DNA of 64,000 nt, taken from contig NZ_JAHKSH010000006.1 of the NCBI RefSeq assembly GCF_019720895.1, forward strand, positions 62,001 through 126,000, written 5' to 3'. This DNA comes from Microbacterium salitolerans. Lineage in GTDB: Bacteria > Actinomycetota > Actinomycetes > Actinomycetales > Microbacteriaceae. Made by a program: the position numbers and the translations under genes. The notes under the pieces are model-generated. The model was not told the origin of the DNA and did no database searches. It saw nothing but the letters and a program-made list of their open reading frames with translations. This document shows positions 1-64,000 of this stretch, in pieces. Numbering within the stretch: the first letter of the stretch is position 1; each line of letters begins with the position of its first letter.

Positions 1-79
1 GGTTCGCGAAGACGCGCGGCGCAGTGCGCCCGCAGTTGCCGGACGCGATGCACGTCGTGGGATTGACGGTGACCTTCAT
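1..79 (-). CDS. Ferredoxin, single cluster (partial, runs off left end)
   Basis: The reverse strand from 79 encodes MKVTVNPTTCIASGNC and continues to the window edge (26 codons seen). The Cys-X5-Cys start followed by a TAPRVF-like stretch is the N-terminus of small monocluster (3Fe-4S or 4Fe-4S) actinobacterial ferredoxins, which pass electrons to P450s or desaturases. A strong ribosome site (AAGGAG) precedes the ATG. The gene begins 23 bases after the stop of the desaturase, so the two are probably co-transcribed and the ferredoxin is likely its electron donor (inference). The third and fourth cluster ligands lie outside the window. Confidence 0.8.
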   Translation of the reverse strand, partial: MKVTVNPTTCIASGNCGRTAPRVFAN

Positions 80-102
80 GGGCTCTCCTTGCGTATCGTC
101 GC

Positions 103-1146
103 TCAGCCGCGGTACAGCCGGACGAGGGGGCAGGTGTACGGATCGCGGTTCTTCAGCCCGACCTGGTTGAGGTAGGCGATGATCGTCCGGGACGCCTCGC
201 CGAGCGTCGTCTCGGTGTAGGGGATCCCGTTCTCGGCGCAGTGCCTTCGCACCAGCTTCTGCAGGGCGGGGAGGTTCGGGCGCGGAGCCATGGGGAACAG
301 GTGATGCTCGATCTGGTATTCGAGGCCTCCCATGAAGAAGTGCACCACCGGGCCCCCTCGGACGTTGCGGGACATGTGCACCTGTCGACGCAGGAAGTCG
401 ATGTCGGCGTCGCGCGGGACGGTCGGCATCCCGATGTGGTTCGGCGAGAACGCACCACCCAGCAGGAAGCCGAAGATCGCAATCTGCACCAGAACGAACG
501 AGATCGCCATCATGGGCGGGAGCACGAGGAACAGCAGCGCCACGTACCCGAGTATCCGAATGCCGACGAAGACGATCTCCGTCCAGCGATACTTCACGTT
601 CTTGTCGGTGAGGATCGCCTTGACAGAGTCCACGTGCAGCGAGAAGCCCTCGAAGAACAGCAGCGGGATGAAGTAGTAGCCCTGATAGCGGCCGAGCCTG
701 GCCACGAGACCAGTGCGTTTGTCGGTGCCCTCCGGCGTGAAGGAGAGGACGCCAGGCGCGGCGTCCGGGTCCTGTCCCTCCTTGTTGGGATTGGCGTGAT
801 GGCGTCCGTGCTTGTCGATCCACCAGCCGTAGCTGAGACCCATGAACAGCCCGGCCAGGACGCGCGAGACCCATTCATTCCATCCCTGGGTGGCGAAGAT
901 CTCCTGATGGGCGGCCTCGTGCGCGAGGAATCCCAACTGCGCCATCACGACGCCGAGAAGCGCGGCCAGGATCAGCTGGAACCACGTCTCGCCCAGCAGG
1001 ACGACACCGACCAGGATCGCGACCGCGGCCGTCGTCCAGAACAGCAGCATCGCCCAGTAGAACCCGTACCTGCGACGCATCAGCCCGGAGTCGTTGGCCT
1101 CCGCCGAGAGCTGACGAAATGTCTCCACGTAGCGTTCGCCGAGCAC
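103..1146 (-). CDS. Membrane fatty acid desaturase
   Basis: Integral membrane di-iron desaturase that introduces a double bond into a fatty acyl chain. The three histidine boxes are present in order: HEAAH near residue 76, HGRHH near 113 and QIEHH near 278, separated by hydrophobic segments, in a protein of about 347 residues, the usual family size. The QIEHHLFP third box is typical of the front-end or linoleoyl-CoA desaturase family. The open frame extends to a TTG at 1158. I chose GTG at 1146 because GGAGG (1152-1156) sits five bases upstream of it. The downstream ferredoxin gene supports a two-gene electron-transfer unit. Exact regioselectivity cannot be read from the sequence. Confidence 0.88.
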   Translation of the reverse strand: MLGERYVETFRQLSAEANDSGLMRRRYGFYWAMLLFWTTAAVAILVGVVLLGETWFQLILAALLGVVMAQLGFLAHEAAHQEIFATQGWNEWVSRVLAGLFMGLSYGWWIDKHGRHHANPNKEGQDPDAAPGVLSFTPEGTDKRTGLVARLGRYQGYYFIPLLFFEGFSLHVDSVKAILTDKNVKYRWTEIVFVGIRILGYVALLFLVLPPMMAISFVLVQIAIFGFLLGGAFSPNHIGMPTVPRDADIDFLRRQVHMSRNVRGGPVVHFFMGGLEYQIEHHLFPMAPRPNLPALQKLVRRHCAENGIPYTETTLGEASRTIIAYLNQVGLKNRDPYTCPLVRLYRG

Positions 1147-1378
1147 CACCGCCTCCAATCGGATCTCGCCTACCCGGTTGCCGAGACCCTATGCGGCCGA
1201 CGTCCGGGAATCGAGGGGCTTGCCAGGCGTGTGCGTATTCGCTAAACCTCACCGGCCCGGGTGGGACTGCGCAGAGGGCGACGCTGGCGCAGAAGGCGAT
1301 GGTGAACGCGGCACGCGTTCGACGTGACGAACGACTCTTCTGATCGAGATCAGAAACGGTCGGTGCGACCGAGCTCCG

Positions 1379-1660
1379 TCACCGGAACAGCGTCGTCACC
1401 ACGAACATCGTCACGATCACGAAGAGCACGATCGCGCCGAGAGCAGCACCGATGATCGCTGGCCACACGCGCGCATCGCGGCGGGCCTCGTATCGGTGGA
1501 GAGCGATGATCCCGAGGATGACCGCGGCGAGCGCCGGCAGAGCGGCGAGGACGTCGCCGATCATCGGCACGACCAGGCACAGCACAGCGACGATCCCGAG
1601 GGCGAGCGCGTAGCGACCCACACCTTCGCGCGCCGTTGGGGCGTCCGGAACAGCGTGCAT
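1379..1660 (-). CDS. Small DUF4190-like membrane protein
   Basis: A 93-residue protein with hydrophobic segments at about 18-50 and 68-92, split by a short basic HRYEARRDARVW loop. This resembles DUF4190-type actinobacterial membrane proteins of unknown function. The ATG at 1660 has no ribosome site, but a CATGAT hexamer lies six bases upstream, in keeping with a leaderless transcript. It sits between the desaturase and the exported protein with no clear functional link. The family assignment is tentative. Confidence 0.6.
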   Translation of the reverse strand: MHAVPDAPTAREGVGRYALALGIVAVLCLVVPMIGDVLAALPALAAVILGIIALHRYEARRDARVWPAIIGAALGAIVLFVIVTMFVVTTLFR

Positions 1661-1779
1661 GATCTGATCATGCCCGATCGATCACAGGCTGCCTTGTCGA
1701 GGTCGACGTCGTCCGTCCGTGCCGACTGCCGGCCCCGCAGCCCGCCACGGTCGCGACACCGCTGACGTCGGCCAATGAT

Positions 1780-2370
1780 TCAGCTCGCCGTGCAGCTCGA
1801 GTACGCCATTCCGAGCAGGTCGTAGCCGATCGACCAGGCAAATTCGATCGCGTCGGACTCCCAGCCACCAGGGCCGAGCGCCGTCACCGTCGCCGTCCCG
1901 CGCCACGTGGACGACCAGCCCCCTCCGATCCCCCATGCGAGCGCGGTCGTATCGGCCGACACGACCGTCGGCGTGTTCGCCGCAATATACGAAGCACCGT
2001 CCGGGGTCGCCCCAGTCGCCCACCCAGCGGGCACGTCATCGACTTCCTCGCCCCAGTCGTCGCCGTCTCCCAGCATCACCGTCACCCGGTATGCACTGAC
2101 CTCGACCCCTTCCTCGGCCGCGTCGAAGCGCAGTACATGAGGACTGCCGCCTGTATTTCCATCACAGGTGGTCAGTGGAGCCGCGACGTACCCCGCCGAC
2201 GCGCTGACGACGCCGGATTCCTGCGTCGTCCAGGCCGCATCGGTCTGCTGCACGAGAGCCGTCGGACCGGCGATCGAGGCCGTTCCTCCGACGAATCCGG
2301 CGGCCACCGCGACCGCTGCTCCAACCGACAGCAGCACGTGCCGTCGTGAGCGCTGCATCCACCGAATCAT
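1780..2370 (-). CDS. Exported protein with SipW/TasA-like signal peptide
   Basis: Predicted secreted protein of 196 residues. The N-terminus has several arginines (RWMQRSRRH), then a hydrophobic stretch (about 12-40) and a QQTDAAWTTQESG segment. That last part resembles the region after the signal peptide in SipW-processed, TasA-like actinobacterial proteins. The rest is rich in Gly, Thr and Trp, with two cysteines in the mature part and a C-terminal AYSSCTAS, and looks extracellular. The start ATG at 2370 has GGAGG ten bases upstream, so a longer in-frame extension was discarded. No SipW-type peptidase gene is nearby. Function unknown; it could be a surface or fibre component (inference). 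Confidence 0.6.
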   Translation of the reverse strand: MIRWMQRSRRHVLLSVGAAVAVAAGFVGGTASIAGPTALVQQTDAAWTTQESGVVSASAGYVAAPLTTCDGNTGGSPHVLRFDAAEEGVEVSAYRVTVMLGDGDDWGEEVDDVPAGWATGATPDGASYIAANTPTVVSADTTALAWGIGGGWSSTWRGTATVTALGPGGWESDAIEFAWSIGYDLLGMAYSSCTAS

Positions 2371-2497
2371 CGCGTCCTCCGTGTCCTCTTTTGACTCGAG
2401 TTCACACCCGAACGTCGACGCCGACGACATGTGTGCGTGGAACCACGTACGAGAATGCGTGGCAGCGCGCGCCCAGCGCCTCGCGCACATGACGACG

Positions 2498-2529
2498 GCG
2501 CCCCTCCTGCTCAGGAGCAGGAGGGGCGC
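2498..2529 (-). terminator. Hairpin terminator after small membrane gene
   Basis: A perfect 14-bp stem (2498-2511 with 2516-2529) around a CAGG loop lies 15 bases past the stop of the 2545-2706 gene. It is very GC-rich without a long U tail, as is common in these genomes. Confidence 0.7.
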
Positions 2530-2544
2530 ACAGCGCGTGGGCGG

Positions 2545-2706
2545 CTACCGCTTGTTGGCGGAGATCTTGCGCATCAGCCAGACGATGATGGCGATGATGG
2601 CGAGAACGATGCCGACCCAGAGAAGGAAGCGAACGGCCTCCATCAGACCGCCCACGATCAGCAGGACCACGGCGACGATGATGATGACCCACAGAAAGAT
2701 GTTCAT
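2545..2706 (-). CDS. Small hydrophobic membrane protein
   Basis: A 53-residue protein that is almost wholly hydrophobic, with two membrane segments (about 4-22 and 28-46) and a basic end (RKISANKR). The ATG at 2706 is preceded by a GGAGAG ribosome site; the longer frame upstream has no such site. A strong hairpin follows the stop. I recognise no specific family. It resembles the many small stress-related membrane peptides of actinobacteria, but that is only an impression. Confidence 0.6.
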   Translation of the reverse strand: MNIFLWVIIIVAVVLLIVGGLMEAVRFLLWVGIVLAIIAIIVWLMRKISANKR

Positions 2707-2834
2707 GTGCTCACGGTAGGACTCTCCTCGTCGACTGCCAAGTACCCTGGGCCATTGATTCGATGCGCACGACGAGACAGCGCACATCCGCAGCGGACCC
2801 GGTCGATCGGGCCCGCCCCCCTCACGGAGCCACG

Positions 2835-3452
2835 ATGATCCCCGCCCTCGAGACCGTGCTGCGCTGCGTCGAGGCCGATGCGTTCGCCGGGCTGTTCGAC
2901 GAGTGGGGCTGGTCGACCGTGGTCGATGAGCACGTCGGCGCGCCGGTCGTCGAACGGGATCTGTTCGAGAAGCTCCATGACACAGCGGGCATCACAACCG
3001 ACTTTCCGATCGGCAACGCCGGGGTCGTCCATGTCTACGGCTACCTCTTCTCGACCGTGGCGACCCCGCACGGCTACAAGCGGGACCGGTGGAACGACGG
3101 CATCCTCGCGCGCACTCTCGGGCTGCCGAGCGGCGCCTTCCGCCTGGGCGACAGCACCGAGGAGACGTCGCTGCAGCGGGTGACGGACGCCGCGCTTCCC
3201 CTACTGCTCGCTCCGCCCGCTGACGCCGCGGGGGTCATCGATCAGTGCGTCGACGGCGCGACGACCCGCGCCGTCGTGACGTGTCCGTCACCCGACGGCT
3301 CCGGGGCCCTCATCTCGGGGATCGACACGGGCCGCGGGTTCCGCCTCATCACGGCGTTCCCCGTGGCCGACGCGCGCGCCTTCGCGCGCGCAGCCGCCGC
3401 GCAGCCCCCGCGGCTGCGCTGGAACGCGGCACGAGCTCCGTTCGACGCCTGA
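2835..3452 (+). CDS. Hypothetical cytosolic protein
   Basis: A 205-residue soluble protein with no signal peptide or membrane segment. It begins MIPALETVLRCVEADAF and contains a conserved-looking stretch, HVYGYLFSTVATPHGYKRDR, near residue 65. I do not recognise the family. The ATG at 2835 has GGAG seven bases upstream and is preferred over an upstream in-frame ATG at 2763. The gene stands alone, about 240 bases before the catabolic cluster and in the same direction. The C-terminus is Ala/Arg-rich. Confidence 0.55.
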   Translation: MIPALETVLRCVEADAFAGLFDEWGWSTVVDEHVGAPVVERDLFEKLHDTAGITTDFPIGNAGVVHVYGYLFSTVATPHGYKRDRWNDGILARTLGLPSGAFRLGDSTEETSLQRVTDAALPLLLAPPADAAGVIDQCVDGATTRAVVTCPSPDGSGALISGIDTGRGFRLITAFPVADARAFARAAAAQPPRLRWNAARAPFDA

Positions 3453-3613
3453 CGCTCGGCTCCGCGCGTCGGAGCATCACCGAGCGGCCGCCCCCGTCCA
3501 CACACGCGTCGAGAGCCCGTCATGCGGGAAGCGACGGCTCCGCTGTGTGCCCCACTCAGCGACTCGTCAGCCTGTGCGGTCCACAAGCGCGCATCTCAAC
3601 GACGGAAGTTGCA

Positions 3614-3631
3614 ATGAAACCGTCACTTCAT
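3614..3631. promoter_or_regulatory. Inverted repeat upstream of the dehydrogenase-aldolase gene
   Basis: ATGAA (3614-3618) and TTCAT (3627-3631) form a palindrome with an 8-base spacer, flanked by GCA and GC. IclR proteins often bind such GAA/TTC palindromes, and an IclR gene ends this cluster, so this may be its operator (inference). Confidence 0.35.
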
Positions 3632-3639
3632 GCACACTA

Positions 3640-3675
3640 CTTACCACTGTGCGGCAATGTATGCCACAAGGTAAG
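3640..3675. promoter_or_regulatory. Nested inverted repeat just before the catabolic operon
   Basis: CTTACC (3640-3645) pairs with GGTAAG (3670-3675), and an inner imperfect pair, TGTGCGGCA and TGCCACA, lies between them. The element ends 14 bases before the ATG at 3690, where a bound repressor or an RNA hairpin could block expression. It could equally be an operator or a leader hairpin. Confidence 0.35.
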
Positions 3676-3689
3676 CAAAGGGGCTGAGA

Positions 3690-5060
3690 ATGAAGAGATT
3701 CACCGTGACCGTCGTCGGCCTGGGTGAAGTCGGATCCGTGTTCAGCGAGGCACTGGCCTCCGTCGATCACCACGTCTACGGCTTCGACCCGTTCACGGAC
3801 GTCACACCGACGGGAGTCGAGCGTGTGCACGCTCTGGCGGATTGTGTGGGCGGGTCAGACGCGGTACTCGTCGCCACGTCGGCCTCGACGGCCGTGCGGA
3901 TCGCGGCAGACGTGGCCCCCTTCGCGCACGATCGTCTGACGTATATCGACCTCAATGCGGCGCATCCAGATATCAAGCGTCAGGTGCAGGCGTTGCTCCC
4001 GGAGAAGACGCACCTCGTCGACGGAGCGATTCTCGGATCGATCAGGAAGTTCGGCGCGCGCGCCCGAATCCTCCTCTCCGGCGCGGAGACGTCTGAGGCG
4101 GTCGCGCTGCTCGACACGCTCGGCGGCGAAGTCGAGGTCGTCGGTGAGCAGGTCGGCGATGCCTCGACCATGAAACTCGTACGATCGGCATTCATGAAGA
4201 CCCTCGGCGCATCGATCGTCGAGGCGATTGACGCGGGCCGCGAGCTCGACGTCGAGAGCTGGGTTCGCGGCGAGATCGCGCGCGAGCTGACGGACGGTGC
4301 CGCAGGTGCGGAGCGGCTGTACGACGGCACGCGCACCCATGCGGTCCGCCGATCCGTCGAGGCGACGGCGGCGGCCGATCTCCTGACGTCCCGCGGGATC
4401 GACGCGACGATGGCCTCCGCCACCGCGAGGAAGACAGCGATCTCAGGACTTGAGGTGAACAGTGGCGGCGCACTCTCGGAGCTCGGCTCACTTCCCGTCG
4501 CGAACGTCGGCGACGCACTCGATCGTCACACAGGGATCCTGCCACCTCAGATCTCGCGGCGTTCTGGCGAGGGCATCGTTGTGGGACGCGCGCTGACGAT
4601 CGAATGCACCGCAGGGAGCAATGATGCGCTTCACCGCGCTCTGCAGATCGCACGGTCGGGCGACTTCCTCGTGGTGTCGGCCCGAACGACACCGGATCGC
4701 GCCATGCTCGGAGAGCTCATCGGTTTCCGCAGCCAGGCGGCGGGCGTCGTCGGCCTGATCGTCGACGGCGCCATCCGCGACGTCGACGATCTTCAGCAGG
4801 CCGGAATCTCCACGTGGTCGACAGCCGTGACGCCTGCGGGCCCGTACAAGACATCTGGCGGACATGTCGGCAGGCCCATCGCGATCGGCTCCGTCGTCAT
4901 TCAGACCGGTGACATCGTCGTGGCGGACGACGACGGCATCATGGTTCTCGCACCGACCGATGTCCCCGATGCCGCGGCAGGCGCACGCCGCGTCGCGGAC
5001 GAAGAGCAGCGCCGCCGCGCGTCGATCACGGGCGCGATCGCCCACAGCAGCGAGGACTGA
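3690..5060 (+). CDS. Fused NAD(P)-dependent dehydrogenase and RraA-type aldolase
   Basis: Two enzymes appear joined in 456 residues. Residues 1 to about 260 form a beta-hydroxyacid dehydrogenase-like half. It has a Rossmann VVGLGEVGSVF motif at 8-18, a GDASTMKLVRSAF stretch containing the expected catalytic lysine, and a helical DUF1932-like part. Residues from about 268 to 450 match the RraA/HMG-CHA aldolase family: VDGAIRDVDD carries the Arg-Asp substrate and metal residues, followed by GDIVVADDDGIMVLAP. Known RraA-like enzymes cleave 4-hydroxy-2-oxo acids to pyruvate or decarboxylate oxaloacetate. The fusion suggests sequential oxidation and cleavage of one hydroxy acid, but the substrate is unknown. 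A TRAP permease gene follows after five bases. Confidence 0.85.
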   Translation: MKRFTVTVVGLGEVGSVFSEALASVDHHVYGFDPFTDVTPTGVERVHALADCVGGSDAVLVATSASTAVRIAADVAPFAHDRLTYIDLNAAHPDIKRQVQALLPEKTHLVDGAILGSIRKFGARARILLSGAETSEAVALLDTLGGEVEVVGEQVGDASTMKLVRSAFMKTLGASIVEAIDAGRELDVESWVRGEIARELTDGAAGAERLYDGTRTHAVRRSVEATAAADLLTSRGIDATMASATARKTAISGLEVNSGGALSELGSLPVANVGDALDRHTGILPPQISRRSGEGIVVGRALTIECTAGSNDALHRALQIARSGDFLVVSARTTPDRAMLGELIGFRSQAAGVVGLIVDGAIRDVDDLQQAGISTWSTAVTPAGPYKTSGGHVGRPIAIGSVVIQTGDIVVADDDGIMVLAPTDVPDAAAGARRVADEEQRRRASITGAIAHSSED

Positions 5061-5065
5061 GGCAT

Positions 5066-6406
5066 ATGGCTCTCATCGCACTCGCGGTGTTCATCACGAT
5101 CATCATCACGTGGAGCGTCGCGGTCAAGCGCAATATGGGCGAGGCCATGATCCTCGGGTTCATCGGCACGGCCCTCTTCGCGGGACAGGAGATGCTCCCG
5201 ATCGCCTGGGCGGCGATCATCGAGGCGTCGACGTCTGTCGTCGTCTACGCCGCCGCGGCCTTCATCTTCATGGCCTACCTGGTCGAGAAGACGGGCGTGA
5301 TCACGCGGCTGACCGACATCCTGTCCTCGGTGTTCGGCCGTCTGCGCGGAGGACCTGCGTACGTCGACGCGATCGTGTCGGGCACACTCGGGGCGATCGC
5401 GGGAGGATCGAACACCGGGAATGCGGCGGCGAGCGGATCCATTACCGGCCCCTGGATGACACGCACCGGGTGGAGTCGGGAACGCGCCGCGACGGTCATC
5501 GCCGGCAACGCCGGACTCGGTGCCGGCATCCCGCCAAGCGCATCGATGGTGATCGTCGCGGGCCTGGTCGCGAGCATGACCACGCTCGAGAGCATCTACA
5601 TCGGCCTGCTGTGCGCGGGGCTCTATCAGGTGCTCCATCGCGTCGTCGTCACGTTCGCGTTCACACGCATCGACCGAATCCCGCGCATGCACGCGGATGA
5701 GATCCCCCCATTCGTCCGGGCTCTCTCCTCCGGGTGGCCGACGCTCTTGATCTTCCTGGCGGCTGCTCTGCCCATCGTCTTCACGGCCGGTCCGGGAGCG
5801 ATCTGGCTCGAGGAGTCGACGCCCCTCGGCGAGGCGGTGGGAGATGCCTCGCTCATCGTCTGGATCCCCGTGTTCATCATCGCGACAGTCGTCGCGATCG
5901 CCTGGCGCAGTCTTCCGCGAAGCGCTCCCGCGGCGCGGGAGTTCGCGCAGGGAGTGATCACGCGCTACTCAACGATCGTGGTGATCATCTTCTTCGCCAT
6001 TGCCGCCAGCGAGATCCTGAGCGAACTCGGGCTGTCGCAGGAAGTCGCCGACCTGCTCGAGCGCGCGTCGCTGCCGACCTGGCTCCTGCTGATCATCGTG
6101 TCGATCTTCGTCGTGGTCATCGCCGGCCCGCTGTCGTCGACCGCCACGGTGACGACGATCGGGCAGGTCGTGATCCTCACGCTCGTCGACGTGGGCATCG
6201 ATCCCGCTGTGGCAGCCGTCGTCCTCCTCACGCTCGCGTCTTCGGAGGGCGCATCCCCGCCCGCGTCGGGCTCGATCTTCGTCGCATCGGCGCTCGTCGG
6301 CGCGAGGCCCGAGCGCACATTCCTCCCGCTGGTCATCTACTACGTCGTGCCGATCACCGCCATCGCGGTGCTCATCGGCCTCGGCGTGCTTCCGATCCTC
6401 ACGTGA
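5066..6406 (+). CDS. TRAP-type transporter large permease (DctM-like)
   Basis: A 446-residue polytopic membrane protein with about a dozen hydrophobic segments. The stretch GAIAGGSNTGNAAASGSITG followed by GNAGLGAGIPPSASM matches the conserved core of the DctM subunit of TRAP transporters, which import carboxylates using a sodium gradient. A second, C-terminal ASSEGASPPASGSIFVAS fits the pseudo-repeat of this fold. It starts five bases after the fused dehydrogenase-aldolase, so that protein probably acts on the imported acid. No DctP solute-binding gene is in the window; it may be elsewhere, or this permease may work without one. Confidence 0.75.
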   Translation: MALIALAVFITIIITWSVAVKRNMGEAMILGFIGTALFAGQEMLPIAWAAIIEASTSVVVYAAAAFIFMAYLVEKTGVITRLTDILSSVFGRLRGGPAYVDAIVSGTLGAIAGGSNTGNAAASGSITGPWMTRTGWSRERAATVIAGNAGLGAGIPPSASMVIVAGLVASMTTLESIYIGLLCAGLYQVLHRVVVTFAFTRIDRIPRMHADEIPPFVRALSSGWPTLLIFLAAALPIVFTAGPGAIWLEESTPLGEAVGDASLIVWIPVFIIATVVAIAWRSLPRSAPAAREFAQGVITRYSTIVVIIFFAIAASEILSELGLSQEVADLLERASLPTWLLLIIVSIFVVVIAGPLSSTATVTTIGQVVILTLVDVGIDPAVAAVVLLTLASSEGASPPASGSIFVASALVGARPERTFLPLVIYYVVPITAIAVLIGLGVLPILT

Positions 6407-6419
6407 AAGGCGCCCTCTC

Positions 6420-6656
6420 GTGAACACTGTCAGACGCACCGTCTTCGTCATCTTCTGCGCTTGCACAGCGCTCTTCCTCACCGCAGCGACGCTGCTCGTC
6501 GCGTTGCAGGTGGCGGGGTTCCTCGCGTTGTCGGGCTCACTCGTATCAGGAGCGAACTCGGCCCTGATGCCGTGGACGCTCTACCTGGCCATCGGCATGG
6601 GCGGCTCCGGCTTCGCGTACTCCTACCTGCTCCCGGCGACGAGCGATCAGGAGTGA
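6420..6656 (+). CDS. Small two-helix membrane protein, possible permease partner
   Basis: A 78-residue protein with membrane segments at about 5-33 and 47-70. It starts at GTG 6420 after a GAAAGG ribosome site, 13 bases beyond the TRAP permease. TRAP systems normally have a four-helix DctQ small subunit. This gene sits where dctQ would be expected but is half the size and I recognise no DctQ motif. It could be a reduced small subunit or an unrelated accessory protein. It is the last gene of the operon, converging on the IclR gene. Confidence 0.6.
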   Translation: MNTVRRTVFVIFCACTALFLTAATLLVALQVAGFLALSGSLVSGANSALMPWTLYLAIGMGGSGFAYSYLLPATSDQE

Positions 6657-6699
6657 GGGGAGGTCGGGCGTCGCGGCCTCTCTCGGTCGCGGCGCCCGG

Positions 6700-7458
6700 T
6701 CAGCCGACGAGGTTCACGCTGAGCGCGTGCGCGAGGTTCTGCAGCGACGGGACGAGTTCGACGATGCGATCACGCGACACGGCACGCTGAGGCCCCGATG
6801 CCGACAGCGCGTAGAGCGGGAGCCCTCGCTCCGACGCCGGGGCAGGCAGGGTCACGGCGATCGCGAGGATCCCCGCGACGCGCTCGCCCTCAGACAGGCT
6901 GAATCCCTGATCTCGCGCGTCACCGATGCGTGCGCGAATATCGTCGATCGTGGTGCTGTCGGGCTCGTGACCCAACGTGCGGGCGTCGGCGAGAACCGAG
7001 GCGATCTCCGAGTCGTCCTCAGCCGCGAGCAGGATCTTGCCCGCTCCGCGCGTGAGAGGCATGAGCTTGCCGAGCTGGAGACGATACGGCAGGTCTTCCT
7101 CGCCCTCGACCCTCGCAACGAGAATCCGCTCGCTGCCGTGACGCACGTACAGAGAGGCGGTGAGCCCCGTTGAGCGCGCGAACCTCTCGAGCTCCGGCGC
7201 AGCGACGCGTCGGACAGGGTCATTGTCGAGAAAGCTCTGCGCCATCGGGGCGGCCATCTCGCCGATCGCGTAACGTCGCCGGGTCTGTCTCACCATCGCG
7301 AACGCCTCGAGCGTGTGCAGGATGCGCTTCGCCGTCGATGGCGTGAGTGACGAGCGTTCGGCCACCTCGGACAAGCTCAGCGGGTGAGCCGACCTCGTGA
7401 GCACTTCGATCACCGACAGTGCTCGCGACAGCGATCTCATCTCGTTGCGTTCTGCCAA
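6700..7458 (-). CDS. IclR family transcriptional regulator
   Basis: A 252-residue regulator. A winged-helix HTH lies in residues 7-65 (LSLSEVAERSSLTPSTAKRI), followed by the IclR effector domain from about 75 to 250, with LTRGAGKILLAA and GFSLSEGERVAGILAIAV as typical blocks. It converges on the TRAP/dehydrogenase-aldolase operon and is likely its controller, responding to the imported acid or a breakdown product (inference). Length is normal for the family. Its own promoter lies in the 160-base gap shared with the HAD/phosphonate operon. Confidence 0.88.
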   Translation of the reverse strand: MAERNEMRSLSRALSVIEVLTRSAHPLSLSEVAERSSLTPSTAKRILHTLEAFAMVRQTRRRYAIGEMAAPMAQSFLDNDPVRRVAAPELERFARSTGLTASLYVRHGSERILVARVEGEEDLPYRLQLGKLMPLTRGAGKILLAAEDDSEIASVLADARTLGHEPDSTTIDDIRARIGDARDQGFSLSEGERVAGILAIAVTLPAPASERGLPLYALSASGPQRAVSRDRIVELVPSLQNLAHALSVNLVG

Positions 7459-7586
7459 AGCTCGCCTTTCCCACGCGTTCGACCAGTCTATCGACGCGCC
7501 ACCGTCGCTTCGGTGCCCGAGGAGCCGGCGCGCGACACCGGATGTTCACCCAACCGTGACCCATCCGTTCACGCACTCCCCATACG

Positions 7587-7603
7587 GTGGACGCATCGTC
7601 CAC
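7587..7603. promoter_or_regulatory. Perfect palindrome in the leader of the phn operon (RpiR operator candidate)
   Basis: GTGGACG (7587-7593), CAT, CGTCCAC (7597-7603) is a perfect 17-base palindrome. It ends just before the ribosome site of the HAD gene. The operon ends with an RpiR-type regulator, so autoregulation through this site is the simplest reading (inference). Confidence 0.5.
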
Positions 7604-7620
7604 AACAGCGAGGAGAACGC

Positions 7621-8301
7621 GTGACATCGACGATCGTCTTCGACTTCGACGGCACGGTCGCCGTCGGAAACGGCCCCGTGCTCGCCTATGCGCGCGAGGT
7701 CGCCCCGCACGTCGGCGGCGACTACCTCGTCCGTGTCGACGCAGAGCTCGCAGCCTTCGACGATGGCGTCGACACGACGTTCCGCGACGGATACGACGTC
7801 GTCGGCTCGCTCGCGACCGACGCGGGGCTGGACCCCGAGACGCGGCAGCGCGCGTATCTCGCGAGCCGCGGATCCCTCGCCTCCTCCGGCGCCGAGCCCG
7901 CCCCCGGCCTCGTCGACCTGCTGCGCGCACTCCCCGACCGCACGCGCGTCGTGCTCGCGACGAACGCTCCCCGCGACGGAATCGACGAGACCCTCGCCGC
8001 GTGGGGTCTGGGAGACGCGTTCGACGAGATCCGCGACAGCGTCGGCAAGCCCGCCGGCCTGACCGCCCTCGTGCGCGATGCCCTCCGGAGAGGACCGGTC
8101 CTCGCCGTCGGCGACATCGTCGAGAACGACATCGCGCCCGCGGCGGCCCTCGGCGCCGACACCGCACTCGTCGGCGCCACGGCTGCCGCGTCGCCCGCCG
8201 ACGTCACGATGCGCGCACCGATGCTCGCGGACCTCGCCCCCGCGATCCTCGCGTGGGCCCGCCGTGCGGATGACCGCGACCCGGCTTCCCCAACCCCCTG
8301 A
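7621..8301 (+). CDS. HAD-family phosphatase in phosphonate-type operon
   Basis: A 226-residue haloacid dehalogenase-like hydrolase. Motif I is FDFDGTVA (residues 7-14) with both catalytic aspartates, and motif IV is AVGDIVENDIAPA. A small helical cap lies in between, as in phosphoglycolate or beta-phosphoglucomutase-type members. The PhnX signature of true phosphonatases is not evident. The GTG start at 7621 follows GAGGAG. It is the first gene of the operon that encodes a phosphonate-type importer, so it may dephosphorylate the imported organophosphorus compound (inference). Confidence 0.8.
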   Translation: MTSTIVFDFDGTVAVGNGPVLAYAREVAPHVGGDYLVRVDAELAAFDDGVDTTFRDGYDVVGSLATDAGLDPETRQRAYLASRGSLASSGAEPAPGLVDLLRALPDRTRVVLATNAPRDGIDETLAAWGLGDAFDEIRDSVGKPAGLTALVRDALRRGPVLAVGDIVENDIAPAAALGADTALVGATAAASPADVTMRAPMLADLAPAILAWARRADDRDPASPTP

Positions 8302-8342
8302 CCCCCCCGCAGCACCCCCTCTCTGGAAAGGCGACACCCGAC

Positions 8343-9344
8343 ATGCGCACGAAGACCCTCCTCGCGACCGGCGCCGCCGCGACGCTCGCTCTCGGCCTCG
8401 CCGGCTGCAGCGCCGGTGACGACGCCGCAGCAGACGGCGAATGGCCCGAGTCGATCACGATCTCGCTCGTCCCCTCCGTCGAGGGCGAGGACCTCGCGGA
8501 GGCGCTCGACCCGCTCTCGTCGTACCTCGCGGACGGCCTCGGCATCGAGGTCACGGGCACGGTCGCCACCAACTACGCGGCGACGGTCGAAGCACTCGGC
8601 GCCGACCAGGCCCAGGTCATCATCACCGACGCCGGATCCCTGTACCAGGCGACGGAGCAGTACGACGCCGACCTCATCCTGCGCGACGTGCGCTTCGGCG
8701 CGACGTCGTACGCGGCGGTCGCCTACACGAACGACCCCGACACGTACTGCGAGGACGAGCCGGTGATGTCGATGTACGACGCCAGCGACATCGAGCTGTC
8801 GTACTGCAACGGCCTCGAGGAGGACGGCGCCTCGGCGACGGGCCAGGGACCGAAGGGCATCGAGATGCTCGCGGAGGCCGACGGCGCGAAGGTCGCGCTG
8901 CAGGCCGCCACGTCGCCCGCCGGGTACCAGTACCCGGTCGTCGCGATGCGCGAGCAGGGCCTCGACACCGACGCCGACATCGAGCAGATCCCCGTCGAGG
9001 GCAACAACAACGCCGTTCTCGCGGTCGCGAACGGCGACGCCGAAGTCGGCTTCGCCTACTGGGACGCCCGGACGACCGTCTCGGAGGAGGTCCCCGACAT
9101 CGCCGAGAAGGCGGTCGCCTTCGCCTACACCGAGATGATCCCGAACGGCGGCGTCGCCGCGTCGAGCGCGCTGCCCGACGACCTCACCGCCGAGCTCACG
9201 ACGCTCATGGACGAGTACGCCGATTCGTCCGACGAGGCCGCCGACGTCATGTTCGACCTCGTCGGACTGTCGGACTGGACCGACGAGACGGCCGAAGACG
9301 AGATCACCCGCTACGGCGAGATCCTCGAGCAGTTCGCCGGCTGA
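8343..9344 (+). CDS. phnD: Phosphonate-type ABC transporter substrate-binding lipoprotein
   Basis: A 333-residue lipoprotein with a lipobox, LGLAGCSA (lipidated Cys about residue 22), and a PhnD-like periplasmic-binding fold ([54 protein letters not shown]). It should capture a phosphonate, phosphite or similar oxyanion at the cell surface. The rest of the protein is unusually acidic, with many Asp and Glu and few Lys, which fits an exported protein of a salt-exposed organism. It is followed at once by the ATPase and two permease genes. The exact ligand cannot be read off. Confidence 0.85.
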
Positions 9345-9364
9345 TCCACGGAGCACACCGCGCA

Positions 9365-10192
9365 ATGACCTCTGACGCGCCCCGCGCGGAGGCCGGGTTC
9401 GCCCCGGCCTCCGCCTCCTGGCCGATCCGCCTCGACGGCGTCTCGGTCACGTATCCGAACGGCACCGCCGCACTCCGCGACGTCTCGCTCGCAATCGAGC
9501 CCGGCGAGATGGTGTCGGTCGTCGGCCTCTCCGGATCCGGGAAGTCGACCCTGATCCGCACGATCAACGGCCTCGTGCCGGTGACGAGCGGATCCGTCCA
9601 GGTCGGCCCGCACGCCGTCTCCGGCCTCGGCGGGCGGCGCCTGCGCGAGCTGCGCGGGCGCGTCGGCATGATCTTCCAGGGCTTCAACCTGGCCGAGCGC
9701 GTCGATGTCTACCGCAATACGCTCGTCGGGCGCTTCGCCCGCGCGGGCGCGCTGCGCACGCTGCTCGGGATCTCCTCAGCCGAGGACCGCGAGATCGCCC
9801 TGCGCGCCCTCGACGCGGTCGGCATGCTCGACAAGGTCTGGACGCGGGCGGGATCCCTGTCTGGCGGCCAGAAGCAGCGCGTCGCGATCGCGCGGGCCCT
9901 GTCTCAGGACCCCCGCGTGATGCTGGCCGACGAGCCCGTGGCGAGCCTGGATCCGCCCACGGCGCACGCCGTGATGGCCGAGCTCGTCGCGCTCGGCGCC
10001 GAGCGCGGGCTCACGGTGCTCGTCAACCTGCACCTCATGGATCTCGCCCGTGACTACACGACGCGCATGATCGGCCTGCGTGCGGGCGAGCTCGTCTACG
10101 ACGGACCCGCGGCAGACGCGACCGACGCCGACTTCGAGGAGATCTACGGCCGCCGGATCCGCCCGGAGGACCGGCTGGGAGCGACCGCGTGA
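9365..10192 (+). CDS. phnC: Phosphonate-type ABC transporter ATPase
   Basis: A 275-residue ABC ATPase of the PhnC type. Walker [10 protein letters not shown] is at about 54-62, the signature LSGGQKQR near 158, and Walker [13 protein letters not shown] follows. The [19 protein letters not shown] region is characteristic of PhnC proteins. It powers uptake through the two PhnE permeases. The ATG at 9365 is 20 bases after phnD, and the stop overlaps the phnE start by four bases (GTGA), indicating translational coupling. Confidence 0.92.
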
Positions 10193-10986
10193 CGGATCTC
10201 GCCGTCCCGCCGCGCCCGCGCACGTGGCCGCGCACAGCGGTCGCGGCCGCGTGCTTCGCGCTGTTCACGGTGCTCACGTGCCTCCCTGCGATCGGCGGCG
10301 TCGAGCTCGACTTCGCGTCGATCGCCCGCAACTGGCGCAACGGCGCCGACAAGATGCTGCAGCTGCTGCAGCCCGACTGGGCGTTCCTCCCGCGCACCCT
10401 GCAGCCGATGCTCGAGACGCTACAGATGGCGCTCGTCGGCGCCGCCGCGGCGGCGGTCGTGTCGGTCCCCCTCACGCTCTGGGCCGCGCGTCCGACGAAC
10501 CCGAATGCGCTCTCGCGCGGGATCGTCCGGGCGATCATCAACGTCATCCGCTCGGTGCCCGATCTCGTCTACGCGACGATCCTCGTCGCGCTCGTCGGCG
10601 TCGGCGCCCTGCCCGGCCTGCTCACGCTGTTCCTCTTCGACATCGGCATCGTCGTCAAGCTCGTCTCCGAGGCGATCGACTCGCACGAGCACCCGTATCT
10701 CGAGGCAGGCCGCGCGGCGGGCGCGACGCAGGGGCGCCTCAACCGCAGCCTCGCGCTCCCGCAGAGCCTTCCCCTGTTCGCGAACCAGTGGCTGTACGCG
10801 CTCGAGCTCAACGTGCGCATCTCGGCGATCCTCGGCATCGTCGGGGCGGGCGGCATCGGGCGCCTGCTCGACGAGCGCTTCGGTTTCTACGCGTACGACG
10901 ACGTGTCGATCATCATCCTCGAGATCCTCGTCGTGGTGATCCTCATCGAGGTGTTCTCGAACTGGCTGCGGAGGAGGCTCACATGA
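10189..10986 (+). CDS. phnE: Phosphonate-type ABC transporter permease 1
   Basis: A 265-residue inner-membrane permease with about six hydrophobic segments and the EAA loop ([20 protein letters not shown]) that docks the ATPase. The [19 protein letters not shown] and [13 protein letters not shown] stretches are PhnE hallmarks. It overlaps phnC by four bases upstream and the second phnE by four bases downstream. Confidence 0.9.
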
Positions 10987-11825
10987 CCCGCACCGCACTC
11001 ACCCGCCAGACGGGCCTCGATCTTCCCGCCCCGCCGTCACGCGTGGTCCCCACGGTGGCCGCGATCGTCGTCGGCGCCGTGATCGTCGCCGCCACCGCGG
11101 GCATGGGAATCGACTGGTCGAAGCTGCTCGACCTGCCCCGAGCGATCGGCGAGTACGGCGCGCTGATGTTCGCGGATCCGGCGTGGGACAAGCTGCCCCG
11201 AGCCCTGTTCGAGATGTGGCGGTCGATCTCGATGGCCTGGCTCGGCGCGATCGGCTGCGTCGTGCTCTCGATCCCCCTCGGCATGCTCGCGGCGCACGAC
11301 GTCTCCCCCGCGTGGCTGCGGGCGCTCCTCCGTGGGGTGTTCGCCATCATCCGCGCCGTGCCCGAGGTCATCATCGCGCTCATCCTCCTCACCGTCACGG
11401 GCCTCACCCCGTTCACGGGGGCGCTCGCCCTCGCGATCGCCGGCATCGGCACGCAGGGAAAGTGGGTGTACGAGACGATCGAGTCGCTCGACGCGAGCAC
11501 CTCGGAGGCCGTGCGCGCGGCCGGGGGCGGGCGTCTCGCCGTGCTGCGCTGGGCCCTCTGGCCGGCGGCGCTGCCGTCGCTCATGTCCTTCGCGCTGTAC
11601 CGCTTCGAGATCAACATCCGCACGTCGGCCGTCCTGGGCCTCGTCGGCGCGGGCGGGATCGGAAGCATGCTGTCGAACTACACGAACTATCGTGAGTGGT
11701 CGGTGGTGGGCATGCTGCTCATCGTCGTCATCGCGGCGACGATGATCATCGACGCCGTCTCGGGCGCCCTGCGCCGCCGCATCATGGAAGGACCGCGACG
11801 CCGTGGCATGGACCGGATCCGCTGA
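10983..11825 (+). CDS. phnE: Phosphonate-type ABC transporter permease 2
   Basis: A second PhnE-like permease of 280 residues with its own EAA loop (TSEAVRAAGGGRLAVLRWAL) and GAGGIGSMLSNYTN end motif. Two different PhnE subunits usually form a heterodimer in systems of this arrangement. It starts inside the stop of the first permease gene (ATGA) and its 3' end overlaps the regulator gene by 23 bases, so all five transport and control genes are tightly coupled. Confidence 0.9.
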   Translation: MTRTALTRQTGLDLPAPPSRVVPTVAAIVVGAVIVAATAGMGIDWSKLLDLPRAIGEYGALMFADPAWDKLPRALFEMWRSISMAWLGAIGCVVLSIPLGMLAAHDVSPAWLRALLRGVFAIIRAVPEVIIALILLTVTGLTPFTGALALAIAGIGTQGKWVYETIESLDASTSEAVRAAGGGRLAVLRWALWPAALPSLMSFALYRFEINIRTSAVLGLVGAGGIGSMLSNYTNYREWSVVGMLLIVVIAATMIIDAVSGALRRRIMEGPRRRGMDRIR

Positions 11826-12666
11826 CGCCCCTCCCACCGCGCGGATCGTCGCGCTCGCGCCATCGCTTCACCAGGGCGAGCGGCGCGTCGCCGAGGCGGT
11901 CGCGGCAGATCTCGGCGCAACCGTCGAGCGCACCGCCCAGGAGGTCGCCGACGCCGTGGGCGTGGGACGCGCGACGGTCGTGCGAACGGCCCAGACCCTC
12001 GGGTACGACGGGTATCCGCAGCTACGCGTCGCCGTCGCCCGAGAGCTCGCGCTCCAGACCTCGTCGGGCGACCTCGCCGCCGACGGCACGATGCTCGGCA
12101 CCCTGCGCGCCGCGAGCGACCGCTTCGCGGCACGCCTCGGGCACACCCTGTCGGGCCTGACGGAGGAGGCGCTGCAGGAGTTCATCGCCTCCCTCGACGA
12201 CGCCGCGCGCGTGCTCGTCGTCGCGAACGGGCTCTCGTCGCCGCTCGGCCTCGACCTGCTCCTGCGCCTCAACGCCGCTGGCCGTCCGGCCGAGCTGCTG
12301 AACGACCCGCTCGCCCAGCGCATCGCGGCGCGCCAGCTCGGGAGCGGATCCGTCTGCCTCGTGCTGTCGGGATCCGGCGCGAACGACGAGACGCTGTCCG
12401 TCATGAGCGCGGCGCAGCAGAGCGGATCCGAACTGCTCGCGATCACCTCCTTCGCCCGCTCCCCCGTCGCACACCTCGCCGATACGGTGCTCATCGTGCC
12501 GCCCGTGAACGACTCGTTCCGCGACGAGCTCGTGCACACCTCGCGCGCCGCGCTGATGCTCGTGACCGAGGCGCTCGTCGACGCTCTCCTCACCCGCCGC
12601 GGCGAGCGCGGACGCGACGCGCGCGCGGCCGTGCTGCAGGTGCTGGGCGCCTCGATCCGGGAGTAG
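11803..12666 (+). CDS. MurR/RpiR family regulator
   Basis: A 287-residue regulator with an N-terminal HTH_6 domain (QEVADAVGVGRATVVRTAQT, about residues 46-66) and a C-terminal SIS sugar-phosphate sensing domain (RVLVVANGLSSPLGLDLLLR through VCLVLSGSGANDETLSVMSA). The GTG at 11803 follows GGAAGGA and overlaps the permease gene. Phosphonate genes are more often controlled by PhnF-type GntR proteins, so an RpiR partner suggests the signal is a phosphorylated metabolite. The palindrome at 7587-7603 is its candidate operator. Confidence 0.85.
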   Translation: MAWTGSADAPPTARIVALAPSLHQGERRVAEAVAADLGATVERTAQEVADAVGVGRATVVRTAQTLGYDGYPQLRVAVARELALQTSSGDLAADGTMLGTLRAASDRFAARLGHTLSGLTEEALQEFIASLDDAARVLVVANGLSSPLGLDLLLRLNAAGRPAELLNDPLAQRIAARQLGSGSVCLVLSGSGANDETLSVMSAAQQSGSELLAITSFARSPVAHLADTVLIVPPVNDSFRDELVHTSRAALMLVTEALVDALLTRRGERGRDARAAVLQVLGASIRE

Positions 12667-12708
12667 GCGTCGCGCCCATATAGCACGATCCCTGCGAGAG
12701 AAAAAGGC

Positions 12709-12736
12709 TTGCCCTCCTCGCTCAGGTCGCTATCGT
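12709..12736 (+). promoter_or_regulatory. Promoter of ectABC
   Basis: TTGCCC (12709-12714) and TATCGT (12731-12736) with a 16-base spacer end nine bases before the ectA ATG. There is no ribosome site, so the mRNA would have almost no leader. Confidence 0.45.
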
Positions 12737-12745
12737 CCGGGGCGT

Positions 12746-13276
12746 ATGGAACCTCTCAGCACATCGGATTCCGCGGCGAAGGCCGCACCCCTGTCGATCC
12801 GCGCGCCCTTCCTGGAAGACGCCGGCGGCATGTGGCGCGTCGCGCGTGACTCGGGCACGCTCGACCTCAACTCGTCGTACGCGTACGCGCTGTTCGCCCG
12901 CGACTTCTCGGCGACGTGCCGCGTCGCCCTCGCGTCCGGCGACGTCGTCGGGTTCGTCCTCGGCTTCCGCCGTCCGGATTCCCCGAGCCACCTGTTCATC
13001 TGGCAGGTCGCCGTCGACGCCGATCAGCGCGGCCGCGGCCTCTCCGGACGCCTCCTCGACGACCTCGTCGCGGGGCTGCGTGCCGACGACGAGCCGGTCA
13101 CCTGGCTCGAGACGACCATCACCGACGACAACGTCGCCTCGCAGCGGCTCTTCGCGTCGTTCGCGCGACGCTGGGACGCCCAGGAGCGCGTCGAGCCGCT
13201 GTTCGAGGCGGCGCACTTCCCCGACGATCACGATCCCGAACCCGTGCACGTCATCGGTCCGCTGAGGACCGGATAG
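12746..13276 (+). CDS. ectA: L-2,4-diaminobutyrate N-gamma-acetyltransferase
   Basis: Second step of ectoine synthesis: transfers acetyl from acetyl-CoA to the gamma-amino group of L-2,4-diaminobutyrate. The 176-residue GNAT protein shows the EctA pattern SIRAPFLEDAGGMWRVARDS, LDLNSSYAYAL and the CoA-binding QRGRGLSGRLLDDL. It is the first of three ectoine genes in the usual A-B-C order. The start at 12746 has no clear ribosome site and a -10 box nine bases upstream. Confidence 0.93.
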   Translation: MEPLSTSDSAAKAAPLSIRAPFLEDAGGMWRVARDSGTLDLNSSYAYALFARDFSATCRVALASGDVVGFVLGFRRPDSPSHLFIWQVAVDADQRGRGLSGRLLDDLVAGLRADDEPVTWLETTITDDNVASQRLFASFARRWDAQERVEPLFEAAHFPDDHDPEPVHVIGPLRTG

Positions 13277-13371
13277 ACGTGCGCAAGTCTGGGGCCGACG
13301 GTCCCAGCCGCGAGACGCGAGCGCGTCCCGTGAACGTGCCCCGGCCGGGGCGACTCTGAAGGAGGACACAG

Positions 13372-14649
13372 ATGTCCATCGCAGAAGACCCGTCCATCTC
13401 CGCATTCACCAGCCAGGAATCCGGCGTGCGCAGCTACTCGCGCTCCTGGCCCGTCGTCTTCGATCGCGCGCAGGGCGCGCACCTGTACGACACCGACGGC
13501 ACCTCGTACCTCGACTTCTTCGCGGGAGCGGGCGCGCTCAACTACGGCCACAACCACCCCGCACTGAAGCAGGTCCTCGTCGACTACATCGCGAGCGACC
13601 GCATCGTCCACTCGCTCGACATGTTCACGGAGGCCAGACGCGACTTCCTCGACACCTTCAGCGAGCAGATCCTCGAACCGCGCGACCTCGACTACCGCGT
13701 CATCTTCCCCGGACCGGGTGGGGCGAACGCGGTCGAGGCCGCGCTCAAGCTCGCCCGCAAGGTGACGGGGCGCGAGTCGGTCGTCAACTTCACGAACGCG
13801 TTTCACGGCATGACGCTCGGGGCGTTGTCGGTCACGGGCAACTCGCTCAAGCGCGGCGGGGCGGGCGTTCCCCTCGTGCACGCGACGCCGATGCCCTTCG
13901 ACGACTACTTCGACCGCGACTATCCCGACTTCTTCTACTTCGAGAAGCTGCTCACGGACACGGGCAGCGGGCTCAACAAGCCGGCTGCGGTCATCGTCGA
14001 GACCGTGCAGGGCGAGGGCGGCGTCAACACGGCACGAGCGGAGTGGCTGCGCGGTCTCGAGAAGCTCTGCCGCGCGCACGACATCCTCCTCATCCTCGAC
14101 GACGTCCAGATGGGCTGCGGACGCACGGGCGGCTTCTTCAGCTTCGAGGAGGCGGGGATCGTCCCCGACATCGTGTGCCTGTCGAAGTCGATCTCGGGGT
14201 ACGGGCTGCCGATGGCGCTGACGCTCGTGCGCCCCGAGCTCGACGTGTGGGAGCCGGGCGAGCACAACGGCACCTTCCGCGGCCTCGCGCCCGCATTCGT
14301 GACGGCCGCCGAGGCGATCCGCACCTTCTGGAGCGACGACGCGCTGCAGAACTCGACCCGCGACAAGGGCGCCTACATCGAGAGCCGCCTCAACGCGATC
14401 GCTGCGGCCCACCCGGTCGCCGGCCTGGTGCCGAAGGGGCGCGGCCTCGCGCGCGGTCTGCAGTTCTCCGACGGCGAGACGGCGGGTCAGGTCGCCGCGC
14501 TCGCCTTCGCCCAGGGGCTGCTCGTCGAGACCTCCGGACCGGAGGACGAGGTGCTCAAGCTGCTCCCGCCGCTGACCATCACCGACGATGAGCTGAACCG
14601 CGGCATCGAGATCATCGACGCCTCCACGACCGTGGCTCTGGCCGACTGA
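13372..14649 (+). CDS. ectB: Diaminobutyrate-2-oxoglutarate transaminase
   Basis: First step of ectoine synthesis: makes L-2,4-diaminobutyrate from aspartate semialdehyde using glutamate as amino donor. A PLP class-III aminotransferase of 425 residues. Family blocks are [15 protein letters not shown] near residue 43, [16 protein letters not shown] near 108, [14 protein letters not shown] near 240 and the PLP lysine in [12 protein letters not shown] near 265. A GAAGGAGG ribosome site precedes ATG 13372. A 95-base gap separates it from ectA. Confidence 0.95.
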
Positions 14650-14666
14650 CACGAGAGGAGATCACC

Positions 14667-15068
14667 ATGATCGTGCGCACACTGGACGAGATCTCGGACA
14701 CCGAGTCCGACATCCGATCGGGGACGTGGCGCAGCAGGCGCATCGTGCTCGCGAAGGAGGGCGTCGGCTTCTCGCTGCACGAGACCACGCTCTACGCGGG
14801 CACCGAGAGCTTCTTCTGGTACGCCAACCACATCGAGGCCGTCTTCATCACGGCCGGCGACGGCGAGATCGAGGATCTCGCCACGGGCGAGGTGCACCCC
14901 CTGCGGCCCGGCACGATGTACCTCCTCAACGACAGCGACAAGCACCGGGTGCGCGTCCGCGAGGAGATCCACTGCGTCTGCGTCTTCAATCCGCCGATCA
15001 CGGGGCGCGAAGTGCACGACGAGAACGGGGTGTATCCGCTCGTGACCGAGAGCGCGCCCGCGGGCTGA
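14667..15068 (+). CDS. ectC: L-ectoine synthase
   Basis: Closes N-acetyl-diaminobutyrate into ectoine. A 133-residue cupin-fold protein with the EctC pattern [47 protein letters not shown] and NDSDKHRVR. It has a GAGAGGAG ribosome site and lies 17 bases after ectB. No hydroxylase (ectD) follows, so hydroxyectoine is probably not made from this locus. The stop is close to a convergent gene. Confidence 0.96.
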
Positions 15069-15107
15069 GCGCCTGGCCGGTGTCGTCGGGAGGGGGATCG
15101 GCGCGGC

Positions 15108-15494
15108 TCAGCGCCCTTCCCACTCTCGACGCAGCGCGGCGGGGGCGGTGCGCGCGAACGAGTCGGCGATGAGCTCCCACACCTCGTCCCAGTCGGTCGC
15201 GCCCGGCGGCTCGGCGAGGTCGTATCCGATCCACCCGGTCGGGCCGAGGTAGGCCGGTACGGACACGTTCGGGAGCGACAGCACGGCGTCGCGCTCGCCG
15301 TCGGCCGGGAGGACGACGACGGACCTCGGGTGCTGCACCCACTCGGCCCCGACCTTCACCGAGTACCCGTAGTACGCGAACACCTTCTTCGTGAAGAAGG
15401 CCGGACGTCCGTGCGACACCTTCTCGTCGGCCCCCGGGAACACGCGGCAGAGATCCCGGACCCTCGCGAGATCCGGCTCATCGGGATCGAACAT
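15108..15494 (-). CDS. MmcQ/YjbR family DNA-binding-like protein
   Basis: A 128-residue MmcQ/YjbR-fold protein (VRDLCRVFPGADEKVSHGRP, FFTKKVFAYYG, GWIGYDL, WDEVWELIADSF). Members have a double-wing DNA-binding-like fold but no firmly assigned role. The ATG at 15494 is the start that gives the normal family N-terminus; a GTG six codons earlier is the alternative. It converges on ectC and diverges from the helicase gene. Confidence 0.8.
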   Translation of the reverse strand: MFDPDEPDLARVRDLCRVFPGADEKVSHGRPAFFTKKVFAYYGYSVKVGAEWVQHPRSVVVLPADGERDAVLSLPNVSVPAYLGPTGWIGYDLAEPPGATDWDEVWELIADSFARTAPAALRREWEGR

Positions 15495-15550
15495 CGGCGG
15501 ATGCGCCACCCGGCCAGTGTGCCCGTGCACGCAGCACACAACAAGACCCA

Positions 15551-15736
15551 CTAGACTTGCTCGGGAACGCATTCGTGCGTTCGTCGTCGCGGCTGTCTCG
15601 GGCTCCTGCCCGCTCCGCTTTCCGTGGCGAATCGGATTCGGCACCCGCCGCGTTCGCCCCCTTTCACCGGTTTCCCGCACGCCTTTCGTCGTGCTGTCCT
15701 GAGCGATTCCCGCCGGTGCTCACCGAGAGATACTCC
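15551..15736 (+). promoter_or_regulatory. Promoter and long structured leader of the helicase gene
   Basis: TAGACT at 15551-15556 is a likely -10 box, leaving a leader of about 175 bases before the ATG at 15737. Close to the 5' end GAACGCA (15565-15571), TTCG, TGCGTTC (15576-15582) forms a hairpin with a UUCG loop. Long leaders are typical of RNA helicase and cold-shock genes that control their own mRNA (family knowledge); control here is inferred. Confidence 0.4.
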
Positions 15737-17161
15737 ATGACCTCTGCCGACACGCAGACCTCCTCGTTCGCCGATCTCGGCGTTCCCGCCTACCTCGTCG
15801 ACGCGCTCGTCGCCGTCGACCGCCCGACCCCGTTCCCGATCCAGCGCGAGACGCTGCCGTCGACGCTCGCGGGACGCGACGTCCTCGGGCGCGGCAAGAC
15901 CGGATCCGGCAAGACCCTCGCCTTCGCGATCCCGCTCGTCGCGCGCCTCGCCGCGGCCGACCAGAAGACGCGCCCCGGCCACCCGCGCGCCCTCGTCCTC
16001 GCGCCGACGCGCGAGCTCGCGACGCAGATCGCGAATGTCGTCACCCCCCTCGCCCGCGCCGCGGGCCTCAGCGTCACGACCGTCTTCGGCGGCGTCTCGC
16101 AGAAGCCCCAGGAGAACGCGTTCCGCAAGGGCGTCGACATCGTCGTCGCCTGCCCCGGTCGCCTCGAGGACCTCATCGGCCAGAAGGTCGTCTCGCTCGA
16201 CCGCATCGCCGTGACCGTCCTCGACGAGGCCGACCACATGGCCGACCTCGGCTTCCTGCCCGGCGTCACGCGGATCCTCTCGCAGACGCCCGCCGACGGC
16301 CAGCGCATGCTGTTCTCGGCGACGCTCGACAACGGCGTGGACAAGCTCGCGAAGCGGTTCCTCTCGAACCCCGTCAGCCACGCGATCGACTCGGCCGAGT
16401 CGCACGTGCCCGACATGACGCACCACGTCTTCGAGGCCGCCGACCCCGACGCGAAGAAGGCGCTCATCCGCATGCTCGCGGCGGGCAATTCGAAGCGGAT
16501 CCTGTTCTCGCGCACCAAGCACCAGGCCAAGCGCCTCGCGAAGCAGCTGACCGCCTCCGGGATCCCCGCCGTCGACCTGCAGGGAAACCTGTCGCAGAAT
16601 GCGCGCGACCGCAACCTGGCCCAGCTCACGTCGGGCGAGGTCAAGGTGCTCGTCGCCACCGACGTCGCGGCGCGCGGCGTGCACGTCGACGGCATCGATC
16701 TCGTCGTGCACATGGATCCGCCGGCCGACCACAAGGCCTATCTGCACCGCTCCGGCCGCACGGCGCGTGCCGGCGCCTCGGGCGATGTCGTCACCCTCAT
16801 GACCCCGGACGAGCGCGGCGACGTGAAGCAGCTCCTCCGTCGTGCCGGCATCCAGGTGCGCCCGCAGACCGTGACCGCCGACAGCCCCGCCGTGGCGGCG
16901 CTCGTCGGCGAGGTCGCCGAGCATGTCGCACCGCGCCCGGGCGGCCCCGGTGCGGGCAACGCGCCCGCCGCGGCACCGGCCGGCGGCGGTGGAACGTCGC
17001 AGGGGGCGAACGCGCGCCGCAAGCGCGCCGCCCGCGAGCAGGGCCAGGGCCAGTCCCGTCAGGGCGGCCAGCCGCAGAAGCAGCAGTCGTCCGACGCCCC
17101 GAACGCGCGCCGCCGCCGTCGTCCCCGCCGCGCGTCGGCACCGGGGACGAACGTCCGCTGA
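15737..17161 (+). CDS. DEAD-box ATP-dependent RNA helicase
   Basis: A 474-residue RNA helicase of the RhlE/CsdA type that unwinds RNA duplexes in ribosome assembly or mRNA turnover. Motifs in order are the Q motif (PFPIQRETLP), Walker A as GKTGSGKT, PTRELA, DEAD (LDEADHMADLGF), SAT (FSATL) and HRSGRTARAG. Family consensus for the last is HRIGRTGR, so this is a mild variant. A basic Ala/Gly/Arg/Gln-rich tail after residue about 400 probably binds RNA. The ATG at 15737 begins the conserved part; upstream in-frame sequence is leader. Confidence 0.92.
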   Translation: MTSADTQTSSFADLGVPAYLVDALVAVDRPTPFPIQRETLPSTLAGRDVLGRGKTGSGKTLAFAIPLVARLAAADQKTRPGHPRALVLAPTRELATQIANVVTPLARAAGLSVTTVFGGVSQKPQENAFRKGVDIVVACPGRLEDLIGQKVVSLDRIAVTVLDEADHMADLGFLPGVTRILSQTPADGQRMLFSATLDNGVDKLAKRFLSNPVSHAIDSAESHVPDMTHHVFEAADPDAKKALIRMLAAGNSKRILFSRTKHQAKRLAKQLTASGIPAVDLQGNLSQNARDRNLAQLTSGEVKVLVATDVAARGVHVDGIDLVVHMDPPADHKAYLHRSGRTARAGASGDVVTLMTPDERGDVKQLLRRAGIQVRPQTVTADSPAVAALVGEVAEHVAPRPGGPGAGNAPAAAPAGGGGTSQGANARRKRAAREQGQGQSRQGGQPQKQQSSDAPNARRRRRPRRASAPGTNVR

Positions 17162-17171
17162 CACCCATCGC

Positions 17172-17213
17172 GAAGAACGGCCCCGACCTCTCACGAGGTC
17201 GGGGCCGTTCTTC
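17172..17213. terminator. Bidirectional terminator between helicase and fprA
   Basis: A perfect 19-bp stem (17172-17190 with 17195-17213) with a TCAC loop lies between two convergent genes. The arms begin GAAGAA and end TTCTTC, giving A/U-rich ends in both directions. Confidence 0.85.
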
Positions 17214-17222
17214 GTCAGGCGG

Positions 17223-18596
17223 TCATTCGCCGCGCGAGATCTTCACCATCTCGTCACGCGGGACGACCTTGACGCGCTCGCGCTCCTCGGGCGCGCCGAG
17301 CGCGACCTCGTGAGCATCGAGGCGGTGCCAGCCCGCGAGATCCGTCCACGCGACGCCGCGCGACTCGAGAAGCGCGGGAATCGCGCCGTCGGAGGCGTCC
17401 TCGGGCTGCCACCAGTCGCCCTGGTCGTTGACCAGGTGCTGAATCGTCTCCATGGCGTCGGACTTCGTGTGGCCGATGAGGCCGACGGGGCCGCGCTTGA
17501 TCCAGCCCGTCGCGTACACGCCGGGGACGCGCTCGTTCGAATCCTGCTCGAGCACCTGACCCTCATGGTTCGGAATCACACCGTGGTGATCATCGAACGG
17601 CACGCCCTCGAGCGGCGACCCGAAGTAGCCGACCGCGCGGTAGAGCTGCCCCATCGGGATCTCGCGGATCTCGCCCGTGCCCGCGACGCCGCCGGCGCCA
17701 TCGGCCTTCGTGCGCTCGTAGACCAGCGCGGCGACCCGGCCCTCGTCGTCGGTCCTGACCTCGATGGGCCTGGCCCAGAAGTGCAGGTGCAGCCGACGCG
17801 ACGCCTCGCCGCCGGCGCCGTTCGCGCTCGGGCGGTCGCGCCACTTCTGCAGGACGCGGTCGATGACCTTGACCTGCTTGTTCGACGCGATCGCCTCCTT
17901 CGAGGCCTCGTCGTAGTCGAAGTCCTCGTCGTAGACGACCATGTCGACGTCGCGCAGCTCGCCCAGTTCGCGCAGCTCCAGCGGCGTGAACTTCACCTGA
18001 GCCGGACCACGGCGCCCGAAGACGTGCACGTCGGTCACCGGCGACGCCTTGAGGATGTCGTAGACGTTGCCGGGCACCTCGGTGGAGAGGAGGTCGTCGG
18101 CGTGCTTCGCGAGCATGCGCGCCGCGTCGAGCGCGACGTTGCCGTTGCCGATCATGCCGACGTGCTGCGCCGTCAGCGGCCACGTGCGCGGGACGTCGGG
18201 GTGACCGTCGTACCAGCTCACGAAGTCCGCCGCACCGTACGACTCCTTCGCGTCGATGCCCGGGATGTCGAGATCGGCGTCGCGCACGGCACCCGTCGCG
18301 AAGATCACCGCGTTGTAGTGCTTCTTCAGGTCGTCGAGAGTGATGTCCTCGCCGAAGTGCACGTTGCCGAAGATCCGGATGTCACCGCGGTCGAGCACAT
18401 CACGCAGCGCGTTCACGACGCCCTTGATGCGCGGGTGATCGGGGGCGACGCCGTAGCGCACGAGACCGTACGGCGCGGGGAGGTGCTCGAACAGGTCGAT
18501 CGAGACCTCGAAGCTGCGCTCGGTCTTGAGGAGGATGTCAGCCGCGTAGATGCCGGCGGGGCCGGCGCCGACGATGGCAAGGCGGAGCTTGGTCAT
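17223..18596 (-). CDS. fprA: NADPH-ferredoxin reductase (FprA type)
   Basis: FAD enzyme of 457 residues that passes electrons between NADPH and ferredoxins, the adrenodoxin-reductase family. The FAD-binding VGAGPAGIYAA is at 9-19, followed by PYGLVRYGVAPDHP. The NADPH site GNGNVALDAAR is near 150, with GRRGPAQVKFT after it and GWIKRGPVGLIGHTKSDA near the C-terminus. It could serve the ferredoxin at the left edge of the window. It precedes a polyprenyl synthase gene in reverse and ends at a strong terminator. Confidence 0.93.
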   Translation of the reverse strand: MTKLRLAIVGAGPAGIYAADILLKTERSFEVSIDLFEHLPAPYGLVRYGVAPDHPRIKGVVNALRDVLDRGDIRIFGNVHFGEDITLDDLKKHYNAVIFATGAVRDADLDIPGIDAKESYGAADFVSWYDGHPDVPRTWPLTAQHVGMIGNGNVALDAARMLAKHADDLLSTEVPGNVYDILKASPVTDVHVFGRRGPAQVKFTPLELRELGELRDVDMVVYDEDFDYDEASKEAIASNKQVKVIDRVLQKWRDRPSANGAGGEASRRLHLHFWARPIEVRTDDEGRVAALVYERTKADGAGGVAGTGEIREIPMGQLYRAVGYFGSPLEGVPFDDHHGVIPNHEGQVLEQDSNERVPGVYATGWIKRGPVGLIGHTKSDAMETIQHLVNDQGDWWQPEDASDGAIPALLESRGVAWTDLAGWHRLDAHEVALGAPEERERVKVVPRDEMVKISRGE

Positions 18597-18634
18597 GTGG
18601 TGCGGATCTTTCTCTCGAGGGTCGTCGTCGAGGC

Positions 18635-19696
18635 TCAGCCGGAGCGATCGGCGAGCTGACGTGCGAAGCGCGTGAGCGCCTCGCGCACGGCGCCGCGAGG
18701 CAGGACCGACAGCGCGTCGGTCGCCTCCTTCGTCCAGCTGAGCGCGAGTTCATGGGTGCGGTTCGTCACGGCGTGATCGCGCAGCTCGGCGAGCGGGCCG
18801 TCGAGGATCGCAGGATCCTCCCCCGCGCGGATGCGCACCACGCCATCGTCGATGCGCTGCGCGAGATCGCGATCGGCGGGCGCATCGCTCGCCTTCAGCA
18901 GCAGGTACGGCATCGTGACGACGCCTGCACGCAGGTCGGTGCCGGGCACCTTGCCCGTGTCCTCGGGGTTCGCCGAGAGGTCGATCACGTCGTCGGCGAG
19001 CTGGAACGCGACGCCGACCCTCTCGCCGTACTCGCGCAGCGCCGGGCGGAAGTCCTCCTCGGCGTTGCCGAAGAACGCCCCGGCCTGCGCCGCGGCCGCG
19101 ATGAGGGATCCGGTCTTGTCGGCCAGCACCTGAATGTAGAACTCGATCGGGTCGTCGTCCTCGCCGGGGCCGACCGTCTCGTGCAGCTGACCCAGCACGA
19201 GCCGCTCGAACGTCTCGGACTGCAGGTCGACGGCGACATCGCCGTTGCGCCCCATGACTCGGCTCGCGCGCGCCAGCAGCAGGTCGCCCGCCAGGATGGC
19301 CGTCGAGTTGTCCCAGACCTTGTGCGCCGCGGGAACACCACGGCGACGGTCGGCGCCGTCCATGACATCGTCGTGGTACAGCGATCCGATGTGCATGAGC
19401 TCGAGAGACACGGCCGCGTCGCGCACCGCGGGCGTCATGCCCTCGCCGAGCTGCGCCGTCAGCAGCACGAGCATCGGGCGCACCCGCTTGCCGCCTGCCT
19501 CGTAGAGGTACCGGCTCATCGCGTCGACGAGCGGATCCGCGGATCCCAGCTCGGCCGCGAGAGCCTCTTCGACCTCGATCAGCCCCTTTTCCAGGGTCGC
19601 CGCGAGCTTTCGCGCGGCGGGGCCGGCGAAAATGCGGTCGCTGAGACCGAATCGGCTCGCCAGTTGCGAGCCCGAGGCGGCGGGGCTCGAAGTCAC
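18635..19696 (-). CDS. Long-chain polyprenyl diphosphate synthase
   Basis: Builds the isoprenoid tail, most likely of menaquinone, from FPP and IPP. The protein has 353 residues. The first aspartate-rich motif DDVMD is at 109-113, and the second appears as ADDVID in FQLADDVIDLS. GGKRVRPMLVLLTAQ is the usual substrate-binding block. Its position between fprA and menG supports a heptaprenyl- or octaprenyl-type menaquinone role (inference). The GTG start at 19696 has a TAGGGT box six bases upstream, so the mRNA is probably leaderless. Confidence 0.92.
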   Translation of the reverse strand: MTSSPAASGSQLASRFGLSDRIFAGPAARKLAATLEKGLIEVEEALAAELGSADPLVDAMSRYLYEAGGKRVRPMLVLLTAQLGEGMTPAVRDAAVSLELMHIGSLYHDDVMDGADRRRGVPAAHKVWDNSTAILAGDLLLARASRVMGRNGDVAVDLQSETFERLVLGQLHETVGPGEDDDPIEFYIQVLADKTGSLIAAAAQAGAFFGNAEEDFRPALREYGERVGVAFQLADDVIDLSANPEDTGKVPGTDLRAGVVTMPYLLLKASDAPADRDLAQRIDDGVVRIRAGEDPAILDGPLAELRDHAVTNRTHELALSWTKEATDALSVLPRGAVREALTRFARQLADRSG

Positions 19697-19727
19697 TCGT
19701 CTACCCTACCCGCGCACGCACCGGCCA

Positions 19728-20444
19728 TTACGCTGTGCGACGCCGCGCGCGATGCAGCGCGACGATGCCGAACGACAGGTTCCTGTAGGCGACATCGCTC
19801 CATCCCGCCTCGCGCATCCACGCCGCGAGTGTGGGCTGGTCCGGCCACGCCTGGATCGACTCGTTGAGGTAGTCGTACGCCTCGCCGTGGGACCCGACGA
19901 TGCGCGCCACCTTCGGCAGCACCCGGTCGTTGTAGAACCGGTAGAGGCGACGGAAGCGCGGATCCGGCGGCGTCGAGAACTCGTTGATCACGATGCGCCC
20001 GCCCGGCTTCGTCACGCGATGCAGCTCGACGAGCGCCTTCCGAGGCTCGTTCACATTGCGCAGGCCGTACGACATCGTGACGGCATCGAACTCGCCGTCG
20101 TCGAAGGGCAGGTCCGTCGCGTCGGCCTCGACGAAGCTCAGGCCGCGCACGTCGCCGAAGTTCCGGCGTCCCTCCGCGAGCATGCCCGGGGAGAAGTCGG
20201 CCGCGACGACCTCGGCACCCGATCGCGCCAGCGAGGCCGACGAACGGCAGGTGCCCGCCGCCAGATCGAGGATCCGCTCCCCTGGCTGCGGGCTCACCGC
20301 GCGCGTCGTCGCCGCGCGCCACTGCGCGTCCATTCCGAACGTCATCGCCACGTTCGTCAGGTCGTATCGCTCGGCGACCTGATCGAACATGCCGCTCACA
20401 GTGGTCGGGTCCTTGCTGAGGTCAGCGCGGTTGTGCGAAGTCAC
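19728..20444 (-). CDS. menG: Demethylmenaquinone methyltransferase
   Basis: Last step of menaquinone synthesis: SAM-dependent methylation of demethylmenaquinone (MenG/UbiE, 238 residues). Typical blocks are VSGMFDQVAERYDLTN, YGLRNVNEPRKAL and GGRIVINEFSTPP. SAM motif I reads DLAAGTCRSS instead of the usual GTG, with Cys at residue 66. The GTG start at 20444 has TAGACT six bases upstream (leaderless). Gene order menF/menG/polyprenyl synthase groups the quinone tail, headgroup and methylation steps. Confidence 0.93.
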   Translation of the reverse strand: MTSHNRADLSKDPTTVSGMFDQVAERYDLTNVAMTFGMDAQWRAATTRAVSPQPGERILDLAAGTCRSSASLARSGAEVVAADFSPGMLAEGRRNFGDVRGLSFVEADATDLPFDDGEFDAVTMSYGLRNVNEPRKALVELHRVTKPGGRIVINEFSTPPDPRFRRLYRFYNDRVLPKVARIVGSHGEAYDYLNESIQAWPDQPTLAAWMREAGWSDVAYRNLSFGIVALHRARRRTA

Positions 20445-20521
20445 GCGATGAGTCTACGTCGGCGTTCCGCGCGGAAGGACGGGAGCCTGCGCGCACGACG
20501 ATGGGCCGGATCGTGAGCGAT

Positions 20522-21784
20522 CTACGCCAGAGCGTCGACGATGGGACGGAATTTGACGCGCGTCTCGAGAAGCTCCGCCTCGGGAACGGAGCCCCGGACG
20601 ATGCCGCCGCCCGCGTGCGCCGTGACGGCGCGCGTCGCGGCGCCGTCGGCCACCGGCGCGAACTGAGCGCCCCGGAGTGCGATGGCCCACTCGCCGTCGC
20701 CGTCGCCGTCGATCCAGCCGACGGGGCCGGCGTAGCGGCCGCGATCGAACGGCTCGATCCGGCGGATGACATCGAGCGCGCGGTCGGTGGGAGTTCCCGC
20801 GACGGCGGCCGTCGGGTGCATCGCCCGCACCATGTCAAGTGCCGAGGCCCCGTCGTTCAGCGTGCCGCGCACGTCGGTCGCCAGGTGCCAGAGGTTCGGA
20901 AGCTCGAGTGTGAAGGGATCGCCGGCCGCCGTCAGCTCGCTCGTGTGCGGACGAAGCGCATCGAGCACGCTGTCGACCGCGAAGGCGTGCTCGGCGCGGT
21001 CCTTGTCGCTCGTCGACAGCTCGAATGGCACGGAATCGTCTTCGGACACGTTCGCTCCGCGCGGCCGGGTGCCGGCGAGGACACGCGCCGACACCTCGCC
21101 GCCGTGCACCGTGACGAGCGTCTCAGGGCTCGCGCCGATGAGGCCGTCGACGGCGTACGTCCACGTGTCGGGGTACTCGCTCGCCAGCGAGCTCACGAGT
21201 CGGCGCAGGTCGGCCTGTGCGGGAACCGTGCCCGCGAGATCGCGCGCGATCACGACCTTGCCGATCTCGCCCGACTCGATCGCGGCGAGCGCATCCCTCA
21301 CGGCCGCATCGTGGGCCTCGGGGTCCATGGCGCCGGGGCCGAGGGTCGCCGACCACGACGGTCCGAGTGGGATCCTCACGGCGGCGGGAAGCTCATCCGG
21401 ACGGTCGGCGATGCGGATCCTGGTGATCCACGCGCGGTCGCCGCGACGCCCCAGGACGGTCGTCGGGACGATGAGCGTGCTGGGCGCGGCGGACGTGTCG
21501 TCGAAGGCGAGAGCGCCGAATCCCACGAGACCGGTGCCGGGGATCCGCACCTCGTCGTCGACGTCGGTCGCCTGCGAGATCGCGCGCCAGAGGTCGGCGA
21601 TGGCGCCGATGCGCCCCTCCTCGGCGACGTCGATGTGCAGGAGGTCGGGCCCCGCGGCGACGAGCCCGTCGCCCTTGCGGGTCCACGCCAGCGGAGACGC
21701 GGGATCGGCGAACGGCAGCGCGTCGGCGGCGGCGATCTCGCGCGTCGTGGCGACGAGACGCGGCAGCGAGAGCGATTCAGTCAC
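20522..21784 (-). CDS. menF: Isochorismate synthase
   Basis: Converts chorismate to isochorismate at the entry of menaquinone synthesis. The protein belongs to the chorismate-binding enzyme family, about 420 residues. C-terminal blocks fit: IGKVVIARDLAG, TWTYAVDGLIGASPETLV, VLAGTRPRG and DMVRAMHPTAAVAGTP, ending RYAGPVGWIDGDGDG. I place the start at GTG 21784, not the ATG at 21814, because TAGGAT (21792-21797) lies seven bases upstream as in other leaderless genes here. The neighbouring DUF402 gene is transcribed divergently. Confidence 0.92.
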   Translation of the reverse strand: MTESLSLPRLVATTREIAAADALPFADPASPLAWTRKGDGLVAAGPDLLHIDVAEEGRIGAIADLWRAISQATDVDDEVRIPGTGLVGFGALAFDDTSAAPSTLIVPTTVLGRRGDRAWITRIRIADRPDELPAAVRIPLGPSWSATLGPGAMDPEAHDAAVRDALAAIESGEIGKVVIARDLAGTVPAQADLRRLVSSLASEYPDTWTYAVDGLIGASPETLVTVHGGEVSARVLAGTRPRGANVSEDDSVPFELSTSDKDRAEHAFAVDSVLDALRPHTSELTAAGDPFTLELPNLWHLATDVRGTLNDGASALDMVRAMHPTAAVAGTPTDRALDVIRRIEPFDRGRYAGPVGWIDGDGDGEWAIALRGAQFAPVADGAATRAVTAHAGGGIVRGSVPEAELLETRVKFRPIVDALA

Positions 21785-21852
21785 GCTTCCGATCCTATTG
21801 ATGGCGGGGTTCATTCCGGCTGGGAGGTCGTGCGACGGAATATGGTCGAGTG

Positions 21853-22407
21853 ATGACCACCTCGACCCGTCCCGGCACCAAGATGCACATCAACTGGCGC
21901 AAATGGGACGGCGGGCCGCACTGGGTGCACGAGGTCGTGTACCTCGGTCGGGACGAGTGGGGCGCGTGGTTCGGCCAGCGCCCGGGGTGGCGCAGCCACC
22001 GCCCCGGTCGCGACACCCTCCTCAAGACGTCGTGCGTCATGCTCCTGCCGGATCCGGCCCCGGCCAGCGATCACGGGGCGGAGTGGATCCTCACCGTGAA
22101 CGCGCCGCCGCAGCGCACGCGCGTCTACATCGATGTCGCGTGGGACGCGAAGTGGGACGGCGAGGAGCCGTCGGCGATCGACATGGACCTCGACGTCGTC
22201 CGCCGCACCGACCAGCGCGGCATCTACGTCGACGACGAAGACGAGTGGGAAGAGCACCGCGTCGAGTACGGCTACCCCCTGCACGTCGTGAATCGGCTCG
22301 AGAAGGTCACGGAGGACCTCACGCAGCGGGTGACGGAACGCACTCCGCCGTTCAACGAGGAGACGACACGCTCCTGGTTCGACGTGCTCGACGCCCTCGA
22401 CCTCTAG
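21853..22407 (+). CDS. DUF402 family protein
   Basis: A DUF402 protein of about 184 residues. The domain pattern includes a Trp-rich first half (WRKWDGGPHWVHEVVYLGRD) and the acidic AIDMDLDVVRR...DEDEWEEH region, where family members bind metal; some are nucleoside diphosphate or triphosphate phosphatases. The function here is not proven. ATG 21853 has TATGGT six bases upstream (leaderless). The TAG stop overlaps the glycerate kinase stop on the other strand by four bases. Confidence 0.8.
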   Translation: MTTSTRPGTKMHINWRKWDGGPHWVHEVVYLGRDEWGAWFGQRPGWRSHRPGRDTLLKTSCVMLLPDPAPASDHGAEWILTVNAPPQRTRVYIDVAWDAKWDGEEPSAIDMDLDVVRRTDQRGIYVDDEDEWEEHRVEYGYPLHVVNRLEKVTEDLTQRVTERTPPFNEETTRSWFDVLDALDL

Positions 22408-23510
22408 CCGGCGAGCTGCGCGCCGGCGTCGCGCAGCCAGCGCCCCGGATCCGCCAGGGCGGCATCCGTCGACCCCGCGACCTCCGTGAGCGAGACGCTC
22501 CCGGCGAAGGCGCTCGTGTCGCCGTCGATCGCCCCCGCGATGAGCGCCACGGGCACCCCTGCCTCGCGCGCGAGAGCCGCGACGTGCGCGGGTGCCTTGC
22601 CCGCGGCCGACTGGCCGTCGAAGCGCCCCTCCCCCGTCACGACGAGGTCGGCGCCCTCGATGTCGGCGGCGAGCCCGGTCAGGTCGGCGATCGCGGCCGC
22701 TCCCGGCACGAGCTCCGCGCCCCACAGCAGAAGACCGAAGCCGGTGCCGCCCGCCGCACCCGCGCCCGGCACCGCGGCGAGCGCCTCCGCGTCGAGCACG
22801 CGCGCGAACGCCCGGAGCCCCGCGTCCGCCTGCGCGACGCTCGCCTCGTCGAGCCCCTTCTGCGGGCCGAAGATCCGAGCCGCGCCCTCGTCGCCCGTGA
22901 GCGGATTCGTCACATCGGTCAGAACCGTGACGCCGCCGTCCGGCAGCCCTCTGAGGCCCGAGATGTCGACCGACGCGATCTCGTCGAGCCCGCCCGCTCC
23001 CGGCGTGACAGAGGCGCCGAAGTCGTTCAGCACGCGCGCCCCGAGCGCCGTGAGCATTCCCGCGCCTCCATCGGTCGACGCACTCGAGCCGATGCCGAGC
23101 ACGAGGCGCGAGACGCCCGCCGTGAGCGCCGCGGCGATCGCCTGACCGAAGCCCAGCGTGGACGCGGTGAAGGGGCGGCGCTCGTCACCGAGCAGCTCGA
23201 TGCCGGACGTGCTCGCGAGCTCGACGACGCCCGTGCCGCCCGGAAGGTCGTCGGTGGCGGGGAGGCGCAGCCACGTCGCGTCGACGCCGAAGCCCGCGGG
23301 CCCCGTCACGCGCACGCGCATGCGCTTCGCGCCGGGTACCGCCTTCTCGAACGCGTCGAGCGTGCCCTCGCCGCCGTCGGCCATGGGGCGCAGCGCGAAG
23401 CTGTCGGCCGGAGACGTGCGCACCCAGCCCTCCGCGATCGCCACGGCCGCGTCAGCGGCGGTGATCGATCCCTTGAAGCTGTCGGGGGCGACGACGATGC
23501 GGCGAGTCAT
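22404..23510 (-). CDS. Glycerate kinase
   Basis: Phosphorylates glycerate (family GlxK/GarK, usually giving 2-phosphoglycerate). The protein has 368 residues. The N-terminus is the family signature RIVVAPDSFKGSITA, with FALRPMADGGEGTLDAF near 44, VLGIGSSASTDGGAGML near 121 and VTGEGRFDGQSAAGKAP near 280. ATG 23510 begins the conserved part, with CAGGAT seven bases upstream. It converges with DUF402 and follows the PPK2 gene by about 30 bases. Confidence 0.92.
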   Translation of the reverse strand: MTRRIVVAPDSFKGSITAADAAVAIAEGWVRTSPADSFALRPMADGGEGTLDAFEKAVPGAKRMRVRVTGPAGFGVDATWLRLPATDDLPGGTGVVELASTSGIELLGDERRPFTASTLGFGQAIAAALTAGVSRLVLGIGSSASTDGGAGMLTALGARVLNDFGASVTPGAGGLDEIASVDISGLRGLPDGGVTVLTDVTNPLTGDEGAARIFGPQKGLDEASVAQADAGLRAFARVLDAEALAAVPGAGAAGGTGFGLLLWGAELVPGAAAIADLTGLAADIEGADLVVTGEGRFDGQSAAGKAPAHVAALAREAGVPVALIAGAIDGDTSAFAGSVSLTEVAGSTDAALADPGRWLRDAGAQLAG

Positions 23511-23539
23511 GGGATCCATCCTGCCGCACACGGACCTCG

Positions 23540-24403
23540 TCACATGGTCGCGCGCAGCCGCACCTTCTCGGCCTCGACGTCGAAGTCGGCCGGGGGCCAC
23601 TGCGGGTCGATGTCTTCGAGCGCCTCGAGGAGGAGGGCCTGCACTGCGAGCCGCGCGTACCACTTGCGGTCGGACGGGACGACGAACCACGGTGCATGGT
23701 CGGTCGACGTGCGCTGGATCGCCACCTGGTAGGCGTCCTGGTACGCCGGCCACAGAGCGCGCTCGTCGACGTCGCTCGGGTTGTACTTCCAGTGCTTGTC
23801 CGGTCGCTCGAGGCGCTCCATGAGGCGCTCGCCCTGCTCCTCGTACGATCCGTGCAGCATCACCTTGATAATCCGCGTGCCCTGATCGACGAGCCGCTTT
23901 TCGAAGTCGACGATCGCCTGATAGCGACGTTCGATCTCGTCGCGGTCCGCGAGCTCGCGCACACGGCCGATCAGGACGTCCTCGTAGTGCGAGCGGTCGA
24001 AGACGCCGATGAACCCCGGCTTCGGGACACGCTTCTCGACGCGCCAGAGGAAGTCGTGGGCGCGCTCCTCGTCGGTCGGCGCCTTGAACGCCGCCAGCTC
24101 GACGCCCTGCGGATCGACGCCGCCGACGACGTGCCGCACGACACCGCCCTTGCCCGCCGAGTCCATGCCCTGCAGCACCAGCAGCACGGCGTCACGACCA
24201 CCCCGCTGCCCTGCCGCGAACAGGCGCTCCTGGTACTCGGCGAGTTCGGCGAGCCCCGCGTCGAGATCGGCGCGCCCGTCCTTCTTGTCGCCGTCGTAGC
24301 CGGGCGTCGAGTGAGGGTCCACGCGGGCGATCAGGACGTCGGGTCCCGCCCGCAGGGACTCCCACGCGTCTTGCTTCCACTTCACCTGGCTCTTCGCGGT
24401 CAT
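23540..24403 (-). CDS. Polyphosphate kinase 2 family protein
   Basis: A PPK2 phosphotransferase of about 287 residues. Walker A LQGMDSAGKGG is near 77-87, Walker B-like IGVFDRSHYEDVLIGRV is near 134, and the lid region contains HWKYNPSDVDERALWPAYQDAY. PPK2 enzymes phosphorylate nucleoside mono- or diphosphates using polyphosphate. The class cannot be fixed from motifs seen here. I prefer ATG 24403 over a TTG four codons upstream. The gene diverges from the LacI-controlled unit and shares its promoter region. Confidence 0.9.
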   Translation of the reverse strand: MTAKSQVKWKQDAWESLRAGPDVLIARVDPHSTPGYDGDKKDGRADLDAGLAELAEYQERLFAAGQRGGRDAVLLVLQGMDSAGKGGVVRHVVGGVDPQGVELAAFKAPTDEERAHDFLWRVEKRVPKPGFIGVFDRSHYEDVLIGRVRELADRDEIERRYQAIVDFEKRLVDQGTRIIKVMLHGSYEEQGERLMERLERPDKHWKYNPSDVDERALWPAYQDAYQVAIQRTSTDHAPWFVVPSDRKWYARLAVQALLLEALEDIDPQWPPADFDVEAEKVRLRATM

Positions 24404-24442
24404 GCGGCCATTCAAGCGGAGGCGCTCCGGAACCGCGAGCCC

Positions 24443-24496
24443 TTGACCCCGCCCCGGTCGTCTTTTACTGTACCGATACAGACTTTACCGATAAAG
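24443..24496 (+). promoter_or_regulatory. Promoter with tandem LacI-type operators
   Basis: TTGACC (24443-24448) and TACTGT (24466-24471), spaced 17, form a promoter. Two 14-base palindromes with a central CG, CTGTACCGATACAG (24468-24481) and CTTTACCGATAAAG (24483-24496), cover the -10 and the start region. Each has one mismatched pair, and their centres are 15 bases apart. A CG-centred palindrome is the hallmark of LacI-family operators, and a LacI gene lies downstream. Confidence 0.7.
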
Positions 24497-24503
24497 GAGT
24501 CTC

Positions 24504-24668
24504 ATGGATCCGTTCATGGTCAGCGCCGTGACACAGCTGGCACACGAGGAGGGCTGGGAGATGCCGCCGCCCCGCCGTCGCCTGCGCCGAGCGATCGCGC
24601 GGCTGCTGAGACGCGCGGCGCGGTCGATCGAGCCCCTCGTCCCGCCGGCAGACGATGCCGAGCGCTGA
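24504..24668 (+). CDS. 54-residue basic small protein, first gene of LacI unit
   Basis: A small open frame with a strong AAAGGAG ribosome site five bases before the ATG, directly behind the operator-bearing promoter. The N-terminus (MDPFMVSAVTQLAHEEGWEM) is neutral. The middle is very arginine-rich (RRRLRRAIARLLRRAARS), and the end is Pro/Asp-rich. The basic stretch could be an amphipathic helix that binds membrane or RNA. Its stop overlaps the earliest start of the LacI gene, implying coupling. I recognise no family. Confidence 0.6.
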   Translation: MDPFMVSAVTQLAHEEGWEMPPPRRRLRRAIARLLRRAARSIEPLVPPADDAER

Positions 24669-25761
24669 CACGCCTGCGCGCGCTCATGCGACACAATGGA
24701 GCCATCCCGACGAGGAGGCTCCCCTGTCACGAGTGACGCTGCAGACCGTCGCCGACGAAGTCGGCGTGAGCAGGATGACGGTCTCGAACGCCTTCTCGCG
24801 GCCCGACCAGCTCTCGGATGATCTGCGCGCACGCATCCTCGAGACGGCGCGACGACTCGAGTACGCGGGTCCCGACCCGTCGGCGCGCGCCCTCGTCCGC
24901 GGGCGCACGGGGGTCATCGGCGTGGTGCTCACCGAGGATCCGCGCGACGCGTTTCGCGACGACATCGCCATCGGGTTCGTTCGAGCCGCGACGGAGCGGC
25001 TCGCCGAGGCGGGCTACTCGCTCGCGCTCCTGCACGGCGGCACCGCCGACAGCGTGCCGTCGCGCGACGTCGCCATGGACGGTGCGATCGTCTACGCCTG
25101 CACGCCCCAGAGCGACGCGGTGCAGAACCTGCTCCGACGCAAGCTCCCCGCCGTCCGCGTGGAGGGGCTTCCGATGACAGGCATCGCCGATGTCTCCTTG
25201 GACGACTGCACCGGTGCGCGGGAGGCCGCTCGACACCTGATCGACCTGGGACACCGCGACATCGCCTGCATCGTCACGGGCGTCGACGCCGATGACGCCC
25301 GATACGGCGACGCCCCGCCCACGCCGCACGCGCCGATGGCTCGCCGCATCGAGGGCTGGACGGACGCGCTCGACGCGGCGGGCATCGAACCGCGCTACGT
25401 CGGCACCCCGGCCTCCGACCTGGATCAGGTGCTGGCAGACCGCGTCGATCGCATGCTCGACGACGCCCCGACCGCCGTCCTCGCGTTCTCCGATCTCGCG
25501 GCCGTCGACGTGATCGATCGCGCGCACGCCCGCGGCCTGCGTGTGCCGGACGACATCTCCGTCGTCGGGTTCGATGACAACCCGATTGCGGTCCGCATCC
25601 GCCCGCGTCTCACGACGGTTCACCAGGATGTGGAGCTCAAGGGCCGACTCGCGGCGGAGCTCCTCATCGCGCAGCTGAGGGGCGAGCCGATTCCGACCGT
25701 GGCTCCTCTTCCGACCACCCTGGTCGTGCGCGAGACGACGGGCCCGCCGCCTGCGCGCTGA
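24655..25761 (+). CDS. LacI family transcriptional regulator
   Basis: A regulator with the LacI HTH VTLQTVADEVGVSRMTVSNA, then a hinge region and a sugar-binding-protein-like effector domain (GVIGVVLTEDPRD to ISVVGFDDNPIAVRIRP). The true start is uncertain. ATG 24655 overlaps the small gene stop and adds 26 extra residues, while GTG 24733 begins exactly at the HTH. The tandem palindromes at 24468-24496 are likely its own operators. No sugar catabolic gene is adjacent, so the effector is unknown. Confidence 0.88.
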   Translation: MPSADTPARAHATQWSHPDEEAPLSRVTLQTVADEVGVSRMTVSNAFSRPDQLSDDLRARILETARRLEYAGPDPSARALVRGRTGVIGVVLTEDPRDAFRDDIAIGFVRAATERLAEAGYSLALLHGGTADSVPSRDVAMDGAIVYACTPQSDAVQNLLRRKLPAVRVEGLPMTGIADVSLDDCTGAREAARHLIDLGHRDIACIVTGVDADDARYGDAPPTPHAPMARRIEGWTDALDAAGIEPRYVGTPASDLDQVLADRVDRMLDDAPTAVLAFSDLAAVDVIDRAHARGLRVPDDISVVGFDDNPIAVRIRPRLTTVHQDVELKGRLAAELLIAQLRGEPIPTVAPLPTTLVVRETTGPPPAR

Positions 25762-25777
25762 GCGGCGCGCTCAGCGC
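25755..25777. terminator. Convergent hairpin containing both stop codons
   Basis: GCGCTGAGC (25755-25763) and GCTCAGCGC (25769-25777) form a perfect 9-bp stem with a 5-base loop. It includes the TGA of the LacI gene and overlaps the end of menD on the other strand, so it can serve both directions. Confidence 0.55.
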
Positions 25778-27465
25778 CCGAGCGGCGCTTCGATGATCTG
25801 CGGTCCGGCGACGGCTGCGGTCAGCGCCTGGTCGAGCTCGGAGCGGGTCGTCACCCGGACGTGCCCCCAGCCGTAGGCGATTGCGAGGGCCGAGAGATCG
25901 GCCGCCTGCGGCGTGTACTGCACGCGCGACATCGCCTCGGCCGACGCCGTCTGCGCGACCTCGAGGCCGTCGAAGATCGTGCCGCCGCCGTCGTTGCCGA
26001 CGATCACCTGGACGCGCGGCCGCTCCTCGCTCTCGGGGAGGAGCAGGGATCCGACGTCGTGCAGGAACGCGAGGTCGCCGAGCAGCACGCGGGTGACGCC
26101 GGGAGATCCCTCGTGCTGGCTCGCGAGCGCGATGCCGAGGCCCGTGGCGATCGTGCCGTCGATTCCGGCCAGGCCGCGGTTGGCGTGCACGGGCACCTTC
26201 TTGCCGGCGAGCACGTCGTCGGCGACGCGCACGAGCCGGCTGGAGCCGAACACGAGGCGGTCGTGCGGCCACGTCGCGCGCCAGACGCCCGCGACGAGCT
26301 GCTCGCGATCGAGCGGCGTGCGCACCGCGTCCATCTCGGCGCGGACCGCTCCGAGACGGGCCTTCGGGTCGGTCGACGCGAGGCCGTGGATATCGGGCGC
26401 CGGCGTCTCGAGGTCGGCGGCGTGCTCACGGGACCACCGCATCCACGCACCCAGCCATTCGCGATCCTGCTCCCCCGCGGCGACGGCGACCGCGGCGGCG
26501 GAGCGCGTCGCGCCGCTGAGGTCGAGCGGCTCGTCGGTCGCCCGCAGCGCGACGATGTCGATGTCGCTCCGTGCGAGCAGCGCCGTGACCTCGCGGCCGA
26601 GCGTCGGGTGCCCCACGACGACGACGCGCTCGATGCGCCCGCCGAGCTGCGGATCCGCGAGCGCCTGCCGGTAGCCGAGCACGGCCCTGCGGCCGAAGCG
26701 GGATCCGCTGACGATCTCCGCGAGCAGCGGCCAGCCGCCCTGACGCGCGATGAGCTCGGCGTCCTCGCCGCCGTCGGCGCCCGCGACGACGACCGTGCGG
26801 GGTCCCGATGCGAGCGTGACGGGCTCCGGCGGATCCGGCAGCAGCGCCTGCGCCTCCCGGAGCGCCTGCTCGGAGTCGGCGGATCCCTCCGAGAACCACG
26901 GGGGAAGCGGACCCGCGAGGGGCTCGCGATACGGCAGGTTGACGTGTGCGACGCCCTGCACCGTCTCTCCCGCGGCCGCGACGAACGCGCGCGCCGCGAG
27001 CGAGCGCATGCGCGCGGCCTCTCCCGCGGAGCCGTCGGGAGTCTCAGCATCCACGGCGAATCGCGCGGCGCCGGCGAACAGGCCGGGCTGAGCCGTCGTC
27101 TGGTTGGCGCCGACGCCGCGCAGCTCCGGCGGCCGGTCGGCGGTCAGCAGCAGCAGCGGGACACCCGAGTGGTGCGCCTCGAGCGCCGCCGGGAGGAGAT
27201 TCGCCACGGCCGTGCCCGACGTGCAGACGACGACCGCGGGCACGCGCGTCTCACGCCCGATGCCGAGCGCCGTGAAGCCCGCGCTCCGCTCGTCCAGACG
27301 CACGTGCAGCGAGACGCGGCCCTGCCGCTCGAGGTCGGCCGCGGCGAGCGCGAGCGCCTGCGAGCGGGATCCCGGACTCACGACGACGTGCCGCACACCC
27401 AGCGCGACGAGCGCGTCGAGGAGCGCGCAGGCGGCCTCGGTCGCGGGAGATTCAGCCGCGGGCAT
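25771..27465 (-). CDS. menD: SEPHCHC synthase (menaquinone synthesis)
   Basis: Thiamine-diphosphate enzyme that joins 2-oxoglutarate to isochorismate. The protein has 564 residues from ATG 27465. Characteristic blocks are GVRHVVVSPGSRSQALALAA near 24, HVRLDERSAGFTALG, VVCTSGTAVANLLPA, and the ThDP/Mg motif LLGDLAFLHDVGSLLLP followed by VIVGNDGGGTIFDGLE. A longer in-frame upstream extension is Arg/Thr-rich and not part of the enzyme. The start overlaps the preceding membrane-protein gene by 14 bases. Confidence 0.93.
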   Translation of the reverse strand: MPAAESPATEAACALLDALVALGVRHVVVSPGSRSQALALAAADLERQGRVSLHVRLDERSAGFTALGIGRETRVPAVVVCTSGTAVANLLPAALEAHHSGVPLLLLTADRPPELRGVGANQTTAQPGLFAGAARFAVDAETPDGSAGEAARMRSLAARAFVAAAGETVQGVAHVNLPYREPLAGPLPPWFSEGSADSEQALREAQALLPDPPEPVTLASGPRTVVVAGADGGEDAELIARQGGWPLLAEIVSGSRFGRRAVLGYRQALADPQLGGRIERVVVVGHPTLGREVTALLARSDIDIVALRATDEPLDLSGATRSAAAVAVAAGEQDREWLGAWMRWSREHAADLETPAPDIHGLASTDPKARLGAVRAEMDAVRTPLDREQLVAGVWRATWPHDRLVFGSSRLVRVADDVLAGKKVPVHANRGLAGIDGTIATGLGIALASQHEGSPGVTRVLLGDLAFLHDVGSLLLPESEERPRVQVIVGNDGGGTIFDGLEVAQTASAEAMSRVQYTPQAADLSALAIAYGWGHVRVTTRSELDQALTAAVAGPQIIEAPLGR

Positions 27466-27976
27466 CGCGCGGGTCGTCGTTCTCGCCCTCGTCGCCGTCA
27501 GACGTGCCGTCCGTGTCAGCGCCCTCGTCGTCGGATGTCTCGTCGGCCGACGAGTCGTCGTCGCGATCGCTGTGGAACTGCGCGTCGAGGCCCGCGAGGA
27601 CCTCGTCATCGCCGTTCCTCTCGTCATCGGCTGCGCGAGGCCGGTCGTCGCCGGGCGCGTCGAACTGCTCCTCGGCGTCGAGCATCGCGAGCTCCTCTTC
27701 AAGCTTGCGGATCCGCTCGTCGGACGCCGTCAGGAAGCCCGGGTCGTCGTCGGGTCCGGTCGGGCCCGATGCGGTCGCGGGCCGCTGCTGGCCCTTGCGG
27801 GCGCGACCGATGGTCAGCCAGAGGATTCCGCCGATCACCGGGACGAGCGTGATGACGACCCACGTGCCCTTCGAGACACCGCGATGACGAGATTCCGGCT
27901 GCGTCGCGCAGTCGACGATGGTGAACACCGTGAACACGACGGCCGCGACGGCGAGGATGAGGAGAAGACGGGCCAC
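27452..27976 (-). CDS. PLDc_N domain membrane protein with acidic tail
   Basis: A 174-residue protein. The first 60 residues hold two membrane segments with the PLDc_N pattern VFTIVDCATQPESRHRGVSK and WVVITLVPVIGGILWLTIGR. After a short coiled stretch (ERIRKLEEELAMLDAEEQ) the C-terminal 70 residues are almost all Asp, Glu, Ser and Gly. The GTG start at 27976 has TAGGAT six bases upstream (leaderless). It overlaps menD, so both are likely transcribed together. The precise role is unknown. Confidence 0.8.
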   Translation of the reverse strand: MARLLLILAVAAVVFTVFTIVDCATQPESRHRGVSKGTWVVITLVPVIGGILWLTIGRARKGQQRPATASGPTGPDDDPGFLTASDERIRKLEEELAMLDAEEQFDAPGDDRPRAADDERNGDDEVLAGLDAQFHSDRDDDSSADETSDDEGADTDGTSDGDEGENDDPRDARG

Positions 27977-28004
27977 GTCTCCATCCTACGAGCCACGCGG
28001 CGCG

Positions 28005-28763
28005 TCAGACGCCGTGCGCGGGCTCGATGCGAGGGAAGGCCGGGGGCTCCTCGCCGAGCGACGACTCGATCGTCTCGACTCCGTCATCCTCTCCTGTGAG
28101 GCGGGCGATCGCATCGCCGAACTGCCGACGGAGAGCGCGCGCGGCGGAAGCGGCGTCGCCGGCGCGGATGGCGTCGAGCAGAGCGCGGTACGTCGGCGAG
28201 ACCGTGCGCCGCACCTGGTATCCGTCCGGGTCACTCAGACTCGCGATGCGCGTCTCGGCGAGCAGGGTGTCGATCGCGGCCGACAGCCGCCGACTGCCGA
28301 CCAGGTCGACGAGATGCCGATGGAAGGCGATGTCGGCATCGCCGATCGCCACCGCGTCCTCGCCATCGCTCGCCTCGACGAGCCGAGCGAAGCACGCCTC
28401 CAGCTCCCCCACGGCGCGCGCGTCGGAATCCGCGGCGAGCAGCCGCGCCGCGTGCGCCTCGATGGCGCAGCGCGCCTCGTAGAGATCGGGGATGTCACCG
28501 GGGCCGATCGTGCGCACCCGCAGACCGCGACCCGGGACGGACACCAGGAGCCCTTCCTGCACGAGGCGCTGAGCGGCCTCACGAAGGGGACCGCGGCTCA
28601 CACCCAGCTGCGCGGCGATCTCGACCTCGCCGATGGATCCTCCCGTGGGGAGCGCCCCGGCGAGGATCGCCTTTCGCAATTCGATAACGATCAGGTCGAC
28701 CGTCGACATGCGCGAGACCGGGATGACCGACCGCATCGCGTCACCGTCCGCCACTGGATTCAC
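28005..28763 (-). CDS. GntR family regulator, FCD (FadR) type
   Basis: A regulator of about 252 residues. The winged helix is near 30-90 (GSIGEVEIAAQLGVSRGPLREAAQRLVQEGLL), and the FCD all-helical effector domain runs from about 105 to 235. It includes the metal-ligand-like ADIAFHRHLVDLVGS. The GTG at 28763 follows GAGG eight bases upstream and is chosen over ATG 28736. It is divergent from the ehuBCDA transporter, so it probably controls ectoine uptake (inference). Known ectoine catabolic regulators of the EnuR type are MocR proteins, so this is a different solution. Confidence 0.85.
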   Translation of the reverse strand: MNPVADGDAMRSVIPVSRMSTVDLIVIELRKAILAGALPTGGSIGEVEIAAQLGVSRGPLREAAQRLVQEGLLVSVPGRGLRVRTIGPGDIPDLYEARCAIEAHAARLLAADSDARAVGELEACFARLVEASDGEDAVAIGDADIAFHRHLVDLVGSRRLSAAIDTLLAETRIASLSDPDGYQVRRTVSPTYRALLDAIRAGDAASAARALRRQFGDAIARLTGEDDGVETIESSLGEEPPAFPRIEPAHGV

Positions 28764-28831
28764 CGCGATTTCCTCTCTCTCGGCGCCGCCTCGTCGCCGC
28801 GCGCTCGTCACACCGTATCTTCCCCTGTTCG

Positions 28832-28856
28832 ATTGTCGACAGTCAGACAGTCGGAT
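28832..28856. promoter_or_regulatory. Operator candidate between GntR and ehuB
   Basis: ATTGTCGACAGT (28832-28843) is a palindrome with one mismatch. It overlaps an 8-base direct repeat, GACAGTCA then GACAGTCG (about 28838-28853). It lies in the 180-base divergent gap and is a likely binding site for the FCD regulator. Confidence 0.45.
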
Positions 28857-28944
28857 TGATTTGTGATCGACGCCTGTGACAAGGTTGGCGCGTTCTTCGT
28901 CGACGCGTGCACCTCCGCGCGCCGGCACTCAAGGGAGAGGAAGC

Positions 28945-29850
28945 ATGACGATGATCCGACGCACCATCACGACCACAGGGCTCGCGGGGCTCGGAGTCCT
29001 CACGCTCGGCCTCACCGCCTGCGGCTCCGGCGGCGGCTCCGGCGGCGGCGAGGAGGAGGCGGGCAGCACGCTCGAGCGGCTGCAGGAGGAGGGCTCGATC
29101 ACCCTCGCGATCGCGTCCGAGCAGCCGTACTCGTGGGTCGGCGACGACGGCGAGCCGACCGGCGCCACGATCGCGATGCACGAGGAGATCTTCGGGAACC
29201 TCGGCATCGACGACATCGAGGTCGAGGAAGTGGCCTGGGACAACCTGATCCCCGGACTCAATGCCGGCCGCTGGGACGCCGTCAGCGCGGGGATGTCGAT
29301 CCTCCCCGAGCGCTGCGCCGAGGCCTCCTTCAGCGACCCCGAGATCATGTACACCACCACGCTCGCGGTGCCCACCGGCAACCCGCAGGACCTCAGCGAC
29401 CTCGACTCCGTCGTCGAGACAGGCGGCGACGTCACGCTCGCGATCCAGTCGGGTGCGATCGAGGACGGGTACGCGTCGGACCTCGGGATCGAGAACACCA
29501 TCGCGGTCGACTCGGCGAGCTCCGGCCTCGAGGCCGTGCAGTCCGGACGCGCCGACGCATTCGCGCTGACGGCGGTCTCCCTCAACTGGATGACCGAGGA
29601 CATGGACGATCTCGAGACAACCGAGGCGTTCGTCCAGGAGCTCGACGGCGTCGAGCAGGTCGGCGCTGGCGCCACCGTGTTCCACAAGGACGACACCGAT
29701 CTCCTCGAGGCCTACAACGAGGAGCTGGCGAAGATCACCGGCGACGAGCAGGCGTACCTCGGCCTCGTCGAGCCGTTCGGGTTCACCGCCGAGAACCTCC
29801 CGCCCGAGGACCTCACCACCGAGCAGCTCTGCGCGGGCGAGCTTGAGTAA
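28945..29850 (+). CDS. ehuB: Ectoine-type ABC transporter substrate-binding lipoprotein
   Basis: A 301-residue lipoprotein (lipobox LGLTACGS, Cys near 27, then a Gly/Ser linker). It is a class 3 polar amino-acid-type binding protein. The pattern LERLQEEGSITLAIASEQPY, NLIPGLNAGRWDAVSAGMSI, LPERCAEASFSDP and AIQSGAIEDGYASDLGI agrees with EhuB of ectoine/hydroxyectoine importers as I remember them. The protein is very acidic. ATG 28945 follows GGGAGAGG. The three genes after it complete the importer in Ehu order. Confidence 0.78.
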   Translation: MTMIRRTITTTGLAGLGVLTLGLTACGSGGGSGGGEEEAGSTLERLQEEGSITLAIASEQPYSWVGDDGEPTGATIAMHEEIFGNLGIDDIEVEEVAWDNLIPGLNAGRWDAVSAGMSILPERCAEASFSDPEIMYTTTLAVPTGNPQDLSDLDSVVETGGDVTLAIQSGAIEDGYASDLGIENTIAVDSASSGLEAVQSGRADAFALTAVSLNWMTEDMDDLETTEAFVQELDGVEQVGAGATVFHKDDTDLLEAYNEELAKITGDEQAYLGLVEPFGFTAENLPPEDLTTEQLCAGELE

Positions 29851-29868
29851 CGGGCACCTCACGCTCTC

Positions 29869-30591
29869 GTGACAGAGAACCTCGACACGCTCGGACGGGC
29901 GCTGCCGCAGATCCTCGATGGCCTCCTGATCACCATCGAGCTGACGGTCGGCGGCGCCCTCCTGGCGTTCCTCATCGCCGTCGGACTCGGGCTCCTCGCC
30001 CGGTTCGACAACCGGTGGCTGCGCGGCTTCGCTCGCGTCGTCATCGAGTTCTTCCGCGGCACTTCACTCGTGGTGCAGCTCTTCTTCCTCTTCTTCGTGC
30101 TGCCCCTTCCGCCGCTGAACATCGAGCTCCCCCCGGTGCTCGTGGGCATCGTCGGCCTCGGGCTCAACTACGGCGCGTACGGCGCCGAGGTGGTCCGCGG
30201 ATCCATCAACTCGGTCCCCCGAGGGCAGTGGGAGGCCACGACGGCGCTGAGCATGTCGCGGACCCAGCGCATGTGGCGGGTCATCTTCCCGCAGGCATGG
30301 GCCCTCATGATCCCGTCCCTCAACAACCTGCTGATCCAGCTGCTCAAGGGCACGGCGGTCGTGTACCTCATCACGATCGTCGACCTCACGGCCGAGCTGA
30401 ACAGGCTGCGCGTCGACACCGACGTCTTCTTCGCGTACTCGCTCGGGCTCGTCGTCTACTTCATCCTCGCGTCGATCCTCGCCGCCGCGATGAACGGCCT
30501 CGAGGCCCGCGCGAAGCACAGACTCGGGCGGGGAAAGCCGAAGCGTGTCCTCGCGGCCCCGGCCGCTGAGACGAAGGGGGCCGGCGCGTGA
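29869..30591 (+). CDS. ehuC: Ectoine-type ABC transporter permease EhuC
   Basis: A 240-residue permease of the His/Glu/Gln (HEAA) amino-acid family with about five membrane segments. FFRGTSLVVQLFFLFFVLPL and GLNYGAYGAEVVRGSINSVP are typical, and the EAA loop is GQWEATTALSMSRTQRM. It starts at GTG 29869, 18 bases after ehuB, and overlaps ehuD by four bases. The name rests on operon order and the EhuA/EhuB resemblance. Confidence 0.78.
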   Translation: MTENLDTLGRALPQILDGLLITIELTVGGALLAFLIAVGLGLLARFDNRWLRGFARVVIEFFRGTSLVVQLFFLFFVLPLPPLNIELPPVLVGIVGLGLNYGAYGAEVVRGSINSVPRGQWEATTALSMSRTQRMWRVIFPQAWALMIPSLNNLLIQLLKGTAVVYLITIVDLTAELNRLRVDTDVFFAYSLGLVVYFILASILAAAMNGLEARAKHRLGRGKPKRVLAAPAAETKGAGA

Positions 30592-31253
30592 GAGACGAAC
30601 AGGACCTCCTCTGGAACTGGGACCATGTCTGGGCCGCGCTGCCCGACATGCTCTACGCCTTCGTCACGGTCACGCTGGTCGTGACGATCGTCGGCAGCGC
30701 GATCGCGGCCGTCCTCGGCCTGCTGATCGCTCTCGCGCGCCGGACGGCGCCGAAGCCGATCGCCGCGGTGCTGACGTTCGTCATGAACTTCATCCGCATG
30801 ACCCCGCTCGTCGTGCAGCTGCTGTTCATCTACTACGCATTCGCGAGCGTCCCTCCGCTGACCATCGGGATCATCGTGTTCGGCGTGCACTACGCGACCT
30901 TCATGGCCGAGGTGTACCGAGCCGGCATCGAGTCGGTGCCCAATGGCCAATGGGAGGCGGCCACCGCGCTGTCGATGTCCAAGCAGCGCACGTGGGTCGC
31001 CGTCATCATCCCGCAGGCGGTGCGCGCGACGGTACCCGCTCTCGGCAACTACGTCATCTCGATGTTCAAGGAGACGCCGTTCCTGGCGGTCATCACGGTG
31101 ATCGACATGGTCGCGGCAGCAGAGCGCTACGGCGGAAACCACTTCCGCTACATCGAGGTCATCACCCTCGCCGGCGTGCTGTTCCTCATCGCCAGCTACC
31201 CCACCTCTCTGCTCATCGGGCGATTGGAGAAGCGCCTTGCCCAGTCATATTGA
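30588..31253 (+). CDS. ehuD: Ectoine-type ABC transporter permease EhuD
   Basis: A second HEAA-family permease of 221 residues, with a NFIRMTPLVVQLLFIYYAF segment and the EAA loop QWEAATALSMSKQRTWVAVI. It pairs with EhuC to form the membrane channel. The GTG at 30588 overlaps the ehuC stop (GTGA), and the gene end overlaps the start of the ATPase gene. Confidence 0.78.
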   Translation: MRDEQDLLWNWDHVWAALPDMLYAFVTVTLVVTIVGSAIAAVLGLLIALARRTAPKPIAAVLTFVMNFIRMTPLVVQLLFIYYAFASVPPLTIGIIVFGVHYATFMAEVYRAGIESVPNGQWEAATALSMSKQRTWVAVIIPQAVRATVPALGNYVISMFKETPFLAVITVIDMVAAAERYGGNHFRYIEVITLAGVLFLIASYPTSLLIGRLEKRLAQSY

Positions 31254-32052
31254 TACCCACACCGGTGCCATCGAGCTCGCGGAGGGCGATGTCCCCGCGA
31301 TCCGGTTCGAGCAGGTCGTGAAGAAGTTCGGCGACAACGTCGTCCTCGACGGACTCGACTTCACCGTGCGCAAGGGCGACCGCGTCACGCTCATCGGTCC
31401 CAGCGGATCCGGGAAGACGACGATCCTGCGCCTCGTCATGACACTCGAGGAGTCGAACGACGGCTACATCCTCATCGACGACAAGCCGCTCACGCATATC
31501 GAGCAGGGCGGCAAGCGGGTCGCGCTGAAGGACAAGCACCGCACCGAGATGCGCAAGCGGATCGGCATGGTGTTCCAGCAGTTCAACCTGTTCCCGAACA
31601 TGACGGTGATCGAGAACATCATCGAGGCGCCCGTGCACGTTCTCGGCGTCCCGAAGGCGGAGGCCAGGAAGCGGGCGCACGAGCTGCTCGCCCAGGTCGG
31701 GCTCCCCGACAAGGCCGATGCGCACCCGTCGTCGCTGTCGGGCGGTCAGCAGCAGCGCGTCGCGATCGCCCGCGCCCTCGCGATGGATCCCGAGATCCTG
31801 CTGCTCGACGAGGTGACGAGCGCCCTCGACCCCGAGGTCGTCGGCGAGGTGCTGGGCATCCTGCGCGACATCGCCGAGAACACCGACGTCACGATGCTGA
31901 TCGTCACGCACGAGATGCAGTTCGCGCGCGACGTGTCGAACCGCGTGCTCATGTTCGACGGCGGGCGCATCGTCGAGGAGGGCGAGCCCGAGCAGATGTT
32001 CTCGAACCCGCAGGAACAGCGGACGAAGGACTTCCTGTCAGCTGTGACGTAG
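31237..32052 (+). CDS. ehuA: Ectoine-type ABC transporter ATPase EhuA
   Basis: A 271-residue ABC ATPase. Walker A is LIGPSGSGKTT, the signature [17 protein letters not shown], and Walker B ILLLDEVTSALDPE. The long insert DDKPLTHIEQGGKRVALKDK after Walker A and the ending RTKDFLSAVT match EhuA-type ATPases. The start is a TTG at 31237 with GGAG ten bases upstream, overlapping ehuD by 17 bases. It closes the ehuBCDA operon. Confidence 0.82.
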   Translation: MPSHIDTHTGAIELAEGDVPAIRFEQVVKKFGDNVVLDGLDFTVRKGDRVTLIGPSGSGKTTILRLVMTLEESNDGYILIDDKPLTHIEQGGKRVALKDKHRTEMRKRIGMVFQQFNLFPNMTVIENIIEAPVHVLGVPKAEARKRAHELLAQVGLPDKADAHPSSLSGGQQQRVAIARALAMDPEILLLDEVTSALDPEVVGEVLGILRDIAENTDVTMLIVTHEMQFARDVSNRVLMFDGGRIVEEGEPEQMFSNPQEQRTKDFLSAVT

Positions 32053-32076
32053 GCGCGGATCCGTAGGATCGGACCC

Positions 32077-32361
32077 GTGAAGATCCGCTCCCTGGTCGTC
32101 TATTCGCTGCTGCGCCTCGCGTTCTTCGTGGTGCCGCTCGGCATCATGCTGCTGTTCCCCGTGTTCTGGAACCTGTGGTGGCTGGCCGTGATCTTCGCGA
32201 CCCTCATCGGCCTGAGCCTTTCGATCATCTTCCTGCGGAAGCCGCTCGGCGACGTGTCGGAGAGCATCCACGAGCGCCAGCAGGCGAAGCGCACGAAGTC
32301 GGCGCGCGAGGTCGACGCCGAGATCGAGGACGAGGCCAACGAGGCCGCGCAGAACGACTGA
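32077..32361 (+). CDS. DUF4229 membrane protein
   Basis: A 94-residue protein with two membrane segments (about 7-28 and 31-52) and a charged, coiled C-terminus rich in Glu, Ala and Lys. This is the DUF4229 layout seen next to menaquinone genes in actinobacteria. The GTG at 32077 has TAGGAT (32064-32069) seven bases upstream and no ribosome site (leaderless). It converges on menA. Function unknown. Confidence 0.8.
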   Translation: MKIRSLVVYSLLRLAFFVVPLGIMLLFPVFWNLWWLAVIFATLIGLSLSIIFLRKPLGDVSESIHERQQAKRTKSAREVDAEIEDEANEAAQND

Positions 32362-32364
32362 TCC

Positions 32365-32387
32365 GCCGCGGGGTGCGCACCCGCGGC
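32365..32387. terminator. Convergent hairpin between DUF4229 gene and menA
   Basis: GCCGCGGGGTGC (32365-32376) pairs with GCACCCGCGGC (32377-32387) with one bulged G. It lies between two convergent stops. Confidence 0.55.
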
Positions 32388-32394
32388 ACGCAGG

Positions 32395-33351
32395 TCAGCC
32401 GACGAAGGCCCAGGCGAGGAATATGCCGTAGATCGGCGAGCTGATCGACGTCAGCGCGAGCGCCGTGATCAGTTCGCGCGGGGTCCTGTGGGCCCAGACG
32501 ATGACGATCGCGGGCCCCGCCGCGAGCAGAGCGAAGAACGACAGCCACGCGAACGGGTAGAACAGCGCGAGCCAGCCCGCGATGCCGAACGCGGCCAGCA
32601 CGAGCACGGTGTACAGGATCTTCGTGGCGAGCGGGCCGATGACGACGGACAGCGTGCGCTTGCCCGCCTGCCGGTCCTGGTCGATGTCGCGCAGGTTGTT
32701 CGCGAGCAGGACCGCGCACGCGAAGAACCCGGCCGCGACGGCGCCGAACCACGCCTCCTGCGGCAGATAGAACGCCTGGACCCACGTGGTCCCGAGCGTC
32801 GCGACGAGGCCGAAGAAGACGAAGACGAAGACCTCGCCGAGCGCGTTGTACCCGTACGGGCGCCGGCCCCCCGTGTAGAACCAGGCGGCCACGATGCACA
32901 CGGCGCCGACCGCGAGCATCCACCACTGCTGCGTGCGGATCACGATCGCGAGCCCCACGAGTGCGGCGAGCGCGAAGAACGCGAGCGCAACGTACAGGAC
33001 GCGCTGAGCGGGGATCCGTCCCGAGGCCGTCAGGCGGGCCGGACCCACACGGAAGTCGTCGGTGCCCTTCACGCCGTCGGAGTAGTCGTTCGCGAAGTTC
33101 ACGCCGATCTGCAGGGCGACCGCGACCACGAGGCAGCACAGGGCGAGGACCCAGTGGAAGACGCGGTCCGCGTCGGCGAGCACCGCGGCGCCCGTGCCGA
33201 TCACGACGGGCGTGACGGCCAGCGGGAGCGTGCGCAGGCGTGCCGCGCCGATCCAGTCGCCGACCGTGACGGGCTTCGGCGCCGGGGACGATGGTCCGCC
33301 GCGCTTCGCCGGATTCCCGGGGACATTCTTGCTCTGCTTCGCCTTCGCCAC
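32395..33351 (-). CDS. menA: 1,4-dihydroxy-2-naphthoate polyprenyltransferase
   Basis: Attaches the polyprenyl tail to dihydroxynaphthoate in the membrane (UbiA superfamily, 318 residues, about nine helices). The first aspartate motif is NFANDYSDGVKGTDDFR near residue 91, and the second, NNLRDIDQDRQAGKRTL, is near 207. RTLPLAVTPVVIGTG near 33 is typical of MenA. The GTG at 33351 has TACGAT eight bases upstream. The N-terminus is basic and Ser/Pro-rich. A nearby polyprenyl synthase provides the tail. Confidence 0.94.
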   Translation of the reverse strand: MAKAKQSKNVPGNPAKRGGPSSPAPKPVTVGDWIGAARLRTLPLAVTPVVIGTGAAVLADADRVFHWVLALCCLVVAVALQIGVNFANDYSDGVKGTDDFRVGPARLTASGRIPAQRVLYVALAFFALAALVGLAIVIRTQQWWMLAVGAVCIVAAWFYTGGRRPYGYNALGEVFVFVFFGLVATLGTTWVQAFYLPQEAWFGAVAAGFFACAVLLANNLRDIDQDRQAGKRTLSVVIGPLATKILYTVLVLAAFGIAGWLALFYPFAWLSFFALLAAGPAIVIVWAHRTPRELITALALTSISSPIYGIFLAWAFVG

Positions 33352-33409
33352 GATGGAACATCGTACGCGGGTGCGCTCGACGGCGGGTGCTCGCGCCTAG
33401 GCTGGCCGC

Positions 33410-33757
33410 ATGAAGCGCACGGTGCACCTGCTCGTCGACGACCTCGACGGATCCGCTCTTCCTGCCGATGAGGGCGAGACGCTCGAGTTCGGCCTCGACG
33501 GGCGAGACTACGAGATCGACCTCAGCGCGCAGAACGCCGCGGCGCTGCGCACGGCGCTGGAGCCCTTCATCGCCGCCGCGCGGCGGTCGGAGGACAGCAG
33601 CCGCACGGCCGAATACACGGTCACGCACCTGCCGACGACGCGCCCGCGGGGCGAGAACGCCCGGATCCGCAAGTGGGCCAAGCAGAACGGCTATGCCATC
33701 TCGGAGCGCGGCGCGATCCCCCAGTCCGTGCGCGAGGCGTACCGCGCCCGCGGCTGA
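33410..33757 (+). CDS. lsr2: Lsr2-family nucleoid protein with altered RGR motif
   Basis: A 115-residue H-NS-like DNA-bridging protein. The N-terminal oligomerisation domain (VHLLVDDLDG, FGLDGRDYEIDLSAQNA) and the C-terminal DNA-binding domain (ARIRKWAKQNGYAISERGAIPQSVREAY) are both complete. Lsr2 proteins normally carry an Arg-Gly-Arg clamp for the AT-rich minor groove. Here residues 100-102 read Arg-Gly-Ala. ATG 33410 has TAGGCT six bases upstream and no ribosome site. This may be one of several Lsr2 paralogues. Confidence 0.9.
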   Translation: MKRTVHLLVDDLDGSALPADEGETLEFGLDGRDYEIDLSAQNAAALRTALEPFIAAARRSEDSSRTAEYTVTHLPTTRPRGENARIRKWAKQNGYAISERGAIPQSVREAYRARG

Positions 33758-33779
33758 ACGGCGGATCCCGAGGGCGGCG

Positions 33780-34355
33780 TCAGCCCTCCACAGGAACCGG
33801 CTCGTGCGCCGTGTACGTGATGCCGCGCGCGAAGTGCTTCGCGTCGAGGAGGCGCAGCGACGGGATCGCGTAGCCGTCGGGGAACAGCCGCCGGCCGCGC
33901 CCCTGCACGGCGGGGTACGTGAACAGGCGGTACTCGTCGACGAGACCCGCGTGGATGAGGTGGTGGCAGAGTGTGATGCTCCCCGTGACGACGAGGTTCC
34001 GACCGGGCCTGCGCTTCAGCGCCGCGATGCGGCCGAGCGGGTTCTGCGACACGATCGTGCTGTTCTCCCACTCCGGATCCGTGAGCGTTCCGCTGACGAC
34101 GTGCTTCTGCACGCCGTTCAGGAAGTCCGAGATGCCCACGGGATCGCCGGCGGGATCCGCATGGGGCCAGTACCCGCGGAAATCCGTGAACGTCTGCCTG
34201 CCGAGCAGCACCGCATCGCACTCGGCGTCCTGCCGCCGGTTCTCGGCGATGAGGTCGGACTGATCGACGCCGTCGTCGATGACCGGATCGAACCAGTCGT
34301 CCAGCATCTCGATGGATCCATCGAGCGTGACGTTCTGCGTGATGATGAGCCGCAC
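33780..34355 (-). CDS. Dihydrofolate reductase-like (RibD C-terminal domain) protein
   Basis: A 191-residue protein of the RibD-C/DHFR-like fold: LIITQNVTLDGSIEMLDDWF, DAVLLGRQTFTDFRGYWPH, NLVVTGSITLCHHLIHAGLVDEYRLFTYPAVQGRGRRLF. Members are NADPH-dependent reductases, often of unknown substrate. The GTG at 34355 follows AGGGGG. It is divergent from the aromatic hydroxylase gene, which may be incidental. Confidence 0.85.
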   Translation of the reverse strand: MRLIITQNVTLDGSIEMLDDWFDPVIDDGVDQSDLIAENRRQDAECDAVLLGRQTFTDFRGYWPHADPAGDPVGISDFLNGVQKHVVSGTLTDPEWENSTIVSQNPLGRIAALKRRPGRNLVVTGSITLCHHLIHAGLVDEYRLFTYPAVQGRGRRLFPDGYAIPSLRLLDAKHFARGITYTAHEPVPVEG

Positions 34356-34444
34356 CGTGATCCCCCTTCGCGTCGCTGCGCAGTGTCCGGACAGGCTAGG
34401 CCGCGGGGGCGCTGAGCGGAAGACGATGCGCCGTTGCATTCATT

Positions 34445-34474
34445 GGAGTACGAACCATATTCTGTACGTACCCC
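34445..34474. promoter_or_regulatory. Inverted repeat before the hydroxylase gene (MarR operator candidate)
   Basis: GGAGTACGAA (34445-34454) and TACGTACCCC (34465-34474) match as an inverted repeat at 8 of 10 positions with a 10-base spacer. The element ends just before the GAAGGAG ribosome site of the hydroxylase. A MarR gene ends the operon. Confidence 0.45.
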
Positions 34475-34490
34475 AACGAAGGAGTTCGGC

Positions 34491-36377
34491 ATGCAGTTCT
34501 TCCGCGACGGCTTCCACGCCGGAGACCCTTCCATCTCCCCAGCCCACCCGAACGCCCGTCGATCCGAGCTCCCCGCCGAGGTCGACGTGCTCGTCGTAGG
34601 CGCCGGCCCCGCCGGCCTGGTGGCGGGCGCGCAGCTCGCGCAGTTCCCAGACGTCACGACTGCCGTCGTCGAGCGCAGAACCGAACCGCTCGCGCTCGGC
34701 CAGGCCGACGGCGTGGCATGCCGCACGGTCGAGATGTTCCAGGCGTTCGGCTTCGCCCACAAGATTCTCCACGAAGCGGCGTACGTCACGGAGACGGCAT
34801 TCTGGCGCCCGAATCCCGAGAACCGCGACGAGATCACGCGCACGCAGCGCATCGACGACGTCGAAGAGGGCATCAGCGAGATGCCGCACCTCATCATGAA
34901 CCAGGCGCGTGTGCACGCCTACCTCGCCGAAGCGATGAGGAGGGCGCCCTCGCGCCTCCCGGTGAACTATGGATACGAGTTCGTCGGCGTCGAGCGCGAC
35001 GACAGCGCCGAGCGACCGCTCACCGCGGCTCTGAAGACGACGGACGGCGAGATCACAACGGTCGCCGCGCGCTATCTCGTGGGCGGCGACGGGGCTCGGT
35101 CGGGCGTGCGAACGGCCATCGGCCGCTCGCTCTCGGGCGACCGCGCCGACCACGCGTGGGGCGTCATGGACGTCCTCCCGGTGACCGATTTCCCCGATAT
35201 CCGGCTCAAGAACGCGATCCAGTCGGCGGGCAAGGGATCCATCGTCACGATCCCGAGAGAGGGTGGGAACCTCGTGCGCCTGTACGTCGACCTCGGTACC
35301 GTGACCGACGAGAACCGTGACCGGATCCGCGCCATGACGCAGGAGGACGTCCTCGACGTCGCACGCGACGTGTTGCATCCGTTTGCGATCGAGTCGGCGG
35401 AGACCGTGTGGTTCAGCGTCTACGAGGTCGCGCAGCGCCTCGCCGACGGCTTCGACGACGCCACCGGGCGCGACGGCGTCGATGGCCCGCGCATCTTCAT
35501 CGCGGGTGACGCCTGCCACACGCACTCCGCAAAGGCGGGCCAGGGCATGAACGTGTCGATGCAGGACGCCTTCAACATCGGATGGAAGCTCGGCGCCGTC
35601 GTCGAGGGGCGCTCACCCGCGTCGCTGCTCGAAACCTACGACGCCGAACGCCGCCCCATCGCACGTGAGCTCATCGACTTCGACAAGGAGTGGTCGGCGA
35701 TGCTCGCGAAGCCGGCCCTCGACCCAGCGCACCCTGAGAACGGCGGCATCTCGCCAGAGGAGCTCTCCGCCTATTTCCAGCGCCAGGGCCGCTACACGGC
35801 GGGCGTCGCCGCGCAGTACACATCAGAGGTCTCGACGCTCACGGGGTGCTCAGATCACCAGCACCTCGCCATAGGCTTCGACGTCGGCATGCGCTTCCAC
35901 TCGGCTCCCGTCGTGCGGGTCGGTGATGCGAAGCCACTGCAACTCGGCCACTGCCACATCGCCGACGGACGCTGGCGTGCCTATGCATTCTCCGACGCGT
36001 CGCAGGAGAGACTGCGCGCGCTGTGCACGTGGTTCGAAGAGGACCAGACGTCACCCGTCGTACGCTTCGGTGCAAGCAGGGACGTCGATGCACTGATCGA
36101 CGTGCGCGGCGTCCTGCAGGACCACCTGCATGACGTGGAATTCAGCGAGCTGCCGGGCATCCTGCGCCCCCGCACGGGACGCCTTGGGCTCGTCGACTAT
36201 GCGAAGGCGTTCGCGCCCGACCACCGCGGCGTCGACATCTTCGATCTGCGGGGCATCGATCGCACGCAGGGCGCGCTCGTGATCGTGCGACCCGACCAGT
36301 ACATCGCGCAGGTGCTCCCGCTCGACGCGTTCGACGCGATCGCGGAGTTCTTCGGATCCGTCTTCGTCAGCCGGTAG
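34491..36377 (+). CDS. FAD-dependent aromatic ring hydroxylase (phenol 2-monooxygenase type)
   Basis: A flavin monooxygenase of 628 residues that probably hydroxylates a phenolic or hydroxybenzoate substrate using NAD(P)H and oxygen. FAD motif VLVVGAGPAGLVAG is near residue 34, the DG motif YLVGGDGARSGVR near 201 and FIAGDACHTHSAKAGQGMN near 340. A thioredoxin-like C-terminal domain of about 180 residues follows, as in phenol 2-monooxygenase and 3-hydroxybenzoate 4-monooxygenase. ATG 34491 follows GAAGGAG. A MarR gene lies nine bases downstream. No ring-cleavage genes are adjacent. Confidence 0.88.
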   Translation: MQFFRDGFHAGDPSISPAHPNARRSELPAEVDVLVVGAGPAGLVAGAQLAQFPDVTTAVVERRTEPLALGQADGVACRTVEMFQAFGFAHKILHEAAYVTETAFWRPNPENRDEITRTQRIDDVEEGISEMPHLIMNQARVHAYLAEAMRRAPSRLPVNYGYEFVGVERDDSAERPLTAALKTTDGEITTVAARYLVGGDGARSGVRTAIGRSLSGDRADHAWGVMDVLPVTDFPDIRLKNAIQSAGKGSIVTIPREGGNLVRLYVDLGTVTDENRDRIRAMTQEDVLDVARDVLHPFAIESAETVWFSVYEVAQRLADGFDDATGRDGVDGPRIFIAGDACHTHSAKAGQGMNVSMQDAFNIGWKLGAVVEGRSPASLLETYDAERRPIARELIDFDKEWSAMLAKPALDPAHPENGGISPEELSAYFQRQGRYTAGVAAQYTSEVSTLTGCSDHQHLAIGFDVGMRFHSAPVVRVGDAKPLQLGHCHIADGRWRAYAFSDASQERLRALCTWFEEDQTSPVVRFGASRDVDALIDVRGVLQDHLHDVEFSELPGILRPRTGRLGLVDYAKAFAPDHRGVDIFDLRGIDRTQGALVIVRPDQYIAQVLPLDAFDAIAEFFGSVFVSR

Positions 36378-36386
36378 CGTGACGGC

Positions 36387-36815
36387 GTGACCGAACCCGC
36401 CACCCCGATCCACTACACCGGGCACCTGATCCGGCGCGCGCAGCAGGTGCACGTGGCGGCGTGGGTCGCGCACGTCTCGCGCGATGTGTCGAGTGTGCAG
36501 TTCGCGGCGCTGACCGTGCTCGAGGCGGCCCCCGGAGCGAGTCAGGCCGAGCTCGGCACGCAGCTCGATCTCGACCGCTCGACGATCGCCGACCTCGTCG
36601 CGCGCATGGTCAGGAACGACCTCATCGCGCGCGAGGCGGATCCCGGCGACCGTCGCCGCAAGATGCTCACGCTGACCGGCCGTGGATCCGAGGTCCTGCG
36701 CACCCTGCGTCCGCGCGTCGAGTCGATCGAGACGATCGTCACGGGCGGTCTCGGCGAGGCCGACCGCGCCGAGCTGCGTCGCCTGCTCACGGCGATCGTG
36801 TCGAGGAGGGACTGA
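36387..36815 (+). CDS. MarR family regulator
   Basis: A 142-residue winged-helix regulator with the MarR pattern ASQAELGTQLDLDRSTIADLVARM and the wing READPGDRRRKMLTLT. It follows the aromatic hydroxylase and probably represses it until a phenolic effector binds (inference). GTG 36387 has a TAGCGT box (36375-36380) six bases upstream. The TAG of that box is also the stop codon of the hydroxylase, so an internal promoter is likely. Confidence 0.88.
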   Translation: MTEPATPIHYTGHLIRRAQQVHVAAWVAHVSRDVSSVQFAALTVLEAAPGASQAELGTQLDLDRSTIADLVARMVRNDLIAREADPGDRRRKMLTLTGRGSEVLRTLRPRVESIETIVTGGLGEADRAELRRLLTAIVSRRD

Positions 36816-36897
36816 CGCGGCTCCCACGCCGTGCACGTCCGTGTCGATCCGCTCCGCTCTCGCCATCGTTCCGTCGGCGCGGGTCTTCTGCGCGGCG

Positions 36898-38027
36898 TCA
36901 GTCTTCTCGGACGGCCAGCTCCGTGAGCGCGCGACGATCCGGTTTCCCGCTGGCGAGACGCGGGATCTCGGGCACCCGCACCACGCGATCCGGCCGGCCG
37001 GGCGCGCCGATCTCGCGCTCGACGGCGGCCCGCGCCTCGTCGAGGGATGCCGGCGAGGTCGCGACGATCACCGGCGCCTCACCCCACCGCTCGTGCGGGG
37101 CGCCGACGACGACGGCGTCCGCGAACCCGGGCACACCCTGCACGACGCGCTCGACTCGGTCGAGCGAGACGTTGACGCCACCGGAGACGATGACGTTGTC
37201 GATGCGGCCCGCCACCGAGACGACGCCATCGATCACGGTGCCCGTGTCGCCCGTGCGATACCACCGGGATCCGTCGGCATCCACGACGAACGTCGCCCGC
37301 GTGCGCTCGGGGTCGCCCAGGTAGCCGTCGGCGAGGTTCGGGCCGTGGATCCGCAGCTCGCCGTCGTGTGCCTCGACCCGCACGTCATCGAGCGGGATGC
37401 CGTCGTAGACGCATCCGCCGCTCGTCTCGGTGGATCCGTAGGTGCGCACGACGCGCGCGCCCAGGGCGAGCGCCCGCTCACGCAGCGGCTCGGGCAGGCG
37501 CTGTCCGCCGACGAGGATCGTCTCGAAGGCGGCGAGCGCACGGGCGGCGCGCGGATCCTGCTCGCCTGCGTCGACGAGCGTCTGCAGCTGAGCGGGCACA
37601 AGAGACGTGAACCGCGGCACGGCCGCGCCGTCGGCGAAGGATCGCATGCCCGACGTGGCATGCGCGAAGGCCTGCGCGGAGAAGCGCCCGGCGAGGATCG
37701 CCGGCTCACGGCCCGCGACGAGAGCCCGCACCATGACCTGGACGCCGGCGATGTACCCGCCCGACAGCGGGAGCAGCCAGTGCCCCTCTCCGATCCGCGC
37801 GGCCGTCGCCATCGCCGACGCCGTGAGGGCCGACCGCGAGAGCGCCACGGACTTGGGGGTCCCCGTGGACCCCGACGTCGTCAGGACGACGCCCGTTCCC
37901 GCGGGCACCTCCTCGGGCAGCTCGGGCGCGGATCCGAGCGCGACCGCAGGGCCTGCGCCGAGCACGGCCCCGCGCAGCGCCCGCAGCAGCTCTCGCGGAT
38001 CCTCGCTCGCGACGCGCTCGAGCTTCA

Positions 38028-38028
<1 letters not shown>
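36898..38028 (-). CDS. menE: o-Succinylbenzoate-CoA ligase
   Basis: Activates o-succinylbenzoate with CoA and ATP. The protein is an adenylate-forming enzyme of 376 residues, shorter than the roughly 450-500 of many MenE proteins but common in actinobacteria. Motifs include the P-loop LTTSGSTGTPKSVALS near 49, YGSTETSGGCVYDG near 195, WYRTGDTG and the C-terminal GRIDNVIVSGGVNVSLDRVE and RLASGKPDRRAL with the catalytic lysine. The ATG overlaps the menB stop by one base (TGATG). Confidence 0.9.
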
Positions 38029-38939
<911 letters not shown>

Positions 38940-38949
38940 GCGCTCCACC

Positions 38950-39471
38950 CTACGCCGCGGCCGCCTCGCGTTCGGCGCGGTGCATGCGCGCGTACGGCAG
39001 CGCGGCGACGGCGATCCCGCCCGCGATCGTGACCGCGCCGATCCCGATGCCGACGAGCCGGATGGCGACGTGATCGGCGGTCGCGAGCACGATGTCGACG
39101 AACGCGGGATTGAAGACGAATCCGGCAGACAGGGCCATCGAGGCGGCGATGCTCGTCGTCAGGGTGACGGCGGCGCGCCAGCCCGCGAGCCGGGCGGTCC
39201 ACCCGCCGCGATGGACGGCGATGAAGGTGATCGCGACGACGACGAGGATCCCGATCAGGCCGGCGACGAGCCCGAAGGGCCAGAGCCCGGGATTGAGGAG
39301 CGAGACGGTCGCCCCCTCCTCGTCCTGGACGCCCGCGATCCCGAAGAACAGGTCGAGGATCGTCCAGACGAGCACGAGGACGAAGACCGCGCCGAGCACA
39401 GCGAGACCGAGGCGGCTCGCCGGTGCGCGCACCGCTCGGGGCGCGACCGTGCTCGTCATTCCGGTGATCAT
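38950..39471 (-). CDS. Four-helix membrane protein upstream of menB
   Basis: A 173-residue protein with about four membrane segments (LAVLGAVFVLVLVWTILDLF, LWPFGLVAGLIGILVVVAIT, and two C-terminal ones) and a short charged end. I recognise no defined family. ATG 39471 is chosen over one four codons later. The stop lies just before menB and inside its -10 box. It diverges from menC. A role in respiration or quinone metabolism is possible from position only. Confidence 0.55.
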   Translation of the reverse strand: MITGMTSTVAPRAVRAPASRLGLAVLGAVFVLVLVWTILDLFFGIAGVQDEEGATVSLLNPGLWPFGLVAGLIGILVVVAITFIAVHRGGWTARLAGWRAAVTLTTSIAASMALSAGFVFNPAFVDIVLATADHVAIRLVGIGIGAVTIAGGIAVAALPYARMHRAEREAAAA

Positions 39472-39587
39472 CACCGATATCCTGTCCCGCTGTGGGCGCG
39501 ATGTCAGCACCGACGCTCGTTTTCACCCCGTGATCACCCGATTCTGCGGGGCTCGCGAGCCGCGCTCGCGCACGACATGATGGGTCC

Positions 39588-40577
39588 ATGACCCGCCTGC
39601 CTCCCCCGCCGCTGAGCGAGATCCTCGAGTCCGTCCACGTCGTGTCGCTGCCGCTGGCGACGCGCTTCCGCGGCGTCGACGTCCGCGAGGCGGCGCTGTT
39701 CGAGGGGCCGGAGGGGTGGGCGGAGTTCTCGCCCTTCGTCGAGTACGAGCCGGACGAGGCGTCGGCGTGGCTCGCCGCCGCGATCGACTTCGCGTACGAG
39801 CCGCAGCCGCTGCCGCATCGCGATCGCATCGGCGTCAACGCGACGATGCCGGCGGTCGAGGCCGCACGCGTGCCCGAGATCCTCGACCGCTACGACGGCT
39901 GCCGCACGGTCAAGGTCAAGGTGGCCGAGCGCGGCCAGACGCTCGCCGACGACCTCGCGCGCGTGGCCGCCGTGCGCGAGGCGATGGGGCCGGAGGGCCG
40001 GGTGCGCGTCGACGCGAATCGCGGCTGGAACGTCGACGAGGCCGAGCACGCGCTCCACGCTCTCGCCGAGTTCGACCTCGAGTACGCCGAGCAGCCGTGC
40101 GCGACGATCGACGAGCTCGCGGAGATCCGTGCGCGTCTGCGCGACTGGGACATCCCGATCGCTGCCGACGAGTCGGTGCGCAGAGAATCGGATCCGCTGG
40201 CCGTCGCCCGGGCCGGGGCCGCCGATCTCCTCGTCGTCAAGGCGCAGCCGCTCGGCGGTGTCCGCCGCGTGCTCGACATCGTCGAGCACGCGGGGCTGCC
40301 CGCTGTCGTCTCGTCGGCGCTTGAGACGAGCGTCGGCCTCGCCCAGGGCGCCCACCTCGCGGCCGCGCTGCCGGGACTCCGCTATGACTGCGGACTCGCG
40401 ACCGCTTCGCTCCTCGCCGCCGACGTCACGTCGACGCCGCTCGTCGCGGCGAACGGATCCCTTCCCGTCGCGCGGGTGACGCCGGATCCGGATCTGCTCG
40501 CCCGCCACGCGGCGAGCGCGGAGCGCCGCGACTGGTGGCTCGCCCGGATCCGCAACTGCTACGCGGAGCTCGTCTGA
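39588..40577 (+). CDS. menC: o-Succinylbenzoate synthase
   Basis: Enolase-superfamily dehydratase (329 residues) that forms o-succinylbenzoate. The KVKV motif (catalytic lysine, near 104), the metal ligand in DANRGW near 139, EQP near 167, ADES near 191 and KAQPLGG near 215 are all present and in order. ATG 39588 has CATGAT six bases upstream and no ribosome site, so the mRNA is probably leaderless. The gene converges on the LLM oxidoreductase gene with seven bases between stops. Confidence 0.93.
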   Translation: MTRLPPPPLSEILESVHVVSLPLATRFRGVDVREAALFEGPEGWAEFSPFVEYEPDEASAWLAAAIDFAYEPQPLPHRDRIGVNATMPAVEAARVPEILDRYDGCRTVKVKVAERGQTLADDLARVAAVREAMGPEGRVRVDANRGWNVDEAEHALHALAEFDLEYAEQPCATIDELAEIRARLRDWDIPIAADESVRRESDPLAVARAGAADLLVVKAQPLGGVRRVLDIVEHAGLPAVVSSALETSVGLAQGAHLAAALPGLRYDCGLATASLLAADVTSTPLVAANGSLPVARVTPDPDLLARHAASAERRDWWLARIRNCYAELV

Positions 40578-40584
40578 GCTCGCG

Positions 40585-41382
40585 TCAGTTCTTGCCGTCG
40601 CGCCAGTCGAGCCAGCGCTGCACGGGCCCGAAGTCGAGGTCGGGTCCCGTGATGCCGAGGGTGAACAGGCGCGCGCCCGCGTCGTAGAGCGCGTCGGCGT
40701 CGGCGATCTCGCGGCCGCGCAGCTCGCTCGAGACCACGAGGTCCGACGCGTCGACGCCGTCGGTGTCGGCCCACTTCGCGATGACGTCGAGCTTGTGCCC
40801 GATCTCGTCCGCGCCGACGAAGCTGTGCCAGATGTCGGCATGTCGGGCGACGAAGCGCAGCGTCTTCTGCTCGCCCTTGCCGCCGATGAGGACGGGAATC
40901 TCACGCGTCGGCGCGGGGTTCAGCCGCCCCCAGCGCTCCTCGATGCGCGGCAGCGCCTCGCCGAGTGCATCGAGGCGCGTGCCGAACGTGCCGAACTCGT
41001 AGCCGTACTCGTCGTAGTCGCGCTCGAACCAACCGGACCCCGTGCCGAAGATGAATCGGCCCGTGCCGGTGCCCTTCGCGGAGATGTGGTCGATCGTGCG
41101 GGCCATGTCGGCCTGCAGGTCGGCGTTGCGATAGCTGTTGCAGTTGACGAGACACCCGAACTCGACGCGCTCGGTCTGCTCGGCCCAGGCGGAGAGCATC
41201 GTCCAGGCCTCGAAGTGGAGGCCGTCGGGCTCGCCGCTGAGCGGGAAGAAGTGATCCCAGTTGAACAGCACGTCGACGCCCATGTCCTCCAGGCGGAAGA
41301 CGGCATCGCGGATCGTCTCGTACGACGAGTGCTGGGGCTGGAGCTGGACGCCGAGGCGCACGGGAGTCTCGAGAAGTGGCAT
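40585..41382 (-). CDS. LLM class F420-dependent oxidoreductase
   Basis: A luciferase-like TIM-barrel enzyme of 265 residues (VRLGVQLQPQHSSYETIRDAV, VDVLFNWDHFFPLSGEPDGLHFEAWTM split by the barrel strands, FGTGSGWFERDYDEYGYEFG, IPVLIGGKGEQKTLRFVARH). The LIGGKG block near the C-terminus is typical of actinobacterial F420-dependent members, but flavin use cannot be excluded. ATG 41382 has TAGCCT six bases upstream (leaderless). The substrate is unknown. Confidence 0.82.
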   Translation of the reverse strand: MPLLETPVRLGVQLQPQHSSYETIRDAVFRLEDMGVDVLFNWDHFFPLSGEPDGLHFEAWTMLSAWAEQTERVEFGCLVNCNSYRNADLQADMARTIDHISAKGTGTGRFIFGTGSGWFERDYDEYGYEFGTFGTRLDALGEALPRIEERWGRLNPAPTREIPVLIGGKGEQKTLRFVARHADIWHSFVGADEIGHKLDVIAKWADTDGVDASDLVVSSELRGREIADADALYDAGARLFTLGITGPDLDFGPVQRWLDWRDGKN

Positions 41383-41443
41383 GGCGCCAGGCTATTGCGG
41401 ATCCGCGGGGACGGGCGCGGCCGGGAGGGAATTCACCGTCGCG

Positions 41444-42373
41444 TCACGCGCGGCGGCGGATGCGACGGAGGGTGTCGATCACATCCCAGACGGCCAGACC
41501 GATCGTCAGGACGATCAGCAGAACGGCGATCACATGCGCGGCGTCGTCCGGGATCCCTGTGTACTCCACGAACGCCGGGTTGATCGCCCGCCCCTCGGCG
41601 ATCAGCCACACGATCGTGATGGCACCGATCGCCGTGACGATCGTGGCGAGGCTCGCGAGCAGCGCCGTGCGGCGCCCGGTGAGGCCGATCGTCTCGATCA
41701 GCGCCCGCAGGCCCATCAGCACACCGACGCCGATCGCCGACCAGGGCCAGATCTCCGGCGACAGGATCGACAGCGGCTCGGCGTCGAGCTGGACGAACCC
41801 GATCAGGTGGTCCCACACGACCGCCAGCACGAACACGGCCATCACGGCGAACCCGACGATCGCTTCGCTGATCCCCGCGCGACGCCTCTCTCGCAGCGGC
41901 AGGAGCTCGACCTTCCAGGAGGTCGTGCCGCCCGTTCGTTCGACGATCGCGAACACCAGGGTGACCCAGAAGCAGACGTGCAGCCCGGCGATCATGCCCG
42001 TCACGACCGCGCCGGCGATGGCGCCGCCCATCTCGCGGTCGATCGCCGGACCGATCGCTCCGCCGACCATCCCGATCGGCACGACGATCCACAGCAGCAG
42101 CACGAGCAGGCGCTTCCAATCGGGATAGACCGCGGGGCCGATCAGCTGCATCGGCCGCCCCGCGTACCCGGCGGCGAGACGGGTGGGATCGCCCAGCTCG
42201 GCGAGCACGGCCCGCTCAGCGGCCGCCTCGCTCTCCCCGTCCTCGACGCGCGCCTCGATCTGGTCCGCGATCGACGCCCGAAGCTCCTCGGCGTGGTCGA
42301 CGCGCTGGTCGACCGGAAGCGAGCGGATCACGGCTTCGACGTAGCGCTCTGTGAAGTCGTCCTTGGTGATCAT
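41444..42373 (-). CDS. Membrane protein with permease-prefix-like domain, partner of PadR
   Basis: A 309-residue protein. The first 70 residues form a soluble helical domain (YVEAVIRSLPVDQRVDHAEELRASIADQIEARV, ERAVLAELGDPTRLAAGYAG) like the permease-prefix/HAAS domains of DUF1700 type. About seven membrane segments follow. Such genes normally lie next to a PadR regulator and form a regulator-membrane sensor pair. Here the PadR gene is 15 bases upstream. The function of these pairs is mostly unknown. Confidence 0.75.
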   Translation of the reverse strand: MITKDDFTERYVEAVIRSLPVDQRVDHAEELRASIADQIEARVEDGESEAAAERAVLAELGDPTRLAAGYAGRPMQLIGPAVYPDWKRLLVLLLWIVVPIGMVGGAIGPAIDREMGGAIAGAVVTGMIAGLHVCFWVTLVFAIVERTGGTTSWKVELLPLRERRRAGISEAIVGFAVMAVFVLAVVWDHLIGFVQLDAEPLSILSPEIWPWSAIGVGVLMGLRALIETIGLTGRRTALLASLATIVTAIGAITIVWLIAEGRAINPAFVEYTGIPDDAAHVIAVLLIVLTIGLAVWDVIDTLRRIRRRA

Positions 42374-42388
42374 GGCTGATCCCCCGAA

Positions 42389-42712
42389 TCAGTCGTCAAC
42401 GGCCGCGAAGGCGTCAGCCAGCGCATGCCAGTCCTGCAGAAGTGTGTCGGCGAGGCGCTTCCCCGCCTCGGAGGTGCGATAGAACTTCCGCGGGCGCGAC
42501 TGCCCCGTGTCCCACTCGCTCGTGAGGAACCCCTGCTTCTCCAGGCGCCTCAGCAGGGGGTACAGCGTGTTCGCGTCCGTCTCGAAGCCGTGCGCCGCGA
42601 GTTGCTCCAACAGGCCATAGCCGTAGCCAGGAGCGCGCAGCAGGAGCAGGCAGGCCAGCACGACGGTGCCGCGCCGCAGCTCCTGCCGGTGCGTGTCGAA
42701 GCTCTGGTCCAT
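42389..42712 (-). CDS. PadR family regulator
   Basis: A 107-residue PadR winged helix: ELRRGTVVLACLLLLRAPGY, GYGLLEQLAAHGFETDANTLYPLLRRLEKQGFL, RKFYRTSEAGKRLADTLL. Length is normal. ATG 42712 has TATTGT (42720-42725) seven bases upstream, inside a perfect palindrome, so it probably represses itself and the membrane protein gene downstream. A longer in-frame upstream extension is discarded. Confidence 0.88.
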   Translation of the reverse strand: MDQSFDTHRQELRRGTVVLACLLLLRAPGYGYGLLEQLAAHGFETDANTLYPLLRRLEKQGFLTSEWDTGQSRPRKFYRTSEAGKRLADTLLQDWHALADAFAAVDD

Positions 42713-42720
42713 GCCCAAAA

Positions 42721-42745
42721 CAATACTGTGCGTCACACAGTATTG
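42721..42745. promoter_or_regulatory. PadR autoregulatory operator
   Basis: CAATACTGTG (42721-42730) and CACAGTATTG (42736-42745) are perfect inverted repeats around CGTCA. The lower arm overlaps the -10 box TATTGT of the padR gene. AATACTGTG/CACAGTATT agrees with known PadR-family sites (ATACT..AGTAT). Confidence 0.75.
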
Positions 42746-42769
42746 CAACTCACACATTGACGCATGACG

Positions 42770-42801
42770 ACGGGCCGAGCGGATCCATCCGCTCGGCCCG
42801 T
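42770..42801 (-). terminator. Terminator of the TetR gene
   Basis: A perfect 15-bp stem (42770-42784 with 42787-42801) with a 2-base centre lies 16 bases beyond the stop of the TetR gene at 42817. Confidence 0.75.
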
Positions 42802-42816
42802 CGGGAGAGTCGTCGA

Positions 42817-43452
42817 CTATTCGACGATGAGGCGCACGATGCGCCCCATCTCGGCGGCGCACATCGCCATCATCGCGTCGGCATCGAGGTGCTCCATCGC
42901 GGCACGCTGACTCGCGTCACCCCACACGGCGAGGAGGAGGCGCGCGGCCTCCAGGGGCGCCAGCCGCAGGCGCAGCCCGCCGCGCCCCGCGAGCTCGTCG
43001 ACGATGGTCGCGACCTCCGCCACCATGTGCTCCTGCTCGACACGGAGGGTCGCGGCGAACTGCGCGTCGCGCATCGCGTGCGCCGAGATCTCGGCCGTGA
43101 GCAGCGCCCCGAACCGGTCGTCGCCAGCCCCGCCGAGGATCGCGACGAGCGCCTCGGCGTTCTCGACATCGATCTCTGCGTCGCTCTCCGCGATGCGCGT
43201 GTGCACCGCCGCCGTGCGCTCGCGCGCGAAACGGCTCGCGAGCCGGAGGAACATCTCGTCCTTCGAGCCGAAGTTCGAGTAGAAGGCGCCGCGCGTGAAC
43301 CCGGCTCGCTCGCAGACCGCCTCGACCGAGGCGGCACCGAGACCCACTTCAGCGAAGACCTCGGCGGCGGCATCGAGCAGACGCGACGTCGTCGCCTCTC
43401 GACTGCGGACCTGGGGGGAACTCTGCGCCTCCGGCGCGCCACTCGTGCTCAC
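42817..43452 (-). CDS. TetR family regulator of the MMPL/YhgE locus
   Basis: A 211-residue regulator. The HTH is ASVEAVCERAGFTRGAFYSNFGSKDEMF near residues 42-70, and the C-terminal ligand domain includes HMVAEVATIVDELAGRGGLRL. The GTG at 43452 has TATCGT (43460-43465) seven bases upstream (leaderless). It is divergent from the MMPL gene and overlapping palindromes fill the 80-base gap, so it most likely represses the export pair and itself. Confidence 0.88.
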   Translation of the reverse strand: MSTSGAPEAQSSPQVRSREATTSRLLDAAAEVFAEVGLGAASVEAVCERAGFTRGAFYSNFGSKDEMFLRLASRFARERTAAVHTRIAESDAEIDVENAEALVAILGGAGDDRFGALLTAEISAHAMRDAQFAATLRVEQEHMVAEVATIVDELAGRGGLRLRLAPLEAARLLLAVWGDASQRAAMEHLDADAMMAMCAAEMGRIVRLIVE

Positions 43453-43461
43453 CCGCGTTAC

Positions 43462-43484
43462 GATACACTCCTGTATCGGATACA
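43462..43484. promoter_or_regulatory. Overlapping TetR operators between TetR and MMPL genes
   Basis: GATACA (43462-43467), CTCC, TGTATC (43472-43477) is a perfect palindrome. TGTATCGGATACA (43472-43484) is a second one sharing an arm. The pair overlaps the TATCGT -10 box of the TetR gene. Confidence 0.65.
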
Positions 43485-43534
43485 GAGTCGTATCGAACTC
43501 CCCTTCCCGTCGTCCCCGGTCCGGAGGCCTGTCC

Positions 43535-46288
43535 GTGTCCACTCTGCTGTCCTCACTCGGTCGCTGGTCGTACCGTCACCCCTGGCGGGTGCTCGGATCC
43601 TGGCTGCTCATCCTCGTGATCGTGGGAGGCGGCGCCGCGGCCCTCAACAAGGGCTTCGACAACTCGTTCTCGATCCCCGGCACCGAATCGCAGGAGGGGC
43701 TCGAGCAGCTCGACCGCACGTTCCCGCAGGTCTCGGGCACCGCGGCGCAGTTCATCGTCGTCGCCGCCGACGGCGACAGCATCGAGGACGCCGCCTACCG
43801 CGAGCCGATCGACGCGGCCGTCGACGAGGTCGCTGAGCTCGACCAGATGGCGGCGACGACATCGCCCTACAGCGAGACGGTCGACGGCCTCGTGTCGGAT
43901 GACGGGTCCGCCGCGATCGTCCAGATGCAGCTCGACGGCCAGGCCACGAACATCGGCGACGACGTGAAGGACGCGATCTCCGACGAGGTGCACGCGCTCG
44001 GCGACGAGCTGCCGGAGGGATCCGCGACGAAGCTCGGCGGCGACCTCTACGCGACCGAGCTTCCGGCGCTCTCGATCGTCGAGGTGGTCGGCGTCGTCAT
44101 CGCACTCCTCGTGCTCATCGTCACGTTCCGCGCGTTCGTCATGGCCGGTCTCCCGCTCGCCGTCGCGCTCATCGGCGTCGGCGTCTCGATGCTCGGCATC
44201 GTCGCGGCGACGGCGTTCACGACCGTCAGCTCGACGACGCCGATGCTCGCGCTCATGCTCGGCCTCGCCGTGGGCATCGACTACGCGCTCTTCATCGCGG
44301 CCCGCCACCAGGATCAGGTGCGCCACGGCGTGGCACCCGAGGACGCCGCGGCGCGCGCCACGGGAACCGCCGGATCCGCCGTCGTCTTCGCGGGCGTCAC
44401 CGTGCTCATCGCCCTCATCGGGCTGGGGTTCGCGGGGATCCCGTTCCTCACGACCATGGGCATCGCGGCCGCCGTGGCCGTCGCCATCGCCGTCGCCATC
44501 GCCGTGACCCTCACGCCTGCACTGCTCGGGTTCGTGAAGGGCCGCGCCGCGGGGCGCCCGCCGAGACCGGCGAAGAACGGCGAGAGCAAGGTCGGCTTCG
44601 CCCGCCGCTGGGTCGGCCTCGTCACGAAGCATCCGGTCGTCACGACCGTCGCGGTCGTCCTGGGCCTCGGCATCGTCGCGATCCCCGCGGCGCAGCTGCA
44701 GCTCGCCCTCCCCAACGCCGGAGTCCTCCCCGAGGACAGCGAGGCGCGCCAGGCCTACGACCTCACGGGCGAGCACTTCGGCGACGGCTTCAACGGCCCG
44801 CTGATCCTCACGGGGACGATCGTGACCAGCGAGGATCCGCTGACGCTCATGGAGGACCTGGGCGAGGAGGTCGAGAAGATCGACGGCGTCGCCGAGGTCG
44901 CCCTCGCGACGCCCAACGAGACCGCCGACACCGGGATCGTGCAGATCGTGCCCGAGACGGGACCGTCCGATCCGGCGACCAGCGAGCTCGTGCGCGAGCT
45001 GCGCGCCCACCACGACGAGTGGCTCGACGAGTTCGGCGTCGATCTCAGCGTGACGGGCTTCACCGCAGTGTCGATCGACATCGCGGACCAGCTCCAGGAC
45101 GCGCTGCTGCCCTTCGGCGTCTTCGTCGTCGGGCTCTCCTTCCTCCTGCTGATGATCGTGTTCCGGTCGATCTGGGTGCCGCTCAAGGCGGCGCTCGGAT
45201 ATCTGCTGTCGATCCTCGCCGCGTTCGGGGTCGTGACGATGGTGTTCGAGTGGGGCTGGGGCGCCGACCTCCTGCACGTGAGCAAGACCGGACCGGTGAT
45301 CGCATTCATGCCGATCGTCGTCATGGGCGTGCTGTTCGGGCTCGCGATGGACTACGAGGTGTTCCTCGTGTCCCGCATGCGCGAGGACTTCGTGCATGCG
45401 TCGCGCAAGCTCGGCGCCACACGGGACGTCGCGGTCGACGCAGTCCGCTCGGGCTATGCCGCCTCGGCCCGCGTCGTCACCGCCGCCGCCGTCATCATGT
45501 TCGCCGTCTTCGCGGCGTTCGTCCCCGAGGGCGACAGCAACATCAAGCCCATCGCACTCGCGCTGGCGGTCGGCATCGCGGTCGACGCCTTCCTGGTGCG
45601 CATGACGCTCGTCCCCGCCGTCATGGCGCTGCTCGGCGCGAAGGCGTGGTGGCTGCCGCGATGGCTGGCGAAGCGGCTCCCCCACTTCGACATCGAGGGC
45701 GAGGCCGTCGAGCGAGAGGATCAGCTGGCCGACTGGCCCGAGCCGCACACGACGGCGCAGATCGCGGCCGAGAAGCTCTCGATCACGCTCGACGGCGCAC
45801 CGGTCGCCCGCGACGTCGCGGTGCGCGTCGAGCCCGGCGAGGCACTCGTCGTGTCGGCGGACGATGCCCGCTCCGCGCGCCTGACGATGCTGGCGTTCGC
45901 CGGCCGCATCACGCCCGACGAGGACAGTCTCCTCCGCGTCGCCGGGCACCTGCTTCCCGGGCGCGGCTCCTGGGTGCGCGCGCACGTCGGCGTCGCCCTC
46001 CTCGACGGGGCACCGGATCCCGTCGGCACCGTGCGCTCCGCGCTGGCGGACGGCACGCGTCTCGTCATGATCGACGGGATCGACCAGATCGCGCCGATCC
46101 AGCGCACAGCCGTCGGAGAGCTGCTGCGACAGGCGGCGACGGACTCCGCGCATCCGCTCACCGTCGTCGCCTCGGCGGCCGACGCTCCCGACGCTCAACA
46201 GCTCCTCGCCGACGCCGGATGGCCCGGCGCCGACGTTCTCGACGTCACGCCGCGGGTCGCGGCGACGACTCCTGAGGTGATCGCATGA
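43535..46288 (+). CDS. MMPL family transporter with C-terminal degenerate ABC-like domain
   Basis: A 917-residue RND/MMPL-type exporter. Two similar halves each contain an extracytoplasmic domain (QEGLEQLDRTFPQVSGTAAQ; SEARQAYDLTGEHFGDGF) and a block of about five to six membrane helices with MMPL motifs such as GIDYALFIAARHQD and GLAMDYEVFLVSRMREDF. After about residue 740 comes a 170-residue soluble extension that follows the order of an ABC ATPase (KLSITLDGAPVARDVAVRV, GEALVVSADDARSARLTML, LRVAGHLLPGR, RLVMIDGIDQI) but lacks Walker A lysine and signature motif. GTG 43535 follows GGAGG. The stop overlaps the YhgE gene (ATGA). Confidence 0.9.
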   Translation: MSTLLSSLGRWSYRHPWRVLGSWLLILVIVGGGAAALNKGFDNSFSIPGTESQEGLEQLDRTFPQVSGTAAQFIVVAADGDSIEDAAYREPIDAAVDEVAELDQMAATTSPYSETVDGLVSDDGSAAIVQMQLDGQATNIGDDVKDAISDEVHALGDELPEGSATKLGGDLYATELPALSIVEVVGVVIALLVLIVTFRAFVMAGLPLAVALIGVGVSMLGIVAATAFTTVSSTTPMLALMLGLAVGIDYALFIAARHQDQVRHGVAPEDAAARATGTAGSAVVFAGVTVLIALIGLGFAGIPFLTTMGIAAAVAVAIAVAIAVTLTPALLGFVKGRAAGRPPRPAKNGESKVGFARRWVGLVTKHPVVTTVAVVLGLGIVAIPAAQLQLALPNAGVLPEDSEARQAYDLTGEHFGDGFNGPLILTGTIVTSEDPLTLMEDLGEEVEKIDGVAEVALATPNETADTGIVQIVPETGPSDPATSELVRELRAHHDEWLDEFGVDLSVTGFTAVSIDIADQLQDALLPFGVFVVGLSFLLLMIVFRSIWVPLKAALGYLLSILAAFGVVTMVFEWGWGADLLHVSKTGPVIAFMPIVVMGVLFGLAMDYEVFLVSRMREDFVHASRKLGATRDVAVDAVRSGYAASARVVTAAAVIMFAVFAAFVPEGDSNIKPIALALAVGIAVDAFLVRMTLVPAVMALLGAKAWWLPRWLAKRLPHFDIEGEAVEREDQLADWPEPHTTAQIAAEKLSITLDGAPVARDVAVRVEPGEALVVSADDARSARLTMLAFAGRITPDEDSLLRVAGHLLPGRGSWVRAHVGVALLDGAPDPVGTVRSALADGTRLVMIDGIDQIAPIQRTAVGELLRQAATDSAHPLTVVASAADAPDAQQLLADAGWPGADVLDVTPRVAATTPEVIA

Positions 46289-49002
46289 CAACGCACATCG
46301 AACGCGCAGGGACGAAGCGTCCCGTGACCTGGGTGACGGTGCTGGGCGTGCTGCTGCTGCCCGCCCTCATCGGCGGGATCCTCGTCGCGGCGCTCGCGCA
46401 CCCGACCGACCGGCTCGACAACATGTCGGCCGCGATCGTGAACGAGGACGAGGGCGTCGAGATCGACGGCCAGCTCACACCGCTCGGGCGCCAGCTCGCC
46501 GCGGGGCTCGTGGACGGCTCGGATGACCTCGAGAGCAACATCGACTGGGTCATCTCGAATGCCGAGGATGCCGAGCAGGGCGTGGCGGACGGCGAATACC
46601 AGGCCGTCGTGACGATCCCCGAGGACTTCAGCGAGGCCGCCATGTCGTCGGGTGAGGCGCTGCAGGGCTCGGGAAACCCCGACCAGGCGACGATCGACGT
46701 CGAGACGGCGCCCGATGCGCGCATCGTCGACAGCGCGATCATGCAGCAGGTGTCCGCCACGGCCGCGTCGACCATGGGCGGCATGCTCTCGGAGGCGACC
46801 CTCGAGAACGTGTTCCTCAGCTTCACCGACCTCGGCGAGCAGCTGGGCGATGCGTCGGACGGAGCGACTCAGCTCGCCGACGGCGCGGGCGAGGCCGAAG
46901 AGGGCGCCGGCGACCTGTCCGACGGAGCGGGTGAGCTCGCCGGCGGCATCGTCTCGCTGCGCGACGGCATCGCGCAGCTCGCGTCCGGCGCGGAAGATGC
47001 CGCGACCGGAGCGGTCACGCTCGGAGACGGCACGGCGCAGCTCGCCGAGGGCGCCGGCCAGCTGTCGAATGGCGCGACCCAGCTTTCCGATGGCGCGGGA
47101 CAGCTCACGGGCGGCCTCGCGCAGGTCGACATCGGACTCAACGGATCCGATGCTCAGCCGGGTCTGGCGGGCGGCGCCACGCAGGTCGCCGACGGCGTCG
47201 AGGGAATCGATGCGGGTCTCAACGGCACCGACCAGCAGCCGGGCCTCGCGGACGCCGCCGATCAGATCGCCGTTGCGATCTCGGACGTCGTCGCGGGCCT
47301 CGCGGGCGACGGCACCGCAGCGAACCCCGGACTCGTCTCGGGCGCCGACCAGGTCGCGTCGGGCGTCGAGGAGTTCGACGGCGCGCTGAACGGCACCGAC
47401 CAGCAGCCGGGCCTCGCGGACGGCGCGGAGCAGGTTGCCGGCGGTGTGGAGGGACTGAGCGCGGGACTCAACGGCACTGCGGATCAGCCCGGCCTCGTCG
47501 GCGGCATCTCCGGGGTCGCCGAGGGCACCGCCGGCCTCGCCACGGGTCTCGGCGGCACCGATGCCGAGCCGGGCCTCGCGGCCGGCGCGGAGCAGGTCGC
47601 GGGCGGCCTCGAGCAGCTGTCGGCCGACTGCGCCACGATGGGCGGCAGCGCCGCGATCTGCGAGCAGCTCGCCCAGCTCGCTCCCGGCGCGCGCGGCGTC
47701 GCGGACGGATCCGCGGAGCTCGCTGGTGCCGCCTCCCAGGTCGACGACGGGGCTCAGCAGGCCTCGGCCGGCGCACAGCAGCTCGGCGGAGCCGCGTCCC
47801 AGCTCGCTCCCGGCGCCCGCCAGGTCGCCGACGGCGCGACACAGCTCGCCGGCGGCGCCTCACAGCTCGCGCCGGGAGCGCGCCAGGTGTCCGACGGCAC
47901 GCGCACACTCACGAACGGACTCACGCAGCTCGAGCCCGGTGCACGCCAGCTGGCGGACGGCGCGCATCAGCTCGCCGATGGATCCGCCCAGCTCGCTCCC
48001 GGCGCCCGTCAGCTCGCCGACGGCACCACGCAGCTCGCGGCGGGTGCTCCCGCGCTCGTCGAGGGCGCGCGCGGCCTCGACGACGGCGCGAGCGCGCTGG
48101 CCGGCGGCGCCGACGAGCTCGCGCTCGGCGCCGAGCAGGCAGCGGCCGGTACGTACACGCTGTCGAACGGCATCTCACAGCTCGGCGAGGGCGCGCGCGA
48201 GGCGGGCGGCGGCACGACGCAGCTCGCCGACGGCGCCGAACAGCTGGCCAGCGGGGCGGGCGAGCTCGGCGACGGCATCGGCCAGCTGGCCGGCGGCGCC
48301 AGCGAGCTCGGCGACGGGCTGGGCCAGGCGGTCGATCAGCTGCCGAGCTTCACGGACGACGAGGCGACCGACCTCGCCTCGGTCGTCAGCGACCCGGTCG
48401 CCTCCGGTGGCGGCGGGCTGACGATGTTCGGCGACACGGCCGTGCCGCTGCTCGCGACGATCGTGCTCTGGTTCGGCGGGCTCGCGACGTTCGTCGCGCT
48501 GCGCCCGGTCACCGCCCGTGCGCTCACGTCGCGCCGGTCGTCGTTCGCGCTCGCCGCGCGGGCCCTGCTTCCGGGTGCGATCATCGGCGCCGTGCAGGGC
48601 GTGCTCGTCGCGGCCATCATCGTCTGGGTGGGCGAGTACTCCGCGTCCGTCAGCTGGACGCTCGTGGGCCTGTCGGCCATCGCCGGCATCGCGTTCGCCG
48701 CGATCCACCAGGCACTCGTCGCCGTGCTCGGCGGCACCGGGCGCTGGATCGCCGCGGTCGTCGGCGCCCTCGCCGTCGCGGTGAACATCGTCTCGACCGT
48801 GCCGGGCGTGCTCACCTCGCTCGCGTCCATGCTGCCGACGTCTCCCGCGCTGGACGCCCTCGTCGACGCCATCACGGGATCTCCCGTCGGCGGCGCCGTC
48901 ACGGCGCTCGTCGTGTGGGCTGCCCTCGCGCTCGTCGCGACGGTCGTCGCGGTCCAGGCACGCCGCACGACGTCGGCGAAGGCAGTGCTCGCCGGGGCGT
49001 GA
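46285..49002 (+). CDS. YhgE/Pip-type membrane protein with long repeat region
   Basis: A 905-residue protein. One N-terminal membrane helix (about 17-38) is followed by the YhgE/Pip domain (LDNMSAAIVNEDEGVEIDGQ; EYQAVVTIPEDFSEAAM). A 500-residue low-complexity repeat region built on QLADGA/QLAxGA units fills residues about 185-690. A block of five to six membrane helices with an ABC2-permease-like layout occupies about 710-895. Homologues include ESX/type VII-linked YhgE (EsaA-like) proteins and phage infection protein. It overlaps the MMPL gene by four bases, so both likely form one envelope export or remodelling system. Confidence 0.88.
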   Translation: MTTHIERAGTKRPVTWVTVLGVLLLPALIGGILVAALAHPTDRLDNMSAAIVNEDEGVEIDGQLTPLGRQLAAGLVDGSDDLESNIDWVISNAEDAEQGVADGEYQAVVTIPEDFSEAAMSSGEALQGSGNPDQATIDVETAPDARIVDSAIMQQVSATAASTMGGMLSEATLENVFLSFTDLGEQLGDASDGATQLADGAGEAEEGAGDLSDGAGELAGGIVSLRDGIAQLASGAEDAATGAVTLGDGTAQLAEGAGQLSNGATQLSDGAGQLTGGLAQVDIGLNGSDAQPGLAGGATQVADGVEGIDAGLNGTDQQPGLADAADQIAVAISDVVAGLAGDGTAANPGLVSGADQVASGVEEFDGALNGTDQQPGLADGAEQVAGGVEGLSAGLNGTADQPGLVGGISGVAEGTAGLATGLGGTDAEPGLAAGAEQVAGGLEQLSADCATMGGSAAICEQLAQLAPGARGVADGSAELAGAASQVDDGAQQASAGAQQLGGAASQLAPGARQVADGATQLAGGASQLAPGARQVSDGTRTLTNGLTQLEPGARQLADGAHQLADGSAQLAPGARQLADGTTQLAAGAPALVEGARGLDDGASALAGGADELALGAEQAAAGTYTLSNGISQLGEGAREAGGGTTQLADGAEQLASGAGELGDGIGQLAGGASELGDGLGQAVDQLPSFTDDEATDLASVVSDPVASGGGGLTMFGDTAVPLLATIVLWFGGLATFVALRPVTARALTSRRSSFALAARALLPGAIIGAVQGVLVAAIIVWVGEYSASVSWTLVGLSAIAGIAFAAIHQALVAVLGGTGRWIAAVVGALAVAVNIVSTVPGVLTSLASMLPTSPALDALVDAITGSPVGGAVTALVVWAALALVATVVAVQARRTTSAKAVLAGA
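47140..47630 (+). repeat. Tandem 30-35-residue repeats inside the YhgE gene
   Basis: Within the coiled repeat region, a larger unit recurs about five times: a LNGTDQQPGLADGAEQVAGG-like block of 28-42 residues, each with a small loop (NGSDAQPG, NGTDQQPG, GDGTAANPG, NGTDQQPG, NGTADQPG, GGTDAEPG). The repeats are coding and in frame, with DNA similarity high enough for slippage or recombination. Confidence 0.75.
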
Positions 49003-49016
49003 TCTCATGCAGTTGA

Positions 49017-49046
49017 GGCGCCGGGCTCCTACGGGAGTCCGGCGCC
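49017..49046 (+). terminator. Terminator after the YhgE gene
   Basis: GGCGCCGG (49017-49024) pairs with CCGGCGCC (49039-49046), extended inward by CTCC/GGGAG with one mismatch. It lies between convergent genes, so it can serve both. Confidence 0.65.
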
Positions 49047-49053
49047 CGATTCG

Positions 49054-49659
49054 TCAGCGCGCCGCGGGAATCCGATCGCGAGCCGCCGTCAGCAGGTGCC
49101 GCGCCGTGTCGAGCATGCCGGCCGCGTGGGCGGGCGCAACGCGCGCCAGGGCGAACGCCGCGATCGTGAGGCCCGTGATGGTCTCGGCGAGGCCGTCCCC
49201 GTCGTCGGCCGCGGCGCCGCCGACGAACGCGGCGACGCCGCTGCCGATCGCGTCGCGCAGCTCATCGCGGTAGTCCGCGACGACGCGGGCGACCTCGGCA
49301 TCCTGCGCGAGGGGCGCCGTCGCGGTGTTGACGAGCAGGCAGCCGCCCTGGCCGACCATCGAGCCGGCATCCGCGAACGCGTCGCGGAGCCCGTCCAGAT
49401 AGACGATGACCGCGTCCGGATCCACCGGATCCTCCCACAGCGGGCGCAGTCGGGGGCGAATCACCTCGTCGAGATAGCTCTGCACGGCCGCATCGAACAG
49501 CCCGCGCTTCGAGGCGAAGGCGTTATAGATGCTCGAACGGCTCAGCCCGGTGGCCTCTTCCAGCGCCGGGATCGACGCGCCCTCGAATCCCGCCCGCCAG
49601 AACACGGTGCGCGCCGCGCGGACCACCGTGCTCCGATCGAACGCCTGTGTGCGAGCCAT
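49054..49659 (-). CDS. TetR family regulator of the DUF1304/oxidoreductase pair
   Basis: A 201-residue regulator (AARTVFWRAGFEGASIPALE, ATGLSRSSIYNAFASKRGLFDAAV, a CLLVNTATAPLAQDAEVARV ligand-domain block). ATG 49659 is preceded by GAGGACGAG. It is divergent from the DUF1304 gene and the NADP-dependent oxidoreductase gene; similar regulators control detoxifying reductases, so that is the likely role (inference). Confidence 0.87.
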   Translation of the reverse strand: MARTQAFDRSTVVRAARTVFWRAGFEGASIPALEEATGLSRSSIYNAFASKRGLFDAAVQSYLDEVIRPRLRPLWEDPVDPDAVIVYLDGLRDAFADAGSMVGQGGCLLVNTATAPLAQDAEVARVVADYRDELRDAIGSGVAAFVGGAAADDGDGLAETITGLTIAAFALARVAPAHAAGMLDTARHLLTAARDRIPAAR

Positions 49660-49692
49660 CTCGTCCTCTTCGTTTTGTGAAACGTTCGGTCC

Positions 49693-49702
49693 AGTATATA
49701 TT
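49693..49702. promoter_or_regulatory. Overlapping divergent -10 boxes
   Basis: AGTATATATT holds TATATT (49697-49702, rightward) and TATACT on the other strand (49693-49698). One short AT-rich element, rare in this GC-rich sequence, could therefore fire both ways and be blocked by one bound TetR protein. Confidence 0.45.
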
Positions 49703-49755
49703 GAAAGAGTCGTTACAGTATCGACACGCCCACCGGGCGATGAGGGGAACCCACC

Positions 49756-50142
49756 ATGGTCATCGCAGGACTCGCTCTCGCCGGCGTCGCGGCGCTCGTG
49801 CACGTCGTCATCTTCGCTCTGGAGTCGCTCGTCTGGACGACGCCGCGCGCCCGATCGGTGTTCGGCACGACCGAGCAGGAGGCTGCGGCCACGAAGGAGA
49901 TGGCGTTCAACCAGGGGTTCTACAACCTGTTCCTCGCGGTCGTCGTGGCCGTCGGCATCGTCCTGTTCGCCGCAGAACAGACCGCGGCAGGTGCCGCGCT
50001 CGTGTTCGCCGGCGCCGGCTCGATGGCCGCCGCTGCCCTCGTCCTGCTGCTGTCCAGCCCGGACAAGACCTCGGCCGCCCTCAAACAGGGGATTCTCCCG
50101 GCCCTCGGCGTCGTCGCGCTGACCATCGGCCTCACCCTCTGA
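49756..50142 (+). CDS. DUF1304 membrane protein
   Basis: A 128-residue membrane protein with four helices and the DUF1304 pattern LVHVVIFALESLVWTTPRAR and FNQGFYNLFLAVVVAVGIVL. The ATG follows GAGGGGAA. It is 27 bases ahead of an NADP-dependent oxidoreductase gene and divergent from a TetR gene. Function unknown. Confidence 0.85.
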   Translation: MVIAGLALAGVAALVHVVIFALESLVWTTPRARSVFGTTEQEAAATKEMAFNQGFYNLFLAVVVAVGIVLFAAEQTAAGAALVFAGAGSMAAAALVLLLSSPDKTSAALKQGILPALGVVALTIGLTL

Positions 50143-50168
50143 TCAACCGCCCTCTCGAAGGAGAATGC

Positions 50169-51179
50169 ATGTCCGCCACTCTCAGCACCCGAATCCAGCT
50201 CGCCGCCCGCCCCGTGGGCTGGCCGACGCACGACGACTTCCACACCGAGACGGTCGCTCTCGACGAGCTCCGCGACGGCGAGGTGCGCGTGCGCAACGCG
50301 TTCCTCTCGGTCGACCCGTACATGCGGGGGCGCATGAGCGACGCGCGCAGCTACGTCGCCCCCTACGCCCTCGGCGACACGATCGCGGGCGGCGCCATCG
50401 GCCACGTCGTCGCGTCAGCTTCGGACGACGTCCCCGTCGGGGCGATCGTCCAGCACCAGCACGGCTGGTCCGACACGGTGCAGGCGGAGGCCGAGACGTT
50501 CCGCGTCGTCCCGGAGGTGCCGGGCCTGCCCCTCTCGCTGCGCCTGCACATCCTCGGCATGACCGGGCTCACGGCCTATGTCGGCCTCACCGCGATCGCG
50601 GGCATGAAGGAGGGTGACACCGTCTTCATCTCGGGCGCCGCCGGCGCCGTGGGCACCGCGGCGGGCCAGATCGCCCGCCTCCTCGGCGCCGGTCGCGTCA
50701 TCGGATCCGCCGGGTCCGCAGAGAAGGTCGCCCTGCTGACCGAGAAGTACGGCTACGACGCCGCCTTCAACTACAAGGACGGCGACGTGCGCGGCCAGCT
50801 CGCGGCGGCCGCTCCCGACGGCATCGACGTGTTCTTCGACAACGTCGGCGGCGACCACCTCGAGGCCGCGATCGACGCGTTCAACGACGGCGGGCGCGCC
50901 GCGCTCTGCGGAGCGATCGCCGGCTACAACACCACCGACCGCACGCCCGGCCCCGACAACATGGCGAACATGATCACACGGGGACTGAAGCTCGAGGGCT
51001 TCACACTCGGCAGCTACCTGCACCTGGCTCCGGAGTTCCAGGAGAAGATGACCGCCTGGTTCGCCGCCGGGAAGATCGCCTACGACGAGACCATCGTCGA
51101 CGGCATCGAGAACACGGTCGACGCGTTCCTCGACATGATGCGGGGCGCCAACACCGGCAAGATGCTCGTGCGCGTCTGA
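50169..51179 (+). CDS. NADP-dependent oxidoreductase, leukotriene B4 dehydrogenase/CurA type
   Basis: A zinc-independent medium-chain reductase of 336 residues that probably reduces the double bond of enones. Blocks are FLSVDPYMRGRMSDARSY near 46, LHILGMTGLTAYVGLTAIAG near 120, the nucleotide-binding VFISGAAGAVGTAAGQIA near 148, and VFFDNVGGDHLEAAIDAFN near 220. A GAAGGAG ribosome site precedes ATG 50169. It is the second gene of the TetR-controlled pair. Confidence 0.9.
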   Translation: MSATLSTRIQLAARPVGWPTHDDFHTETVALDELRDGEVRVRNAFLSVDPYMRGRMSDARSYVAPYALGDTIAGGAIGHVVASASDDVPVGAIVQHQHGWSDTVQAEAETFRVVPEVPGLPLSLRLHILGMTGLTAYVGLTAIAGMKEGDTVFISGAAGAVGTAAGQIARLLGAGRVIGSAGSAEKVALLTEKYGYDAAFNYKDGDVRGQLAAAAPDGIDVFFDNVGGDHLEAAIDAFNDGGRAALCGAIAGYNTTDRTPGPDNMANMITRGLKLEGFTLGSYLHLAPEFQEKMTAWFAAGKIAYDETIVDGIENTVDAFLDMMRGANTGKMLVRV

Positions 51180-51207
51180 CGTCGAGATCGGCGTCGCGCC
51201 CGGCCCG

Positions 51208-51927
51208 TCAGAATCCGTTCTCGTGGCGTGGCGTGAGCTCGCGCCACGGCCCGCCACCGCCGGTGGTGACGTGTCGCGATCGAGACGGCGGTGGCGGACT
51301 CGGCGTCGCCGGGATGTCCTGGAACCTCACCCGGCTCCGCGGTTCCGTCCGCGCCTGCTGGCCCGCGGGGCTCGTCCACTCGTACACGCCGGTGAGGGCT
51401 GCGTCACCTTCCACGGCGTCTGGTGCTTCAGGGGGTGATGCGCGCGGCAGAGCGCCCCGAGATTCTCGGTGCTCGTCAGGCCGCTCCTCGAGAGCTTCGG
51501 GTTCGGGCTTCGCGGCGATGACCTTCGCGATCCGCCGGGTATGGAACACCGTCTCCGTCGCCGCATGCTCCAGAACGAGCCGCTCATACCGGCCGCGGAC
51601 ATCCTGCGACGACAGCCGCATGCCGATATCCGCGAGCGCCTTCGCCGCCGCGTTCGGCGACACGTTCGTCGCCACGGCGATTTCGGCGGCCATCGACCAA
51701 TACGCGAAGTCGTCATCGTTCGTATCCGCCCGCGCCCGCGCGGCCTGAGTCGACGCGATCTCCTGCACCTCGGCATACGCGAACGCCAGGAACGCGTCCA
51801 TCGCCGACTTCATCTTCTCGACCGTGCCGATCGCGTCCAGCAGATCGGCCACGCTCTGCGCCTCATTGACGGTCAGCTCCCACGGCGCCGCACCCGCGGT
51901 GCGAGAGAGGGGAACCGTCTGAGTCAT
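51208..51927 (-). pseudogene. DUF222-HNH endonuclease remnant, deleted and frameshifted
   Basis: The first 145 or so codons read as the start of a DUF222 protein (VNEAQSVADLLDAIGTVEKM, DDFAYWSMAAEIAVATNVSP, DVRGRYERLVLEHAATETVF). Full-length members continue for some 200-300 residues to an HNH nuclease. Here the middle is missing. The HNH end appears in another frame (ENLGALCRAHHPLKHQTPWK, about 51392-51467), after which the original frame resumes with GVYEWTSPAGQQARTEPR. So a large deletion plus compensating frame changes have destroyed the gene. DUF222-HNH genes are mobile or multi-copy in actinobacteria. Confidence 0.8.
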
Positions 51928-52053
51928 GTGATGTCGCAGGACATCGGTGACAGTTCTGCACGCCCGCAGATCAGGCCGCTCGCTCCGCGACCTCAGGCGT
52001 GTTGCTCAGGGCAGGCCGGTCGGGGCCCCGATCTTTCGTGGAACGATGGCGAC

Positions 52054-52593
52054 ATGGCCCCTCGAGTCGTCGCCGTTCATTCCCACGCCTCGCACACCTT
52101 CAGCAAGCTGGCGCGTGAGTCGATCACTCTCCTCGAAGGGCTCGGTGTCGAGGGGGATGCACACTGCGGCGCGACCGTGCAGCACCGCTCGCGGGTCGCT
52201 GCAGACCCGTCACAGCCCAACCTGCGACAGGTGCACCTGATCCATGGAGAGCTGTTCGACGAGCTGCGCGAGAGCGGTCACGGCGTCGTACCCGGTGAAC
52301 TCGGCGAGAACATCACCACTCGGGATATCGACCTACTGGCACTTCCCGTCGGCGCTCGACTGCACGTCGGCGACGCGGTGGTGACGATCACAGGCCTCCG
52401 CAACCCGTGCCAGCAGATCAACGATTTTCAATCGGGCCTGCTCAAGCGAGTGATCAAGACCGATGATGAGGGCCACGTCGTCCGACTCGCCGGGGTCATG
52501 GGCATCGTCTCCCGCGGCGGGCCCGTGGCCGCCGGAGACACGATCGACGTCGAGCTGCCGCCGACACCGCACTTTCCACTCACGCGCGTGTGA
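52054..52593 (+). CDS. MOSC domain protein
   Basis: A 179-residue MOSC (Moco sulfurase C-terminal) domain protein. Typical features are LEGLGVEGDAHCGATVQHRS near 28, QVHLIHGELFDEL, PGELGENITTRDIDLLALPV and the conserved cysteine in GLRNPCQQI. MOSC proteins carry sulfur or molybdenum cofactor ligands or act as small reductases for toxic N-hydroxylated compounds. ATG 52054 has AACGAT six bases upstream and may be leaderless. It ends at a strong terminator. Confidence 0.88.
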   Translation: MAPRVVAVHSHASHTFSKLARESITLLEGLGVEGDAHCGATVQHRSRVAADPSQPNLRQVHLIHGELFDELRESGHGVVPGELGENITTRDIDLLALPVGARLHVGDAVVTITGLRNPCQQINDFQSGLLKRVIKTDDEGHVVRLAGVMGIVSRGGPVAAGDTIDVELPPTPHFPLTRV

Positions 52594-52654
52594 TCGCGAC
52601 CCAGAGGGATGGCGGCAGATGCAGAGAAGGGAAGCTGCAGGCGCGCCGCACCCA

Positions 52655-52697
52655 CTCTCGTCGAGTCCGCTGCGATTCGCAGCGGACTCGACGAGAG
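52655..52697. terminator. Bidirectional terminator between MOSC gene and fruA
   Basis: A perfect 21-bp inverted repeat (52655-52675 with 52677-52697) around a single base lies between convergent genes. It is the longest stem in the window. Confidence 0.85.
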
Positions 52698-52716
52698 CTG
52701 ATGCACATCGGGGCGA

Positions 52717-54723
52717 TCAGGCCGCGACGGCCTCGCGCTTCTTGGCCCCGATCGACTTGAGCAGCGACACCGCGACGCCCGTGACGATCGTTCCCGCGGC
52801 GAGGGCCACGAGGAAGCCCCAGAGGGGGCTGATCGCGAAGAACACGAACACTCCGCCGTGGGGCGCCTGCGACTGCACGAGGAACAGCATCGACAGGAAT
52901 CCCGTCACCGCGCCCCCGAGCATCGACGCCGGGATCACGCGCAGCGGGTCGGCCGCCGCGAACGGGATCGCGCCCTCGGAGATGAACGACAGACCCATGA
53001 GCCAGGCGGCGACGCCGTTCTCGCGCTCGGCCGGCGAGAACCGGTCGCGAGCGAGCACCGTCGAGGCGAGCGCCATGCCGAGCGGGGGCACCATGCCGGC
53101 CGCCATCACCGCGGCCATGATGTAGTACGGCACGGGGTTGTCGAGCGAGGCGTCGCCGAGCGACGCGACGGCGAACGCATACGCGACCTTGTTGATCGGT
53201 CCGCCCAGATCGAAGCACATCATCAGCCCGAGGATGATGCCCACGACCGGCAGCAGGCCCGACTCCGCCAGGTTGTTGAGGCCGTCGGTCAGCAGGCTCA
53301 TGAGCGCGGCGATGGGGGCGCCGAGGACGAGCAGCAGCAGACCGGACGCGAAGATCGACCCGAGCAGCGGGATGATCGCGACGGGCATGAGGCCGCGCAG
53401 CCAGCGCGGAACGCTGAGGCGTCCCAGCCACCAGGCCGCGAGGCCCGCCAGCAGACCGCCGACGATGCCGCCGAGGAAGCCGGCGTTCATGAGAAGAGCG
53501 ATGGATCCGGCGACGAAGCCGGGCGCGATTCCGGGGCGGTCGGCGATCGCGAAGGCGATATAGCCCGCGAGCGCCGGGACGAGGAACGCCATCGACGCGC
53601 TTCCGATCGCGAATGCGAGGGCGCCGAGGTACTCCGAGAGCCCGCCGTCCGGCAGGTTCCACAGCGCGTTGCTCACGGCGATGTCGTTCGCGACCTCGTT
53701 GATCTCGAACCCGCCCAGCAGGAACCCGAGCGCCATCAGCAGACCACCGCCGGCGACGAACGGGATCATGTAGCTGACGCCCGTCATGAGGATCCGCTGG
53801 ATCCGCTTGCCGACGCTCTCGTTCTGCGCGGACGACGGCGCGGACGCCGCGTCGGGGTCGCCGGACACCCGGGCGGCGGCGGGGTCCGTCGCCGCCTTCG
53901 CCGCGAGCTCCAGGAGCTCCTGCGGGTGCTCGATCCCGGCCTTGACGGAGCGGCGCACGACGGGCTTCCCTGCGAAGCGCTCCGGCTCGCGCACGTCGAC
54001 GTCGACCGCGAAGATCACTGCGTCGGCGTCGTCGATCTGCTGCGCGTCGAACGGCGAGAACCCGCTCGAACCCTGCGGTTCGACGGCGAAGTCGACACCC
54101 GCCTCCCCCGCAGCCTTCGTGAGGGCGTCGGCGGCCATGTACGTGTGGGCGATGCCCGTCGCGCACGCCGTGACGGCGACGATCTTCGCGGGCCGGCCGT
54201 CGACCGTGATCCCCGCGTCGGACGCCGGCGCCGTGACGACCGGCTCGGGATCCGGCTCGGCAGCAGCTGCCGGCACCTCTCCGATGGCGCCGCGCACGAG
54301 GTCGACGACCTCGTCGGCGGATGTCGCGGCGCGCAGCGACGCGTTGAAGTCGTCGTCCATGAGGTGACGCGCGAGCTGCGACAGCACGGCGAGGTGCTCC
54401 TCGGCCGCCGTGTCGGGCGCCGCGATCATGAACACGATGTCGCTCGGCCCGTCGAAGGATCCGAAGTCGACCGGCGGGTTCAGCCGCGCGAACGCGAGCG
54501 ACGCCTGCGAGACCGTGGCGGCCTGCGCGTGCGGGATCGCGATGCCGCCGGGCAGGCCGGTCGCATCCTTCTCTTCGCGCGCCCAGGCGGCCGCAAACAG
54601 CTCGTCTGCGTCGTTCGCGCGTCCTTCTGCGACGAACCTGGCGGACAGCGCCTGCAGCACCGACCGCTTGTCGGCGCCGAGCTCTTCGTCGAGGCTGACG
54701 AGAGCCGATGTGATGGTGGACAT
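52717..54723 (-). CDS. fruA: PTS fructose-specific enzyme IIABC
   Basis: Takes up fructose and delivers fructose 1-phosphate. One 668-residue chain with three domains. IIA spans 1 to about 145, with phospho-His 65 in GIAIPHAQ. IIB spans about 178-280, with phospho-Cys 187 in VAVTACATGIAHTYMAADAL. The membrane domain IIC runs from about 312 to 655 with around nine helices. A Pro/Glu/Ala linker separates IIA and IIB. It is the last gene of fruR-fruK-fruA. Confidence 0.95.
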   Translation of the reverse strand: MSTITSALVSLDEELGADKRSVLQALSARFVAEGRANDADELFAAAWAREEKDATGLPGGIAIPHAQAATVSQASLAFARLNPPVDFGSFDGPSDIVFMIAAPDTAAEEHLAVLSQLARHLMDDDFNASLRAATSADEVVDLVRGAIGEVPAAAAEPDPEPVVTAPASDAGITVDGRPAKIVAVTACATGIAHTYMAADALTKAAGEAGVDFAVEPQGSSGFSPFDAQQIDDADAVIFAVDVDVREPERFAGKPVVRRSVKAGIEHPQELLELAAKAATDPAAARVSGDPDAASAPSSAQNESVGKRIQRILMTGVSYMIPFVAGGGLLMALGFLLGGFEINEVANDIAVSNALWNLPDGGLSEYLGALAFAIGSASMAFLVPALAGYIAFAIADRPGIAPGFVAGSIALLMNAGFLGGIVGGLLAGLAAWWLGRLSVPRWLRGLMPVAIIPLLGSIFASGLLLLVLGAPIAALMSLLTDGLNNLAESGLLPVVGIILGLMMCFDLGGPINKVAYAFAVASLGDASLDNPVPYYIMAAVMAAGMVPPLGMALASTVLARDRFSPAERENGVAAWLMGLSFISEGAIPFAAADPLRVIPASMLGGAVTGFLSMLFLVQSQAPHGGVFVFFAISPLWGFLVALAAGTIVTGVAVSLLKSIGAKKREAVAA

Positions 54724-54753
54724 GATCGTGTGCCCTTTCTCGGACGGGATGGT

Positions 54754-55704
54754 TCAGGAGAGGTCGGTGAGGGAGATCTCGCCGGCCGGGAGATCAGCGG
54801 GTGCGGCGAGCTGCGTGCCGGGGAGCGCGGCCGTCGCGGATCCGTAGCGCACCGCGGCCTCGAGACGCTCGGCTACGGATCCGCCGGCGAGCGCCGCGTG
54901 CAGGTATCCGGCGAGCGAGCTGTCTCCCGCGCCGACCGTCGAGCGCACGCGGACGTCGGGCGGGATCGTCGCGTGCCACGCGCCGCCGGCGTCGACGAGC
55001 ACGGCCCCGTCGCCGCCGAGCGTCACGAGCGCGGCCCCCACCTTCGCCGGCACGAGCGCACGGGCGATGTCGGCGACCGCGCGCTCGATCGCGACGCCCT
55101 CCGGCAGCGCGATGCCCGCCAGCTCCGCGAGCTCGAGCTCGTTCGGCTTGATGAGGTCGGGGCGCCCCGCGGCGACGACCGCGGCGAGCGCGGCGCCCGA
55201 GGTGTCCACGGCGACGGCCGGCGGGTTCTCGACACGCGAGCGCACGGCCCGGATGACCTCCACGTAGAAGTCGTCGGGGGCGCCGGGCGGGAGGGATCCG
55301 CTGAGTGCCAGCCACTCGGCGCCGTCCCGCATGCAGACCGAGACGACGGCGTCGATGAGCGTCTGAGCCGTCTGCGCATCGAGCGCGGGCCCCGGCAGAT
55401 TGAGCTTGGTCGTCTCGCCCGACGGGTCGGTCACCGTGAGGTTCGCGCGCGCGTGGCCGGTGACGGGAACGGCGACGGTCGGCAGGTCGCTTCCGAGCAC
55501 GCCCGCGAACGGGTCCGTGGGAGCGAGCGGCAGCACGCCGCGCACGTCGTCGCCGGAGCTGTGTAGCACACGCGCGACGTTGATGCCCTTGCCGCCCGCG
55601 TCCTCGCGCAGCGATTCGGCCTGCTGGACCTCGCCGACGACGAGCGGCGCGGCGAGCTGGACCGTGCGGTCGAGCGACGGATTCGCCGTGAGCGTGACGA
55701 TCAT
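54754..55704 (-). CDS. fruK: 1-Phosphofructokinase
   Basis: Phosphorylates fructose 1-phosphate to fructose 1,6-bisphosphate. A PfkB-family kinase of 316 residues with MIVTLTANPSLDRTVQL at the start, GGKGINVARVL near 37, IKPNELELAELAG near 188 and the catalytic-base VGAGDSSLAGYL near 256. It lies between fruR and fruA, the usual fructose operon order. Confidence 0.95.
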   Translation of the reverse strand: MIVTLTANPSLDRTVQLAAPLVVGEVQQAESLREDAGGKGINVARVLHSSGDDVRGVLPLAPTDPFAGVLGSDLPTVAVPVTGHARANLTVTDPSGETTKLNLPGPALDAQTAQTLIDAVVSVCMRDGAEWLALSGSLPPGAPDDFYVEVIRAVRSRVENPPAVAVDTSGAALAAVVAAGRPDLIKPNELELAELAGIALPEGVAIERAVADIARALVPAKVGAALVTLGGDGAVLVDAGGAWHATIPPDVRVRSTVGAGDSSLAGYLHAALAGGSVAERLEAAVRYGSATAALPGTQLAAPADLPAGEISLTDLS

Positions 55705-55770
55705 GCGGGTGCACCTCCGAGTGCGAGAAGCCCGGTCATGGCGGGCGGGTGCGGCGACGGGGCCAGGCGG

Positions 55771-56553
55771 TCAGGGTCCACTCCACACCTCCACATCGTG
55801 ACGAGCGAGAGCATCTGCCAGCGCGGGAGGCGGATCCGTGTCGGTGACGAGCACATCGATGTCAGCGAGTCCGGCGAATCGGTGGAGCGACTCGACGCCG
55901 AACTTGGCCGCGTCGACGAGCGCGATCACGCGCCGCGCCTGCCGCACCATCGCCTGTTTGACCGCCGCCTCCTCGGCGTCGGGCGTGCTGAGTCCGAATT
56001 CGTGCGACAGCCCGTTCGCTCCGATGAAGGCGACGTCAGGACGCATGCCCTCGATCACCCGCACCGTGTCGACGCCGACGGCCGCCCCGGTGACGGAGCG
56101 GACGCGCCCGCCGAGAGCAGTCAGGCCGAAGCCCTCGCGCCCCGCCAGTCCCGCCGCGTGCGCGACCGCGTTCGTCACGACCTCGGCGGATCCGCCGGCG
56201 AGCCTGCGGGCGAGCGGATCCACGAGCGCGCCCGTCGTCGTCCCCGCGTCGAGGAGAACGGACCCGTCGAAGCCCGCGGGGACAGCGGCGAGGGCGCGCT
56301 CGGCGATCGCCCGCTTCTCCGCACCCCTCTGCGCCTGGCGTTCCCCCACGCCCTCTTCCACGAGGCTCGCACGATCGGGCACGATGGCGCCGCCGTGCAC
56401 GCGCCGCAGCTGGCCGCCCTCTTCCAGGGCCTGCAGGTCACGTCGCGCCGTCTCGGTGGTGATGTCGAATCGCGCGGCGAGGTCGCGCACCGACACGCGC
56501 CCTGCCTCACGCACGGCCCGTGCGATGAGGCCCTGCCGCTCCGCCTGATACAT
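55771..56553 (-). CDS. fruR: DeoR-type regulator of the fructose operon
   Basis: A 260-residue DeoR/FruR regulator. HTH: RQGLIARAVREAGRVSVRDLAARFDITTETARRDLQ (about 6-40). The sugar-phosphate sensor domain has LLDAGTTTGALVDPLARRL near 120 and DVAFIGANGLSHEFGLSTPD near 190. It is the first gene of the operon and probably senses fructose 1-phosphate. Three phased repeats just upstream form its likely operator. Confidence 0.92.
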   Translation of the reverse strand: MYQAERQGLIARAVREAGRVSVRDLAARFDITTETARRDLQALEEGGQLRRVHGGAIVPDRASLVEEGVGERQAQRGAEKRAIAERALAAVPAGFDGSVLLDAGTTTGALVDPLARRLAGGSAEVVTNAVAHAAGLAGREGFGLTALGGRVRSVTGAAVGVDTVRVIEGMRPDVAFIGANGLSHEFGLSTPDAEEAAVKQAMVRQARRVIALVDAAKFGVESLHRFAGLADIDVLVTDTDPPPALADALARHDVEVWSGP

Positions 56554-56583
56554 CTCGCCCTCCTTTGGACACGAGCGAGATTA

Positions 56584-56608
56584 CAACATGAATCAACACG
56601 AAACAACA
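56584..56608 (-). promoter_or_regulatory. FruR operator: three TGTTG repeats at 10-base period
   Basis: CAACA occurs at 56584-56588, 56594-56598 and 56604-56608 (TGTTG on the operon strand), exactly one helical turn apart and 30-55 bases before fruR. All three lie on the same face of the helix, as expected for a DeoR-family oligomer. Confidence 0.65.
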
Positions 56609-56632
56609 CGTTCACAGAACCCAAGGCAGAAA

Positions 56633-56664
56633 GATGCCCCGGACGGCGCGCCGTCCGGGGCATC
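56633..56664. terminator. Palindromic terminator after ccsB
   Basis: A perfect 32-base palindrome (two 16-base arms, 56633-56664) lies 15 bases beyond the ccsB stop. It insulates the fru promoter from the cytochrome operon. Confidence 0.8.
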
Positions 56665-56679
56665 AGAGCACTGCCCGGG

Positions 56680-57675
56680 TCAGTCGATCCCGCTGTACGC
56701 GTGCAGCCCCTCGAAGAACATGTTGACGATCGTGAAGTTGAACAGCACCGCGACGAAGCCGACGATCGACAGCCAGGCCGATCGGGTGCCGCGCCAGCCG
56801 CGCGTCGCGCGCGCGTGGATGTACCCGGCGTAGAGCACCCAGATGATGAAGGTCCAGACTTCCTTCGTGTCGAAGCCCCAGTAGCGCCCCCACGCGTCCT
56901 GCGCCCAGATGGCGCCGGCGATGAGCGTGAAGGTCCAGAAGATGAAGCCGATGATCGCGAAGCGGTAGGCGAGCCCCTCCAGCGCCTCGGCCGACGGCAG
57001 GGTGCGCAGCACGCTCTTCTTCTCGGCGAGGGACTCGTCGTCGACGCTGCGGCGCTCCCGACGGGCCTGCAGCAGCTGGAGGACGCTGAGCGCGAAGGCG
57101 AGGGCCAGGAACGCCGTTGCGAGCGATGCGACGAACACGTGGATCACGAGCCACGCCGACTTCAGGGGATCCATCAGCGGCGTGATCTCGACGTAGATCG
57201 CGGGCAGCGCGGCGGCGCCGAGGAGGACCGCGACGAGGCCCGTCATGAACGCACCGAGGAAGCGCAGATCCTTCCAGAACAGCACCCCGAGGTAGACCGC
57301 CGTGAACAGCAGGGTGGCCGTCATCGCGAACTCGTACATGTTCGACCACGGCACACGGCCGGCGCCGATGCCGCGGAGCACGGTCGCGCCGAGATGGAGC
57401 AGGAAGGCGATCCACGTCAGCGTCGTGCCGACGCGGGCCATCATGCCCGCGGGTCGCCCGCCGGCCCCCGGCGTCGAGCGCTCCTCGACAGCGCCGGATC
57501 CGCCGCCCACGAGCTGCGCCGCGCGGTCCTTCGCCTTGACCGACGCCTCGGACCGCTGCGCGAGGTCGACTGCGTAGCAGATGAACGCGAGCACATACAC
57601 CGCGATCGCGGTCCACAGCATGATGATGGACCAGGAGTCGTACATGAGGGCATCGGCGGCGGGCATGACGCCCAT
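56680..57675 (-). CDS. ccsB: Cytochrome c biogenesis protein CcsB (ResC)
   Basis: Heme-exporting half of the System II cytochrome c synthase. The protein has 331 residues and about eight helices. The heme-binding, Trp-rich segment is WAQDAWGRYWGFDTKEVWTF near 260, and conserved histidines occur in FLLHLGATVLRG and LVIHVFVASLATAF. The ATG at 57675 has GGGAG nearby. It is the last gene of tlpA-ccdA-resB-ccsB. Confidence 0.93.
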   Translation of the reverse strand: MGVMPAADALMYDSWSIIMLWTAIAVYVLAFICYAVDLAQRSEASVKAKDRAAQLVGGGSGAVEERSTPGAGGRPAGMMARVGTTLTWIAFLLHLGATVLRGIGAGRVPWSNMYEFAMTATLLFTAVYLGVLFWKDLRFLGAFMTGLVAVLLGAAALPAIYVEITPLMDPLKSAWLVIHVFVASLATAFLALAFALSVLQLLQARRERRSVDDESLAEKKSVLRTLPSAEALEGLAYRFAIIGFIFWTFTLIAGAIWAQDAWGRYWGFDTKEVWTFIIWVLYAGYIHARATRGWRGTRSAWLSIVGFVAVLFNFTIVNMFFEGLHAYSGID

Positions 57676-57717
57676 TCTAAGTTCTCCCGCCTGGCAGGGC
57701 CCTCCCTGCCCTCAGGC

Positions 57718-59388
57718 TCAGAGGTCCTTTCGGTGCCCCTCCGCCAGCTCGTCGACGGCGCGGCCGATCGCCGGGTCCTCGCCGCGCGCGAGACCGGCGT
57801 ACTCGACGCGCATCCCGTCGCCCTCCGGCGTCACCTTGACCCACAGCCGACGACGCGGCACGAACAGCGCCGTCATGAGACCGACGAGGAGGAGGATCGC
57901 GAACGCGAGCACCCAGCCGGTCGACGCGTCGTGGTGCACCTGGAGCGACGCGAAGCGCTTGACCGACTCGGAGTAGCCGACCTCCTCCGGATCCGCGCCG
58001 TCCGGCGTCATATCCTCGAAGGTGACGGATCCGCGTCCGCCGGGCAGCTCGGCAGACTGCCCCGGCGACAGCTCGATGGAGTCGCGCCCCGTGTCGCCGC
58101 CCGTCAGCTGCTCCATCCCCGTCGGATCGAGGGTGTAGACCGAGCGCGGCGTGCCGTCGTCGATGCCGAGGTCGCCCTCGTAGGCGTTGAGCGTGAGCAC
58201 GGGGTTGACGAGGTCGCCGAAGGCGGACGTGAACGCCCCCGACTCGAGCGGTGCCTGCGTCGGATAGAAGAAGCCGACGAAGCCCATCTGCTCTTCGAGC
58301 CCGTCGGGGATCTTGATGACGCCCAGCGAGGTCATGTTGCTGTCCTGCGGCAGGAACGGCACCGCCTCGCGGTAGACGACCTCGTCGTCGGCGTTGCGCA
58401 CCGTCACCGTCGGCGCGTAGCCGTTGCCGAGCAGGTAGATCGCGTCGCCGTGGACGCGCAGCGGATGATTGACGCGCACGGCGCCCTCCTCCGTCGATCC
58501 GTCCGGCTCGCGGATCGTGACGTTCGCCGAGAAGTCGCCCGCCTGGCCGGATCCGGCCTCGCCCCACTCGACGTACGAGACATCGAACGAGTCGAGCGTC
58601 ATGGCGTACGGGTCGAGGGCGTCGTCGGAGACCCAGCGGCCCTTGTTCATCGACGAGTAGTTGAGGAGCGAATTCACGAACGTGGTGCCCTCGGTGATGA
58701 CGCTCTGCCCCGTGTAGGCGAACTGGCCGCCGAGTCCGACCGCGACGAGGATCCCCACGAGCGACGCGTGGAACACGAGGTTGCCCGTCTCGCGCAGGTA
58801 GCCGCGCTCTGCCGAGACGGAGAAGGATCCGCGGGAGTCGTAGCGCTCGACGCGGTAGCCCTGCTTCTTCAGGCGCTTCTCGGCGGCCTCGATCGCGCGC
58901 TCGGCGTCCGCGCCCTCGAGGGACTCGGCGCGGAAGTCGGCGAGGCGACTGAGGCGCGCGGGCGTGCGCGGCGGGCGTGAGCGGAGGGCCTTCAGGTGGT
59001 GCTTCGTGCGCGGCAGGATGCAGCCGATGAGCGAGACGAACAGCAGCAGGTAGATCGCCGAGAACCACGCCGACTGGTAGACGTCGAACAGCTGCAGTGC
59101 GTCGACGATCGGGAACAGGTCGGGGTTCTCGGTCTCCCACTGCGTGACGCCGTTCGGGTTTGCCATGCGCTGCGGGAAGATCGATCCCGGGATCGCGGCG
59201 ATCGCGAGCAGCAGCAGCAGCACGAGCGCCGTGCGCATGCTCGTGAGCTGGCGCCATCCCCAGCGCAGCCATCCGACGACGCCGAGCTTCGGCTGCGCCA
59301 CCTTCGGCGCCGCTGAATCGAAGTGGTCATCCGGGCGCTGGGGATCCGCGCTCGAATTCTGCGTGAGGTCAGAGCGGGAGTTCGACAC
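57718..59388 (-). CDS. resB: Cytochrome c biogenesis protein ResB
   Basis: Partner of CcsB in System II heme attachment to apocytochrome c. A 556-residue protein with three N-terminal helices (RTALVLLLLLAIAAIPGSIF onwards), a large extracytoplasmic domain of some 300 residues and a C-terminal helix (GWVLAFAILLLVGLMTALFV). GSIFPQRMANP and NLVFHASLVGILVAVGLGGQ are typical ResB blocks. The start overlaps the ccdA stop by 20 bases. Confidence 0.93.
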   Translation of the reverse strand: MSNSRSDLTQNSSADPQRPDDHFDSAAPKVAQPKLGVVGWLRWGWRQLTSMRTALVLLLLLAIAAIPGSIFPQRMANPNGVTQWETENPDLFPIVDALQLFDVYQSAWFSAIYLLLFVSLIGCILPRTKHHLKALRSRPPRTPARLSRLADFRAESLEGADAERAIEAAEKRLKKQGYRVERYDSRGSFSVSAERGYLRETGNLVFHASLVGILVAVGLGGQFAYTGQSVITEGTTFVNSLLNYSSMNKGRWVSDDALDPYAMTLDSFDVSYVEWGEAGSGQAGDFSANVTIREPDGSTEEGAVRVNHPLRVHGDAIYLLGNGYAPTVTVRNADDEVVYREAVPFLPQDSNMTSLGVIKIPDGLEEQMGFVGFFYPTQAPLESGAFTSAFGDLVNPVLTLNAYEGDLGIDDGTPRSVYTLDPTGMEQLTGGDTGRDSIELSPGQSAELPGGRGSVTFEDMTPDGADPEEVGYSESVKRFASLQVHHDASTGWVLAFAILLLVGLMTALFVPRRRLWVKVTPEGDGMRVEYAGLARGEDPAIGRAVDELAEGHRKDL

Positions 59389-60118
59389 CGCCGATCACCA
59401 CCTGAAGTCGCGACATGAACATGGTCCACACGCCGGACACCATCGCGAGACCGAGGAGGATCAGCAGGGATCCTCCCACGATGTTGATGATGCGGATGTG
59501 GCGTCGGAAGAATGTGAGGGTGCGCGTCGCCCAGCCGAACCCGAGCGCGGCGAGGAGGAACGGGATCCCGAGGCCCAGCGAGTACGTGAGGCCGAGGAGC
59601 GCCGCCCGCCAGGGGTCGCCCGTGTTCCAGGACAGGCTCATGATGACGGCGAGCGTCGGGCCGATGCACGGCGCCCACCCGATGCCCATCGCGAGGCCGA
59701 GAAGCGGCGCGCCCACGAGCCCGAGGTTCGCGTTGAAGTTCGGCTTCACCTGGCGCTGCATGAACCGGAACAGGCCGAGGAAGACGAGCCCCATCAGGAT
59801 GATGACTGCCCCGAGGACACGGGTGATGACGTCCTGGTACTGCTGGAAGAACAGCCCCAGTCCGCCGCTGAAGATGTTGACGGCCATGAACACGACCGTG
59901 AACCCGGCGACGAACAGCAGCACGCCGCCGACGAGCCGGCCGCGCGGGGCGTCCTGCGCGTCGCGCGCGTTCGGGGCGACGGATCCCGAGATGAAGCCGA
60001 GATAGCCGGGAACGAGCGGGAGCACGCACGGCGAGAGGAACGACAGCAGCCCCGCGAACAGGGCGATGGGGAGCGCGGCCCAGAGGGTGCCGGCTCCGAC
60101 GATCTGCTCGACGGTCAC
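59369..60118 (-). CDS. ccdA: Cytochrome c biogenesis protein CcdA
   Basis: Moves reducing equivalents across the membrane to keep apocytochrome cysteines reduced. The protein has 249 residues and six helices. The two active-site cysteines lie in LLSFLSPCVLPLVPGYLGFI near 31 and AMGIGWAPCIGPTLAVIMSL near 140. The GTG at 60118 overlaps the tlpA-like stop (GTGA), showing coupling. Confidence 0.94.
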   Translation of the reverse strand: MTVEQIVGAGTLWAALPIALFAGLLSFLSPCVLPLVPGYLGFISGSVAPNARDAQDAPRGRLVGGVLLFVAGFTVVFMAVNIFSGGLGLFFQQYQDVITRVLGAVIILMGLVFLGLFRFMQRQVKPNFNANLGLVGAPLLGLAMGIGWAPCIGPTLAVIMSLSWNTGDPWRAALLGLTYSLGLGIPFLLAALGFGWATRTLTFFRRHIRIINIVGGSLLILLGLAMVSGVWTMFMSRLQVVIGGVELPL

Positions 60119-60717
60119 GCGTTCTCTTCGAGGGTCTCGCGCACGAGCGTCGAGAGGATCGACGCACCCTCGAGCTGGCCGATGATGCGGGCCGCGACGC
60201 GCCCCTCGCGATCGAGCACGAGCGTCGTGGGCGTCGCCTGGATCGGCGTGACCGCGGCGAAGGCGAGCTTCACGGATCCGGTGTTGACGTCGATGACGCT
60301 CGGGTAGGTGATGCCGTGGTCGGTCGCGAACGAGCGGGCGGTGTCGGCCTGGTCGTACGTGTTGACGCCGACGAACTGCACGTCGTCGCCCTCGTACTCC
60401 TCCCACACCTGCTGCAGGTCGGGAGCCTCGGCGATGCACGGGCCGCATGCGGCGTACCAGAAGTTGACGACCGTGATGCCGCCCCTCGTGCCCTCGCTCG
60501 AGAGCGTCTCGCCGTGCTCGGACTCGCCCTCCCAGACGACGGGCTCGCCGCGTTCGTCTGCGGGGATCTCATCGACGCGGAAGTCGCCGGCGATGTAGCC
60601 CTTGTTGTCGCCCTCGAGGTATTGCTCGGCGACGGGGTCGTTGCTGCAGGCGGCCACGGAGGCGGCGAGCGCGGTCACGGCGAGCGCGGCGAGCGTGCGA
60701 CGGAGGAGGGGGGACAC
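60115..60717 (-). CDS. TlpA/ResA-like thioredoxin lipoprotein
   Basis: An extracytoplasmic thiol-disulfide protein of 200 residues. The lipobox is AASVAACSN (Cys near 24), and the thioredoxin-fold active site is Cys-Gly-Pro-Cys in NFWYAACGPCIAEAPDLQQV near 91. It is probably the ResA-like reductant of apocytochrome c, taking electrons from CcdA. The GTG at 60717 has TAGAAT (60725-60730) seven bases upstream and no ribosome site, so the operon mRNA is likely leaderless. Confidence 0.9.
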   Translation of the reverse strand: MSPLLRRTLAALAVTALAASVAACSNDPVAEQYLEGDNKGYIAGDFRVDEIPADERGEPVVWEGESEHGETLSSEGTRGGITVVNFWYAACGPCIAEAPDLQQVWEEYEGDDVQFVGVNTYDQADTARSFATDHGITYPSVIDVNTGSVKLAFAAVTPIQATPTTLVLDREGRVAARIIGQLEGASILSTLVRETLEENA

Positions 60718-60761
60718 CCGGCTAATTCTACGTGCCGTAGTAAGAGCAGGCTGAGCGCGGG

Positions 60762-61145
60762 TCAGGTGCGCGGACGCGCGCGGATCCGGGCGACGAGCGC
60801 CGCGATCGCCCGCCAGCCGATGAGGAGGGCCGCGAGCACGACCAGCGTGACGATGAGGAACGACCACGCGAAGCCTCCGCCGGTCGCGACGCGCAGCGCC
60901 ATGCCGCCCGCGGCCGCAACGAACCAGATGAGGAGTCCCGTTCCGAGCCGCGCGGGGCGACGCCAGGCGCGCGCGACGAGCCAGCCGAGCAGCGCGCCGA
61001 CGAGGAACGGCCAGGCCGTCTCGAGCAGGCCGAGCGCAGTGAATCCGCCGTGATGACTGCGCATGCCGATCGCGGCGAACGCCACGACAAGCGCGACGTC
61101 GATCGCGAGGGCGAGGATCCAGGGGAACGAGCGCGCAGGAGTCAC
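60762..61145 (-). CDS. DUF3054 membrane protein
   Basis: A 127-residue protein with four membrane helices and the DUF3054 pattern ILALAIDVALVVAFAAIGMR, TAWPFLVGALLGWLVARAWR and VATGGGFAWSFLIVTLVVLA. The GTG at 61145 has TACGCT six bases upstream (leaderless). The function of the family is unknown. It is divergent from the histidine phosphatase gene with 18 bases between starts. Confidence 0.85.
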   Translation of the reverse strand: MTPARSFPWILALAIDVALVVAFAAIGMRSHHGGFTALGLLETAWPFLVGALLGWLVARAWRRPARLGTGLLIWFVAAAGGMALRVATGGGFAWSFLIVTLVVLAALLIGWRAIAALVARIRARPRT

Positions 61146-61163
61146 GCCGGTAGCGTAGATGCC
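61146..61163. promoter_or_regulatory. 18-base bidirectional promoter
   Basis: The gap between GTG 61145 and ATG 61164 holds TAGCGT (61151-61156, rightward, seven bases from ATG) and on the other strand TACGCT (61152-61157, six bases from GTG). The two -10 boxes share five bases, so both mRNAs would start at or next to their start codons. Confidence 0.55.
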
Positions 61164-61796
61164 ATGCCTGCCAGCCGCCTCCACCTCGTCCGCCACGGCG
61201 AGGTCCACAACCCCACCCGTGTGCTCTACGAGCGGATCGAGGGATTCGGCCTCAGCGACGCCGGGCGCGGGATGGCGCGGGCCGCGGCGGATCACGTCGC
61301 CGAGTCGGGACGGCAGGTGACGAGCCTCGTCTGCTCTCCCCTGCAGCGCGCGCAGGAGTCGGCCGAGCCGTTCGCGCAGCGGTTCGACCTCGAGCCCCTC
61401 GTCGACGAGCGGGTCGTCGAACCGTGGAATGCGTTCCGCGGCAAGCGCATGAGGCGCGCCGTCATGAACCCTCTCAACTGGCGACACCTCGTCGACCCCT
61501 CGAAGCCGAGCTGGGGGGAGCCGTTCGCGGAGATCGCCTACCGACTCCTCGAGGCCATGGAGGCGGCATGGGATGCGACGGACGACGGCGATGTCGTGAT
61601 CGTGTCGCACCAGGCGCCCATCTGGCTCGCCCACCTCGCCATCGCGGGCCAGAAGCTCGCGCACTCCCCCACGACCCGGCGCTGCGCACTGTCGAGCGTC
61701 ACGAGCTTCGAGCGCCCGGGCACCGGCCCGACCGGCTTCGCCGAGGTCGCCTACGCGGAGCCCGCGGGCACGGGCATCGACCTCGGCGCCGTGTAG
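61164..61796 (+). CDS. Histidine phosphatase family protein
   Basis: A 210-residue phosphoglycerate mutase-like phosphatase. The catalytic RHG motif is in LHLVRHGEVHNPTRVLYERI near residue 10, the arginine in SLVCSPLQRAQESAEPF near 59, and the second histidine in VVIVSHQAPIWLAHLAI near 150. The substrate is unknown. ATG 61164 is probably leaderless. It converges on the DedA-type gene with a 13-base gap. Confidence 0.88.
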   Translation: MPASRLHLVRHGEVHNPTRVLYERIEGFGLSDAGRGMARAAADHVAESGRQVTSLVCSPLQRAQESAEPFAQRFDLEPLVDERVVEPWNAFRGKRMRRAVMNPLNWRHLVDPSKPSWGEPFAEIAYRLLEAMEAAWDATDDGDVVIVSHQAPIWLAHLAIAGQKLAHSPTTRRCALSSVTSFERPGTGPTGFAEVAYAEPAGTGIDLGAV

Positions 61797-61809
61797 CACC
61801 ACCCGCTCA

Positions 61810-62478
61810 TCAGGTCGAGCGGCGCCGAGCACGCACCCGGCCGACGACGAACCACAGCACCGCGATCACCACGGCGACGACCACGACGTTCTCGACGACG
61901 CCCATGTACTGCTCGACGACGGGCCACGCCTCGCCGAGCAGCCACCCGAGCACGATGAACGTCGTGTTCCAGATGAGGCTGCCGAGCACGGTGTAGAGGG
62001 AGAACCGCCAGACGGGCATGTGCACGACGCCTGCCGGGATCGAGATGAGACTGCGGAAGACGGGCAGGAACCGCCCGAAGAAGACGGCCTGACCGCCATG
62101 TCGCTCGAACCAGCCGACGGTGCGGTCGACGTCGTCGCCGCTCATGAGGGGGATCCGGTCGAACAGCCGGCGCAGCCGTTCGACGCCCACGATCGCACCC
62201 ACGCCGTACAGCGCCAGAGCGCCCACAAGGGATCCGATCGTCGCGAACACGATCGCCTCGACGATCCCGAAGGAACCGCGGCTCGCAGCGAGCCCCGCGG
62301 CGGGGAGGATCGCCTCGCTGGGGATCGGCGGGAAGATGCTCTCGAGCGCGATCGCGAGGCCGACGCCGGCCGGGCCGATCGTGTCCATGAGAGAGACGAC
62401 CCACGCCACGAGGGCGCTGAGCCAGGAGTCGTCGGACGGAGCCGCGTGCATCATCACCTGATGAGGTCTCGCGGCCAT
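61810..62478 (-). CDS. DedA family membrane protein
   Basis: A 222-residue DedA/SNARE-associated membrane protein with ALESIFPPIPSEAILPAAG near 45, the FFGRFLPVFRSLISIPAGV motif near 133 containing the key arginines, and about five helices. DedA proteins flip polyprenyl phosphates or phosphatidylethanolamine. It follows a DUF368 gene by about 20 bases; some DUF368 proteins are also undecaprenyl phosphate translocases, so this pair may recycle the lipid carrier (inference). ATG 62478 is the likely start; an ATG eight codons later is possible. Confidence 0.88.
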   Translation of the reverse strand: MAARPHQVMMHAAPSDDSWLSALVAWVVSLMDTIGPAGVGLAIALESIFPPIPSEAILPAAGLAASRGSFGIVEAIVFATIGSLVGALALYGVGAIVGVERLRRLFDRIPLMSGDDVDRTVGWFERHGGQAVFFGRFLPVFRSLISIPAGVVHMPVWRFSLYTVLGSLIWNTTFIVLGWLLGEAWPVVEQYMGVVENVVVVAVVIAVLWFVVGRVRARRRST

Positions 62479-62498
62479 CGCGATCTGCGCGCCCGCCG

Positions 62499-63461
62499 TC
62501 ACTCGGTCGGCTGCGCGCGCTTCACGACGAGGCGCTCGACGACGATGAGCGCGAGCACGACGAGCGCACCCACGACGGCGAGGACGATCGGCATCACAAC
62601 GGGGTCGGTCGGCATCGTGAGGGCGCCATGGCCGTCCTCGCTGCCCTCGCCGCCCTGCCAGGGCCACAGCGCGCGCAGCGAGCCGAGCATGAGGCCCGCC
62701 ATGATCAGCAGCGTGCCACGACGGTGGCGCTCGAGCATGACGGTCATGAACTTGACGACGGTGAAGAGCCCGAGGATCGCGCCCGCCCCGAAGACCGCGA
62801 TGTAGCTGAGGACGCGATCGTCGACCGCCTGCAGCGTGGGCGCGTAGAGGCCGATGGCCAGGAGGAAGAAGGAACCGGACACGCCGGGCACGACGAGAGC
62901 GCAGACCGCGACGGCCGCGGCGACGAAGACGAACCAGTACGGCGGATCCGTCATCTCCTGGTTGCTCGCGAAGCCGACGAGGAAGAAGGCGACGGCGGCG
63001 GGAACGACGAACAGCAGGAGGTCGACCGCACCGGAGACCCCCGTGCGCGTGCCCTTCGGCAGCAGCTGGAACGGCACGATGAGGCTCGCGGCGACCAGAC
63101 CGAAGAAGAGGCCGCGCGCGTTCTCGGGGTTGCTGGAGACGAGGTGCTCGACCGTGCCCGCGGCGAACAGCACCGCGACGGCCATGCCGACGAGGAGCGG
63201 GCCGACCAGCCACCAGTCGATCGCCGCCATCTGCCGTCGGAATCCCGACGCGCGGTTCGGCCCGAACACGAGCGTCTTGACGGCGACGCCGAGCTGGTGC
63301 GCGGCGCGCAGAGCGCGCTCGTAGATGCCGGTGACCAGGGCGACCGTGCCGCCCGAGACACCGGGGACGAGCTCGGCCATGCCGATGAGGAATCCGCGCA
63401 GCGCGTTGAGCGGGGTGTGCACGGCTCGGTGCGCCGGGACGTCGGCTGCGGCGTCGCTCAT
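62499..63461 (-). CDS. DUF368 membrane protein (undecaprenyl phosphate translocase family)
   Basis: A 320-residue protein of about nine helices with the DUF368 signature RGFLIGMAELVPGVSGGTVA near 22 and its repeat CALVVPGVSGSFFLLAIGLY near 192. PopT-type DUF368 proteins return undecaprenyl phosphate to the inner leaflet (established for some members). It is upstream of the DedA gene in one likely operon. Confidence 0.9.
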   Translation of the reverse strand: MSDAAADVPAHRAVHTPLNALRGFLIGMAELVPGVSGGTVALVTGIYERALRAAHQLGVAVKTLVFGPNRASGFRRQMAAIDWWLVGPLLVGMAVAVLFAAGTVEHLVSSNPENARGLFFGLVAASLIVPFQLLPKGTRTGVSGAVDLLLFVVPAAVAFFLVGFASNQEMTDPPYWFVFVAAAVAVCALVVPGVSGSFFLLAIGLYAPTLQAVDDRVLSYIAVFGAGAILGLFTVVKFMTVMLERHRRGTLLIMAGLMLGSLRALWPWQGGEGSEDGHGALTMPTDPVVMPIVLAVVGALVVLALIVVERLVVKRAQPTE

Positions 63462-63624
63462 GTGGGTGGTCTCCCGGGGTGATGCAGATCCTGACGCGGA
63501 GCCGCGCCACCCGCAACCCTAATTCGCACCCCTGACAAACGAACGGTGGACATCCCCCGAAATGCCGTGGGGGGGGCACCTCGCAGAGATATTTCACTCA
63601 TAAAACATCTCTATCCTGTTCGTC

Positions 63625-64000
63625 GTGCCCCGACGCCCCCTCACAGAAGCCATTCGCATCCGCCCGCGCTTCGAGATCCTTCCGACTCTGCGCAGCCAGC
63701 GCCTGCCGCACGACGTCTGGTTCGAACGCAGCACGAGCATCGTGATCGCCGGCGCCCTCCCGATCCTGGCTCTCGCCCTCCTCGGGCGGATCGACCTGGC
63801 GTCGTACACGCTCGTCGGGTCGATGACCGCGCTGTTCACGCACGGTCACCCCGCTCGCCAGCGGGCGCGGACCCTGGCTCTCTTCTCGCTCGCGGTGATC
63901 ACCGGATCCGCCGTCTCGCTCGCCGCGGCCGCCGCGCTCGACAGCACGTACGCGCTCATCGCCGTCGCCTGCACCCTCGCCGCCGTCACGAAGGTCGCGA
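63625..64000 (+). CDS. FUSC-type membrane protein (partial, runs off right end)
   Basis: An open frame of 125 codons from GTG 63625 to the window edge. The first 40 residues are basic and soluble. Three hydrophobic segments follow (SIVIAGALPILALALLGRID, SYTLVGSMTALFTHGHP, LALFSLAVITGSAVSLAAAA). The order, with a TALFTHGHPARQRAR loop, resembles the N-terminal half of FUSC/aromatic acid exporter proteins. Too little is visible to be more precise. Confidence 0.6.
   Translation, partial: MPRRPLTEAIRIRPRFEILPTLRSQRLPHDVWFERSTSIVIAGALPILALALLGRIDLASYTLVGSMTALFTHGHPARQRARTLALFSLAVITGSAVSLAAAAALDSTYALIAVACTLAAVTKVA

Follow-up and report, generated by a model that had tools for sequence, protein, structure and literature searches.

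A single-frame fusion of a DUF1932-type dehydrogenase and an RraA/HMG-CHA-type aldolase beside a DctM-family permease in Microbacterium salitolerans

Organization of the locus

The DNA analyzed is a stretch of 64,000 nucleotides from Microbacterium salitolerans (contig NZ_JAHKSH010000006.1, positions 62,001 to 126,000; 'the window' below). It encodes a fused enzyme, a permease and a small membrane protein on one strand, followed by a convergent regulator (Table 1).

Table 1. Features of the fusion locus, in window coordinates.
Feature	Position	Strand	Basis
Fused gene, 456 aa: DUF1932-type dehydrogenase + RraA/HMG-CHA-type aldolase	3690..5060	+	Pfam; two-profile scan
Dehydrogenase domain: GLGEVG nucleotide loop, D33, K162, K170	3702..4433	+	
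RraA/aldolase domain: R279, N311, E342, R363-D364, G384-P385-Y386-K387, E439	4464..5042	+	
DctM-family permease, 446 aa	5066..6406	+	Pfam PF06808, 6e-50
Small membrane protein, 78 aa, GTG start, two hydrophobic segments	6420..6656	+	Profiles; simple hydropathy count
IclR-family regulator, convergent with the operon	6700..7458	-	PF01614, 3.3e-23; PF09339, 3.2e-12

The fused gene runs from ATG to TGA with no internal stop. A domain search, which the first-pass annotation of this DNA had proposed, places three Pfam families above their cut-offs: NAD_binding_2 at residues 6-134 (22.1 bits, cut-off 21), DUF1932 (PF09130) at residues 185-248 (30.9 bits, cut-off 25) and RraA-like (PF03737) at residues 271-419 (120.8 bits, cut-off 24.5), the latter two reaching the gathering score. 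Both domains are complete by profile and fold, the Rossmann plus helical domain fold of beta-hydroxyacid dehydrogenases is present, and the VDGAIRD block that had drawn attention to the aldolase occupies residues 358-364. The description of one 456-codon frame joining a dehydrogenase to an RraA aldolase is thus borne out by the ORF, by Pfam and by the homologous fusions described below, and that of two intact halves by the fold and the retained key residues. The AlphaFold pTM of the fused protein is 0.58, so that the modeled domain arrangement and interdomain geometry are not reliable. None of the NCBIfam models matched by the protein spans both halves.

Upstream of the fusion lies a 229-aa ORF (2763-3452, +) with no Pfam or NCBIfam match. 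Beside the operon, positions 7477-12666 (+) encode a HAD hydrolase (PF00702) and a PhnD-type binding protein (TIGR01098, 124.1 of 112.05 bits), with an ABC ATPase, two permeases and an RpiR-type regulator assigned by eye, a set of the phosphonate/phosphite uptake type.

Occurrence and descent of the fusion

Genome samples of the family (299), order (396), class (394) and phylum (396) were searched, together with a scan of named species. With the window protein as query, nearly full-length matches occur at 14 places in 13/396 genomes of the order and at 10 places in 10/394 genomes of the class, both counts including the own genome; the remaining matches are 37-45% identical to the window protein. 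Only the own genome matches over both halves in the family sample (1/299), and none of the 17 other genomes of the same genus listed in the order search reached E 1e-35. Twelve of the 396 phylum genomes matched at E 1e-60, two of them (own included) over both halves. The named-species scan with alignment yielded at least 10 fused loci, belonging, among the matches listed, to Marinactinospora, Rhodococcus (two), Nocardiopsis, Mycolicibacterium, Streptomyces, Rothia, Pseudonocardia, Actinokineospora and Mycobacterium.

Scanning the loci with two profiles recovered 33 single-frame fusions, window included, equivalent to 30 distinct ones because three genomes occur in two collections; the Marinactinospora, Nocardiopsis and Rothia loci share their coordinates with sampled genomes G867, G712 and G482. 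The 29 further distinct fusions, a lower bound rather than a frequency, all come from the window's own class or from named Actinomycetota. They include the G537 locus (L041), in which the first search showed a stop inside the match, yet both domains lie in one open frame. A single-protein scan of contigs gave 97 pattern stretches and no relatives among them; 735 plasmid records were matched, with no fusion in the nine loci inspected among the matches listed, of which the Arthrobacter (L033) and Shinella (L034) loci described below came nearest to one. Literature searching (titles and abstract openings, with subscription papers covered in part) found no description of the fusion or of DUF1932 enzymes.

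The fused rows form one group with SH-aLRT support of 99 in both domain trees, one for the dehydrogenase (67 rows) and one for RraA (70 rows); these are quick, unrooted trees without bootstrap, containing 30 distinct fused rows, with the window copy as a long branch. The simplest reading of these groupings would be one fusion event followed by co-evolution of both halves. The fusion is genuine and recurrent, neither an assembly error nor unique, since the existence of homologous fusions excludes chance and error. A stop codon lost through sequencing or assembly error, which the first-pass annotation had named as the way its reading could fail, found no support and is already refuted by the 29 further distinct single-frame fusions grouped in both trees; its probability is negligible. 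A possible route by which a fusion could form is displayed by a Shinella plasmid (L034:4311-6236), a natural near-fusion in which dehydrogenase and RraA genes share a reading frame, with a stop codon plus three bases between them.

The dehydrogenase half

Residues D33, K162 and K170 are conserved in 23/23 aligned fused rows. The closest sequence relatives in the PDB are 1i36 (MTH1747), 4ezb and 3qsg, DUF1932-type solved structures of unknown function; K162 and K170 align with lysines of all three (query L061), so that both conserved lysines are shared, but none of these proteins has an RraA domain fused to it.

Classical beta-hydroxyacid dehydrogenases carry the catalytic Lys in a helix motif, an Asn four residues after it, and an SGG substrate-binding loop. 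The helix motif is retained in the fused proteins (G156 and K162 in 23/23 rows). In place of the SGG loop they have DGAxxGS (D111...G116-S117 in 23/23), and the position of the Asn is taken by S166 (Ser in 21/23 rows, Thr in 2/23). The 3-hydroxyisobutyrate dehydrogenases 5y8m and 5je8 differ from the window protein at both the substrate loop and the Asn position, and the window has no match at E 1e-3 to the NCBIfam beta-hydroxyacid dehydrogenase models, the HIBADH model included. The earlier label 'beta-hydroxyacid dehydrogenase' therefore holds for the fold and the catalytic Lys but not for the loop, the Asn or family membership by these models, and it is the fold that suggests a beta-hydroxyacid as substrate. 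K162 is likely the acid/base residue, and D33 suggests use of NAD rather than NADP.

The RraA/aldolase half

Twelve positions (R279, N311, E342, D359, R363, D364, G384, P385, Y386, D413, D415 and E439) are fixed in 33/33 fused rows (30 distinct). K387 is Lys in 32/33 and Arg in one, and position 315 is His in just 24/33. The RraA half is 32% identical to the HMG/CHA aldolase of P. putida (3noj), in which phmmer pairs R363-D364 with R123-D124, R279 with R40, N311 with N71, H315 with H75, G384 with G144 and K387 with K147. By its conservation, E439 is the best candidate for the counterpart of E199, although phmmer placed E438 opposite that residue. R123 is indispensable to the P. putida enzyme, whose metal is bound by D124 and E199; the enzyme also decarboxylates oxaloacetate, by way of a common pyruvate enolate (PMC5065237).

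The catalytic Arg-Asp pair and metal-ligand Glu of class II pyruvate aldolases of the HMG/CHA type are represented by R363, D364 and E439 in 33/33 rows. The site residues of class II pyruvate aldolases/decarboxylases are thus kept in the fusion, and such an activity is predicted for it; loss of active-site residues, also named in the first-pass annotation as a way to fail, is not seen, as no listed catalytic position is lost in the window copy. Where 3noj has D102 and T145, the fused proteins have E342 and P385 in 33/33 rows, and the substrate therefore probably differs from that of HMG/CHA aldolase; given these replacements and the variable H315, the reaction need not be HMG/CHA cleavage. Unlike HMG/CHA aldolase, this domain is joined to a dehydrogenase, and it falls short of the NCBIfam equivalog cut-offs for CHA aldolase proper (ligK/PcmE, PRK09262; 98.9 of 304.5 and 118.1 of 179 bits).

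Two other roles for this half can be weighed against these data. The RraA-like protein FlDet, which acts on KDGR in an alginate degrader (PMC8563752), is a precedent for a dehydratase/decarboxylase; FlDet is, however, just 20% identical to HMG/CHA aldolase (same source), whereas the window domain reaches 32% with 3noj and retains most of the listed catalytic positions, making a FlDet-like role very improbable. Regulation of RNase E in place of catalysis is less credible still: the RraA equivalog cut-offs are missed (69.9 of 136 and 35 of 241.25 bits, NCBIfam), the catalytic set is invariant in 33/33 rows and the neighborhood is of catabolic type.

The E342/GPYK signature was considered as a marker of linkage to a dehydrogenase and rejected: E is present in 30/42 linked RraA sequences but also in 50/79 RraA matches without a nearby dehydrogenase; the sample had been chosen by similarity, and some of its flanks were short.

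A C-terminal RraA-type domain on a metabolic enzyme is likewise found in the hexulose-6-phosphate synthase-RraA (PRK07028) and FAA-hydrolase-RraA (PRK12764) fusions, which differ from the present one in the partner enzyme. One of the latter type is encoded in the own genome (L003:517-2001, contig C14; 495 aa; PRK12764, 812.6 bits, cut-off 444), followed by an ORF that resembles a GntR-type regulator by eye. The same genome has a stand-alone CHA-aldolase-like gene (L002, contig C15; PRK09262, 307.4 of 179 bits), flanked on one side by a PIG-L-type ORF (sub-cut-off BshB1 match) and on the other by an ORF that we take, by eye, to be PrpF/GalD-like; this may be a gallate-type set distinct from the fusion.

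The permease and its small neighbor

The first-pass annotation had placed a TRAP permease within five bases of the fusion. The five-base gap between the fusion's stop and the permease ORF, and the DctM family, hold; the TRAP label needs qualifying, as no DctP or DctQ gene was found nearby. In 29/30 fused loci the permease gene comes directly after the fusion and shares its strand; the permease frame is split in L083 and L168. The exception is L164, a second fused copy in genome G472, in which the permease and small gene are on the other strand and are followed by a class III CoA-transferase.

Canonical TRAP systems include a binding protein as well as a 4-TM DctQ (PMC5812351). A search of 21 genomes for DctQ and, among binding proteins, for the DctP rather than the TAXI type found neither in the 20 kb around the fusion, to the extent that the contigs cover it (the G537 contig, only 6.5 kb long, limits the range there). 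Across these 21 whole genomes, DctQ is matched at E 0.001 in 11 (10 over the cut-off) and DctP in 10, and 10/21 match neither at that threshold; the own genome has three DctP and three DctQ genes elsewhere. The fusion loci share the DctM-family large permease with TRAP transporters (DctPQM), but in place of DctQ they have a protein of about 80 residues with two hydrophobic segments after the permease. The permease is not part of a canonical TRAP system.

The gene for this small protein, absent from the earlier account, directly follows the permease. Two profiles, both built without the window, detect it at 6.7e-11 (from 12 other fused loci) and 1.6e-8 (from 6 unfused loci). In a search of 68 loci each profile gives 43 matches (seeds included), all just 3' of a DctM gene and none elsewhere. 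By these profiles the gene is present in 30/30 fused loci, including L168, where a simpler ORF criterion had overlooked it, and in 11/11 unfused loci that bear the permease. At E 0.1 the 78-aa window protein matches nothing in Pfam or NCBIfam, and among 19 members no family of either database matches more than one (best E 0.002). The protein is probably a partner of the permease. A literature search covering subscription papers in part found no description of a binding-protein-free DctM system; if confirmed, a DctM permease with a small partner would be a simpler carrier than the three-part TRAP transporter, and one that can be tested directly.

Conserved neighborhood and unfused pairs

Neighborhood counts rest on profile matches, and one stretch (L166) is only 6.5 kb long. 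An IclR gene lies within the examined stretch in 30/30 fused loci, a raw count for a type of gene that is common. A PF04199-type hydrolase ('cyclase'; the name was tested on one member) is found in 13/30 fused loci and is absent from the window. As an essential partner it was rejected on this count, the own genome's copy being on another contig. Single-linkage clustering, which includes antisense frames and of which only named clusters were used, placed class III CoA-transferases in five loci, three of them fused and two unfused; four of these five members were tested.

Unfused dehydrogenase and RraA genes adjoin each other in at least five phyla, and the link between the two is therefore older than the fusion. 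Such pairs are found in Bacillota (Mesobacillus, Ammoniphilus, Pelosinus, Priestia), Bacteroidota (Emticicia, Arcicella), Alphaproteobacteria (Rhizobium, Cereibacter, Shinella), Thermus and other actinobacteria. Many of the carriers beside them are dicarboxylate/tricarboxylate types (DctM, TRAP, tripartite tricarboxylate (TTT) and CitMHS/citrate), and ABC or MFS carriers accompany some; among 38 unfused loci examined, 11 have a DctM permease and 6 the cyclase. Nocardiopsis (L076, G712) has a second, unfused set of IclR, RraA, permease and dehydrogenase genes adjoining a class III CoA-transferase and a citrate-lyase-like protein, the best NCBIfam match of which, below the cut-off, is RipC of itaconate degradation. 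As genomic context, these surroundings would favor a small hydroxy-dicarboxylate as substrate. In an unfused RraA-dehydrogenase-permease-cyclase operon on a plasmid of Arthrobacter sp. StoSoilB13 (L033:5731-6571), the RraA gene is split by a frame change.

Proposed function and alternatives

On balance, the fused protein is probably a bifunctional, single-chain catabolic enzyme that would act on a small hydroxy-dicarboxylate by NAD-linked oxidation together with metal-dependent decarboxylation or C-C cleavage. The neighboring DctM-like permease would import a small hydroxy-(di)carboxylate, which the N-terminal half, acting as an NAD-linked dehydrogenase with K162 as acid/base, would oxidize to the oxo acid. 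The C-terminal half would then act as a divalent-metal pyruvate-enolate enzyme of the HMG/CHA-aldolase type, with R363 stabilizing the enolate and D364 and E439 as putative metal ligands, and would break the C-C bond by beta-decarboxylation (as for oxaloacetate) or retro-aldol cleavage, giving pyruvate or a pyruvate derivative. The two steps could be coupled without release of the intermediate, as the first-pass annotation had suggested. IclR would control the operon, and the PF04199 hydrolase, where present, probably opens a lactone, ester or amide precursor.

A serious rival, though an unlikely one, reverses the order of the two steps: the RraA half would cleave a 4-hydroxy-2-oxo acid, releasing pyruvate together with an oxo acid or semialdehyde that the dehydrogenase half would then reduce with NADH. 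The GarL/GarR pair of the hexarate pathway works in this order, cleavage first and then reduction. The pertinent NCBIfam models, however, give best E-values of only 6e-7 to 9e-10 and none matches the window at E 1e-3; the L-threonate dehydrogenase model, oxidizing by name, matches 5/20 too; and the direction of the reaction is not fixed by sequence.

A rather less probable view is that the halves serve non-consecutive steps of one pathway and were joined for co-expression alone. Unfused pairs in Thermus (L035) and in loci with gene clusters 12 and 18 occur with PIG-L-type and ring-cleavage dioxygenase genes, a setting in which an early dehydrogenase and a last, CHA-type aldolase would be expected, and gene order differs between loci (dehydrogenase-RraA, RraA-dehydrogenase and RraA-IclR-dehydrogenase). 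The PIG-L, dioxygenase and PrpF-like clusters (12, 18 and 20, the last named by eye) nevertheless have members in 0/30 fused loci, and the recurrent set of regulator, enzyme, carrier and small protein, with the hydrolase in 13/30, leaves scant room for intermediate steps.

Beyond the preferred reading of the enzyme as a dehydrogenase-first bifunctional protein, the operon as a whole could tentatively be viewed as an undescribed catabolic module, in which a one-chain NAD-dependent oxidative C-C lyase/decarboxylase would be served by a binding-protein-free two-part carrier made up of the DctM-type permease and a new family of two-helix subunits of about 80 residues. Such a lyase, assembled from two unrelated domains, would be a modular analog of malic enzyme or 6-phosphogluconate dehydrogenase. 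Both domain families are already known, as are RraA fusions with other partners; the pathway is unassigned and the small-subunit family possibly new. Recurrence of the fusion with the same type of carrier in other actinobacteria points to an unstudied pathway of nutrient breakdown, and the fusion links the DUF1932 dehydrogenases with the large non-regulatory RraA group, both poorly assigned, in a single pathway. An assay of one fused protein could thus help to assign many separately encoded pairs in several phyla.

Divergence of the window copy

The window copy has the longest end branches among the fused rows (1.44 and 1.31 in the two trees) and is 37-44% identical to the other 22 aligned rows. 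It departs from the consensus at 20/94 otherwise conserved positions, compared with 0-12 of 83-89 for the other 22 rows. Given the long branch and these departures, this copy, among the most divergent of the fusions, may have shifted in specificity; R161M, G171T and the change from GPG to SGG at 389-391 are close in sequence to catalytic positions.

The patchy distribution (one genome in the family sample) and the divergence of the window copy make horizontal acquisition of the fusion likely. Composition adds weak support: the GC content of the three genes is 0.667-0.672 against 0.702 for the window, but an upstream desaturase gene is lower still (0.645). The fused copy of L164 (L056) is also divergent, departing at 12/89 conserved positions.
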